A stretch of DNA of 64,000 bases, taken from contig CAJOIC010000004.1 of NCBI GenBank assembly GCA_905234625.1, forward strand, positions 1-64,000, read 5' to 3'. Numbering within the stretch: position 1 is the stretch's first letter; each line of letters begins with the position of its first letter. The notes under the pieces were generated by a model that did not search any database, had not been told where the DNA came from, and saw only the letters and a program-made list of their open reading frames with translations. Made by a program: the position numbers and the translations under genes. This DNA is from an uncultured Oscillospiraceae bacterium. Its GTDB lineage: Bacteria > Bacillota > Clostridia > Oscillospirales > Oscillospiraceae. This document shows, in pieces, positions 1 through 64,000 of the stretch.

Positions 1-1
1 C

Positions 2-1042
<1,041 letters not shown>

Positions 1043-1139
1043 TCTCGCACGTACGTAGAGATCAGTGAGGCTTTTTGCGCCCGGTAACGATACCGGGGTA
1101 CAACCTTTGGCTGGCTGCAAAGCCAAGCAATAAATCCAC

Positions 1140-1172
1140 AAGAAGGTCGCCGTTCGGCGGCCTTCTTTCTTT
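1140..1172 (+). terminator. Rho-independent terminator after thiolase
   Basis: AAGAAGGtCGCCG-ttCGGCGgCCTTCTTTCTTT hairpin with T-rich tail. Confidence 0.75.
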
Positions 1173-1230
1173 GACGGCGGAAGTGTTCCGTGGTACAATT
1201 ATACATATTTCCGAGAAAGAGGTGAGCGGT

Positions 1231-1815
1231 ATGCGTCATGGCGGCACAAGACGGCTGGAGACGGACCGGTTGATCCTGCGCCCCTTCCGGGCGGAGGATG
1301 GGGAGGCCATGTTCCGAAACTGGGCCCATGACCCTGAGGTGACGAGATACCTCACCTGGCAGCCCCACGAAAACGCCGAGGCATCCCATGCCATTGCGGC
1401 CATGTGGGAGCGGGAGAGCAGGAAGCCGGAATCCTATCAGTGGGCCATCGTGCCCCGGGGACAGGAGGAGCCCATCGGCAGTCTGTCCGTCGTGCGGATG
1501 GACGAGGCGGTGGACGCGGTGGAATTGGGGTACTGCATCGGCCGTCCCTGGTGGGGCATGGGCTTCACGGCGGAGGCTGTCAAGGCCGTGATCGACTATC
1601 TCATCCGGGAGGTCGGCGCCCATCGGGTGGCGGCGTGCCATGATGTGAACAATCCCCGCTCCGGCCGGGTGATGGAAAAAGCTGGCATGAAAAAGGAAGG
1701 GACCCTGCGGGCGTCTCAGCGCAATAATCAGGGGATCGTCGATGTGACCGTTTACTCCGTCCTGGCGGAGGAGTGGATGAGCGGAGAGCGGGAAAAGAGG
1801 ATGCACGATGCATGA
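1231..1815 (+). CDS. GNAT family N-acetyltransferase (RimJ/RimL-like)
   Basis: ETDRLILRPF...YCIGRPWWGMGFTAEAVKAV...GRVMEKAGMKKEG; ATG at 1231 preceded by AGAGGTGAG SD; upstream part of the ORF is non-coding. Confidence 0.85.
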   Translation: MRHGGTRRLETDRLILRPFRAEDGEAMFRNWAHDPEVTRYLTWQPHENAEASHAIAAMWERESRKPESYQWAIVPRGQEEPIGSLSVVRMDEAVDAVELGYCIGRPWWGMGFTAEAVKAVIDYLIREVGAHRVAACHDVNNPRSGRVMEKAGMKKEGTLRASQRNNQGIVDVTVYSVLAEEWMSGEREKRMHDA

Positions 1816-2308
1816 CGAACTGACACAGGTTGACATAAAAAAGATGCAGGAGGAGATCGACTACCGGGAGCTGGAGCTGCGTCCCAAGCTCATCGAGGAT
1901 GTGCAGACGGCTCGGGCCTTCGGGGATCTCTCCGAGAATTTCGAGTACAAGGCCGCCAAGCAGGCCCAGCGGAAGAATGACAGCCGCGTTCGGTATCTCA
2001 AGCGGATGATCGCCTCCGCGGTGGTCATCGACCCCACCTCGGCGGCGGACGAGGCCGGGCTCTTCGACCGGGTGACCCTGTTCATAGAGGACGAGGGGGA
2101 GGAGGAGACCGTCACCATCGTCACCACCCTGCGGCAGGACCCCCTCAAGGGACGGATCAGCAAGGAATCTCCCGCCGGGCAGGCCATCGTGGGCCATAAG
2201 GCAGGGGACCGGGTGTTCGTGAAGGTCGGGGACGGCGGCTACTGGGCTGAGATCCGAAAGATCGAAAAAGGCGTGGATGACGACACCATGGAGATACGCA
2301 GCTACTAA
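1808..2308 (+). CDS. GreA/GreB-family transcription elongation factor
   Basis: N-terminal coiled coil with DLSENFEYKAAKQAQ and C-terminal SPAGQAIVGHKAGDRV; overlaps the GNAT gene. Confidence 0.88.
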   Translation: MHDELTQVDIKKMQEEIDYRELELRPKLIEDVQTARAFGDLSENFEYKAAKQAQRKNDSRVRYLKRMIASAVVIDPTSAADEAGLFDRVTLFIEDEGEEETVTIVTTLRQDPLKGRISKESPAGQAIVGHKAGDRVFVKVGDGGYWAEIRKIEKGVDDDTMEIRSY

Positions 2309-2311
2309 ACG

Positions 2312-2336
2312 AAAAGCACTGGGAAACCGGTGCTTT
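2312..2336 (+). terminator. Terminator-like hairpin after greA-like gene
   Basis: AAAGCACtGGgaaaCCgGTGCTTT. Confidence 0.6.
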
Positions 2337-2385
2337 CGCTTTGCCTTGGAGCTTTTGGGACGGTCCTGGTTCTGTTTGGAACAGG

Positions 2386-2444
2386 GTGGAACAGGGGACG
2401 GTTCTATGTTCCATTTTGGAACATAGAACCGTCCCCTGTTCCAC
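2386..2444. repeat. Perfect 28-bp inverted repeat with 3-nt loop (REP/BIME-like palindrome), plus a partial third copy at 2446-2464
   Basis: GTGGAACAGGGGACGGTTCTATGTTCCA-TTT-TGGAACATAGAACCGTCCCCTGTTCCAC; then TGGAACCGTCCCCCGTTCCA. Confidence 0.9.
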
Positions 2445-2470
2445 ATGGAACCGTCCCCCGTTCCAAAAGT

Positions 2471-4636
2471 TTACATAATATTATTGGAGATCTCCACCAG
2501 GATCGTGTGCTGGGGATTGCCGTGGGCCAAGGGGGTGGGGGTATGCCCGGTGAGGACGTTGATGTTCCCGCCGTGATCCACGCCGGTTTCATCCAGGGCC
2601 GTCCACGCGCCCTGTGGGAGCGCGATGACGCCGGGAACGACGTCCTCCGTCACGCGGACGGGGACCCGGAGCCGCCCGCGGTCATTGAAGACCTCGACGG
2701 TGTCGCCGTCGGCAATACCGCGTGCAGCGGCGTCGGAGGGATGCATCCAAAGAAGCTGGGGGAAACGCTCCCGCAGCGCCGGGGTGTTCCCGCCCACGGT
2801 GTGGGTCCGGGCCATGGTATGCCAGCCCACCAGCTGCAGCGGATAGGTCTTGCTGCCGCCAAAACCCTCCGCCGCCGGGACATACACGGGCAGCGCCGGG
2901 ATCTTCGGATCGTTCCGCGCCGCCAGCGCCGGGGAGAGCAACTCGATCTTCCCGGAGGGGGTGGGAAACGGCGCGCCGTACATGATCTGGGCTTCGAAGG
3001 CGATCTTTTTTACCGGCGTTTTATAACGGTATGTCCCCATGGTGCGGAATTCCACGAAGGGCGGCAGCTCCGGTGCGCGCAGCCGCAGGCTGTCATAGAT
3101 GTCCTCCAGCCAGTCCGTCGCGGTAGGATGTCCGTCAGTAAAGGCGTCGTACAGCCCCAGCCGCCTGGCGACGTCCGCCAGCCAGTCATACTCAAAGCGG
3201 CTCTCCCCCAGGGGTTCGATGAGCTTCGGGGAGAAGCCGATGAGATCCCCCTGGGTCCAGGGCGTCGTCATATTGTCCTGTTCGAACATGGAGGTCCCGG
3301 GCAGGAGCAGATCGGCGTATTTCGCGCTGGCGGTCATAAAGAGATCGGAGCAGACGATGTACTCGCACAGACTCTCGTCCCGCAGGATGGCGGCGGTGCG
3401 GTTCAGGTCCCCGTGCTGGTTCATGAGCTGGTTACCGGCGAGGTTCAAGAGCATTTTGACGCCGGTATCCAGCCGCTCCGCGCCCACGAGCCCATCCTTC
3501 TCCGTCAGCTCCGGACCCCGGAGGATGGCTTCGGTCCAAAGGAAGGAGGGGATCTCCGCCCCCACGGGGTTCGGCAGGGAGGGCATGGACGGCATGGGAT
3601 GGGTCCTGCACCAGCCGACACCCCCGGCCCAGCCGCCGCGAACGCCCACATTCCCGGTGAGACACGCAAGGGCGCAGACGCCCCGGGTGAACTGCTCGCC
3701 GTTTTCGTGGCGCTGTCCGCCGTACCCTGGCAGCAGCGCGGCGGGCCTGGCGGCGGCGTAGTCGACGGCAAGGGCTCGGATGGTATCGGCGGGAACGCCG
3801 GTGACCGCCTCCGCCCAGGCGGGGGTCTTGGGCACGCCGTCCGCTTCGCCGGTGAGGTACGAAAACCACTCCCGCCAGCCATAAACATACCGGTGCAGAA
3901 ACGGCAGGTCGTACAGGCCCTCCGTCACGATCACATACGCCATGGCGTCCAGCATGGCGCCGTCCGAGGCGGGGCGGATGCCGATCCACTCTGCGTTTAA
4001 GCTGCGGCAGGTGGCGTTTTTCCTCGGGTCCACCACTATGATCCGCGCGCCGCTCTCCTTCGCCTTCCGGAGCCAGTACATGAGATCGTCGAACACCGTC
4101 TCCGCCGGGTTGTGGCCCCAGAGGACGATGAGCTTCGAGGCGGTCAGGGTGCTGAAGCTGCTGCCGGACATGGCCGTGCCGTAAACATAGGGGGTGGCGC
4201 AGGCGGCGCAGGCGGTGGAGTAGTCGTTGTAGTACCCCAGGTGCCCGCCGTCCAGCCGCAGGAGGCGTTTGGCAAGCCCCGTGCCGGATAGAACGCCGCT
4301 CTCGCCCCAGGCATAGTTTACATAACGCGACTGCGGACCGTATTTGTCCCGGATGCGGACCCAGTTCTCGCACAGCTCGTCCAAAGCCTGATCCCAGGAG
4401 ATGGGGACGAACTTCCCCTCGCCCCGGAGGCCGACGCGCTTTAACGGCGTCAGCAGACGGCGGTCGTTCAGGAAGGTATCTGCATAGTGAAGACCCCGGA
4501 CGCAGGGTCTGCGCCCGGGTTCGGGATCATCGGGGTCGGCGGAGAGACGGGTGATGCGTCCGTCCTCCATATGCACCCGCAGACGGCAGCAGCCGCCGCA
4601 GTTGTTCCGGCCGGTTGTCAAAAAGATCTGTTCCAT
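2471..4636 (-). CDS. Molybdopterin-dependent oxidoreductase (DMSO reductase family)
   Basis: N-terminal Cys cluster CGGCC...CVRG, WGHNPAET, DxxMTASAKYADLLLPGTSMFEQ, C-terminal molybdopterin-dinucleotide-binding segment. Confidence 0.9.
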   Translation of the reverse strand: MEQIFLTTGRNNCGGCCRLRVHMEDGRITRLSADPDDPEPGRRPCVRGLHYADTFLNDRRLLTPLKRVGLRGEGKFVPISWDQALDELCENWVRIRDKYGPQSRYVNYAWGESGVLSGTGLAKRLLRLDGGHLGYYNDYSTACAACATPYVYGTAMSGSSFSTLTASKLIVLWGHNPAETVFDDLMYWLRKAKESGARIIVVDPRKNATCRSLNAEWIGIRPASDGAMLDAMAYVIVTEGLYDLPFLHRYVYGWREWFSYLTGEADGVPKTPAWAEAVTGVPADTIRALAVDYAAARPAALLPGYGGQRHENGEQFTRGVCALACLTGNVGVRGGWAGGVGWCRTHPMPSMPSLPNPVGAEIPSFLWTEAILRGPELTEKDGLVGAERLDTGVKMLLNLAGNQLMNQHGDLNRTAAILRDESLCEYIVCSDLFMTASAKYADLLLPGTSMFEQDNMTTPWTQGDLIGFSPKLIEPLGESRFEYDWLADVARRLGLYDAFTDGHPTATDWLEDIYDSLRLRAPELPPFVEFRTMGTYRYKTPVKKIAFEAQIMYGAPFPTPSGKIELLSPALAARNDPKIPALPVYVPAAEGFGGSKTYPLQLVGWHTMARTHTVGGNTPALRERFPQLLWMHPSDAAARGIADGDTVEVFNDRGRLRVPVRVTEDVVPGVIALPQGAWTALDETGVDHGGNINVLTGHTPTPLAHGNPQHTILVEISNNIM

Positions 4637-4675
4637 AGCTGGCAGAGGAGATGTCTGAATAGGTTTACATAAAAA

Positions 4676-5560
4676 TTATAATCCCCGGTAGATATCCGGG
4701 CGCAGGACGGAGGGGTCCTCCTTCCGGATGATCTCGTCCAGCTCCGAGACGACCCTGTCCCGATCCTCCTTGAGGGTGCACTTGATGGGGAGGTAGTTGG
4801 AGGCGTGGTTCGAGGTATAGTGCAGGCCGGAAAGCTCGATCTGCCGCACCAGCTCCCGGGTCTCCAGCAGGGTCTCGAAGGGTGTCTGCAGCGTCAGCTC
4901 GCCCCGCTCCACCTCGTCGTAGAGGGGGGTGCCCTCGATGGCCATGAGGGTCATGGAGCTGAGGTGCTTCGGCTTCATGGCGTTTATCATCTGCGCGGTG
5001 AGAGCGGCGTTTCGCTCCAGGGCGTCTCTGCCGCCGCCTTCCAGGCCGGTGATGATGATGGCCCAGAGGTCGAAGCCCGCCGCCACCAGACGCTGTCCGG
5101 CTTCCAGCATCCCGTCCGCGCCCACGCCCTTGTGGACATGCTTCAAAAGGGCGTCGTCTCCGGTCTCCACGCCGAGATAGGCCCGGTTCAGGCCCGCGTC
5201 CCGGATGGCCTTCAGCTCCTCCGGAGACTTGCGCAGGGTGGACAGGGGCCCGGCATAGGTGGTGACCCGCCGCAGCCGGGGAAAGGCCTTATACAGCGCC
5301 TTCAGTACCGCCAGGATATAATCCATCGGCAGGTTGATGGCGTCTCCGTCGCACAGGAACACGGTCTCGGTGTTCTTGTACCAGGTGCCCTCCGCCATGC
5401 GGATGTCCTCCAGCACGTCCTCCAGGGGGCGGACATGGTAGCGCTTCGACTTGTACATGGAGCAGAAGGTGCAGGTGTTGTTGGAGCAGCCGACGGTGCA
5501 TTGCAGCAGATAGCTCTTCCATTCCCCTGGCGGACGGTAGATATCGCCTTCGTAACGCAT
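4676..5560 (-). CDS. Radical SAM protein
   Basis: CSNNTCTFCSMY (CxxxxCxxC-type cluster), YLGVETGDD, start MRYEGDIYRPPGEW at 5560 with upstream SD. Confidence 0.9.
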   Translation of the reverse strand: MRYEGDIYRPPGEWKSYLLQCTVGCSNNTCTFCSMYKSKRYHVRPLEDVLEDIRMAEGTWYKNTETVFLCDGDAINLPMDYILAVLKALYKAFPRLRRVTTYAGPLSTLRKSPEELKAIRDAGLNRAYLGVETGDDALLKHVHKGVGADGMLEAGQRLVAAGFDLWAIIITGLEGGGRDALERNAALTAQMINAMKPKHLSSMTLMAIEGTPLYDEVERGELTLQTPFETLLETRELVRQIELSGLHYTSNHASNYLPIKCTLKEDRDRVVSELDEIIRKEDPSVLRPDIYRGL

Positions 5561-5612
5561 GGTATTTTCCTCCTTGCAATGGGGTATGCTACACCCAAAG
5601 GGGTGATCGTTT

Positions 5613-5960
5613 ATGACGACGCAATTAACGGCGGTCTTTGACGACCGGGACGGAGCGGATCTCGCTCTGATGCGGCTGCGCCGCAACGGGATCGACTACT
5701 CGGTGGCGGAGCTGCGGGCGCCGGATCGGAAGGTCCGGAACGAGATGCCGCTGCTGAACATGAGCTCCAGCTACGGCCTTTCCATGGCGGCGGACGGGGT
5801 GTCCCCCGGGGCGATGTATTCCGCCGTGCTGGGGTCCCGGGCGGTGACCCAGCGGTCCGCCGCCGGGGCGGGACAGGCCCGGCTGACGCTGAACATCCGC
5901 ACGGACCAGGTCCTCCGGGCACGGGAGATCATCGCGACGGTCAAGGGGCGGGTGCTGTGA
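5613..5960 (+). CDS. Hypothetical protein (115 aa)
   Basis: Intact ORF with SD (aaaggggtg), no strong family motif. Confidence 0.65.
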   Translation: MTTQLTAVFDDRDGADLALMRLRRNGIDYSVAELRAPDRKVRNEMPLLNMSSSYGLSMAADGVSPGAMYSAVLGSRAVTQRSAAGAGQARLTLNIRTDQVLRAREIIATVKGRVL

Positions 5961-6298
5961 GGCGTAGCCGGCCCCGACCTGCGGAGAAAGCTAAATCCGA
6001 TGCCGTGGAGGGAAAGAGTGTGTCGAGCGAACATCCAAAAAAGTTCGCGGGATATACTCTTCACCGACAGCGGCTCGTGTGTAAGGAAAATCCAGGCCGG
6101 GCCGAGGTTAGCTTGGAAGACGGCCTGACCTCCCGTAGGTATGCCTCGCAAACTGGGCACCCACCCTCGGCTTCGCCTCGGGAGCCCAAGGTTTGCCGCG
6201 GCACACCTCCGGTCAGCAGGCTCGCGGGAAGACGGTACCGTCGGCCCGCCAGGGGCTGACGGAGAAACCCCGGATCGATGCCGCGCTGGAATGGGGCG
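5961..6298. other. Structured intergenic region, candidate ncRNA next to rarA (family and strand unknown)
   Basis: No convincing ORF; multiple nested inverted repeats, e.g. GCAAACTGGGC...GCCCAAGGTTTGC inside GACCTCCCGTAGGTATGCC...GGCACACCTCCGGTC; AGAGT..GCGAAC-N10-GTTCGC..ACTCT. Confidence 0.4.
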
Positions 6299-7603
6299 TT
6301 ACTTATCCTGCCCTTTTACCAGGTCCCAATACTTTTTTGCGGCCTGCTCGGTCTTGTTCTCGCCGAATTCGTAGTATTTCGCGTCCTTGAGGGTATCGGG
6401 CAGGTACTGCTGCCGGACCCAGTGGCCGGGGTAATCGTGGGGGTAGAGGTAGCCCTGCTCTTGCTCGAAGCCCGTGCCGTCGGCGTGGACGTTCTGAAGC
6501 TGGCGGGGAATGGGACCGGCCTTCCCGGCCCGGATGTCCGCCATGGCTGCCGCGATTCCCATATACCCGGAATTGGATTTGGGACAGGTGGCCAGGAAGA
6601 CCACGGCCTCCGCCAGGGGCAGACGCGCCTCCGGCAGACCCAGCTGGAGCGCGGAATCCACGCAGGCCTTGACGATGGGGACGGCCAGAGGATAGGCGAG
6701 ACCTATATCCTCGCTGGCGGAGCACAGAATGCGGCGGCAGGCGCCGAGAAGGTCCCCCGTCTCCAGGAACCGGGCGAGATAGTGCAGGGCCGCGTCCGGA
6801 TCGGAGCCGCGCATGGATTTCATGAGGGCGGAGAGGATATCGTAATGCTGGTCGCCGTCCCGGTCATAGTGCATGGAGCTTCGCTGCGTGACGGCCTTGG
6901 CGTCCGCCATGGTGAAGCGCAGTGCGCCGTCCGGCCCGGGGAGGGCCGTGGTATAAAGCAGCTCCACGGTGTTGATGCTCTTGCGGGCGTCTCCGCCGCA
7001 GGCGGAGGCGATATAGTCGAGGACGCCCTCCTCCATGTCGACGGCTGTGCCGTTTTTCTCCTGAAGCAGACGCAGGACCCGCTCCTGCGCCTTTTTCACG
7101 TCCGCAGGGGAGAGGGACTTGAACTCAAACACCGTGCTCCGGCTGAGGATGGCGTTGAACACGCAGAAATAGGGGTTTTCCGTCGTGGAGGCGATGAGGG
7201 TGATCTTGCCGTTTTCGATGAAGTCCAGGAGGGACTGCTGCTGCTTTTTGTTGAAGTACTGGATCTCGTCCAGGTACAGCAGCACACCGTCCGGCGCGAG
7301 GAAGGTGTCCAGCTCGTCGATGATGGCCTTGATATCCGCGATGCCGGCGGTGGTGGCGTTCAGACGGCGCAGAGGACGGTTCGAGGCCTGGGCGATGATG
7401 CGGGCGACGGTGGTCTTTCCCGTGCCGGAGGGACCGTAAAAGATCATGTTCGGGATGCGGCCGCTCTCCGCGATACGGCGCAGCATGCCATCCGGCCCCA
7501 GGATATGCTCCTGCCCGACCACATCGTCCAGCGCCTGGGGCCGCAGCTCGTCCGCCAGCGGACGGTAGGCCGTATCGGATTTTGATTCGTTGATAAATTC
7601 CAT
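6299..7603 (-). CDS. rarA: Replication-associated recombination protein A (RarA/MgsA AAA+ ATPase)
   Basis: LADELRPQALDDVVGQEHILG, Walker A GPSGTGKTT, LYLDEIQYFNKKQQQSLL, ATTENPYF. Confidence 0.95.
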   Translation of the reverse strand: MEFINESKSDTAYRPLADELRPQALDDVVGQEHILGPDGMLRRIAESGRIPNMIFYGPSGTGKTTVARIIAQASNRPLRRLNATTAGIADIKAIIDELDTFLAPDGVLLYLDEIQYFNKKQQQSLLDFIENGKITLIASTTENPYFCVFNAILSRSTVFEFKSLSPADVKKAQERVLRLLQEKNGTAVDMEEGVLDYIASACGGDARKSINTVELLYTTALPGPDGALRFTMADAKAVTQRSSMHYDRDGDQHYDILSALMKSMRGSDPDAALHYLARFLETGDLLGACRRILCSASEDIGLAYPLAVPIVKACVDSALQLGLPEARLPLAEAVVFLATCPKSNSGYMGIAAAMADIRAGKAGPIPRQLQNVHADGTGFEQEQGYLYPHDYPGHWVRQQYLPDTLKDAKYYEFGENKTEQAAKKYWDLVKGQDK

Positions 7604-7700
7604 AGTGATTAAATTATATCGAACCCCCTTGGATTTTTCAATACGGCGTGTTAAGATTTAACAGATATGAGGAAAACGATCGGAAAGAGAGAACACCGTA

Positions 7701-8354
7701 ATGAGAACGCCGGAACAGGTACAAGCGATCATCGAAGGGTTGGAGCGCGAATATCCCCTGGCGGAGTGCACCCTGAACTACGACGAGGCGTGGCAGCTGC
7801 TCGTATCGGTGCGGCTGGCCGCCCAGTGCACGGACGAGCGGGTGAACCAGGTGGTCCCCGCCCTGTTCGAGCGATACCCGAACGCCGAGGCTATGGCGAA
7901 GGCCGCGCCGGAGGATATCGAGCCCTACATCCACTCCTGCGGCTTTTTCCGGGGCAAGGCCCGGGATATCGTGGGCGCGGCGCGGATGCTGACGGACGAA
8001 TTTGACGGCAGGGTCCCGGACAATATGGACGACCTTTTGCGCCTGCCCGGCGTGGGCCGGAAGAGCGCGAACCTCATCCTGGGGGACGTGTACGGTATCC
8101 CCGGCAGCGTGGTGGTGGACACCCACTGCATCCGGCTGTCAAACCGCATGGGCCTCGTGGACGATATGAAGGACCCGCCCAAGATCGAAACGGCGCTGCG
8201 GGCTGTCCTCCCGCCGGAGAAGTCCAACGACTTCTGCCATCGGCTGGTGCTCCACGGCCGTGCCGTGTGCACCGCCCGGGCGCCGAAATGCGAGGCCTGC
8301 TGCGTGAAGGATGTATGCCGGCAATACGAAAAAGAGCACAAGGAGTTTACATAA
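7701..8354 (+). CDS. nth: Endonuclease III
   Basis: LLRLPGVGRKSANLIL (HhH), VDTHCIRLSNRMGL, C-terminal 4Fe-4S CTARAPKCEACCVKDVC. Confidence 0.95.
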   Translation: MRTPEQVQAIIEGLEREYPLAECTLNYDEAWQLLVSVRLAAQCTDERVNQVVPALFERYPNAEAMAKAAPEDIEPYIHSCGFFRGKARDIVGAARMLTDEFDGRVPDNMDDLLRLPGVGRKSANLILGDVYGIPGSVVVDTHCIRLSNRMGLVDDMKDPPKIETALRAVLPPEKSNDFCHRLVLHGRAVCTARAPKCEACCVKDVCRQYEKEHKEFT

Positions 8355-8355
8355 T

Positions 8356-9105
8356 ATGTTTTTGACATTTGAAGGCATAGAGAACGTCCGGGACCTGGGC
8401 GGGCTCCTCCGGGTGGACGGCGCGAAGACGAAGAGCGGCGTCCTGCTGCGGGCGGGACGGCTGGAACACGCCACGGACGGCGATATCCGGCGGCTGGCGG
8501 ACATGGGCCTTGCCGCCGTCATCGACTTCCGGGACCCCGGCGAGCTGCTGCGGGCACCGGACAGGGAGGTGCCGGGGGCGGCCTTCCATCATCTGCCCGC
8601 CCTGCCGGATCTTTCGAAAAATTTCAAGCCCGTGGACGACGACAGCTACACCGCGGAGGAGGTCCGCCGGGATTTCCGGCGCATCTACGGTTATCTGGCT
8701 CAGTCCGTGGAGGCCCAGGAGGCCTACGCGGCTTTTTTCCGGGTGCTGCTGGCCTCGGAGGGGAAGCCGGTCCTCTGGCACTGCACCCAGGGCAAGGACC
8801 GCACCGGCGTGGCTGCGCTGCTGCTGCTCACGGCCCTGGGCATCGATGAGGAGACGATCCTGCGGGATTACCTCTTGACCAACGAATTCACGGGCCCCAT
8901 CCTCCAAAGCTTCGAGAGGATGGAGGAGCCCCCCTTCCCCAAGGATATGGCCAGGGAGGTCTTCCTGGTGTTCGAGGAGAACCTGAAGTTTTATGTAAAC
9001 TGCCTGGAGCTGGAATACGGCTCTGTGACGAATTATCTGGAGCTGGCGCTGGGAGTCGGTCCGGAGGAGATCGAGACGCTGGAGAAGTACTACCTGGAGT
9101 GGTGA
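8356..9105 (+). CDS. Tyrosine-protein phosphatase (DSP/Y_phosphatase3-like)
   Basis: VRDLGG...WHCTQGKDRTGVAALLLL P-loop (CX5R). Confidence 0.9.
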   Translation: MFLTFEGIENVRDLGGLLRVDGAKTKSGVLLRAGRLEHATDGDIRRLADMGLAAVIDFRDPGELLRAPDREVPGAAFHHLPALPDLSKNFKPVDDDSYTAEEVRRDFRRIYGYLAQSVEAQEAYAAFFRVLLASEGKPVLWHCTQGKDRTGVAALLLLTALGIDEETILRDYLLTNEFTGPILQSFERMEEPPFPKDMAREVFLVFEENLKFYVNCLELEYGSVTNYLELALGVGPEEIETLEKYYLEW

Positions 9106-9108
9106 GGG

Positions 9109-9819
9109 ATGGCGAACGGCGCAAAAAAAGACATCCTGCGCACGGACAGGATGCAGATGGAATATTTTACCTTCGGGACTGGGGAGAGGCCTCTGGTCAT
9201 CCTGCCGGGGGTCAGCGTGAAGAGCGTCATGGACGCGGCGGACGCCGTGGCGGAGGCCATGGCGAGCCTGGGGCTTCGGGCGGCGGACGTCTTCGGGGCG
9301 TCCCTGGGAGGCATGATCGCCCTGCGTCTCGCGCTGGAGCATCCGGCGCTTGTCCGGGACATGGTGCTGGGCTCCACTATGGCAAGATCCAACGAGACGG
9401 CCCGGACCGTGGCCGGGGGCTGGGTCCGGCTGGCGGAGGCGGGGGACGTCCCGGCGCTGAACCGGGCCATGGCCGAAAAAATGTGCCCGGAGCGTGTCCG
9501 GGCGGAGTATGAGGCGTTTTTGACGGGTCTCCATGAAAACGTCACGGAGGCGGAGCTGGAACGGTTCGCCCGCCAGACCCGGGCGGGGGTGGGCTTCGAC
9601 GTGTATGACCGCCTGCCGGAGATCCGCTGTCCGGTGCTGGTGCTGGGGGCGGAAAACGACAGGGTCTCCACCCCGGCGGCCTCCCGCGAGATCGCCGAAA
9701 GGCTCGGCTGCGAGCTGTATCTCTATGAGGGGGATTACAGCCACGGGGTCTATGACGAGGCGCCGGATTACCGGGAGCGGATGCTCGCCTTCTTCCTGGC
9801 GGCGGACGCTCAGCGGTAG
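9109..9819 (+). CDS. Alpha/beta hydrolase
   Basis: LVILPGVS, GASLGGMIA nucleophile elbow, GDYSHGVYDEAP His motif. Confidence 0.85.
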   Translation: MANGAKKDILRTDRMQMEYFTFGTGERPLVILPGVSVKSVMDAADAVAEAMASLGLRAADVFGASLGGMIALRLALEHPALVRDMVLGSTMARSNETARTVAGGWVRLAEAGDVPALNRAMAEKMCPERVRAEYEAFLTGLHENVTEAELERFARQTRAGVGFDVYDRLPEIRCPVLVLGAENDRVSTPAASREIAERLGCELYLYEGDYSHGVYDEAPDYRERMLAFFLAADAQR

Positions 9820-11009
9820 AGCTTCGCAAGGCCTCCCTCCGAGGTCTCCCGGTAGATGTGGTTCAGGTCCCGGCCGGTCTCGTACATGGTCTCCACCACC
9901 ATGTCGAACGAGATCTTCCTGGTGGCGGTGAGGAAATTCGCGATGCGCACGGCGTTGATGGCGCGCATGGCGGCCACGGCGTTGCGCTCGATGCAGGGGA
10001 TCTGCACCAGGCCCCCGATGGGGTCGCAGGTGAGGCCCAGGTGATGCTCCAGGGCGACCTCGGCGGCGTACTCGATCTGGTCGATGCCCATCTCGAAGAG
10101 CTCGCCCAGCGCCGCAGCGGCCATGGAGCAGGCCGTGCCGATCTCCGCCTGACAGCCGCATTCCGCGCCGCTGATGGAGGCGTTGGTCTTCACGATGTTC
10201 CCCACGACTCCCGCCACCGCCAGGGCCCGGAGGATGCGGCCGTCGTCGAGACGCTTCTCCTCCTGCATGTATTTCAGCACGGCGGGGAGGGTGGCGCAGG
10301 CGCCGCAGGTGGGAGCGGTGACGATGGTGCCCTGGTCGGCGTTCTGCTCGCTCACCGCGAAGGCGTAGGCGCAGACGATGCGGCTCTCCCGGGTCTCGGG
10401 GCGCTCGTCGATGTGACGCTGATTGTAGAGCATCTGGGCCTTCCGCTCCACATTCAGGCCGCCGGGCAGCGTCCCGGTGCTGGTGAGGCCGTCCCGGATG
10501 GAATCGCACATGACGGTCCAGACCCGGAACAGGAAGTCCCAGATGTCCTTGCCCTCGTAGGCCTCCACATAGTCGCTGATGCGCAGGCGGTGGCGCTTGC
10601 AGTACGCCGCGATCTCGGCGAAGCTGTTCTCGGGATAGATCTCCGGCGGCTCCACGGAGGGATCCCCCTCCACCCGGATATCCCCGCCGCCGATGCTCAT
10701 GACCCGCAGAACGCCCAGGTCCTTTCCGTTGGAAAAGGCCCGCAGGTCCAAGGTGTTGGGATGGGGCAGGGGGATGTTATCGTCCGGGCGGAACAGGATC
10801 TCCGTGGGGATGGGAGCCAGCGTGTCCCGGACGACCCGGTCCGTTCCGTGGCCCCGGCCCGTCTTCGCCAGGGAGCCGTACAGCGTTACTTCAAATCTAT
10901 CCGCTCCGGGATACCGCTCCCGGAGGAGCAGAGCGGCCTTCTCCGGCCCCATGGTGTGGGAGCTGGAGGGGCCTTTTCCGATCTTATAGATGTCACGAAT
11001 GGATCGCAT
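9810..11009 (-). CDS. sdaA: L-serine ammonia-lyase (L-serine dehydratase), single-chain type
   Basis: SSSHTMGPEKAA, APTCGACATLPAVL, GAECGCQAEIGTACSMAAAAL, GLTCDPIGGLVQIPCIERN. Confidence 0.93.
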   Translation of the reverse strand: MRSIRDIYKIGKGPSSSHTMGPEKAALLLRERYPGADRFEVTLYGSLAKTGRGHGTDRVVRDTLAPIPTEILFRPDDNIPLPHPNTLDLRAFSNGKDLGVLRVMSIGGGDIRVEGDPSVEPPEIYPENSFAEIAAYCKRHRLRISDYVEAYEGKDIWDFLFRVWTVMCDSIRDGLTSTGTLPGGLNVERKAQMLYNQRHIDERPETRESRIVCAYAFAVSEQNADQGTIVTAPTCGACATLPAVLKYMQEEKRLDDGRILRALAVAGVVGNIVKTNASISGAECGCQAEIGTACSMAAAALGELFEMGIDQIEYAAEVALEHHLGLTCDPIGGLVQIPCIERNAVAAMRAINAVRIANFLTATRKISFDMVVETMYETGRDLNHIYRETSEGGLAKLYR

Positions 11010-11079
11010 ACCATGCCTCCCGCTGGATCCGCGTATCTATGGATGATCTTGCCCGGTGGAGCGCTTTTTCAAAAGGACG

Positions 11080-12264
11080 TCAGGACTGGACGTAGGCGAT
11101 GAACCTCCGGACCTCCGCCATGGTGCGGAGCCGGGCTGTGTACATAAACCTGCCCATCTGGGGCCAGTTCACCTCCGGCATCTCCTCCTGCATGACCATG
11201 TCCCCGCCGTAGCGGGCCATGATCTCCTCGTGGGTGCGGCGGTAGGTGTGGCCCTCCTTCCGTCCGGCGTAGACGCAGTAATACCTGTCCTCCGAGGCGG
11301 GGAGCCGCCGCTCGTCGAAGGCCGCCATATCGGCGTAGATCTGATATACGTCGGTGGAGTGGGCATAGTTCATCATGTCCGGAGTGTAGCCCCCGGGGGG
11401 ACGCATGTTGACCTCCAGGCCCACATAATCTCCCACGCCGCCGAGGCCGGGACGGTCCTCCGTCAGCCGGAAGAACTCCAGATGCACGAACCGCCGGTCC
11501 ACCCCGAAGGCCTTGGAGGTCCTCCGACCCAGGTCCCGCAGCTTCTTTGGCACCTGGGGGCAGGTATAGTACTGCAGGTCCAGGTCGTCGTTCACGATGT
11601 TCATGATGGGCGTGGGCCACATGGTCATATTCTCGAACAGAGGCTCGCACCCGGAGTCCAGGATGGCCTCATACGAGCAGAGCTCCCCCTTCACGAACTC
11701 CTCCATCACATAGGGGATAGCAGGCAAAGCGCCGAAGAAAGCGGCCAGCTGTTCGTCGTTTTCCAGCTTCCAGGTGTTGGCGGCGCCCACGCCGATATCC
11801 GGCTTCACGATGACGGGATAGCCCACTGTCTTCACGAAGGCCCGGGCCGCCTCCGGGGTGGTGACGGGGCTCTGCCTGGCGGTGGGGATGCCCGCCTCCA
11901 GGTACAGCTTCTTCATAAGGGATTTCTCCTTGATGAAACCGATGCGGTCGGCCCGGATGCCGGTGGTGATGTTGAAGTCCGTCCGCAGGCGGGCGTCCTG
12001 CTCCAGCCAGTACTCATTCAGGGATTCGATCCAGTCGATCTTGCCGTACTTGAAGGAGAAAAAGGCCACGGCCCGGAAGACCTGATCGTAGTCCTCCAGG
12101 GAGTCCACCTTGTAGTATTCCGTGAGGGAGGCCTTGAGGCCCTCCTCAAGACCGTCGTAGGGCGCGTCGCCGATGCCCAGGACGTTCACGCCGTTCCGGC
12201 GGAGCCGGTCGCAGAAGTTCCAGTAGGTGTGCGGAAAATTCGGGGAGATGAAGATAAAATTCAT
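11080..12264 (-). CDS. ATP-grasp domain protein (carbamoyl-phosphate synthase L-like)
   Basis: YPVIVKPDIGVGAANTWKL, EEFVKGELCSYEAIL, EVNMRPPGGYTPDMMNY. Confidence 0.88.
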   Translation of the reverse strand: MNFIFISPNFPHTYWNFCDRLRRNGVNVLGIGDAPYDGLEEGLKASLTEYYKVDSLEDYDQVFRAVAFFSFKYGKIDWIESLNEYWLEQDARLRTDFNITTGIRADRIGFIKEKSLMKKLYLEAGIPTARQSPVTTPEAARAFVKTVGYPVIVKPDIGVGAANTWKLENDEQLAAFFGALPAIPYVMEEFVKGELCSYEAILDSGCEPLFENMTMWPTPIMNIVNDDLDLQYYTCPQVPKKLRDLGRRTSKAFGVDRRFVHLEFFRLTEDRPGLGGVGDYVGLEVNMRPPGGYTPDMMNYAHSTDVYQIYADMAAFDERRLPASEDRYYCVYAGRKEGHTYRRTHEEIMARYGGDMVMQEEMPEVNWPQMGRFMYTARLRTMAEVRRFIAYVQS

Positions 12265-12277
12265 ACGGTCACCTTCT

Positions 12278-13021
12278 TTATGAGTTTTCCAGGAGGATGG
12301 GGATGAAATAGCGCATCTGCTTGAACCACCAGGGCCAGTCGTGGTTCACGTCATGACCCCAGAAATCGCACCAGGCTTGGATCCCCTTCTGCCGGAACAC
12401 GTCCTGGAGATACCGCAGGGAGCGGACGCCGTCCTCCTCCCAGGCCCCCTGCCCCACGCAGAGGATGATGTTCTTTTGGTTATACAGCGCCACATAGGGA
12501 TGGTCCGGCGACATGTTGGGCAGAAAGCGCTCCGGGGAGCTCATGTACAGCGTCTCGTCCATCCAGCCGTCGAAGAAGCAGTCGGTGTCGTACACCCCCG
12601 AGAGGGACAGGACCCCGGAGAACAGGTCCGGACGCCGCAGGAACAGGATGAGGGCGTGGTTCGCGCCCATGCTCAGACCTGTTGTCATGGGGAGCCTGCC
12701 GCCGGTGCGCTCCAGGATGAAGGGGACCGCCTCCTCCGAGATATAGCGGTAGTACTGCTCCTGCCGCTGGGCGCGGAAGGAATTGTCCCAACCCCGGGCG
12801 GACCAGCTCTCCTTGTCTACGGTGTCCACCACGAAAAGACGGATCCTCCCCTCTTCCAGGAAATCCCACAGCTCTCCGATCATGCCGAAATCCTCGTAGT
12901 TGCGGCACAGAGAGTCCTGCGTCGGGAAGGCCAGGAAGGGCAGACCGTCGTGGCCGTAGATCATCATGTGCATGTCCCGCTCCAGCCAGCGGCTGTACCG
13001 GGTGACCTCTTCTCTGTACAT
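12278..13021 (-). CDS. Esterase family protein (alpha/beta fold)
   Basis: GLSMGANHALILFLRRPDLFSGVLSLSGVYD; FWGHDVNHDWPWW; GAGGAG SD upstream of ATG at 13021. Confidence 0.85.
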   Translation of the reverse strand: MYREEVTRYSRWLERDMHMMIYGHDGLPFLAFPTQDSLCRNYEDFGMIGELWDFLEEGRIRLFVVDTVDKESWSARGWDNSFRAQRQEQYYRYISEEAVPFILERTGGRLPMTTGLSMGANHALILFLRRPDLFSGVLSLSGVYDTDCFFDGWMDETLYMSSPERFLPNMSPDHPYVALYNQKNIILCVGQGAWEEDGVRSLRYLQDVFRQKGIQAWCDFWGHDVNHDWPWWFKQMRYFIPILLENS

Positions 13022-13215
13022 ACGGCATCGCTCCTCATACTGATTATGATTCAATTATAGCGGCCCGACGCGGGAATGTCCAGCCCCGGGGCGCTCTTGC
13101 GGCCAAATCACAATAAAAGTGGGGGAGACTGAAAAACGGGTCTCCTCATTGAGATTATCGGCGCGGCGTGGTATAATACTACAAAAAGAGAAAACCGACG
13201 GAAGGAGTTGGGGCC

Positions 13216-14172
13216 ATGGACACGATCCTTTGGATGGTCATACCGTGCTACAACGAGGAAGAGGTCCTGCCGATCACGGCGCCGATGTTCCTGGGAGAGC
13301 TGAATGACCTCATCGGAAAGGGGAAGATCTCGCCCGAAAGCCGCGTCCTGTTCGTGAACGACGGCAGCCGGGACAGTACCTGGGACATCATAAAGAGCCT
13401 GGCCGCGTCGGACGAGCACTATATCGGCATCTGCCAGAGCCGGAACAGGGGCCATCAGAACGCCGTGCTGGCGGGTCTTATGGAGGCCCGGGAGAAGGCG
13501 GACATCACCATCTCCATCGACTGCGACGGACAGGACGACATCACCGCCATGGAGGCCATGGTCGACGAGTACCATGACGGCTGCGAGATCGTCTACGGCG
13601 TGCGCTCCAAGCGGGACACGGACACCTTCTTCAAACGCTTCACGGCGGAGAGCTTTTATAAGCTCCTGAACCGCATGGGGGCGGAGGTGGTGTTCAACCA
13701 CGCGGACTACCGGCTGGTATCCTCCCGGGTGCTGAAGGAGTTCGCGGACTTCAAAGAGGTGAACCTGTTCCTGCGGGGCATGTTCCCCCTGGTGGGCTTC
13801 AAGAGCACCAGCGTCAGCTATGAGCGGCACGAGCGGCTGGCGGGGGAGAGCCATTATCCCCTGGGGAAGATGCTGGGCCTGGCCTTCGACGGCATCACCA
13901 GCCTCAGCGTGAAGCCCATCCGCCTCATCACCACCTTCGGGTGCATCGTGGCGTTTCTGAGCTTCGTTGGCGTCATCTATGCGCTGATCGCCGCCGCTCT
14001 GGGCAGGACCGTGGCCGGATGGACCAGCATGACCTGCATCATCTGCTTCGTCTCGGGCATCCAGCTCATGTCCCTGGGTGTGCTGGGGGAGTATATCGGA
14101 AAGATCTACATGGAGACGAAGGCCCGGCCGCGCTTCATCATCAGCCAGCGGACCTGGGAAGAGGAGAAGTAA
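13216..14172 (+). CDS. Glycosyltransferase family 2 with C-terminal TM helices (DPM1/GtrB-like)
   Basis: MVIPCYNEEEVLPI, FVNDGSRDSTW, SIDCDGQDDITAMEAMVD, two C-terminal TM segments. Confidence 0.92.
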   Translation: MDTILWMVIPCYNEEEVLPITAPMFLGELNDLIGKGKISPESRVLFVNDGSRDSTWDIIKSLAASDEHYIGICQSRNRGHQNAVLAGLMEAREKADITISIDCDGQDDITAMEAMVDEYHDGCEIVYGVRSKRDTDTFFKRFTAESFYKLLNRMGAEVVFNHADYRLVSSRVLKEFADFKEVNLFLRGMFPLVGFKSTSVSYERHERLAGESHYPLGKMLGLAFDGITSLSVKPIRLITTFGCIVAFLSFVGVIYALIAAALGRTVAGWTSMTCIICFVSGIQLMSLGVLGEYIGKIYMETKARPRFIISQRTWEEEK

Positions 14173-14205
14173 GCGCCGTCCGGCGGGACGGCACGGAGTG
14201 GAGAT

Positions 14206-14793
14206 ATGCCGAGAAAGAGCGGAAGAAATACGAAGGGGCGGATCGTCTCGGCGGCCTGGAAGCTGTTTTACGAGCAGGGCTATGACGAGACCACGGTGGA
14301 GGACATCATCTTCGAGTCCGGTACCTCCAAGGGCTCCTTTTACCATTACTTCGAGGGGAAGGACGCCCTGCTGGGCTCCCTGTCCATGATCTTTGACGAG
14401 AAATACGAGGAGCTGGCCGGGACCATGGACCCGGAGACGGATGCGGCGGAGGCGCTGCTGTATCTCAACCGGGAGCTGTTCTCCATGATCGACAACAGCG
14501 TTTCCATGGAGCTTTTGGCCCGGCTGCTGTCCTCCCAGCTGGTGACCCGGGGCGAGCGGCACCTTCTGGATCGGAACCGGACCTATTTCAAGCTCCTGCA
14601 CCGGATCGTGAAGCGGGGCCAGGAGCGGGACGAGCTGCGGGGGGACGTGTCCGCCAACGAGATCGTCTCGGCCTACGCCATGTTCGAGCGGGCCCTGATG
14701 TACGACTGGTGCCTGAACCACGGATCCTACGCTCTGTCGAAGTACGCGGCGGAAATGATGCCCCTGTTGCTGGAAGGCTATCGCGTTAAATAA
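14206..14793 (+). CDS. TetR/AcrR family transcriptional regulator
   Basis: RIVSAAWKLFYEQGYDETTVEDIIFESGTSKGSFYHYFEGKDALL HTH. Confidence 0.92.
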   Translation: MPRKSGRNTKGRIVSAAWKLFYEQGYDETTVEDIIFESGTSKGSFYHYFEGKDALLGSLSMIFDEKYEELAGTMDPETDAAEALLYLNRELFSMIDNSVSMELLARLLSSQLVTRGERHLLDRNRTYFKLLHRIVKRGQERDELRGDVSANEIVSAYAMFERALMYDWCLNHGSYALSKYAAEMMPLLLEGYRVK

Positions 14794-14873
14794 TTAATTT
14801 ATGCGCGGTATCACATTGAGTATTCTTGCTCGTCTACTTTAAAATAGTTGATAATAAAGAAATATTTGGAATT

Positions 14874-14917
14874 ATACAGAACACAGTATAGAATTCAGTC
14901 TATACTGTGTTCTGTAT
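14874..14917. promoter_or_regulatory. 19-bp perfect inverted repeat upstream of the sodium/solute symporter gene
   Basis: ATACAGAACACAGTATAGA-attcag-TCTATACTGTGTTCTGTAT. Confidence 0.65.
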
Positions 14918-14975
14918 TTACGTCTGGTTTCGATTCTGCTATAATACGGCAGTATCAAACATCTAGGAGCATATC

Positions 14976-16448
14976 ATGAACATTGCGGAAATCATCGTAT
15001 TCATCGTCTATCTGATCTTTATGGTCGGCATCGGCATCTACTTCTTCGCCAAGAGCAAGAACGCCGGAGAGAAGGGGTATTTCCTGGGCGGCCGCGCCAT
15101 GGGGCCCTGGGTCTCCGCACTTTCGGCGGGCGCCTCGGACATGAGCGCATGGGTCCTGATGGGCCTGCCCGCCTCCATCTACGCCATGGGCCTGGGGCAG
15201 ATCTGGATCGCCGTGGGTCTCGGCATCGGCTATGCCTTGAGCTGGATCTATGAGGCGCCACGGCTGCGCAGATTCTCCATCGTGGCAAACGACTCCATCA
15301 CCATCCCCCAGTACCTGACGAACCGGTTCCTGTCCAAGTCCAAGGCGGTGCAGATCATCTGTGCGGTCATCTTCCTGTTCGCCTATACCATCTATGCCGC
15401 CTCCAGCATCAAGGCCTGCGGCACCCTGTTCCATACCGTCATCGGCATCGACGCGAACGTCGCTATGTACGTTGCCGGCATCATCATCATCAGCTACACC
15501 TTCCTGGGCGGCTTCTCCGCCGTCTGCTGGACGGACTTTTTCCAGGGGCTGCTCATGCTGGGCGCCCTGCTGATCGCCCCCATCTTCGCCGTGTTCATGC
15601 TGGACACCGCGGGAGCCTCCGGCGCGGCACAGATCGCCTCCGAGACGGCGAACTTCTGGAACCCCGTCGCCAGCTGGCAGGACATCGTCTCCGGCCTTGC
15701 CTGGGGCATCGGCTACTTCGGCATGCCCCACATCATCATCCGGTTCATGTCCGTGGAGAGCCAAAAGTCCCTGAAGAAATCCGCCGTCATCGGCATCAGC
15801 TGGACGGTGCTCATCCTGATCTTCGCCACCGTCGTGGGCATCGTGGGCCGGATGTTCCTGGGCTTCGACGAGGAGATATCCGCCAACTCCACCGTGTTCC
15901 TCACCATGGTCCGCCGGATCTTCCCGGGAGTCATCTCCGGTCTGCTGCTCTCCGCCATCCTGGCGGCGGCCATGTCCACCGCGGACAGCCAGCTGCTGGC
16001 GGCGGCCTCCGCCTTTGCCAGCGACGTGTATAAACCCGTCTTCCGCAAGAACCAGGCTACCGACAAGGAGATGCTCTGGGCGGGACGCTATGTGGTCCTG
16101 GTCATCGCGGTCATTGCGGTGGTCATCGCCTCGAATCCCAAGGCCGGCTCCATCATGAGCCTGGTATCCAATGCCTGGGGCGTGTTCGGCGCGGCCTTCG
16201 GCCCCGTCATCATGCTGAGCCTGTTCTGGAAGCGCTTCTCCTTCTCCGGCGCTGTGGCGGGCATCGTCGTGGGCGCGGCGGTGGATGTCCTGTGGCTGGC
16301 CTTCCTGTCCGGCACCGGCGTCTACGAGATCCTGCCCGGGGCCGTGGCCGGCCTCATCGCGGCGGTGGTCGTGTCCCTGTGCTCCAAGGCGCCCGAGAAG
16401 GACGTGGAGGAGCTTTTCGATCGGGCGGTGGCCTATACCGAGGAGTAA
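14976..16448 (+). CDS. putP: Sodium/solute symporter, sodium/proline (PutP) type
   Basis: SSS family: GGRAMGPWVSALSAGASDMSAWVLMGLPASIYA, STADSQLLAAASAFASDVYK; 12-13 TM profile. Confidence 0.88.
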   Translation: MNIAEIIVFIVYLIFMVGIGIYFFAKSKNAGEKGYFLGGRAMGPWVSALSAGASDMSAWVLMGLPASIYAMGLGQIWIAVGLGIGYALSWIYEAPRLRRFSIVANDSITIPQYLTNRFLSKSKAVQIICAVIFLFAYTIYAASSIKACGTLFHTVIGIDANVAMYVAGIIIISYTFLGGFSAVCWTDFFQGLLMLGALLIAPIFAVFMLDTAGASGAAQIASETANFWNPVASWQDIVSGLAWGIGYFGMPHIIIRFMSVESQKSLKKSAVIGISWTVLILIFATVVGIVGRMFLGFDEEISANSTVFLTMVRRIFPGVISGLLLSAILAAAMSTADSQLLAAASAFASDVYKPVFRKNQATDKEMLWAGRYVVLVIAVIAVVIASNPKAGSIMSLVSNAWGVFGAAFGPVIMLSLFWKRFSFSGAVAGIVVGAAVDVLWLAFLSGTGVYEILPGAVAGLIAAVVVSLCSKAPEKDVEELFDRAVAYTEE

Positions 16449-16509
16449 TACGGAACCGATGCGCGGCGCGGTCTGCATGACCGCGTCGTTTTTCTTGGTT
16501 AACGAAAAA

Positions 16510-16546
16510 GGGCGCGCTGCGATCTCGCAGCGCGCTCTGGTTTTTT
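16510..16546 (+). terminator. Rho-independent terminator
   Basis: GCGCGCTGCG-atct-CGCAGCGCGC followed by TTTTTT. Confidence 0.8.
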
Positions 16547-16580
16547 GTCGGGTCAGCAAGCCTCCGGCGCAGATAAATGC

Positions 16581-16626
16581 GGAGGGCATACCGCTTTGCA
16601 GGGCGGTATGCCCTCCGTTTTTTTGT
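16581..16626 (+). terminator. Second strong terminator
   Basis: GGAGGGCATACCGC...GGCGGTATGCCCTCC followed by GTTTTTTTG. Confidence 0.8.
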
Positions 16627-16628
16627 GC

Positions 16629-16796
16629 TCAATACTCGCCCCGGAGGAAGTTCTTCTTCTCGTTGAAGCAGACGGGGCAATGCCAGGTGTCGGGCAGGTC
16701 CTCAAATTCCGTGCCCGGCGGGATGTCCTGGGTGGGGTCCCCCTTATAGGGGAGATAGAAGTATTCGCAGACGTCGCACCAGTAGTTCTCGTTCAC
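16629..16796 (-). CDS. Rubredoxin (55 aa, GTG start; not in the supplied ORF track)
   Basis: My translation: [55 protein letters not shown]; two CxxC knuckles (CDVC, CPVC) and [26 protein letters not shown] 9 nt before GTG. Confidence 0.9.
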
Positions 16797-16802
16797 GGTC
16801 CG

Positions 16803-17777
16803 TTACTCCTCTAACAGGTCGTAGACATCCACTCCGGTGACCCAGTCGAAGACCAGCTCGCCGCTTATGGCGACGGAGGTGACCAGATCGAAATCGGCTT
16901 CATCCTGCAGACCGACATAGCTGACGGCCTGGGGCTGACCATGATCCGCGAAGAACTCCTCGTACTCGGCGGAGAGATCGACGATCTCGTCCAGCAGGTC
17001 CTCCCATTCCGCCAGGGCGTCCCCGTCTCCGTCATAGGCGGCATCCGCCAGGTCGTTGATCCCGTCGAACCAGATGTAGGCGTAGACCCAGTCGTCCTCG
17101 TCCGTCTCGAAATCGGTGTAATAGCCGGCGTCGGCGAGGTCCTGCTCGATGTACGCCACGCACTCCTCCAGCGTCAGATCGCCGTCCTCCGGGGCGGGGG
17201 CGGCGGGCTCGTCGGGCACATCCGGCTCGGGGGCCTCGTGCACGGCGTGCTCAGAGAAGGAGCTCCGCAGGCTGTTGGAGGAGGCGGTCTCCACCACGGG
17301 TCCGTCGTCCTTCCTGGCGGTCAGGGCCGATGCCGCGATGGCGATGATGACGGCGACGACTACCAGGCCGATGATGAGCCAGAACCACCAGCGCTTCGTC
17401 AGGGGCTTGCTCTCGATCTCGGGCGAGGTCACGCGGCGCTGCGCGGCGGAGTAGGACCCGGAGGAGCCGCCGCCCACCACGGAATAGCCCAGGTCATTGG
17501 CGGGAGCGGAGGGACCGGGAGAGGGGGAGGAAGGCGCCTCCGGCGTCTGATAGGCGGAGGGCTCCGGCGCTTGATAGGCGGGGGCCTCCGGGGTCTGATA
17601 GGCGGTCGGTTCCGGCGTGTGATAGACAGGCTCCGGAGTTTGATATTCGGAGGGCTCCGGGGTCTGGCCGGTCGGCTCCGGGGGCTGGACGGCTTCCGGC
17701 TGATCCAGAGGCGCGCCGCAGGCGGTGCAGAATTTAGCACCGTCAGGGATCTGGCTGCCGCATTGCTCACAGAACAT
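16803..17777 (-). CDS. Zinc-ribbon membrane protein with Pro-rich tandem repeat linker
   Basis: MFCEQCGSQIPDGAKFCTACGAPL; repeats of YQTPEPxA; TM RWWFWLIIGLVVVAVIIAIAASAL. Confidence 0.8.
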   Translation of the reverse strand: MFCEQCGSQIPDGAKFCTACGAPLDQPEAVQPPEPTGQTPEPSEYQTPEPVYHTPEPTAYQTPEAPAYQAPEPSAYQTPEAPSSPSPGPSAPANDLGYSVVGGGSSGSYSAAQRRVTSPEIESKPLTKRWWFWLIIGLVVVAVIIAIAASALTARKDDGPVVETASSNSLRSSFSEHAVHEAPEPDVPDEPAAPAPEDGDLTLEECVAYIEQDLADAGYYTDFETDEDDWVYAYIWFDGINDLADAAYDGDGDALAEWEDLLDEIVDLSAEYEEFFADHGQPQAVSYVGLQDEADFDLVTSVAISGELVFDWVTGVDVYDLLEE

Positions 17778-17814
17778 AGGGATGATCTCCTTTCTATGAA
17801 TGGTTATTTGACGT

Positions 17815-18573
17815 TCATCCGCCGAACCGCAGAGGCAGCGGCAGGCGTTTTTCCATGACGATGGTACCGAAGCAGGAGACGTTGGCGCCGGAGGAGGCCT
17901 TTACCTCCAGGTCCAGGTCCGCCCGGTCCCGGTTGAGGGAGAAGAGATACAGATTGCCGGGAGCGTCGATGCAGACCTGCTTGACGTAGAAGGCTCCATC
18001 CACCATCAGGGCGGCTACGTCGCCGTCCCGGGGGGTCCCCTTCACGCCCAGGGCGATGGACCCGTCGTGCAGATACGGCTCCATACTGTCCCCGTTCACG
18101 CGGACGGCAAAGTCTGCCTTGCGGCCGGCCTCGATCTCATATTCCTCCAGGGCGTTGCCAAAGTCAGGCTCGCCCACGCCGGCGGCAAAGGAGTTGCCCA
18201 GCAGGGGGATGATCCGCGTGGTCACGGCGGGCGCGGCCGCCGGGGGCTCGGCGGTCCTGTCAGCCTCCAGCTCCAGGATCGTGTCGATCAGCTTCCGGCC
18301 GTGCTCGTCCAGAGCGCGGTATTTCCTCAGCATATCGAGCTCGGGCGGCGTGGCGTCCTCCGAGGGCGGCGCGGTCATCTCGTCCCGGAAGAGATAGTTC
18401 GCGTCGCACTGCAGCGCGTCGAACACGCGGTACAGCACGTCCGCCTTGGGAGAGCTCACGCTGTTTTCGTAGTTGCCGATGGCGGAGCCGGTGACGCCCA
18501 GGAGACGGCCCAGCTCACTCTGCTTCATGCCCAGGGCCTCGCGCCGCTCCCGCAGTCTGCTGCCAAAGCTCAT
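17815..18573 (-). CDS. Phage CI/LexA-like repressor (XRE HTH + S24 peptidase)
   Basis: HTH MKQSELGRLLGVTGSAIGNYENS; candidate Ala-Gly cleavage site SFAAGVGE; VNGDSMEPYLHDGS (Ser), AFYVKQV (Lys). Confidence 0.92.
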   Translation of the reverse strand: MSFGSRLRERREALGMKQSELGRLLGVTGSAIGNYENSVSSPKADVLYRVFDALQCDANYLFRDEMTAPPSEDATPPELDMLRKYRALDEHGRKLIDTILELEADRTAEPPAAAPAVTTRIIPLLGNSFAAGVGEPDFGNALEEYEIEAGRKADFAVRVNGDSMEPYLHDGSIALGVKGTPRDGDVAALMVDGAFYVKQVCIDAPGNLYLFSLNRDRADLDLEVKASSGANVSCFGTIVMEKRLPLPLRFGG

Positions 18574-18595
18574 AGGAGCACCTCCTTCTATTTGT

Positions 18596-18709
18596 ATTAT
18601 AGGCCCGCAAAAATGGGACTGTCAACAAATTTTCCAAGAAACTTGTAAATTTGCGCTTGACAAATCAAGAAACTTGGTTTATTATAACACATACCACAAG
18701 AATCTTGTG
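18596..18709. promoter_or_regulatory. Divergent phage switch region: leftward promoter (18596-18625), rightward promoter (18657-18685) and three operators
   Basis: Rightward TTGACA-N17-TATTAT; leftward TTGACA-N18-TATAAT; CAAGAANCTTG at 18635-18645, 18666-18676, 18697-18707. Confidence 0.85.
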
Positions 18710-18736
18710 ATTTTAGATGAAACGGAGGTGATGCGA

Positions 18737-18916
18737 TTGGCGTGGCTGGTGTATGACTATCCGGAGCTCCATCCTGCGCCGGACCCTCCGCCGGTATGTC
18801 CGGTGTGCGGCGCGGAGTGTGGATACGTTTACCGGGACATGTATTTCACCATCGTGGGCTGCGATGGGTGCGTGACGGTCCACCAGGCGGACGAGACGGA
18901 GGATTGTTTGCGGTAA
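18737..18916 (+). CDS. Small zinc-ribbon protein, first gene of the phage late operon
   Basis: CPVCGAECGYVYRDMYFTIVGCDGC; TTG start at 18737 fits the GGAGG SD; ATG at 18731 is the alternative. Confidence 0.65.
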   Translation: MAWLVYDYPELHPAPDPPPVCPVCGAECGYVYRDMYFTIVGCDGCVTVHQADETEDCLR

Positions 18917-18928
18917 GGAGCGTGAGAC

Positions 18929-19162
18929 ATGGGAGGAAAACAAAAAACGGAGATCACCCCGGAGCGGGTGATGGACGCCCTGGCGCAGATCGCCTTCGAG
19001 GAGACGGAGGTGAAGACCAGCGAGCGGATGAAGGCGCTGGAGCTGCTGGGAAAGCCCCTGGGGCTCTGGAAGGACGCCTCGGCGGAGGACGGGCTGGAGG
19101 GAGAGCTGTCCAAGCTCTCGGAGCTTCTGGAGCAGCGCCGGGAGCGCCGGGAGGACCCATGA
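18929..19162 (+). CDS. Phage terminase small subunit (putative)
   Basis: 77-aa helical protein TPERVMDALAQIAFEETEVKTSERMKALELLGKPLGLW directly before the large subunit, ATGA overlap. Confidence 0.75.
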   Translation: MGGKQKTEITPERVMDALAQIAFEETEVKTSERMKALELLGKPLGLWKDASAEDGLEGELSKLSELLEQRRERREDP

Positions 19163-20547
19163 GGGTAGGGCCGAAATTCGACGCGTTCCTGGATCATCGG
19201 GCGGAGGCGGAGTTCCTGGAGGGCGTGACGGCGGCGGGCAAGACCACGGTGGGTACATACAAGTTCATGCTGGAGGTGGCGGAGAGCGACAAGACCCAGC
19301 ACATCCTGGCGGGCCTGGACACCGGCGTCATTGAGAAGAACATCATCAACAAGGAGCACGGCATCCTGGACGAGTGGGGGCCCCTGGTGGAATACCGGGG
19401 CAACGGCGCGGGCGGAGAGCGGCTGCCCCATATCGTGTTCCACACCCGGCGGGGGGATCGGATCATCTACGTCCTTGGGTACGACAACAGCAGGCGCTGG
19501 AAGAAGGCCCTGGGCGGACAGTACGGCTGCCTGTACATCGACGAGATCAATATCGCAGACATCGATTTTGTGCGGGAGGCCGTCATGCGGTGCGACTACC
19601 TCATCGCCACCCTGAACCCGGACGATCCGTCCCTGCCGGTGTACGGCGAGTATGTGAACCACGCCAGGGAGCTGCCGGAGTGGACGGCGGACACGCCCCC
19701 GGCTATCCTGCGGGAGCTGAGCCTGGAGGAGAAGCCCGGCTGGACCCACTGGTTCTTCGGCTTTCGGGACAACATCGCCCTGACCCCGGAGAAGATCGAG
19801 GCCATCCGCCGGAACGTGCCCCCGGGGACGAAGCTCTGGAAGAACAAGATCGAGGGTCTGCGGGGGCGGGCCACGGGACTGGTGTTCCCCAACTTCGACC
19901 GGAGCGTCCATGTGCTGACGGCGGCGGAGGCCCTCCGCTTCCGACGGGACCCGGAGGGAGGAGATCAGGGGGAGCGCTTCCGCTGGTACTCCTGCGGGGT
20001 GGACACGGCCTACTCCCAGCGGTCCCCGGACACTATCGCCATGGCGTTTCTCGGGATCACGGACCGGGGCCGCTGCGTGGTGCTGGACGAGCGGGTGTAC
20101 GACAACGCCGCCCTGCGCACGCCTCTGGCGCCCTCGGACACGGTGAGGAACCTCTCCGACTTCCTGGACCGGAACCGGCGGGAATGGGGGTTCTGCCGCA
20201 GCGCCTTCATCGACGCCGCGGACCAGGCCACCATTACCGAGGCCGCCAAGTACAAGCGGCTCCACGGCTCGCCGTACAGCTTCGTTTCCGCCTGGAAGAG
20301 GGAGCGGATCATCGACCGGGTGAACCACCAGCTGGGCTGGCTGTCCCCGGCGGAGGGAGGACCGTGGTTCTTCGTGACGGAACGCTGTCCTGTGTACATC
20401 CGGGAGCTGGAGACATACAGCTGGCGGGAGGACGAGGACAACGCACCCGAGGACGGGAACGACCATATGATCAACGCCGTGCAGTACGCATGGCTGCCCT
20501 ATGAAAACAAGATCGGGACTGAAAGGAGAGAAACATGGGCTGGCTGA
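19159..20547 (+). CDS. Phage terminase large subunit
   Basis: Walker A-like GVTAAGKTT, CLYIDEINIAD (Walker B), nuclease Asp region GVDTAYSQRSPDTIAMAF; ATG at 19159 overlapping the terS stop. Confidence 0.88.
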   Translation: MRVGPKFDAFLDHRAEAEFLEGVTAAGKTTVGTYKFMLEVAESDKTQHILAGLDTGVIEKNIINKEHGILDEWGPLVEYRGNGAGGERLPHIVFHTRRGDRIIYVLGYDNSRRWKKALGGQYGCLYIDEINIADIDFVREAVMRCDYLIATLNPDDPSLPVYGEYVNHARELPEWTADTPPAILRELSLEEKPGWTHWFFGFRDNIALTPEKIEAIRRNVPPGTKLWKNKIEGLRGRATGLVFPNFDRSVHVLTAAEALRFRRDPEGGDQGERFRWYSCGVDTAYSQRSPDTIAMAFLGITDRGRCVVLDERVYDNAALRTPLAPSDTVRNLSDFLDRNRREWGFCRSAFIDAADQATITEAAKYKRLHGSPYSFVSAWKRERIIDRVNHQLGWLSPAEGGPWFFVTERCPVYIRELETYSWREDEDNAPEDGNDHMINAVQYAWLPYENKIGTERRETWAG

Positions 20548-21950
20548 AAGAGCATATCCGGCAGCGCCTGGGACGGCTGCGTCCCGCCCCCGAGCGATAC
20601 GTCGCCATCCGGGAGCCGATGACGTTCGAGATGAACGTCCTGAGAAACAAGCTGTGGTATCGGGGGGAGCCCTCGGAGCTGGAGCAGTTTTTCCGGCAGA
20701 CCGCGGTATCGGACATCGACCGGGCGCGGTTCTGGGCGGCGGCGCCCCAGGGCAGGGTCCGGAAGATCCATTCCGGCATCGTGGGAACGGTGGTGGACCG
20801 GTACCGGGACATCGCGACCACGGACTTTGACGGCCTCGCCTTCGGAGAGGACGGCGGCGAGCTCCGGGAGCGCTGGGAGGCCATGGCGGAAGACTGCGGC
20901 TTCGAAGAGCTGCTGGGACAGGCCGTGGCCGGCGCCCTGGCCGCGGGAGACGGCGCCTTCAAGATCTACCTGCGTCCCGGCGAGAGCACGCCGGGCGTGG
21001 GGTTCGCTGAGGCGGACGCCGTGGAGCTCGTCATGGACGGGCGGCGGCTGGACGAGGTGCGGTTTTCCACCTGGTTCCCCCAGGGGGAGCGGGAGCTCCG
21101 GCTGGAGGAGCGCTACGGCCGGGGGTATGTGCGCTACCGGCTGACGGACGCCGCCGGACGGGAGCTGCCCCTGACCGCCCTGGATCAGACCCGGGAGCTG
21201 CGGGACGTGACGTATCCCGGGGACTTCATTCTGGCGGTGCCCCTGGTGATCTTCGACTCCGCCAAGTGGCCCGGACGGGGCAAGGCTCTGTTCGACGGCA
21301 AGAGCGACTGTCTGGACGCCCTGGACGAGGTCATATCCCAGTGGCTGGACGCGGTGCGCATGGGGCGGGTCAAGCGCTATATCCCGGAGGATATGGTCCC
21401 CCGGGATCCGGACACCGGGCGGGTGCTGGAGCCGAACCTGTTCGACAACGCCTATATCGCCGTGGGCTCCTCCGGCGCGGAGGGAGCGGCGGAGAAGATC
21501 GAGGTATCCCAGCCGACCATCGACGTTGCGGCCTATCAGGAGAGCTACGCGGCGTATCTCGACCTGGTACTCCAGGGGGTCATGAGCCCCGCCACCCTGG
21601 GCATCGACCTGAAGAAGACCGACAACGCCGAGGCCCAGCGGGAGAAGGAGCACATCACCATGCACGTGCGCGGGAAGATCGTGGACGCCCTGAGCCGGAC
21701 CCTGCCCCAGCTGGCGGCGGCGCTCCTCATGACGGAGGATCTGCTGGCGGGCCGTCCGGCGGGGGAGTACAGGATCTCCGCCCGGTTCGGCGAGTATGCC
21801 AGTCCTGACTTCGGCAGCACGGTGGAGACCGTGGCCCGGGCCAGGGACGCCGGGATCATGAGCGTGGAGCAGGCCATGGAGGAACTCTACGGCGACGCCT
21901 GGACCCCGGAGGAAAAGGCCGCCGAGGCCCTGCGCATCCGCGGGGAATGA
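20535..21950 (+). CDS. Phage portal protein
   Basis: 471 aa between terL and scaffold/capsid; sequence pattern and synteny of SPP1/HK97-type portals. Confidence 0.85.
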   Translation: MGWLKEHIRQRLGRLRPAPERYVAIREPMTFEMNVLRNKLWYRGEPSELEQFFRQTAVSDIDRARFWAAAPQGRVRKIHSGIVGTVVDRYRDIATTDFDGLAFGEDGGELRERWEAMAEDCGFEELLGQAVAGALAAGDGAFKIYLRPGESTPGVGFAEADAVELVMDGRRLDEVRFSTWFPQGERELRLEERYGRGYVRYRLTDAAGRELPLTALDQTRELRDVTYPGDFILAVPLVIFDSAKWPGRGKALFDGKSDCLDALDEVISQWLDAVRMGRVKRYIPEDMVPRDPDTGRVLEPNLFDNAYIAVGSSGAEGAAEKIEVSQPTIDVAAYQESYAAYLDLVLQGVMSPATLGIDLKKTDNAEAQREKEHITMHVRGKIVDALSRTLPQLAAALLMTEDLLAGRPAGEYRISARFGEYASPDFGSTVETVARARDAGIMSVEQAMEELYGDAWTPEEKAAEALRIRGE

Positions 21951-22072
21951 ACCGTATATTCCGGCCGATGGCCGAGGATATAATGCCGTCCCGCGATCCG
22001 GGGACGAAAATATCGGATCCGATGATACCGGACTGAACCGGGCAAAAAACGTATCGAAAGGAGAGAAAACCC

Positions 22073-22642
22073 ATGAAAAAGGAAGCGCTGATGGAGCTGG
22101 GACTCACGGAGGAGCTGGCGGAGAAGACCGCCGCCGCCCTGGGGGAGGAGCTGAAGGGCTTCGTGCCCAAGAGCCGCTTCGACGAGGTGCTGGAGGAGAG
22201 GAACGGCCTGCGGGCCGCGGGCTCCGAGGCCGAAAAGCGTCTGGCGGAGCTGGAGGCCGCCGCGGGAGAGAGGGAGACCCTCCTGGGCCGGGTGGAGGAG
22301 CTTCAGTCGGAGCTTGCCCGAAAGGACGAGCTCCACGCGGCTGAAAAGCGCTCAGCGGCCCTGGAGAGCGCCATCCGTCTGGCCCTGACGGACGCCCATG
22401 ACGCGGCCCTCGCCGCCTCTCTCGTGGACCGGGACGGGCTGGACCTGGACGAGCAAGGCAATGTGACGGGGCTCAGCGAGCAGCTGGACGCCCTGCGGGC
22501 GGCAAAGCCCTTCCTGTTCCGCAGGGCCGCTCCCGGCTTTGCCGTGGGCATGCCTCCCGCCCGGAGCGGCGCTATGGGCTCCGGAGCGGGACCCACCATG
22601 CGGGACACCATCGCGCGGCACTTCGAGACCCAGAGGGGGTGA
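22073..22642 (+). CDS. Phage scaffolding-like protein
   Basis: Coiled-coil KSRFDEVLEERNGLRAAGSEAEKRLAELEAA... directly before capsid. Confidence 0.75.
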   Translation: MKKEALMELGLTEELAEKTAAALGEELKGFVPKSRFDEVLEERNGLRAAGSEAEKRLAELEAAAGERETLLGRVEELQSELARKDELHAAEKRSAALESAIRLALTDAHDAALAASLVDRDGLDLDEQGNVTGLSEQLDALRAAKPFLFRRAAPGFAVGMPPARSGAMGSGAGPTMRDTIARHFETQRG

Positions 22643-22717
22643 GGACCTTCCCGACGGACGACACGGACCGGCCCTGAGCCGGACGACCAAAAACACTTAT
22701 GAAAAGGAGATTCTATC

Positions 22718-23677
22718 ATGGCAGTAACTTTGGCAGACGCGAAACTGGCGGTGCAGGACGATCTTCAGGCGGGCGTCATCGACGAGTTCCGCAAGAGCAA
22801 CTGGATCCTGGATCACATCACCTTTGACGACTGCGTGGCCCCCACCGGCGGCGGCGCCACCTCCACCTATACCTATCTGCGCCTTCTGAGCCAGCCTACG
22901 GCGGCCTTCCGCGCGGTGAACGGCGAGTACACCTCCCAGGAGGTCACCCGTCAGAAGATCTCCACCGACGTGAAGATCTTCGGCGGCAGCTACAAGATCG
23001 ACCGCGTCATCGCCGACATGGGCGGCGCGGTGGACGAGGTGCAGCTCCAGCAGGCGCAGAAGATCAAGGCCGCCCAGGCCCTGTTCAACGACACCTTCAT
23101 CAACGGCGACACCGCCGCCGACGCCAACGCCTTCGACGGCCTGGAGAAGGCTGTGGCCGGCACCTCCACGGAGTATAACGGCTCCGGCAGCGCCATCGAC
23201 CTGTCCACCTCCGCGGCGGTGGACGCGAACTACATGGCCTTCCTGGACATGCTGGACGAGTTCCTCATGGGCCTGGACGGTCAGCCCTCCTGCCTCATGG
23301 GCAACACCCGCATGATCGCGAAGCTCCGGGCCTGTGCCCGCCGCGCCTCCATGTATCAGACGGGCCTCGACTCCTTCGGCCGGCAGGTGGAGACCTACGC
23401 GGGCATCCCCCTGGTGGACATGAAGACCAAGTCCGGCTCCAACCAGGACGTCATCGCCACCGACGCCGACGCCGGCACCACCAGCCTCTACGTGGTGCGT
23501 CTGGGTCTGGACGGCGTCCACGCCGTGTCCTTCGCGGGCTCCGCGCCCGTCCGCTGCTGGCTGCCCGACTTCTCCACCGCCGGCGCGGTGAAGACCGGCG
23601 AGGTGGAGATGAACGCCGCCCTGGTCCTGAAGACCACCCAGGCCGCGGGCGTCTTCCGCAACATCAAGGTGCGCTGA
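22718..23677 (+). CDS. Phage major capsid protein
   Basis: 319 aa, position after scaffold; GYKIDR-like N-arm, GIPLVDMKT, C-terminal capsid-like segment. Confidence 0.85.
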   Translation: MAVTLADAKLAVQDDLQAGVIDEFRKSNWILDHITFDDCVAPTGGGATSTYTYLRLLSQPTAAFRAVNGEYTSQEVTRQKISTDVKIFGGSYKIDRVIADMGGAVDEVQLQQAQKIKAAQALFNDTFINGDTAADANAFDGLEKAVAGTSTEYNGSGSAIDLSTSAAVDANYMAFLDMLDEFLMGLDGQPSCLMGNTRMIAKLRACARRASMYQTGLDSFGRQVETYAGIPLVDMKTKSGSNQDVIATDADAGTTSLYVVRLGLDGVHAVSFAGSAPVRCWLPDFSTAGAVKTGEVEMNAALVLKTTQAAGVFRNIKVR

Positions 23678-23680
23678 GCC

Positions 23681-24073
23681 ATGGCGGGCGAGGCATACGC
23701 CGGGACGGAGGACTACGCCGCTCTGTTCCCGGAGGAGGAAGCGCCCTCCGAGGCGGCCCTCGCCGCCGCCGCGCGGCACATCGACGCCGCTACTTACGGA
23801 CGCATCCGGGCCCTGGGAGGTCCGGCGGGCCTTACGGCGCTGCAGCGGGAGCTGGTGCGGGAGGCGGTCTGCCGTCAGGCGAGATTCGAGCGGGAGAACG
23901 CGGCCCTCTTCGCCGCTTCCGTGGCGTCCTACGCCATCAACGGCGTGTCCGTGAAGCTGGGCTCCGCCGTGGGCGTGTCCGTCCGGGGAGGCGTGTCCGT
24001 GTCCGAGGAGGTGGCGAGCCTTCTGGACATGACGGGGCTCACGGACCGGACCCTGCGGGGGGCGCCGGTATGA
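23681..24073 (+). CDS. Head-tail connector protein
   Basis: Small ORF after capsid, gp6-like helical profile. Confidence 0.65.
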   Translation: MAGEAYAGTEDYAALFPEEEAPSEAALAAAARHIDAATYGRIRALGGPAGLTALQRELVREAVCRQARFERENAALFAASVASYAINGVSVKLGSAVGVSVRGGVSVSEEVASLLDMTGLTDRTLRGAPV

Positions 24074-24408
24074 GATGGCCCGCGCTGGTGCCGCCTGCCG
24101 TATGCACGACGCCCATCCGGCTCACGGTCTACGGCGAGGGCCTGACGGAGGACGGCGCGCCGGTGGAGGCGGCCTCCTTCGAGGGCCTGTGCAACTGGCA
24201 GGACGGCGGGAAAACGGAGCTGACCTCGGAGCAGAAGTATGTCCGCATCAGCGGTCGGGCGTATTTCACCGGCGATATCCTGCCGGAGGTGCCCGTGATC
24301 GCGGCGGGATACGGGGTGATCTTCGGTGTGCGGCGGGCCATCGTCTCCGGTCGGAAGGCCCGGGACCCGGACGGCACGGTGAACTACACGGAGGTGCGGT
24401 TCGCATGA
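24070..24408 (+). CDS. Putative head closure / minor capsid protein
   Basis: Overlapping ORF in head-tail module. Confidence 0.6.
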   Translation: MRWPALVPPAVCTTPIRLTVYGEGLTEDGAPVEAASFEGLCNWQDGGKTELTSEQKYVRISGRAYFTGDILPEVPVIAAGYGVIFGVRRAIVSGRKARDPDGTVNYTEVRFA

Positions 24409-24575
24409 CGACAAAGGGGCCTGTTACCATCGACAGGGAGGCGCTGGAGCGCCTTGCCCGGGAGCCGGCGGAGGCGAGCGCCGACCCCCGGCGGCGCTTC
24501 CACCCGGAGGAACGGAGCGTCCCCGCCCGGATGCGGTTCGACGAGACGGAGATAACGGAGGAGGCGGCAGAATGA
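24405..24575 (+). CDS. Small phage protein of unknown function
   Basis: MTTKGPVTIDREALERLAREPAEASADPRRRFHPEERSVPARMRFDETEITEEAAE; ATGA overlaps on both sides. Confidence 0.55.
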   Translation: MTTKGPVTIDREALERLAREPAEASADPRRRFHPEERSVPARMRFDETEITEEAAE

Positions 24576-24967
24576 CCCTCGGTGAGATCCGCGACTGGCT
24601 GAAGACCATGGATGTCGCGGAGAACTACTACATCGGACGCCTGGACAACAAAAAGGAGCGGTCCCTGGGCGTGTACGGCCGGAGCCGGAAGGGCGAGCCC
24701 GCCGTCGCCCTGGGTGGCATGGGCCTGACGAGCTACGGCGTGCGCTCGGTGAGCCTGCTGCTCCACTGGAACCGGAACGCCCGGGAGACCGAGGCCGCGG
24801 CCATGGCGCTCTGGGAGGAGCTGCTGTGCGCGGCCCACGTGGACCTTCCCGGCGGCGGGCACATCCAGTGCGTGCGTATGACCGTGCCGGAGCCTGCGGC
24901 TGTGGGCACGGATAAGGACGGCGTGTATGAGTACGTCGTCGAGGCGGATATTTATTACCGGCGCTGA
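24572..24967 (+). CDS. Putative minor capsid / tail completion protein
   Basis: Synteny, 131 aa before tail tube. Confidence 0.65.
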   Translation: MTLGEIRDWLKTMDVAENYYIGRLDNKKERSLGVYGRSRKGEPAVALGGMGLTSYGVRSVSLLLHWNRNARETEAAAMALWEELLCAAHVDLPGGGHIQCVRMTVPEPAAVGTDKDGVYEYVVEADIYYRR

Positions 24968-25000
24968 CGCCGGAAACTATGAAACTTGGAGGTATTGCAA

Positions 25001-25441
25001 ATGTCTACTACCAGCGGAGTGTACCCCTGCTATGAGAACCAGTTCCGGATCGACATCGCCGGTACCGGAACGGCGGACATGAAGGCCATCGCGGACTGCG
25101 AGAGCTTTTCCGTGACCTTCGACAACGGCATCGAGGAGTGGCGTCCCTTCGAGCAGGAGGGCTGGGTCCGCCGCCTGCTGACCGCGAAGGGCGTCACCAT
25201 CAGCGTCTCCGGCAAGCGGAGCATCGGCGACGACGGCAACGACGCCGTGGCCGCCCTGGCCTGGGTGAGCGGCCGGGACGCGGAGCGGGATTTCGAGTGG
25301 ACCTTCCCTGACGGCACCGTGGTCAGCTTCCCCGCCGCCGTCATCAACGTCACGAACATCGGCTCCGCCGACTCCACCAGCGTGGCTCCTCTGGAGTTCG
25401 AGGTGCAGTCCAACGGCAAGCCCACCGTGACCGCGGCCTGA
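25001..25441 (+). CDS. Phage major tail (tube) protein
   Basis: MSTTSGVYPCYENQFRIDIAG... beta-rich, before tail chaperones and tape measure; ATG 25001 with GGAGG SD. Confidence 0.75.
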   Translation: MSTTSGVYPCYENQFRIDIAGTGTADMKAIADCESFSVTFDNGIEEWRPFEQEGWVRRLLTAKGVTISVSGKRSIGDDGNDAVAALAWVSGRDAERDFEWTFPDGTVVSFPAAVINVTNIGSADSTSVAPLEFEVQSNGKPTVTAA

Positions 25442-25456
25442 GCGGGGTGACGGGGC

Positions 25457-25753
25457 ATGGTCTATGATCTGACGGAAAAGCTCCGGTTCGACGAGGACCC
25501 GGTGCTTGTCATCAAAAACACCAGGCTGACGGTGCGCTCCGACGCGGAGGTCGTGCTGAAGCTCATGGACGTGCTGCGTCAGCAGGGCGAGGCTGCGGGG
25601 GCGGGGGAGGCCATGGAGCTCCTCCTGTCCCCCGAGGACCGGGAGAAGCTCCGCAGCCTCGGCCTGAAGCTCGACGACTATATCGCCGTGGTGAGAGCCG
25701 CGGTGCAGCTGGCCCTCGGCGCGGACCCGGAGGACGAGCCGTCGGGGGAATGA
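25457..25753 (+). CDS. Putative tail assembly chaperone (G-like)
   Basis: Position between tail tube and tape measure. Confidence 0.65.
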   Translation: MVYDLTEKLRFDEDPVLVIKNTRLTVRSDAEVVLKLMDVLRQQGEAAGAGEAMELLLSPEDREKLRSLGLKLDDYIAVVRAAVQLALGADPEDEPSGE

Positions 25754-26091
25754 CCGACCCGTACTACGACCTGAGCGAGGACTGGGAGCTGGTTGCGGCG
25801 AGCTTCCAGTCCATGTACGGGATCCGGCTGGCACGGCAGCTGCGGGATATGAAGTGGCGGGAGTTCGCGGCGCTCCTGGCGGGGCTCGGCGGGGATACGC
25901 CCCTGGGCAGGGTGGCCGCCATACGGGCGGAAAACGACCCGCGCAGGCTCGAGAACTTCACGCCGGAGATGCGTTCCGTTCGCGCCCGCTGGCGCACCCG
26001 CAGAGCCAGACAGAAGCCGCAGTCGGATGTGGACGCCTTCCTCCATGAGATGAAGCGGGCGTTCATGTCCCTGGATCAAAGAGAGGGGTGA
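25750..26091 (+). CDS. Putative tail assembly chaperone (T/Gp15-like)
   Basis: Position; ATGA overlap in -1 register to the previous ORF. Confidence 0.6.
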   Translation: MTDPYYDLSEDWELVAASFQSMYGIRLARQLRDMKWREFAALLAGLGGDTPLGRVAAIRAENDPRRLENFTPEMRSVRARWRTRRARQKPQSDVDAFLHEMKRAFMSLDQREG

Positions 26092-26095
26092 ATGC

Positions 26096-28366
26096 ATGGA
26101 TAAGACCGAGATCGGGCAGGGGAGCCTGCGCCTGACCCTGGACAGCGCCCTGCTGGAGCGGCAGGCGGCGTCTCTGGAGACGCGCCTGCGGGGGGTCTTT
26201 GACGATATGGGGCGGGACCTCTCGGCGCGGTTCCCGGCCCGGACGGCGCCGGTGAGCCGGGTGCTGGCGGACTGGGAGAGGCAGGCCGCGCGGCTGGGGG
26301 ACAGGTTCTCCCGGCTGGGGGAGACCATGGGCGGCGCCCTGGCCATCGCCATGACGCCCGCCGCCGAGGCCATGAACGGCCTCATGGACGCGGCGCTGCG
26401 GACAGCGGATACCTTCCGCTCCTTCGTTTTCTCGCTCCTGGGGAGGAAGACCTCCGACGCCGCCGCGGACACGGCGGAGAGCATCACGGCGGTGGGAGGC
26501 AGCGCGGGCAGCGCCGGAAGGCAGATCTCCGCCGCGGCGTCCCAGGTCCGGCGGAGCCTCATGGCCTTCGACCAGATCAACCGCCTCACCGCGGACACGG
26601 CCTCCGGAGCCGGGAGGTCCTCCGGCTCCGGCCGCAACGGCCTATCGGAAGCGGCGGAGCGGACGGAGGAGCTGCTCCGGGGCAACATCTTCGGAGAGTA
26701 CCTGCGGTCCCTTCTGGACGAGAAACGGTTCTATGAGGCCGGGGCGGCCCTGGCGGCCAAGGCCGGGCAGCTCATCGACGGCCTGGACGATGCCCTGAAC
26801 GCCTCCGGCTTCCGGGAAAAGCTCCGCGGCAGACTCGGGGCGGTCACGGACACGGTGAACGGCGTCCTGGACGGGCTGACCTTTACGGAGGCGGACAGAC
26901 AGAGCGTGGCGGGACGCATCGGCGATTTTCTGGGAGACGCCGTGGGTCTGGCGCTGGAGAGCGCTCATCTTGTCCTGACGGGACTGCATTGGGATAACCT
27001 GGGCAGGTGCGTGGCCCAGTGTGTGAACGGGGCCCTGGCCTCCCTCCGGGAGCAGCCCATCGACCTGGGGACGGTGCTCTCCGACTGGCTGAACGCGGGC
27101 CTTGCCTCGGCGGACGGCTTCTTCCGGGAGCTGGACTGGGCGGGCCTGGGAGACACGATCTCCCGCAATATCAACAGCTGGTTCGAAAACGTGGACTGGG
27201 AGCTGGCGGGAACCGCCCTCCACGACGGCATCACGGGCCTGCGGGAGACGGTGCTGTCCGCCATTGCCGGTATGGACATCCGGTGGAGCGACATCCTCTC
27301 CGCCTTCGGGCGGGGGCTTCTGGGGGAGGACCATCCCGGGCTGTCCAAGCTCCTGTTCGGGGAGAGCGGCCTCACCGTGGAGGTGGGCGGCGTGACCGAC
27401 GTCATCCCGCGGAAAAAGAAGCTCCTGTCCGGCTTCACGGCGGGCCTGGGCGCGTGGCTGGAGAGCTTCGCAGGCCAGGACCGGGGCAAGCGCCTGGACT
27501 TCACCGCGAGCCTTGAGGCGTGGACGGACGCCCTGCCGGACAAGACCCTGGACTTCCGGGCGCGGCTGCGGGAGTTCACCGACGCCATGAGCGGGAAATC
27601 GGTGGACTTCTCCGCCCGCCTGACAAGCTGGAAGGACGCCCTCGCCGGGAAGGTCACGGACTTCACCGCCCGGCTCAGCAGCTGGACGGACGCTCTCCGG
27701 AGCAAGTCGGTGGACTTCAGGGCTGTGTTCAGCAGCTGGTCCCGCAGCTCCCAATGGCTCAGCGGCGGCGACGCCTGGAACGCCATCGCCATGAAGGCGA
27801 AGTTCACCTCCTGGACGAACGCCCTGCCCTCCGTGCCGAAGATCGAGGCCCAGGCGATCATCAAAAACGCCGTCACGGGCAAGGCGGAGGGCGGCGTCCT
27901 CGCGGGGGGTGTCTGGCGGCCTGTCACGGCTTACGCAGCCGGCGGCTCTCCCTCGGGCGGACAGCTCTTCGTGGCCCGGGAGGCGGGACCGGAGCTGGTG
28001 GGTACCCTGGGAGGACATACGGCGGTCATGAACAACGATCAGATCGTGGCCTCCGTATCCGCGGGCGTGGCACGGGCGGTCTCCGGCATCCGATTCTACT
28101 CCCAGGACGCCGCCACGCCGCATCTCGCGGTCATCGACGCCGGGGTGAGCCGCAGCGAGAAGCACCTGGCGTCCATCGAGAGCCGTCTGGCCGGCGGCGC
28201 GTCCGGCTCCGGCCGGGAGACGCTGGAGGTGCTGCGGCAGATCCTTCAGGCCGTCACTACCATGGACCGGGACGTGTATCTGGACGGCGTGTCTGTCAAG
28301 GACCGGGTGGTGGAGCTCATCAACCGCGGCACCCAGGCCACGGGCGTCTGCGAGATCATGGTGTAA
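26096..28366 (+). CDS. Phage tail tape measure protein
   Basis: 756 aa, helical, internal repeats, C-terminal AGGSPSGGQLFVAREAGPELVG typical of tape measure proteins. Confidence 0.88.
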   Translation: MDKTEIGQGSLRLTLDSALLERQAASLETRLRGVFDDMGRDLSARFPARTAPVSRVLADWERQAARLGDRFSRLGETMGGALAIAMTPAAEAMNGLMDAALRTADTFRSFVFSLLGRKTSDAAADTAESITAVGGSAGSAGRQISAAASQVRRSLMAFDQINRLTADTASGAGRSSGSGRNGLSEAAERTEELLRGNIFGEYLRSLLDEKRFYEAGAALAAKAGQLIDGLDDALNASGFREKLRGRLGAVTDTVNGVLDGLTFTEADRQSVAGRIGDFLGDAVGLALESAHLVLTGLHWDNLGRCVAQCVNGALASLREQPIDLGTVLSDWLNAGLASADGFFRELDWAGLGDTISRNINSWFENVDWELAGTALHDGITGLRETVLSAIAGMDIRWSDILSAFGRGLLGEDHPGLSKLLFGESGLTVEVGGVTDVIPRKKKLLSGFTAGLGAWLESFAGQDRGKRLDFTASLEAWTDALPDKTLDFRARLREFTDAMSGKSVDFSARLTSWKDALAGKVTDFTARLSSWTDALRSKSVDFRAVFSSWSRSSQWLSGGDAWNAIAMKAKFTSWTNALPSVPKIEAQAIIKNAVTGKAEGGVLAGGVWRPVTAYAAGGSPSGGQLFVAREAGPELVGTLGGHTAVMNNDQIVASVSAGVARAVSGIRFYSQDAATPHLAVIDAGVSRSEKHLASIESRLAGGASGSGRETLEVLRQILQAVTTMDRDVYLDGVSVKDRVVELINRGTQATGVCEIMV
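27494..27763 (+). repeat. 54-bp (18-aa) degenerate tandem repeat inside tape measure gene
   Basis: xDFxARLxxWTDALxxKx units starting at 27494, 27548, 27602, 27656, 27710. Confidence 0.85.
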
Positions 28367-28381
28367 GGAGGCGTATCCAAT

Positions 28382-28735
28382 ATGGCGATCATCATTCGGG
28401 GAAACGGCGTGACGCTGCCGTCTCCCGTGGCGGTCACGGCGTCGGACGAGATCATCTGGTCCGCCAACACCGGACGCTCCTCCGCCGGACGGATGCTGGG
28501 GGACGCGGTGGCGGAGAAAAAAACCTTCACCGTGGAGTGGGGCGTCCTGACCCGGGGGGAGATGGAGCTCATCCGCAGCAGCCTCCGGAGCGGCTTCCAC
28601 CCCTTCACCATCGTGGAGGACGGCGTGTCCACCACCGTCACGTCCTACCGAGGGGCGCTGACGGGGACGGTGCTGGGCTGCTTCGGCGGCGTGACGTATT
28701 ACAAGGATGTATCCGTGACGGTCATCCAGCAGTGA
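28382..28735 (+). CDS. Phage tail protein (unknown)
   Basis: 117 aa between tape measure and baseplate genes. Confidence 0.6.
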   Translation: MAIIIRGNGVTLPSPVAVTASDEIIWSANTGRSSAGRMLGDAVAEKKTFTVEWGVLTRGEMELIRSSLRSGFHPFTIVEDGVSTTVTSYRGALTGTVLGCFGGVTYYKDVSVTVIQQ

Positions 28736-28751
28736 GAGGAGGCGGGCGGCT

Positions 28752-31229
28752 ATGATAAGCGGAAGCTGGCCCACAGGGGCCAAGAGCGCGGCGCTGACGG
28801 TAAACGGCGCCGCCGTGTCGGACGAGCTCGTCTCCATTGCCTATACGGACGATCTGACCGGCGGCAGCGCCATGACCATCGGCGCGGCGGCAGCGGCCCG
28901 GGTGCGGTTCGTTGTGGACGGTCCCAGCGTCGATTATGAAGGCGCGGCGGTCTCGATCACTATCGGCGGCATACCCCTGGGGACCTTCTATGTCACGGAC
29001 CACAGCGAGAGAGACGGCCGTCTGACGGTGGACGCCGTGGACGCCATGGGAACGGCGGCCATGCGGGAGGCGTATGTCCCCGCGGCCTCCTCCGGCACGG
29101 CCCTGGGCGTTGCCGGGGAGATCTGCGCTGCCCTGGGGCTGACCATGGGCGATACGGGCGGTATCACGGATGCGGCGGTCAGCGGTCTTTCGGAGGGGCA
29201 TACCTATCGGGAGATGCTGGGTCATATGGCGGCGGTGCTGGGGCGGAACGCCCACATCGACCGCCATGGCCGACTGGTCTTCCGGTGGTACGAGGCCCCC
29301 GACTTCGGCAACGCCCGGGCGGAGGATACCGGCGGCGGCAACATCGACCTGCGGGGCGTGCTGGCCCGGGAGCAGAGCGGCGGCGTGCAGGTCACCTACG
29401 GTGTGGAGGCCTCCGAGATCGGGGAGGGAGCGATCCTTCTGACGGTGAAGGGGACCTGCCTCGTCCCGGCGGACGAGGTCTACGCCGGAGAACTGACGAA
29501 AAAGACCGCGGACGCGGCGCTGACAGGCATCGCCGTCGCCGTTACGACGGTGACGGCGGACACCGAGACCGACGGCGCCGGGAACGTCACCGCCACGGAG
29601 GAACGGCGAACGTCGGTCCTTGCGGCGGGAGGCACGCCGGCCGTTTCCCTGCGGTGCGACTATATGTCGCAGGCGGTGCTGGACGGTATTTTCGCGCGGA
29701 TCGGGGGCTTTTCGTATCGCCCCATGACCCTGAGCTTCTACGGGGACTGCCGTGTGGAGACGGGGGACGTCATCCGGGTGACGGACCGGGACGGTCAGGT
29801 GTACGACATCCCCGTCAGCGCCGTGACCCACAGCTGGGACGGGGGAGTCAAAACCACGGTGACCGCCGGTGCGCCGGTTTCGTTCTCCGGCGGCTCCGTC
29901 ACCGCGGCCCTCAGCAGGGTATCGTCGGAGCTGGCGGCGCTGGGGAACCGGGAGGCCTCCAATGTGGAGGCCCTCAGCCGCAGGATCGGGAACGAGACGG
30001 CCAGCCGGGAGGCGGCGATACAGGCCCTCTCCGGCGCCCTGGCCGGCGCCGGCGGCCTCTATGAGACGACGGAGACCCCCGCCGGCGGCGGGACGGTGTA
30101 TTACCTCCACGACAAGGCGGACCTGGCGTCCTCCGGGGTGGTCCTGAAGCTCACCGCCCAGGCCCTGGGCATCAGCACGGACGGGGGACAGACCTATCCG
30201 GCGGGCTGGGATTTCGTCAGCGGCACCACGATCACGAACATCCTGCAGACCGTGGGCGTGGCGGCGGACTGGATCACCTCGGGCCGGGTGCAGTCCCGGA
30301 ACGGGCGGGTCTACTTCGACCTGGACGACAACGTCATCGTCTGCAGCCAGCTCCAGGCTTCCCGGCCCTGGGACAGCACCACCGGAACGGACCCCGGGGA
30401 CGTGGTGGTGGATATCTCCAAGAGGAACATCTCCGGCAGTACCTGGGCCTCCTACGCCAATATCTACAAGAGCGGAAACGAGGGAAATGGACTGTGCATC
30501 ATGCCGCCTGTTCCTGGCGGCCAGTACTCGCCCGATGACCGTGTGCTTGTGTTTACCTGGGGGGATAACCCCATCGAGCTGCGGCACCATTCCGGGATGA
30601 CCGGGAACGCGGATTACACCTCTGTGCTGTGCCTGGACGAAAACAGGGCGGAGCTGTTCGCAAAGAGCAGCACCTCCAACAACCTCAGCGGCTTCTGGAT
30701 GGACGACACGGGCATCCATGCCTCCGGGGATCTCAGTGCGGGGGCGGTCACCGCCGTCTCTCTGGCCGTCTCCGGCGTGAAGCAGAGAGTGGTGGACACG
30801 GAGGACTACGGCGTGCGCTCCTTCTACTGCTATGAGACCCCCACCCCCATGTTCGGCGACGTGGGGGAGGGAGTCCTGGGAGAGGACGGGCGCTGCGCCG
30901 TGTTCCCGGACCCGGTGTTTGCCCGGAGCGTGGCTCCGGGACAGTACCAGGTCTTCCTCCAGAGCTACGGACCGGGGGAGTGCTTCGTCACCGAGCGGAG
31001 CGGGGACCGCTTCCTGGTGGAGGGAACGCCGGGACTCCGCTTCGGCTGGGAGCTGAAGGCAAGGCAGGCGGGCTTTTCCCAGCGCCGCCTGGACAAGCAT
31101 ACGCCGGAGGCGTCCGTGGTCACCGCGGACTACGGCGGACTGGCGCTGGCGCATATCGCGTCCCTCCGAAGGGACCCCGTGGCGGCGGCGCATCTCAATC
31201 ATATGAAGGAAAGGGAGGGTCCAATATGA
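28752..31229 (+). CDS. Phage tail hub / minor structural protein
   Basis: 825 aa following tape measure; N-terminal hub-like beta domains, C-terminal fiber-like region. Confidence 0.7.
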   Translation: MISGSWPTGAKSAALTVNGAAVSDELVSIAYTDDLTGGSAMTIGAAAAARVRFVVDGPSVDYEGAAVSITIGGIPLGTFYVTDHSERDGRLTVDAVDAMGTAAMREAYVPAASSGTALGVAGEICAALGLTMGDTGGITDAAVSGLSEGHTYREMLGHMAAVLGRNAHIDRHGRLVFRWYEAPDFGNARAEDTGGGNIDLRGVLAREQSGGVQVTYGVEASEIGEGAILLTVKGTCLVPADEVYAGELTKKTADAALTGIAVAVTTVTADTETDGAGNVTATEERRTSVLAAGGTPAVSLRCDYMSQAVLDGIFARIGGFSYRPMTLSFYGDCRVETGDVIRVTDRDGQVYDIPVSAVTHSWDGGVKTTVTAGAPVSFSGGSVTAALSRVSSELAALGNREASNVEALSRRIGNETASREAAIQALSGALAGAGGLYETTETPAGGGTVYYLHDKADLASSGVVLKLTAQALGISTDGGQTYPAGWDFVSGTTITNILQTVGVAADWITSGRVQSRNGRVYFDLDDNVIVCSQLQASRPWDSTTGTDPGDVVVDISKRNISGSTWASYANIYKSGNEGNGLCIMPPVPGGQYSPDDRVLVFTWGDNPIELRHHSGMTGNADYTSVLCLDENRAELFAKSSTSNNLSGFWMDDTGIHASGDLSAGAVTAVSLAVSGVKQRVVDTEDYGVRSFYCYETPTPMFGDVGEGVLGEDGRCAVFPDPVFARSVAPGQYQVFLQSYGPGECFVTERSGDRFLVEGTPGLRFGWELKARQAGFSQRRLDKHTPEASVVTADYGGLALAHIASLRRDPVAAAHLNHMKEREGPI

Positions 31230-31438
31230 AGACCATTACCAGCGTGACCGTATTCAATGACGCCGTGGGACTGCGCCTGTCCGCGAGCTACGCGGAGGTG
31301 GAGGAGGACACCGGCAGGATCACGGCGGACAACAAGCGGTTCGACCGGGTCGTCACCGACCCGGAGGCCAGAGCCGCCGCGGAAGACCTCTTCCGGCACG
31401 CTTTTGAGCTCCTGGACGGTGCGGAACGGGAGGCGTGA
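31226..31438 (+). CDS. Small phage protein
   Basis: MKTITSVTVFNDAVGLRLSASYAEVEEDTGRI..., ATGA-type overlap with previous gene. Confidence 0.6.
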   Translation: MKTITSVTVFNDAVGLRLSASYAEVEEDTGRITADNKRFDRVVTDPEARAAAEDLFRHAFELLDGAEREA

Positions 31439-31441
31439 CCC

Positions 31442-34400
31442 ATGGCGGAGAAAAACCTGGCGTCGATCACCTTTCCGGGGCTGGGAGACGCATATCGCAT
31501 CCCGGATTACAGCGATGATATCGGTGCGCTGACAGACAGGCAGAACGCGTCGGAGACGGCCGCCGGCCGACTGCGGGACCGGGTGGAGGCTTTGGAGGAG
31601 GCCACATCCGACATCGCCATCGAGCCGGACGATCTGGGTCTGGAGCAGGACCCGGATACGGGCCTCGTCTATCCCACGTATCGGGGCGTCCGCAGCGAGA
31701 ACGGCATCCCCCTGGCCACCGGCGGGGGAGGAGGCGGTGGCAGCGGGAACAGCGCCGTGCTGACCGTGACGAATACGGCCGGATGGCTCGCCAAGACGGT
31801 GAGCACCGGCGCGAGCTGTCCCGTATCGCTGACCTGGTCCTCCATCGAGAACGGACTGGAGACCGGTAACGGCACCCTGTCCGTGACCATAGACGGCGTC
31901 GTGAAGAAGACCCAGGACGTGGCGCAGGGCCCAGTAACGGTGGATGTGGGCGGATATCTCTCCGCGGGCGCCCAAAGGGTCAAGGTGAAGATCTCCGACG
32001 TATACGACAACGCCAAGACCATCACCTACACCGTTACTGTGGCAGAGCTGACGCTGACAAGCAGCTTTGACACCTCGGGCGTTTTCGCCGCGGACAGCGT
32101 CATCGAATACACCTACACCCCGACGGGCGCGGTGGAGAAGACCGTTCATTTTGTGGTGGACGGTACGCAGGTCGGGACCGATGTGGTGACGACCTCCGGC
32201 CGTCAGCAGACATACACCTTGTCGGCAATGGCCCACGGCGCACACAGCCTCCTGGTGTACTTCACGGCGACGGTGGACGGCGAGACGGTATCCTCGAACG
32301 AGCTCTATTACGACCTGATCGTGGTGAACAGCTCGTCCGACACGCCCATCATTGCCAGCACCTTCCGGCGCACGACGGCGACACAGTTTGAGACGCTGCA
32401 GATCCCTTACACCGTCTATACGCCGAACAGCCTCACGTCGGACGTTATCCTGTACGCCAACAATGGGCAGGTCGCGGCGCTGACGGTGGACCGCACCGAG
32501 CATACATGGAGCTACCGCGCAGACGACACAGGGTCGCTGACGCTGACGATCTCGACGGGCAGCGTGGTGCATACGGCCACGCTGACGGTCTCCGAGTCGG
32601 ATATCGACGTGGACGCGGAGACGGACGCTCTGGCGCTCTATCTGACGAGCTATGGGCGCTCCAACAACGAGGCCGATCCTTCCATCTGGCGGGACACCGC
32701 AAACAATATCTCCGCCTCGTTGACGGGCTTCAACTTCGTTTCGGACGGCTGGCTTCTGGACAGCGACGGCATTACCGTACTGCGCGTGGCCGGCGACGCT
32801 CGCGTCACGATCCCGTACAAGCCGTTTGCATCGGACCTCCGTTCGACGGGCAAGACCGTCGAGATCGAGTTCGCCACGAGGAACATCCTCAACTACGACG
32901 CAACGCTGGTGTCCTGCATGAGCGGAGGACGCGGCTTCCAACTGACAGCGCAGAAAGCTCTGCTGGCCTCGGAGCAGTCGGAGATCAGCACACAGTACAA
33001 AGAGGATGAGCACGTCCGCATATCCTTCGTAGCCGAAAAGCGCACGGAGAATCGTCTGCTGTACATATACATCAACGGCATCATGTCCGGCGTGGTGCAG
33101 TACCCGGACGACGACGACTTCTCGCAGGTGACGCCGGTCAATATCTCCATCGGCTCCGGCTACTGCACGACGGACATCTACTGCATCCGTGTATATGACA
33201 ATGACCTGACCCATTTCCAGGTCCTTGACAACTGGATCGCGGACACTCAGGACATCGGTACGATGCTGGCCCGGTATGAGCACAATAACGTCTTCGACGA
33301 GTACGGGCAGATCGTTATTGAGAAACTGCCGTCCGACCTTCCGTACCTCGTAATCTCCTGCGCGGAGCTGCCGCAGTACAAGGGCGACAAGAAGACCATC
33401 AGCGGCTACTATGTAGACCCGAACGACGCTTCGAAGTCGTTCTCCTTCACAGGAGCGCAGGCGGATGTACAGGGTACATCCTCGCAGTATTATCCGAGGA
33501 AGAACTACAAGATCAAGTTCAGCGGCGGCTTTACCATGACCGCCACAGGGACGACCTCGGCAAAGTTTGCCATGAACGCAACCGCCATCCCGACGAAGAC
33601 CTTCACCTTCAAGGCGGACGTGGCCTCCTCCGAGGGCGCGAACAACGTGGAGCTGGTGCGACTGTACAACAGCGCCTGTCCCTACAAGACCCCGCCGCAG
33701 GAAGAAGACGCTCGTGTCCGGCAGGGAATCGACGGCTTCCCCATCGTCATTTTCTGGGACAACGGAAGCACCACGGCCTTTATCGGAAAGTACAACTTCA
33801 ACAATGACAAGGGGACCGAGGAGGTCTTCGGCTTCACGGAGGGGGACGAGTCCTGGGAGATCAAGAACAACACCGGTTCGCGTGTCCTCTGGCAGTCTGC
33901 CGACTACTCCGGCACGGACTGGCTGAACGACTTCGAGGCGCGATATCCTGACACCGACCCGGCCTATACGGACAGCACGGCGCTGGCAGCGCTGGCGGCA
34001 TGGCTTGTTACTACGGACCAGAGCGCAGCCACCGGAAACGCTCTGCCGTCGTCGTATACCGACGTGGACGGCACGGTGCACACCGTGGACAACGCCGCGT
34101 ACAGGCTTGCGAAGTTCAAGACCGAGATATCTGACCACATGGAGCTGCAGAGCGCCCTGTTCTACTATCTGTTCACGGAGCTGTTCCTCATGGTGGACAG
34201 CCGGGCGAAGAACGCATTTCCGTCCTTCCTGGGCGGGGACAAGTGGTGCTGGCTGCCCTATGACTTCGATACCGCCATCGGCATCAACAACGAGGGCGCA
34301 CTGGTGTTCGACTACTCCCTGGAGGACACGGACACCACGAGCGGCGGCGCGGACGTATTCAACGGTCAGCAGAGCGTCATGTGGATCAACCTACGGCAGG

Positions 34401-36700
34401 CGTTCGCCCCGGAGATCAAGGCCATGTACCGGTCCCTCCGCTCCACCGGAGCGCTGTCCTACGATCTGGTGGAGACGGCGTTCGAGGAGCACCAGGCCAA
34501 GTGGCCGGAGGCGATCTTCAACGAGGACTCTTGGTTCAAGTACATCGACCCGCTGGTCAACGACGGCACGGACTACCTCGACATGGCGCAGGGCTCCAAG
34601 GCCGAACAGCGTAAATGGTGGCTGTATAACCGCTTCCGGTACATCGACTCGAAGTACAACGCCGGAGACGCTCTGACGGACGTAATCACGCTCCGTGCCT
34701 ACGCCAGAGGCGATATCACGGTCACGCCGTATGCGGACATCTACCCGACGATCAAATACGGCTCTTACCTTGTATCCGAGCGCGGACACAGGAACGTAGC
34801 AACGCTGCTGCCGATGCCTGCCGGTCTGACAACGCTGAACGACACGGAGGTCTACATCTACTCCGCGTCCCAGCTTGCCGGCATCGGGGATATCAGCGCC
34901 CTCAAAGTCGGTCTGGTGGATCTGAGCAACGCCACGAAGCTGCAGAGCCTCAAATGCGGCGATTCCAGCGCAAGCTATACCAACAGCAATATGTACTCGC
35001 TGACGCTGGGAAACAACACGCTGCTCAAGACGATTGACGCGAGAAACTGCACCGGCCTGGGCGATACCACGCAGGAGGGCCACTCCCAGACGGCGGTGGA
35101 TATCTCCGGATGCACCAATATCGAGCATGTGTACTTCGACGGCACGAACATCCGCTCCCTGACATTGCCGGTCGGCGGTATCCTGAAGACGCTGCACCTG
35201 CCGTCCACGGTCACAAACCTCACCGTCCGGAATCAGGCGGCGATCACGGACTTCACGATGCCGTCCTACGCGAACATCACGACGCTGCGCGTAGAGAACA
35301 GCTCCAGCGCGATCCCGGTGCTGAACATCCTTGCGGCGATGCCTGCCAACTCCCGCGTCCGCATCATCGGCTTTACGATGACCGTCAGCACGACCGACGA
35401 TGTGGAGGACTTCTTCGATCGTCTCGACACCATGCGCGGCCTGGACGAGAGCGGCAACAACCTCGACAACCCCGTCGTGTCCGGCACGATCACCGGTCTT
35501 GGCACGATCACCGGCGCGTGGCTCGCGCAGATGAATGCCCGCTATCCGAACGTCACGATCGAGTATCAGCATATCACCAGCAATCTGTACTACTACAACT
35601 ACGACGGGACGGAGCTGCTTTACACCGAATCCATCACAGACGGCGGCGACGGCGCATATGCCGGACAGCCTGCTCGTGCAGCGACTGCGGCGAACACTTA
35701 CACCTTCGCCGGATGGAGCCGGTACACCAATCAGAGTGCGGCGGATGCCACGGCGACACAGAACGTCACGGCTGACCGGAACGTTTACGCGGCCTATACC
35801 GTTCAGGGACAGGTTTACACCGTGCGATTCTACAACGACTCCACGCTGCTCCAGACCGTCTACAGCGTCCCGTATGGAAGCACGGCAACCTACACGGGAG
35901 AAACGCCGGTATCCCCGGACGGCAGCGCTGAGGATTATCCGTTTTTGGGCTGGTCCCCGTCCAACACGAATATTCAAGGCAACACGAAATGTTATGCCGT
36001 GTTCGGAACGCCGCTTGAGATCAAGGAGATCACGGATAGCTGGGATACGATCATTGCCAACGTCGGGAACGGTACGGCTGTGACGAAGTACAAGCCCGGA
36101 AACTACAAGCCGCTTGAGCTTGGCACCGAAGGCACCGTCAATATGCAGATCATCGGAAAGCAGGTTGACAACCTTGCTGACGACAGCGGCACGGCTGCCT
36201 TGACGTGGCTGAGTATCGAAACGCTCAAGACGGCTCACCGTATGAATCCGGCCCGTGCCGGGGAATCCGGCAATTATACGGAAGGCACCGGTACAGTCGG
36301 CGGCTGGGAGAAGTCCGAAATGCGGACCTATCTCAACGACACGATCAAGCCGCTCATTCCGGCCAACGTGCAGGCTGCTATCAAAGCTGTGCATAAGACC
36401 CACCCGGCCTACGACTCTGCCGGTTCTCAGTTTACACAGACGACGGATGATGAAGTGTGGCTGCCGTCCTACAATGAAATGGTTGCGTCCAGCAGCTCCA
36501 CAAATCAGCCGCGCTACAAGACCGTGTTTCCCGACGCTGAGAGCCGTAAGAAGACGGCCATAGGTGCGACAAGCGCCTCTCCGTGGTGGCTGCGGTCCGC
36601 TTCCAACGGCATTAGCTTCTATGTTGTGAACAGCAGCGGCGGCGCCAGCAGCTACTTTCCCAACGAATCCCGCGGGGTGGCGCTTGGCTTCTGTACGTGA
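31442..36700 (+). CDS. Giant modular tail fiber: coiled N-terminus, Ig/LamG-like, CotH kinase-like, LRR, InlB B-repeat-like, C-terminal C-lectin/DUF6273-like domain
   Basis: CotH-like YPRKNYKIKF...DHMELQSALFYYLFTELFLMVDSRAKNAF...WCWLPYDFDTAIGINN; LRR NATKLQSLKC...; YTFAGWSRY / YPFLGWSPS; C-term WWLRSASNGISFYVVNSSGG...RGVALGFCT. Confidence 0.85.
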   Translation: MAEKNLASITFPGLGDAYRIPDYSDDIGALTDRQNASETAAGRLRDRVEALEEATSDIAIEPDDLGLEQDPDTGLVYPTYRGVRSENGIPLATGGGGGGGSGNSAVLTVTNTAGWLAKTVSTGASCPVSLTWSSIENGLETGNGTLSVTIDGVVKKTQDVAQGPVTVDVGGYLSAGAQRVKVKISDVYDNAKTITYTVTVAELTLTSSFDTSGVFAADSVIEYTYTPTGAVEKTVHFVVDGTQVGTDVVTTSGRQQTYTLSAMAHGAHSLLVYFTATVDGETVSSNELYYDLIVVNSSSDTPIIASTFRRTTATQFETLQIPYTVYTPNSLTSDVILYANNGQVAALTVDRTEHTWSYRADDTGSLTLTISTGSVVHTATLTVSESDIDVDAETDALALYLTSYGRSNNEADPSIWRDTANNISASLTGFNFVSDGWLLDSDGITVLRVAGDARVTIPYKPFASDLRSTGKTVEIEFATRNILNYDATLVSCMSGGRGFQLTAQKALLASEQSEISTQYKEDEHVRISFVAEKRTENRLLYIYINGIMSGVVQYPDDDDFSQVTPVNISIGSGYCTTDIYCIRVYDNDLTHFQVLDNWIADTQDIGTMLARYEHNNVFDEYGQIVIEKLPSDLPYLVISCAELPQYKGDKKTISGYYVDPNDASKSFSFTGAQADVQGTSSQYYPRKNYKIKFSGGFTMTATGTTSAKFAMNATAIPTKTFTFKADVASSEGANNVELVRLYNSACPYKTPPQEEDARVRQGIDGFPIVIFWDNGSTTAFIGKYNFNNDKGTEEVFGFTEGDESWEIKNNTGSRVLWQSADYSGTDWLNDFEARYPDTDPAYTDSTALAALAAWLVTTDQSAATGNALPSSYTDVDGTVHTVDNAAYRLAKFKTEISDHMELQSALFYYLFTELFLMVDSRAKNAFPSFLGGDKWCWLPYDFDTAIGINNEGALVFDYSLEDTDTTSGGADVFNGQQSVMWINLRQAFAPEIKAMYRSLRSTGALSYDLVETAFEEHQAKWPEAIFNEDSWFKYIDPLVNDGTDYLDMAQGSKAEQRKWWLYNRFRYIDSKYNAGDALTDVITLRAYARGDITVTPYADIYPTIKYGSYLVSERGHRNVATLLPMPAGLTTLNDTEVYIYSASQLAGIGDISALKVGLVDLSNATKLQSLKCGDSSASYTNSNMYSLTLGNNTLLKTIDARNCTGLGDTTQEGHSQTAVDISGCTNIEHVYFDGTNIRSLTLPVGGILKTLHLPSTVTNLTVRNQAAITDFTMPSYANITTLRVENSSSAIPVLNILAAMPANSRVRIIGFTMTVSTTDDVEDFFDRLDTMRGLDESGNNLDNPVVSGTITGLGTITGAWLAQMNARYPNVTIEYQHITSNLYYYNYDGTELLYTESITDGGDGAYAGQPARAATAANTYTFAGWSRYTNQSAADATATQNVTADRNVYAAYTVQGQVYTVRFYNDSTLLQTVYSVPYGSTATYTGETPVSPDGSAEDYPFLGWSPSNTNIQGNTKCYAVFGTPLEIKEITDSWDTIIANVGNGTAVTKYKPGNYKPLELGTEGTVNMQIIGKQVDNLADDSGTAALTWLSIETLKTAHRMNPARAGESGNYTEGTGTVGGWEKSEMRTYLNDTIKPLIPANVQAAIKAVHKTHPAYDSAGSQFTQTTDDEVWLPSYNEMVASSSSTNQPRYKTVFPDAESRKKTAIGATSASPWWLRSASNGISFYVVNSSGGASSYFPNESRGVALGFCT

Positions 36701-36724
36701 GTTCCCTATGGAAAGGAGAGGACC

Positions 36725-36979
36725 ATGACAGATCCCGTAGTCGCCGCGCTCATCACCGGGGGCGTATCCCTCGTCGGCACGGTCATCACCGTGCTGGCCA
36801 CCCATCACCGGACCGCCACGGACATGAAGGTATCCCAGGCGGTCATGGACACGAAGATCGACGAGCTGACCCGGGAGGTGCGGTTGCACAACGATTTTGC
36901 CCAGCGCATCCCGGTGCTGCAGGAGCAGATCAAGGTCGCCAACCACCGGATCGACGACCTGGAACACAAACCGGACTGA
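36725..36979 (+). CDS. XhlA-like membrane/coiled-coil protein
   Basis: N-terminal TM, C-terminal coiled coil, next to holin. Confidence 0.6.
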   Translation: MTDPVVAALITGGVSLVGTVITVLATHHRTATDMKVSQAVMDTKIDELTREVRLHNDFAQRIPVLQEQIKVANHRIDDLEHKPD

Positions 36980-36996
36980 CTAGGAGGCACATACAC

Positions 36997-37206
36997 ATGA
37001 ATAAAACGGCAAAGTGGCTCAAGGCCGCGCTTGTCCGCGCGGTGAAGACCGTGGCGCAGACGGCTGTCGCCACCATCGGCACGTCCGCGCTTATGAGCGA
37101 CGTGAACTGGGCGGCGGTACTGTCCGCGTCCATCCTGGCGGGGGCGCTGTCCCTGCTGACCAGCACGGCGGGACTGCCGGAGGTGACGGACGATGCTGAT
37201 CCCTAA
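36997..37206 (+). CDS. Putative phage holin
   Basis: 69 aa with hydrophobic segments, upstream of endolysin, AGGAGG SD. Confidence 0.7.
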   Translation: MNKTAKWLKAALVRAVKTVAQTAVATIGTSALMSDVNWAAVLSASILAGALSLLTSTAGLPEVTDDADP

Positions 37207-37922
37207 ATACGCCAACTGCGGCACCCTGGGGGACTGGGCCGAAGAACAACGGCCGGTTCATCCCCTACACGGGGACCGGCCAGCCGGGAGATCTCGTCCT
37301 GTTCGACTTCTCCGGGAACCACAAGACCCGGCAGCATGTCGGAATCCTGAAAAGCGTCTCCGGGAGCGTCCTCACCACCGTCGAGGGGAACACCTCCGTC
37401 ACGTCCAACGACAACGGCGGCGCGGTGATGCTCCGAACGCGGTATGGTTCCCAGGTGGTAGGGTACATCCGGCCCAAGTGGACGGACGCCCAGACCGCGG
37501 CGAAGCTCATCGCCATCGCGGAGGCGGAGATCGGCACCCGGGAGAGCCCGGCGAATTCCAACAGCGTGAAGTACAACACCTGGTTCTACGGCAGGGCCGT
37601 CTCGGGAGACTGGGCGGCCTGGTGCGCGGCCTTCGTGTGCTGGTGCTTCGCGGTGCTGGACGGACAGATCGACACGGGCATCGACTACAAAGCGGAGGTG
37701 AAATACATCATGGTACAGGCAAAGGAGCTCTCCAAGGGCTCTTGCGGCAGCGCGGTGAAGAAGCTGCAGATCCTCTTGAACGGCCTCGGCCACAGCTGCG
37801 GGACCGTGGACGGGGACTTCGGCGCCAAGACCCTGGCGGCGGTGAAGGCCTTCCAGAAGGCGCAGGGGCTTTCCCAGGACGGCGTCGTAGGTGCGAACAC
37901 CTGGGGCAAGCTCCTGAGCTGA
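37193..37922 (+). pseudogene. Rearranged/frameshifted CHAP endolysin with peptidoglycan-binding C-terminus
   Basis: Frame starting at 37193 gives MLIPKYANCGTLGDWAE; another frame gives KNNGRFIPYTGTGQPGDLVLFDF..RQHVGIL..VEGNTS, then KLIAIAEAEIGTRESPANSNSVKYNTWFYG..WCAAFVCWCF and a PGB-type repeat. CHAP His precedes Cys. Confidence 0.75.
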
Positions 37923-37932
37923 GCCTGCCTCA

Positions 37933-37978
37933 CAACAGAAAACGTCCCCCTCCTCGGAGGGGGACGCATCTGTTTTCG
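37933..37978. terminator. Terminator between endolysin and convergent secreted-protein gene
   Basis: CGTCCCCCTCCTCGGAGGGGGACG flanked by ACAGAAAA / CTGTTTTC. Confidence 0.75.
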
Positions 37979-37985
37979 CTTTCTA

Positions 37986-46886: not shown

Positions 46887-47366
46887 TCATATGGTCAGGT
46901 CGTTCTCCGCCTTGAGGGCGGCGGCCTTCCACGTCAGATGGCTCAGCGCGGCGGAGGCGGCGAACATGCCTAGGCCGACGACGGCGATGAGGAGCATCAG
47001 CAGGAAGATCCCCGGGTGCAGCGCGTTGCACAGCAGCAGGAACACCCCGCTCGCGACGCACAACACCGTGTCCCCCAGCGCCAGCAGGCTGATCCAGCGC
47101 AGACGGCGGGCGTTCTCCTCGCAGAAGCTGTTGTCCCGGCCGATCTCCGTGAAGATCCGCCAGGCGTGCCACAGCGCCAGGACCACCGGCGCCATGCCGA
47201 TCCAGAACAGGATAAGGCAGGGTCGGGCGAGATGAGAGAATTCGGGGAGATCCGTCGCCGCGTCCATGGCCAGCTTCGGCATGACGGCAAAGGCCAGCAG
47301 TCCGCAGGTGATCCAGCCGATCACCACCACCGCCCGCAGCCAGAGGGAGAGCTCTTTTTGATGCAT
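46887..47366 (-). CDS. DUF2975-like membrane protein
   Basis: Four TM segments, IGRDNSFCEENARRLRWISLLALGD, upstream of YozG-like gene. Confidence 0.8.
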   Translation of the reverse strand: MHQKELSLWLRAVVVIGWITCGLLAFAVMPKLAMDAATDLPEFSHLARPCLILFWIGMAPVVLALWHAWRIFTEIGRDNSFCEENARRLRWISLLALGDTVLCVASGVFLLLCNALHPGIFLLMLLIAVVGLGMFAASAALSHLTWKAAALKAENDLTI

Positions 47367-47421
47367 GGATGACACCTCGTTTCCTTGGTTTCCTTGGTTT
47401 GGTTTGTGTGGCCATCCTAAC

Positions 47422-47465
47422 ATAAATATTATCGAAAGTCAAGAAAAATTTATCGAAAATCGATA
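47422..47465 (-). promoter_or_regulatory. Promoter with two TTTCGATAA boxes flanking the -35
   Basis: Minus strand: TATCGATTTTCGATAAATTTTTCTTGACTTTCGATAATATTTATGTTAGGAT; TTGACT-N17-TAGGAT. Confidence 0.6.
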
Positions 47466-47526
47466 TCGTGAAAGATATGGAAACGCCCCGGACGCTTTGG
47501 CCCGGGGCATGGGATAGGCCTGGATA

Positions 47527-48210
47527 TCAGTCCTTTTCCAGGTAGCCGTAGCACCAGGCTGCCAGGGCGCCGCCCACCAGGGGCCCGAGGATGAACACCC
47601 ACAGGGAGCGCAGGGCGTCGCCGCCGGCGAAGAGGGCGGGACCGATGCTGCGGGCGGGATTCACGGAGGTGCCGGTGAGGCCGATGCCCAGGATGTGGAC
47701 GAGGGCCAGGGTCAGGCCGATGACGATGCCGGCCACGGCGGAATTATCGGTCTTGGAGGTGACGCCGATGATGGCCAGGACGAAGATGAAGGTCAGTACG
47801 ATCTCCACGATGAGGCCCGCCAGGGCATTGCCGCCCACGCCGGCCAGGCCGTTCGAGCCGAGGCCGCCGGTCATGTCCTCCACGCCGCCGAGTCCGAAGA
47901 TGAGCTTCAGGATCAGCGCGCCGAGGATGGCGCCGATGATCTGGGAGACGACGTAGCCGATGAAATCCCTGCCGGTGAGCTGCTTGCGGATCAGCATGGC
48001 CAGGGACACGGCGGGATTGATGTGGCAGCCGGAGATATTGCCGATGCTGTATGCCATGGCGACGATGACGAGGCCAAAGGCCAGGGCGGTCAGGACATAG
48101 CCGCCGCCGCTGGCGGCGTCGCAGCCCACCAGCATGGCGGTGCCGCAGCCGAGGACCACCAGTACAAGGGTGCCGATACACTCGGCGATGTACTTTTTCA
48201 GGTTATTCAT
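47527..48210 (-). CDS. MIP family channel protein (aquaporin/glycerol facilitator)
   Basis: NISGCHINPAVS and GTSVNPARSIGPAL NPA motifs. Confidence 0.94.
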   Translation of the reverse strand: MNNLKKYIAECIGTLVLVVLGCGTAMLVGCDAASGGGYVLTALAFGLVIVAMAYSIGNISGCHINPAVSLAMLIRKQLTGRDFIGYVVSQIIGAILGALILKLIFGLGGVEDMTGGLGSNGLAGVGGNALAGLIVEIVLTFIFVLAIIGVTSKTDNSAVAGIVIGLTLALVHILGIGLTGTSVNPARSIGPALFAGGDALRSLWVFILGPLVGGALAAWCYGYLEKD

Positions 48211-48390
48211 GCTCTTCCTCCTTGATGAATATGTGGGTATGGTAACCATGCTTTATGTAAACTATACCATATCGCGCAAAGTATGACAATCCCCGGGGCG
48301 GGATTTTTTCCGATGCTCCGCCGGGACTTGCAAAATCCGGCGGGGGCTCCTATAATCAAGAGGATCTTTGGAAGAAAAGAGGGAGTCAGC

Positions 48391-49329
48391 TTGGGCAAGC
48401 GCATCGTCATCGCCCTGGGCGGGAACGCCCTGGGAAAGAATCTCGCGGAGCAGATGGACGCGGTGAGGACCACCTCCCGGGCCATCGCGGATCTCATCGG
48501 AGACGGACATGAGGTGGTGGTGGCCCACGGCAACGGGCCCCAGGTGGGCATGATCCAGGAGGCCTTTGCGGAGTATCACCGGAACCATCCCGGCAGCGAT
48601 CTCATGCCACTGTCCATGTGCGTGGCCATGAGCCAGGGGTATATCGGCTACGATCTCCAGAATCAGATCGGCGAGGAGCTGGACCGGCGGGGCATCCCCG
48701 TGCATGTGGCCACGGTGCTGACCCAGGTGGCTGTGGATCCGGCGGACCCGGCGTTCCTGCACCCTACGAAGCCCATCGGGGCCTTCATGACGGAGGAGCA
48801 GGCCAAAGCCGTGGCCGCGGAGAAGGGGCTCGACGTCATGGAGGACGCGGGCCGGGGCTGGCGGCACGTGGTGGCCTCCCCCATGCCCCGTCAGATCATC
48901 GAGATCGACACCATCAACGCTCTCCTGGACGGACAGCACGCGGTCATCGCCGCGGGGGGCGGGGGCATCCCGGTGATCTGGGAGGACCGCTATCACCTGC
49001 GGGGCGTCCCGGCGGTCATCGACAAGGACTTCGCCGCGGAGCGTCTGGCGGAGCAGCTGGACGCGGATATGCTCATCATCCTGACGGCGGTGGAGAAGAT
49101 CGCCCTGAACTTCGGGAAGGAAAACGAGACGTGGCTCTCGGAGGTGACGCCGGAGGAGGCGGAGGAATACGCCCGGCAGGGACATTTCGCCCCCGGCTCC
49201 ATGCTCCCGAAGGTGGAGGCCGCGGCGGCCTTCGCCCGGTCGAAGCCCGGAAGGACGGCCCTTATCACCCTTCTGGAAAAGGCCCGGGAGGGCATCGTCG
49301 GGGAGACAGGGACCCGCTTCCATATGTGA
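48391..49329 (+). CDS. arcC: Carbamate kinase
   Basis: KRIVIALGGNALGKN, VVVAHGNGPQVGMI, VIAAGGGGIPVI, DKDFAAERLAEQLDADMLIILTAVEKI; TTG start. Confidence 0.93.
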   Translation: MGKRIVIALGGNALGKNLAEQMDAVRTTSRAIADLIGDGHEVVVAHGNGPQVGMIQEAFAEYHRNHPGSDLMPLSMCVAMSQGYIGYDLQNQIGEELDRRGIPVHVATVLTQVAVDPADPAFLHPTKPIGAFMTEEQAKAVAAEKGLDVMEDAGRGWRHVVASPMPRQIIEIDTINALLDGQHAVIAAGGGGIPVIWEDRYHLRGVPAVIDKDFAAERLAEQLDADMLIILTAVEKIALNFGKENETWLSEVTPEEAEEYARQGHFAPGSMLPKVEAAAAFARSKPGRTALITLLEKAREGIVGETGTRFHM

Positions 49330-49370
49330 ATACGACCGCCCGGCCTCGCAGGAGACCGGGCGGTTCGACG

Positions 49371-50912
49371 TTATTCGGCTTTGGGCTTGAGGTCGTCCTC
49401 CTCGATGGCGCCCAGAAGGTATTGGTAGTCGTTCTGGGTGGCGTGGGCGTGGGTGGAGACCTTTTTGTGCAGGGCGTTGGCGCCGGCGGCACGGCCGATG
49501 GGGATGAGGGTCCCCGCCCCGGCCACGCAGCCCCCGGGACAGGCCATGCCCTCCAGAAGGTAGCCGTTGTATTTTCCGGCCTTCGCCATCTGCAGCAGCT
49601 TCCGGCAGTTGTCAAGGCCCTCCGCGTGGGCAACGTTGACCTCCCGGCCGGGATACATGTCGTGGATGGCGTTCACCACGGCGCTGGCCACGCCGCCGCT
49701 GACGGCGAAGCCCCGGCCGTCGCCGGAGGCGCCGTGCATGGTGTCCGTCTCCTCCAGGGTCTTGAAATCCACTTCCTTGGCCTCGAACATGCCCATGACC
49801 TCCTCGTAGGTCAGGACAAAATCGACGTCCGAGCGGATGGTCCGGCGGCTGGCCTCCAGCTTCTTGGCGGCGCAGGGACCGATGAAGGCCACCTTGCAGC
49901 CGGGGTGGAGGCGCTTGAGGAGCCGTCCCGTGAGCACCATGGGGGTCAGGGCCATGGAGATGCACTTGGCCTGTTCCGGGAAGAGCTTTTTCGCCATGAC
50001 CGACCACGCCGGGCAGCAGGAGGTGGCCATGAAGGGCAGGTTCTCCGGGACCTCCTCCACGAAGTCCTTGGCCTCCTCCAGAGTGCAGAGGTCCGCGCCG
50101 ATGGCCACCTCCGCGATGTCCTCGAAGCCCAGGGCCTGGAAGGCCCGGCGCAGCTTGGAGGGCTCCAGGTCGGAGCCGAACTGACCGGAGACGGAGGGGG
50201 CGATGGCGGCATACACCGGCGTATCGGAGCGGATGGCCTGGATGACCTGGAAGATCTGGGCCTTGTCAGCGATGGCGCCGAAGGGGCAGTTGGCAAGGCA
50301 CATGCCGCAGGAGACGCATTTGTCCTGGTCGATGTCCGCCCGGCCGTACTGGTCGGAGCCGATGGCCTTCATGCCGCAGGCCTTGGCGCAGGGGCGCTCC
50401 AGGCGGACGATGGCGCCGTAGGGACAGGCCTCGATGCAGCGGCCGCATTTGATGCACTTCCCGGGGTCGATGACGCTGTGTCCGTCCTTCAGGGATACGG
50501 CGCCCTTGGGGCAGACCTCCCTGCAGGGATGGGCCAGGCACCCCTGGCAGGCGTCCGTGACCTTCACCACGTTGTCCGGACAGGAGTGGCAGGCGAATTT
50601 GATGATGTTCACCAGGGGCGGCTGGTAGTATTTCTCGGGCTTTACGCACTCAATGGCGCCGGTGGACACGGGGGCGTGCTCCGCCGCCGTGCGCACGGGC
50701 AGACCCATGGCCAGGCGCATCCGCTCCTTCACGATGGCCCGCTCCAGGAACACGCTGTCCCGGTAGACGGAGACCTCTCCGGGAATGACCCGGTAGGGGA
50801 TCTGCTCCATCTCGGACAGATCGCCGTCGTCCTTGTAGTTGTAGGATAACCGGGCGACCTCCGCGAAGACGCGCTTGCGGATATCGTTCACCGACGTATA
50901 GATACCTCTCAT
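49371..50912 (-). CDS. [FeFe] hydrogenase, group-B-like, with ferredoxin domains
   Basis: 4Fe-4S CIKCGRCIEACP / CVSCGMCLANCP; H-cluster TSCCPAW, IGPCAAKK, EGMACPGGCVAGAG. Confidence 0.9.
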   Translation of the reverse strand: MRGIYTSVNDIRKRVFAEVARLSYNYKDDGDLSEMEQIPYRVIPGEVSVYRDSVFLERAIVKERMRLAMGLPVRTAAEHAPVSTGAIECVKPEKYYQPPLVNIIKFACHSCPDNVVKVTDACQGCLAHPCREVCPKGAVSLKDGHSVIDPGKCIKCGRCIEACPYGAIVRLERPCAKACGMKAIGSDQYGRADIDQDKCVSCGMCLANCPFGAIADKAQIFQVIQAIRSDTPVYAAIAPSVSGQFGSDLEPSKLRRAFQALGFEDIAEVAIGADLCTLEEAKDFVEEVPENLPFMATSCCPAWSVMAKKLFPEQAKCISMALTPMVLTGRLLKRLHPGCKVAFIGPCAAKKLEASRRTIRSDVDFVLTYEEVMGMFEAKEVDFKTLEETDTMHGASGDGRGFAVSGGVASAVVNAIHDMYPGREVNVAHAEGLDNCRKLLQMAKAGKYNGYLLEGMACPGGCVAGAGTLIPIGRAAGANALHKKVSTHAHATQNDYQYLLGAIEEDDLKPKAE

Positions 50913-51234
50913 GTTCTACCTCTCAAACGGAAGATGTATGGACGCGGCATGGCTCCCATGCCGCGCATAGTATGGCCGGAAATGCGGCCGAAAATCGATC
51001 GAGTATTGGTTTGTGCGATCCCATTATAGAGGCTCGTTATTTTTTAGTCAATACCGTTTGGACGGTTTTTCGGGTTTGGATAAAAACCGGCGGCGGGATA
51101 CGGCGGCGGCTTGTGCAAAAAAACGGGCCGCCTCGTCAGACGCGTCGGTGCGGGCTGATATAGAATTGACAAAACAGGCCGACGAACATATAATTATAAA
51201 GTCAAGTTTTTTTCACGGAGAGGAAGTGGACCCC

Positions 51235-52365
51235 ATGGAGGCCGTGCTGTACGCGGAGGTGTATCTCATCTGCATGATCGTCCTGGGGCTTATGCTCTTC
51301 TGGATGGTGCGGAACAAGGCTGCTTCCGTGTCGGAGAGATGGATCATTTGGCTTCTCCTGGCGTTTCTCGTGAACTTCACCTCGAACTTTTTCTTCACGC
51401 TCCTCAACGGCGTCCGGATCTCGGATACGCTGTTTATCCCCGGGTCATATTGCTTCAAGACCCTATACCACGTCTCCCTGTGCGTGGGCGTGTTCATCTG
51501 GTGCGGCTACGCGGAGACGGAGCTCCACAGCGGCCTGTTCCAGGATCGGAGCCTCGTCCGCTGGCTGCTGCTGCCCCTGGCGGTACCCGTGGTGCCGGCC
51601 ATCGCGAACCTGTGGACAGGCTGGCTCTTCACCATCAGCGAGTCCGGAGAATATGTCCGTCACCTCCAGTTCCAGCTGGAGATGGGGTATCTCGTCCTGT
51701 GGTCCGTGGTCTGCGGCTTCCGGCTGCTCCGGCGCGCCGATCGGGAGACGGACGACGTCCGCAAGGCCCATCTGCGGCTGACGGCGACCTTTGCCCTGTG
51801 CCTGATCGCGGCGTGGCTGCTGTCCTTCATCGGGGAGGAGATCCCCGTCATCTGCGTGCTGGTGATGCTGGACCTGCTATGGCTGTATCTTGCGAACCTG
51901 CACCAGCAGATATCCATGGACAAGCTCACCCAGGTGAACAACCGCCAGAATCTGGTGGGATTCCTGGAATACAAGATCCGCAACCATGATGAGACGCTGT
52001 TTCTTCTCATGCTGGATGTGGACGGCTTCAAGAGCATCAACGACACCTACGGTCATCTGGAGGGAGACAATGCCCTGGTCCGGGTGGCCGGCTCTCTGAA
52101 GCAGGCCTGCGGGGCCTTCCGCCGCCGTCCGTATATCGCCCGGTATGGCGGAGATGAGTTCATCATCGCCATCGAGGGGTCGGAGGAGGATGTGGCGGAG
52201 CTGCGCCGCCGCATCGAGGAGGCGCTGGCCTCCGGCGGGAGCGGTCGGGAGCCCTATGAGCTCCGGCTCAGCATGGGCGCAGCCGCGTGGCAGCCCGACA
52301 TGAGCTTCCGGGACCTGATCGGGGCGGCTGACGCGGAGCTGTATAAGCACAAAAAATCCCGCTGA
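51235..52365 (+). CDS. Membrane-bound diguanylate cyclase (GGDEF)
   Basis: N-terminal TM segments; DVDGFKSINDTYGHLEGDNALVRVA, RYGGDEFIIAIEG. Confidence 0.92.
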   Translation: MEAVLYAEVYLICMIVLGLMLFWMVRNKAASVSERWIIWLLLAFLVNFTSNFFFTLLNGVRISDTLFIPGSYCFKTLYHVSLCVGVFIWCGYAETELHSGLFQDRSLVRWLLLPLAVPVVPAIANLWTGWLFTISESGEYVRHLQFQLEMGYLVLWSVVCGFRLLRRADRETDDVRKAHLRLTATFALCLIAAWLLSFIGEEIPVICVLVMLDLLWLYLANLHQQISMDKLTQVNNRQNLVGFLEYKIRNHDETLFLLMLDVDGFKSINDTYGHLEGDNALVRVAGSLKQACGAFRRRPYIARYGGDEFIIAIEGSEEDVAELRRRIEEALASGGSGREPYELRLSMGAAAWQPDMSFRDLIGAADAELYKHKKSR

Positions 52366-52457
52366 CTCTGAGGAGAGCGGAGATCGGGGGCGGGAGCATG
52401 CCCGCCCCTTCCACATGGGTCCGCGGTATGGCCGCGGGAGAAGGGGGTGAGTGATCC

Positions 52458-53438
52458 TTGCGCAAGACCGCAGAATTATGTCTTATTTTTCTGATCCCGG
52501 CGCTGCTTTTGAGCGGCTGCGGCGGCGGCGCCGCGCCGGAGCGGGCGGAGGTTCCCCTCGCCCCTGCCGCCGAGGTGATAGAGGAGACCCCGGTCCCGGA
52601 GGAGCAGGCCGAAGAAGACGTGAGCTTCACGCCCTACGAAGCCCCCGCCTTCCTGGACGCCGAGTTCCATGAGGATCTGGCCGAGGGCGACGGGAACGTC
52701 CTTCTGGATCTCTCCGCCGTGAGCGAGGGATATGTGGCCGTGTCCGCGTCGTCGGACGCGCGGCTCAAGTTCCAGGTGCTGACGGACGAGGATACGTATA
52801 ACTACGATCTGCCCTCCGACGGTACGCCCGCCGTCTTCCCCCTGACCTGCGGGGACGGGGAGTACCGGTTCCGGATCATGGAGAACATCGAGGACAGCAA
52901 GTACGCGGAGCTGTATTCCGCGTCCTGTGAGGTGACGATGGAGGGCGAGTTCCAGCCCTTCCTCCGGCCCAGCGCGTATGTCCCCTATTCGGAGAGCTCC
53001 GACTGCGTGAAAAAGGCCGCGGAGCTGGCCGCTGAGGTCCCGGACGCGCTCGGCGTCGTGGGCGCGGTGTTCGACTATGTGTGCGCCAATGTGACCTATG
53101 ACACGGAGAAGGCCGCGAACGTCCAGTCGGGATATGTCCCGGACCCGGACGAGACCCTGGACTCCGGCAGGGGCATCTGCTTCGACTACGCGGCGCTGGC
53201 GGCGGCGATGCTCCGCAGCCAGGGCATACCCGCCAAGATGATCTTCGGCTATGTCTCGCCGGACGATCTCTACCACGCCTGGAACATGTTCTACACGGAG
53301 GAGTCCGGCTGGGTCACGGTGAGCTACGAGGTGGGCGGCGATTCATGGAACCGCCTGGACCTGACCTTCTCCGCCAACGGCGCGGACGGCACCTTCATCG
53401 GCGACGGCGGCAATTACGCAGATATCTACACCTATTGA
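52458..53438 (+). CDS. Lipoprotein with transglutaminase-like domain
   Basis: Lipobox LLLSGCGGG; RGICFDYAALAAAMLRSQGIPAKMIFGYV...YHAWNMFYTEESGWVTV...; TTG start. Confidence 0.88.
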   Translation: MRKTAELCLIFLIPALLLSGCGGGAAPERAEVPLAPAAEVIEETPVPEEQAEEDVSFTPYEAPAFLDAEFHEDLAEGDGNVLLDLSAVSEGYVAVSASSDARLKFQVLTDEDTYNYDLPSDGTPAVFPLTCGDGEYRFRIMENIEDSKYAELYSASCEVTMEGEFQPFLRPSAYVPYSESSDCVKKAAELAAEVPDALGVVGAVFDYVCANVTYDTEKAANVQSGYVPDPDETLDSGRGICFDYAALAAAMLRSQGIPAKMIFGYVSPDDLYHAWNMFYTEESGWVTVSYEVGGDSWNRLDLTFSANGADGTFIGDGGNYADIYTY

Positions 53439-53456
53439 CGATAGGGGGAGAACCAT

Positions 53457-54500
53457 ATGAGAAAACAGAAACTGGACGATCTGGGCGTATCCGCCTTCTG
53501 CGAGAGCATGGGCATGATGGTGCGGTCCGGCATACAGACGGACGAGGCCGTCAGTCTGCTCCAGGGCGGAGAGGAGAGCGACGGCGTGCTCGAGCGCGGC
53601 CTTGCCGTCATGAAAGAGCAGGTGGACGCCGGCGGCAGTCTGTCCGCCGCCATGGAGGCCAGTGGGATCTTCCCGGAATACGCCATCCGGATGGTGGACG
53701 CCGGAGAGAGCTCCGGCAGGCTGGAGGATATCCTCTTCCGGCTCTCGGCCTATTACGCCGATCAGAAGACCATCGGGGAGAAGCTGCGGGGCGCCGTCAC
53801 CTATCCTGCGGCCATGCTGGTGCTCATCATCGCGGTGCTGGCGGTGATGCTCGTCATGGTGCTGCCGGCCTTCACGGAGGTGTACGACAGCCTGACGGGC
53901 AGCCTTGCCGCCTCCACCTACGGCTATATCCGCTGGGCCTACGGCTTCTGCTGGTTCGCCCTGGCGGTCATGGTGCTGCTGGCGGCGGCGCTGATCGTGG
54001 GCTCGGTCCTCTGGAACGGAGAAAAGCGCGGCGCGGTGGAGTCCGCGCTGCGGCGGGTGCCCCTGTGCGCCTCCATCCTGGACGGCATGGGCATGTTCCG
54101 GTTCACCTCCGCCCTGTCCACCTTCCTGGCCAGCGGCGAGATGCAGGACGAGGCAGTCCTGCGCAGCATCCCCATGACGGACTGCGCGCCGGTGGAGGAG
54201 AAGCTCCAAAAATGCGTCGCCCGCATGGAGGAAGGGCACAGCATCGCCCAGGCCGCCTATGACGAGTCCCTGTTCGAGCCGGTGTACGGGCGCATGCTCC
54301 TGGCCGGTGAGCGCAGCGGCAGCATGGAGGACGTCCTGGAGCGGCTCACCTCGCTCCTGCGGGAGAACTGCGGGAACCTGGTGGACCGGCTGGTGGGCAT
54401 CGTGGATCCGCTCCTGTCCGGCGTCCTCATGGTGACGGTGGGCCTGTCGCTGTTAAGCGTAATGCTGCCCTTGATCGGCATGATGAACTCCATCGGGTGA
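53457..54500 (+). CDS. Type II secretion / type IV pilus inner-membrane platform protein (GspF/PilC)
   Basis: Two T2SSF-like repeats GxSLSAAMEASGIFPEYAIRMVDAGESSGRLEDIL / GHSIAQAAYDESLFEPVYGRMLLAGERSGSMEDVL. Confidence 0.92.
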   Translation: MRKQKLDDLGVSAFCESMGMMVRSGIQTDEAVSLLQGGEESDGVLERGLAVMKEQVDAGGSLSAAMEASGIFPEYAIRMVDAGESSGRLEDILFRLSAYYADQKTIGEKLRGAVTYPAAMLVLIIAVLAVMLVMVLPAFTEVYDSLTGSLAASTYGYIRWAYGFCWFALAVMVLLAAALIVGSVLWNGEKRGAVESALRRVPLCASILDGMGMFRFTSALSTFLASGEMQDEAVLRSIPMTDCAPVEEKLQKCVARMEEGHSIAQAAYDESLFEPVYGRMLLAGERSGSMEDVLERLTSLLRENCGNLVDRLVGIVDPLLSGVLMVTVGLSLLSVMLPLIGMMNSIG

Positions 54501-54603
54501 CACAGCGGATCTTTTTCTGCAGGGCATCGTCTCGCCCGGTCGGCGTACTCACGGTACTGCCGCCCGGCTTCGACTTCCCTCTGCGAAAAAATCTATCGCT
54601 GTG
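54501..54603. repeat. ~100-bp imperfect palindrome (MITE/REP-like intergenic repeat)
   Basis: Left half cacagcggatctttttctgcagggcatcgtctcgcccggtcggcgtac aligns with the reverse complement of the right half, cacagcgatagattttttcgcagagggaagtcgaagccgggcggcagtac. Confidence 0.8.
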
Positions 54604-54638
54604 CAGACACAGAAGGATTCCTGAGAAAGGATTCTCGT

Positions 54639-54953
54639 ATGTATTCGGATAAAGAAAAAAAGCGTCCCGCGTGGCTGGGGCCGCTGGCGGTGCTCCTGCT
54701 GGTGCTGGTGATCGCGGGGGCCTTCGCCCTGGCCCGGCCCGGGCGGGATCTCAGCGACGACGGCGCCGAAGCCATCCGGGCAGCGGTGCGGCGCGGCGCG
54801 CTCCAGTGCTATGTGGTGGAGGGGATCTACCCGCCGGACCTGGCATATCTGGAGGATAACTACGGCCTGGAGGTCAATACCCGCGACTACTATGTGACCT
54901 ACGACGCTTTCGCGTCGAACCTTCCGCCGACGGTGAAGGTCACGAAAAAATAG
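54639..54953 (+). CDS. Small membrane protein, minor-pilin-like
   Basis: Single N-terminal TM, position in pilus operon. Confidence 0.6.
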   Translation: MYSDKEKKRPAWLGPLAVLLLVLVIAGAFALARPGRDLSDDGAEAIRAAVRRGALQCYVVEGIYPPDLAYLEDNYGLEVNTRDYYVTYDAFASNLPPTVKVTKK

Positions 54954-54976
54954 ACCGGAAGAGAGGAGGCTATGGC

Positions 54977-55444
54977 ATGAAGCGTTCGGCAAGCTCGCCC
55001 CTTGGCTTTTACGCCATCGGCATCGCCGCGCTGTTTCTGGCGGGATTCTTCCTGCTGGTGGTGTTCGGGGCCCAGAGCTATCGGAACACCGTGGCGGAGC
55101 AGAACGATAATATGACGACGCGCACGCTGCTGTCCTACCTCTCCACCTGCGTCCGCGGCGGCGACACCGCCGGCGCTGTCACGGTGTGGGAATCCGAGTT
55201 CGGACAGGTCCTCTCCGTGGCGGACAGTTCGGGAGGACACGCCCTGCGCATCTACCGGTACGACGGCGGCCTCGTGGAGGATTTCGCCGCAGCGGACGCG
55301 GCGCTCCGTCCGGAGGAGGCCGAGGTCATCGGGGCCACGGATACCTTTGAGATCACGGAGCTGCCCGGCGGGGCCCTGGCGGTGGATACGGACGCCGGGC
55401 GGGTGCTGCTGCATCCGCGCAGCGGGGAAGGAGGCGCGGGATGA
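54977..55444 (+). CDS. DUF4860-like membrane protein
   Basis: N-terminal TM GFYAIGIAALFLAGFFLLVVFGAQSYRNTVAEQNDN; pilus operon context. Confidence 0.65.
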   Translation: MKRSASSPLGFYAIGIAALFLAGFFLLVVFGAQSYRNTVAEQNDNMTTRTLLSYLSTCVRGGDTAGAVTVWESEFGQVLSVADSSGGHALRIYRYDGGLVEDFAAADAALRPEEAEVIGATDTFEITELPGGALAVDTDAGRVLLHPRSGEGGAG

Positions 55445-55884
55445 AGCGGCAGACCCATATCACGGGCTTTTATCTGGAGACGCTGCTGCTGATCGCGGTG
55501 TTCGTGGCCATCATCCTGGTGCTGACCCAGGTCTTCGGCCTGAGCCGCGCTCAGAGCGGGCAGGCAAAGCTCCTGACCAACGCCGTCACCCTGGCGCAGA
55601 ATACGGCGGAGGCCATCTCCGCGTCGGACAGTCCCGAGGCGCTCCTGGTCCTCCTGGATGAAAACGGCAGCGCGCGGCAGGGAGAGAAGGGACAGATCCT
55701 GGCGTCCTACGACGCCGATATGACTCCGGCCCCGGGGGGGAGCCTGACGGTGGAGGCCACCTGGGAGCCCTCCGACCCCGACGACAGTCTGGTGTACAGC
55801 ACGGTCAGCGTCTGGTACGAGGGGAAGGCCGAGCCGGTCTATACCCTGCGCACCGCGGTCTATCTCGGGGAGGTGGCCCCATGA
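55441..55884 (+). CDS. Pilin-like membrane protein (147 aa)
   Basis: N-terminal hydrophobic helix GFYLETLLLIAVFVAIILVLTQVFGLSRAQ; ATGA overlap. Confidence 0.6.
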   Translation: MKRQTHITGFYLETLLLIAVFVAIILVLTQVFGLSRAQSGQAKLLTNAVTLAQNTAEAISASDSPEALLVLLDENGSARQGEKGQILASYDADMTPAPGGSLTVEATWEPSDPDDSLVYSTVSVWYEGKAEPVYTLRTAVYLGEVAP

Positions 55885-56249
55885 AACAGACGCCCATCAA
55901 GCTGGGGCCCCTGGCGCTGCTGCTGGCGGTCATCAGCATCTGCCTGACGACGCTGGCGATCCTGACCTTTACCACCGCCCGGGCGGACCTGCGGCTGGCG
56001 GAGAAGTACGCCGATACCGTGACCACCCGCTACGCCCTGGAGGCGGAGGGACAGGCGTTCCTGGCGGAGGTGAGCCGGGACGGGTTCCCGGGACCGGCGG
56101 ACGAGGACGGCGTGTTCCGCGCGGCGCTGGAGCGGGACGGGACGACCCTCCGCATCGGTCTGACTGCGGACGGGAAGATCGTCTCCTGGCGGCAGGATAA
56201 GGAATGGACCCAGGAAACCGTCATAGGGGATCTCTGGGCAGGATTTTAA
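55881..56249 (+). CDS. Pilin-like membrane protein (122 aa)
   Basis: N-terminal TM, ATGA overlap with previous gene. Confidence 0.6.
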   Translation: MKQTPIKLGPLALLLAVISICLTTLAILTFTTARADLRLAEKYADTVTTRYALEAEGQAFLAEVSRDGFPGPADEDGVFRAALERDGTTLRIGLTADGKIVSWRQDKEWTQETVIGDLWAGF

Positions 56250-56261
56250 GGAGACAGGGAC

Positions 56262-64000: not shown

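Follow-up and report, generated by a model that had tools for sequence, protein, structure and literature searches.

The immunity regions of lambdoid phages (lambda CI, P22 C2) combine divergent repressor and lytic promoters with three operators, which in lambda are spaced more tightly than 31 bp. PBSX of Bacillus subtilis and the R-pyocins (PrtR/PrtN) are DNA-damage-induced, defective, phage-derived particle clusters with a phage-type repressor, and both act via an activator (Xpf, PrtN). In the switch of Staphylococcal phage 13 / TP901-1, a Firmicute CI acts at three operator sites within a divergent promoter region (PMC8516035). GTAs (RcGTA, CcGTA, BhGTA and Faecalibacterium FpGTA) consist of a structural and packaging operon that carries neither integrase nor replication genes. 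Their small terminases can be truncated: RcGTA gp1 is described as devoid of an N-terminal DNA-binding domain (PMC6854486), a description from which we took our criterion for judging small terminases (TerS), and the N-terminal HTH is likewise missing from FpGTA I (PMC12946183). DNA damage is the inducer of BhGTA (PMC9662315). The CcGTA regulator RogA acts through activators (GafYZ) and is without key cleavage residues (PMC9632790). For gut Oscillospiraceae, GTA-like packaging has been reported with one strong locus named, from Faecalibacterium (PMC12946183).

The locus described here lies in a 64-kb stretch of DNA from a gut bacterium of the Oscillospiraceae, which was analysed at its full length (the window) and belongs to an 82%-complete draft assembly of 2.18 Mb in 118 contigs. 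It joins a repressor gene and a divergent, three-operator control region to a cluster of phage particle genes (Table 1). No integrase or replication gene was found in the gene content of this approximately 20-kb cluster (17.8–37.9 kb), a feature shared with GTAs. Unlike the known GTAs, the cluster has a siphophage-type tail with a tape measure and is patchy in its genus.

Table 1. Position and annotation of the control region, the repressor gene with its neighbour and the particle genes in the window.
Feature	Position	Strand	Remarks
Zinc-ribbon, proline-rich protein, 324 aa	16803..17777	-	Zn_Ribbon_1; 37 bp behind repressor gene
Repressor, HTH_3 + Peptidase_S24, 252 aa	17815..18573	-	Domain matches; predicted cleavage A131-G132, catalytic S163 and K198
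Leftward repressor promoter, TTGACA-N18-TATAAT	18596..18625	-	12/12 consensus match; inferred start ~18589
O1 operator, CAAGAAACTTG	18635..18645		Centre ~-51 from repressor start, -52 from rightward start
Rightward promoter, TTGACA-N17-TATTAT	18657..18685	+	11/12 consensus match; form common to most orthologues; inferred start ~18692
O2 operator, CAAGAAACTTG	18666..18676		Within spacer of rightward promoter; centre -82 from repressor start, -21 from rightward start
O3 operator, CAAGAATCTTG	18697..18707		Extended CACAAGAATCTTGTG at 18695-18709; centre -113 from repressor start, ~+10 from rightward start
Small Cys-rich ORF, 59 aa	18737..18916	+	First gene of rightward transcript; absent in G023, homologue in G017
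Short small terminase (TerS), 77 aa	18929..19162	+	Terminase_2 match limited to the C-terminal part; without the HTH half
Large terminase (TerL)	19159..20547	+	
Portal protein	20535..21950	+	
Head scaffolding protein	22073..22642	+	
Major capsid protein, gp7 / epsilon15 type	22718..23677	+	
Head-tail adaptor, connector, tail tube, small tail genes	23681..26091	+	
Tape measure protein, 756 aa	26096..28366	+	
Tail region	28382..36700	+	Short ORF 28382-28735; tail protein 28752-31229; fibre-like 31442-36700
Fibre-like protein, 1752 aa	31442-36700	+	Assigned by size and position
Holin region	36697..37206	+	Phage_r1t_holin
Endolysin with peptidoglycan-binding domain	37193..37922	+	Last element gene before host genes

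Within the window, the motif CAAGAANCTTG is confined to O1, O2 and O3, three copies in two steps of 31 bp. By chance 0.05 copies would be expected, and three or more copies appeared in none of 100 shuffles. The entire draft genome contains five copies (one for the reversed-pattern control), of which the two outside the switch are single sites with no second operator nearby. The window shuffles, together with the recurrence of the 31-bp step in orthologues (see below), allow us to reject chance repeats as the source of the three operators. A genome-wide regulon of this motif can also be rejected, since the draft genome holds only five copies, two of them isolated, and since the operator sites of nine relatives are mostly confined to the cluster at the repressor's own promoter. 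A search of 1.6 kb returned the leftward and the rightward promoter as the only promoter-like sites. A preliminary description of this DNA had placed O2 in the spacer of the rightward promoter and O1 beyond the leftward promoter and had given the 31-bp steps; each of these points was reproduced at the same coordinates.

Since the operators are centred at -51, -82 and -113 of the repressor start, none of the three overlaps the repressor promoter, and we found no operator there that could mediate negative autoregulation. It follows from this layout that the rightward promoter can be shut while the repressor's own promoter is left free. Judged by these positions, nothing in the layout corresponds to an operator through which repressor synthesis would be limited. 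A cro-type second repressor is also absent: the first rightward ORF, which codes for the Cys-rich protein, has no repressor match and is followed by TerS. The term lambda-like in the preliminary description thus holds for the divergent promoters and repeated operators, but not for the missing cro or for the repressor promoter free of operators. The 31-bp step, operators of odd length (11 bp) and a rightward promoter that drives terminase and structural genes further separate this switch from the lambdoid type. It differs from phage 13 / TP901-1 (CI and MOR; OR, OL, OD) by its single regular three-operator ladder and by the lack of a MOR gene.

The repressor resembles the lambdoid proteins in domain structure, and among solved structures P22 C2 is the nearest to its DNA-binding domain. 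Residues A131-G132, S163 and K198 are invariant in 69 of 69 aligned orthologues, and autocleavage is therefore under strong constraint. Because the cleavage site and the catalytic residues are preserved, RecA-dependent induction is to be expected. These data support the earlier assignment as a cleavable CI/LexA-type repressor. They do not support the earlier wording "SOS-type promoter", as induction is expected via RecA-stimulated cleavage of the operon's own repressor and not via LexA. The LexA DNA-binding domain (PF01726) is not present in this protein, where HTH_3 takes its place. Neither PF01726 nor canonical LexA was found in four genomes of the same genus (G000, G016, G026 and G030; one genome incomplete), but nine further members of the family that were tested do have canonical LexA. 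The zinc-ribbon gene behind the repressor gene is probably co-transcribed with it. Its product gives a weak PHROG match to superinfection exclusion, and a divergent homologue is encoded at the same place in the sister species (G023).

Of 301 genomes sampled from the family, 85 carry an orthologue of the repressor, in nearly every case a single one. Many of these orthologues are preceded by CAAG-N3-CTTG palindromes, the middle one of which lies within the spacer of a rightward TTGACA-N17 promoter. In an unbiased scan of 60 control regions, the repeat distance to either side of O2 was most often 31 bp (14/60 each). Across 79 loci from named genomes, 70 of the 71 intervals between successive exact CAAG-N3-CTTG sites measure 30–31 or 61–63 bp, which corresponds to one or two 31-bp steps (±1). 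In CAAG-type repressors the recognition helix conforms to SA(I/V)(G/S)NYE, after which comes S-x-P-(K/R), and repressors with other HTHs are accompanied by other palindromes at the same positions. Interval conservation and this matching of HTH and operator argue that the three-turn ladder is a family-wide design in which operator sequence covaries with the DNA-binding domain of the repressor. With the 31-bp step kept in dozens of orthologues, the earlier proposal of three dedicated operators that share one face of the helix stands, and we have high confidence that the switch is real and conserved. Cooperative binding by the repressor, which the preliminary description had put forward too firmly, would be compatible with this spacing, from which we infer it. 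A literature search for 31-bp operator spacing or for Clostridial S24 switches returned nothing useful. Some loci carry additional sites: five (L247, L251, L256, L272 and L295) have a further operator approximately 31 bp past O3, and three (L254, L264 and L290) have one approximately 62 bp before O1, close to the repressor start.

The two halves of the repressor have different relatives. The first 68 residues share 56–70% identity with repressors of the chromosomal type and 83% with that of an ordinary phage (L234), but only about 16–20% with the phage repressors that match its C-terminal domain best. For this C-terminal cleavage domain, the best matches (63–67%) are prophage repressors. By these comparisons the protein is a mosaic of a chromosomal-type DNA-binding domain and a prophage-type cleavage domain, and DNA-binding domain and operators apparently move as one unit. 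A recent offshoot of the chromosomal lineage is not supported, since a tree that involves long branches sets the repressors of the window and G023 outside the chromosomal clade of 83 rows. Viral contigs contributed three distant matches only. In two further genomes of the window genus (G026 and G030; L094 and L095), we observed an orphan repressor whose palindrome is a different one; it is divergent from an ArpU-like protein and has no adjoining phage genes, that is, a repressor-activator pair without its phage.

In 59 of the 79 loci (L220–L297; for example L246, L273 and L285) the switch faces genes for tRNA-Tyr and tRNA-Thr on the opposite strand, followed by a Zn-type ORF, c4, a sigma70-region-4 protein (c5) and usually YitT. 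G023 is the only one of the 79 in which a terminase faces the switch. A switch promoter can be made out in 55 of 58 chromosomal loci, whereas a forward promoter between tRNA-Thr and the Zn ORF was seen in 3 of 58, no more commonly than by chance (7% in shuffled sequence). No promoter of its own is visible for the downstream operon. This distribution suggests that transcription from the chromosomal switch promoter passes antisense through both tRNAs and enters the sigma-like operon. Going by gene order, the switch is in most relatives a chromosomal locus.

In the window, the rightward promoter feeds the terminase and structural genes directly, as had been proposed, and the same TerS junction recurs in G023 (repressor 78%, TerL 80%). 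This sister species has two exact operators and one degenerate operator (the middle one) spaced by 31 and 30 bp, and in it about 20 bp separate O3 from the start of TerS. Because the junction is found in this independently assembled genome, an assembly artefact is unlikely. Neither the window nor G023 contains an activator gene between repressor and terminase, which distinguishes the cluster from PBSX and the R-pyocins. In ordinary phages with the same geometry (L092, L096 and L234) early genes run from the rightward promoter, and in full prophages of this TerL family early genes take up approximately 11 kb ahead of TerS; the direct wiring of late genes is therefore an unusual feature. The repressor of the window also differs from RogA of CcGTA in that it has the cleavage residues and is predicted to sit directly on the structural promoter.

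TerS is 77 aa long in the window and in G023, and 91 aa or less in G017. It matches only positions ~90–134 of the 141-position Pfam profile Terminase_2 (92–132 for the TerS of the window). The TerS proteins of phage relatives mostly have 118–216 aa, with an N-terminal extension, and a single short one (89 aa) starts at a contig end. The loss of the N-terminal HTH is a second feature shared with RcGTA gp1 and FpGTA I. In G017, a third related particle cluster (L183, contig C170) combines a short TerS with no orthologous repressor that we could find, and three TACATCCA repeats upstream of its Zn ORF suggest another control. Farther downstream in the window, the fibre-like protein ends in WWLRSASNGISFYVVNSSG..., which recalls variable C-type-lectin-like tips; its last 166 residues gave no NCBIfam match. 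The reading frame of the endolysin gene is interrupted near 37235. Either the draft sequence contains an error at this position or lysis is doubtful in the window strain, where particle release may fail.

Three of the 35 genomes from the genus, and four of the 401 sampled from the family, encode the TerL of this cluster. An element conserved throughout the genus or family can therefore be rejected, and this patchy distribution would suit a decaying prophage remnant, in which a deletion removed the integrase and early genes, fused the immunity region to the late operon and left a functionless locus. The broken endolysin frame and the early genes that ordinary relatives carry at the junction point the same way. 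However, the same junction is found in a second, independently assembled species, and the short TerS is kept in three. Moreover, 12 genes compared with G023 contain no internal stops and have dN/dS ratios of 0.18–0.52 (dS 0.34–1.05), against approximately 1 expected for unselected genes; the host gene RarA gave a dS of 0.63 and a dN/dS of 0.085 in this comparison, which uses a simple method for dS, one host gene as reference and two species. These ratios indicate that the cluster is under purifying selection at host-like divergence, and they fit maintenance since the species split. As the left neighbours of the cluster differ between the two species and TerL occurs in so few congeners, independent acquisition of a related element by each species is also possible. 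On balance we regard a functionless remnant as unlikely, although not far-fetched.

An active temperate phage or satellite, with its late half and repressor in the window and its early and integration genes elsewhere in the genome, could hide in a fragmented and incomplete draft, and the affinity of the cleavage domain to prophage repressors would suit it. We consider this improbable, since host-type genes flank the cluster on both sides, all on one contig (RarA; an M20 peptidase present in 30 of 35 congeners), the same compact order is found in G023, and no exact direct repeat of ≥13 bp, as expected of att sites, connects the regions on either side. An empty site could not be defined because the host gene order of congeners is too different. 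Finally, the occurrence of chromosomal orthologues in dozens of Oscillospiraceae and the failure to find canonical LexA in four genomes of the genus could mean that the repressor is a host SOS-type regulator with the phage operon as one of several targets. Such a regulator is very improbable given that operators are found essentially only at the repressor's own promoter (three clustered and two isolated in the genome) and that the nine relatives mostly have this cluster alone.

These data are best explained by a phage-derived particle operon that is repressed directly and would be induced by DNA damage, a reading that we consider probable. According to this model, a CI/LexA-type repressor that joins a P22-C2-like HTH to an S24 autocleavage domain would bind three palindromic operators at intervals of 31 bp, or three helical turns. 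Repressor on O2, between the -35 and -10 elements, and on O3, just past the start, would block the rightward promoter, and the repressor's own promoter would stay open because no operator overlaps it. Single-stranded DNA and RecA would trigger cleavage at A131-G132 with loss of dimers. The strong rightward promoter, once freed, would directly drive the genes for terminase, capsid, tail and lysis, and neither early genes nor an activator would come in between. The cluster itself would be a phage-derived particle locus without integrase or replication, maintained in at least two species. Since TerS is without its DNA-recognition half, particles, if formed, would most likely package DNA, including that of the host, without sequence choice, as GTAs do. 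More tentatively, and with less than even confidence, we propose that the locus may be a functional Oscillospiraceae GTA, in which a RecA-cleavable repressor sits directly on the particle genes via a three-operator ladder, with no activator step.

The conserved ladder, together with DNA-binding domains that appear to be swapped along with their operators, provides a natural data set on the evolution of switches. The cluster is a concrete GTA candidate in the Oscillospiraceae with DNA damage as predicted inducer and with a short control region. If the model is true, this family would contain a phage-derived particle operon that is controlled by its repressor directly, and not through an activator.
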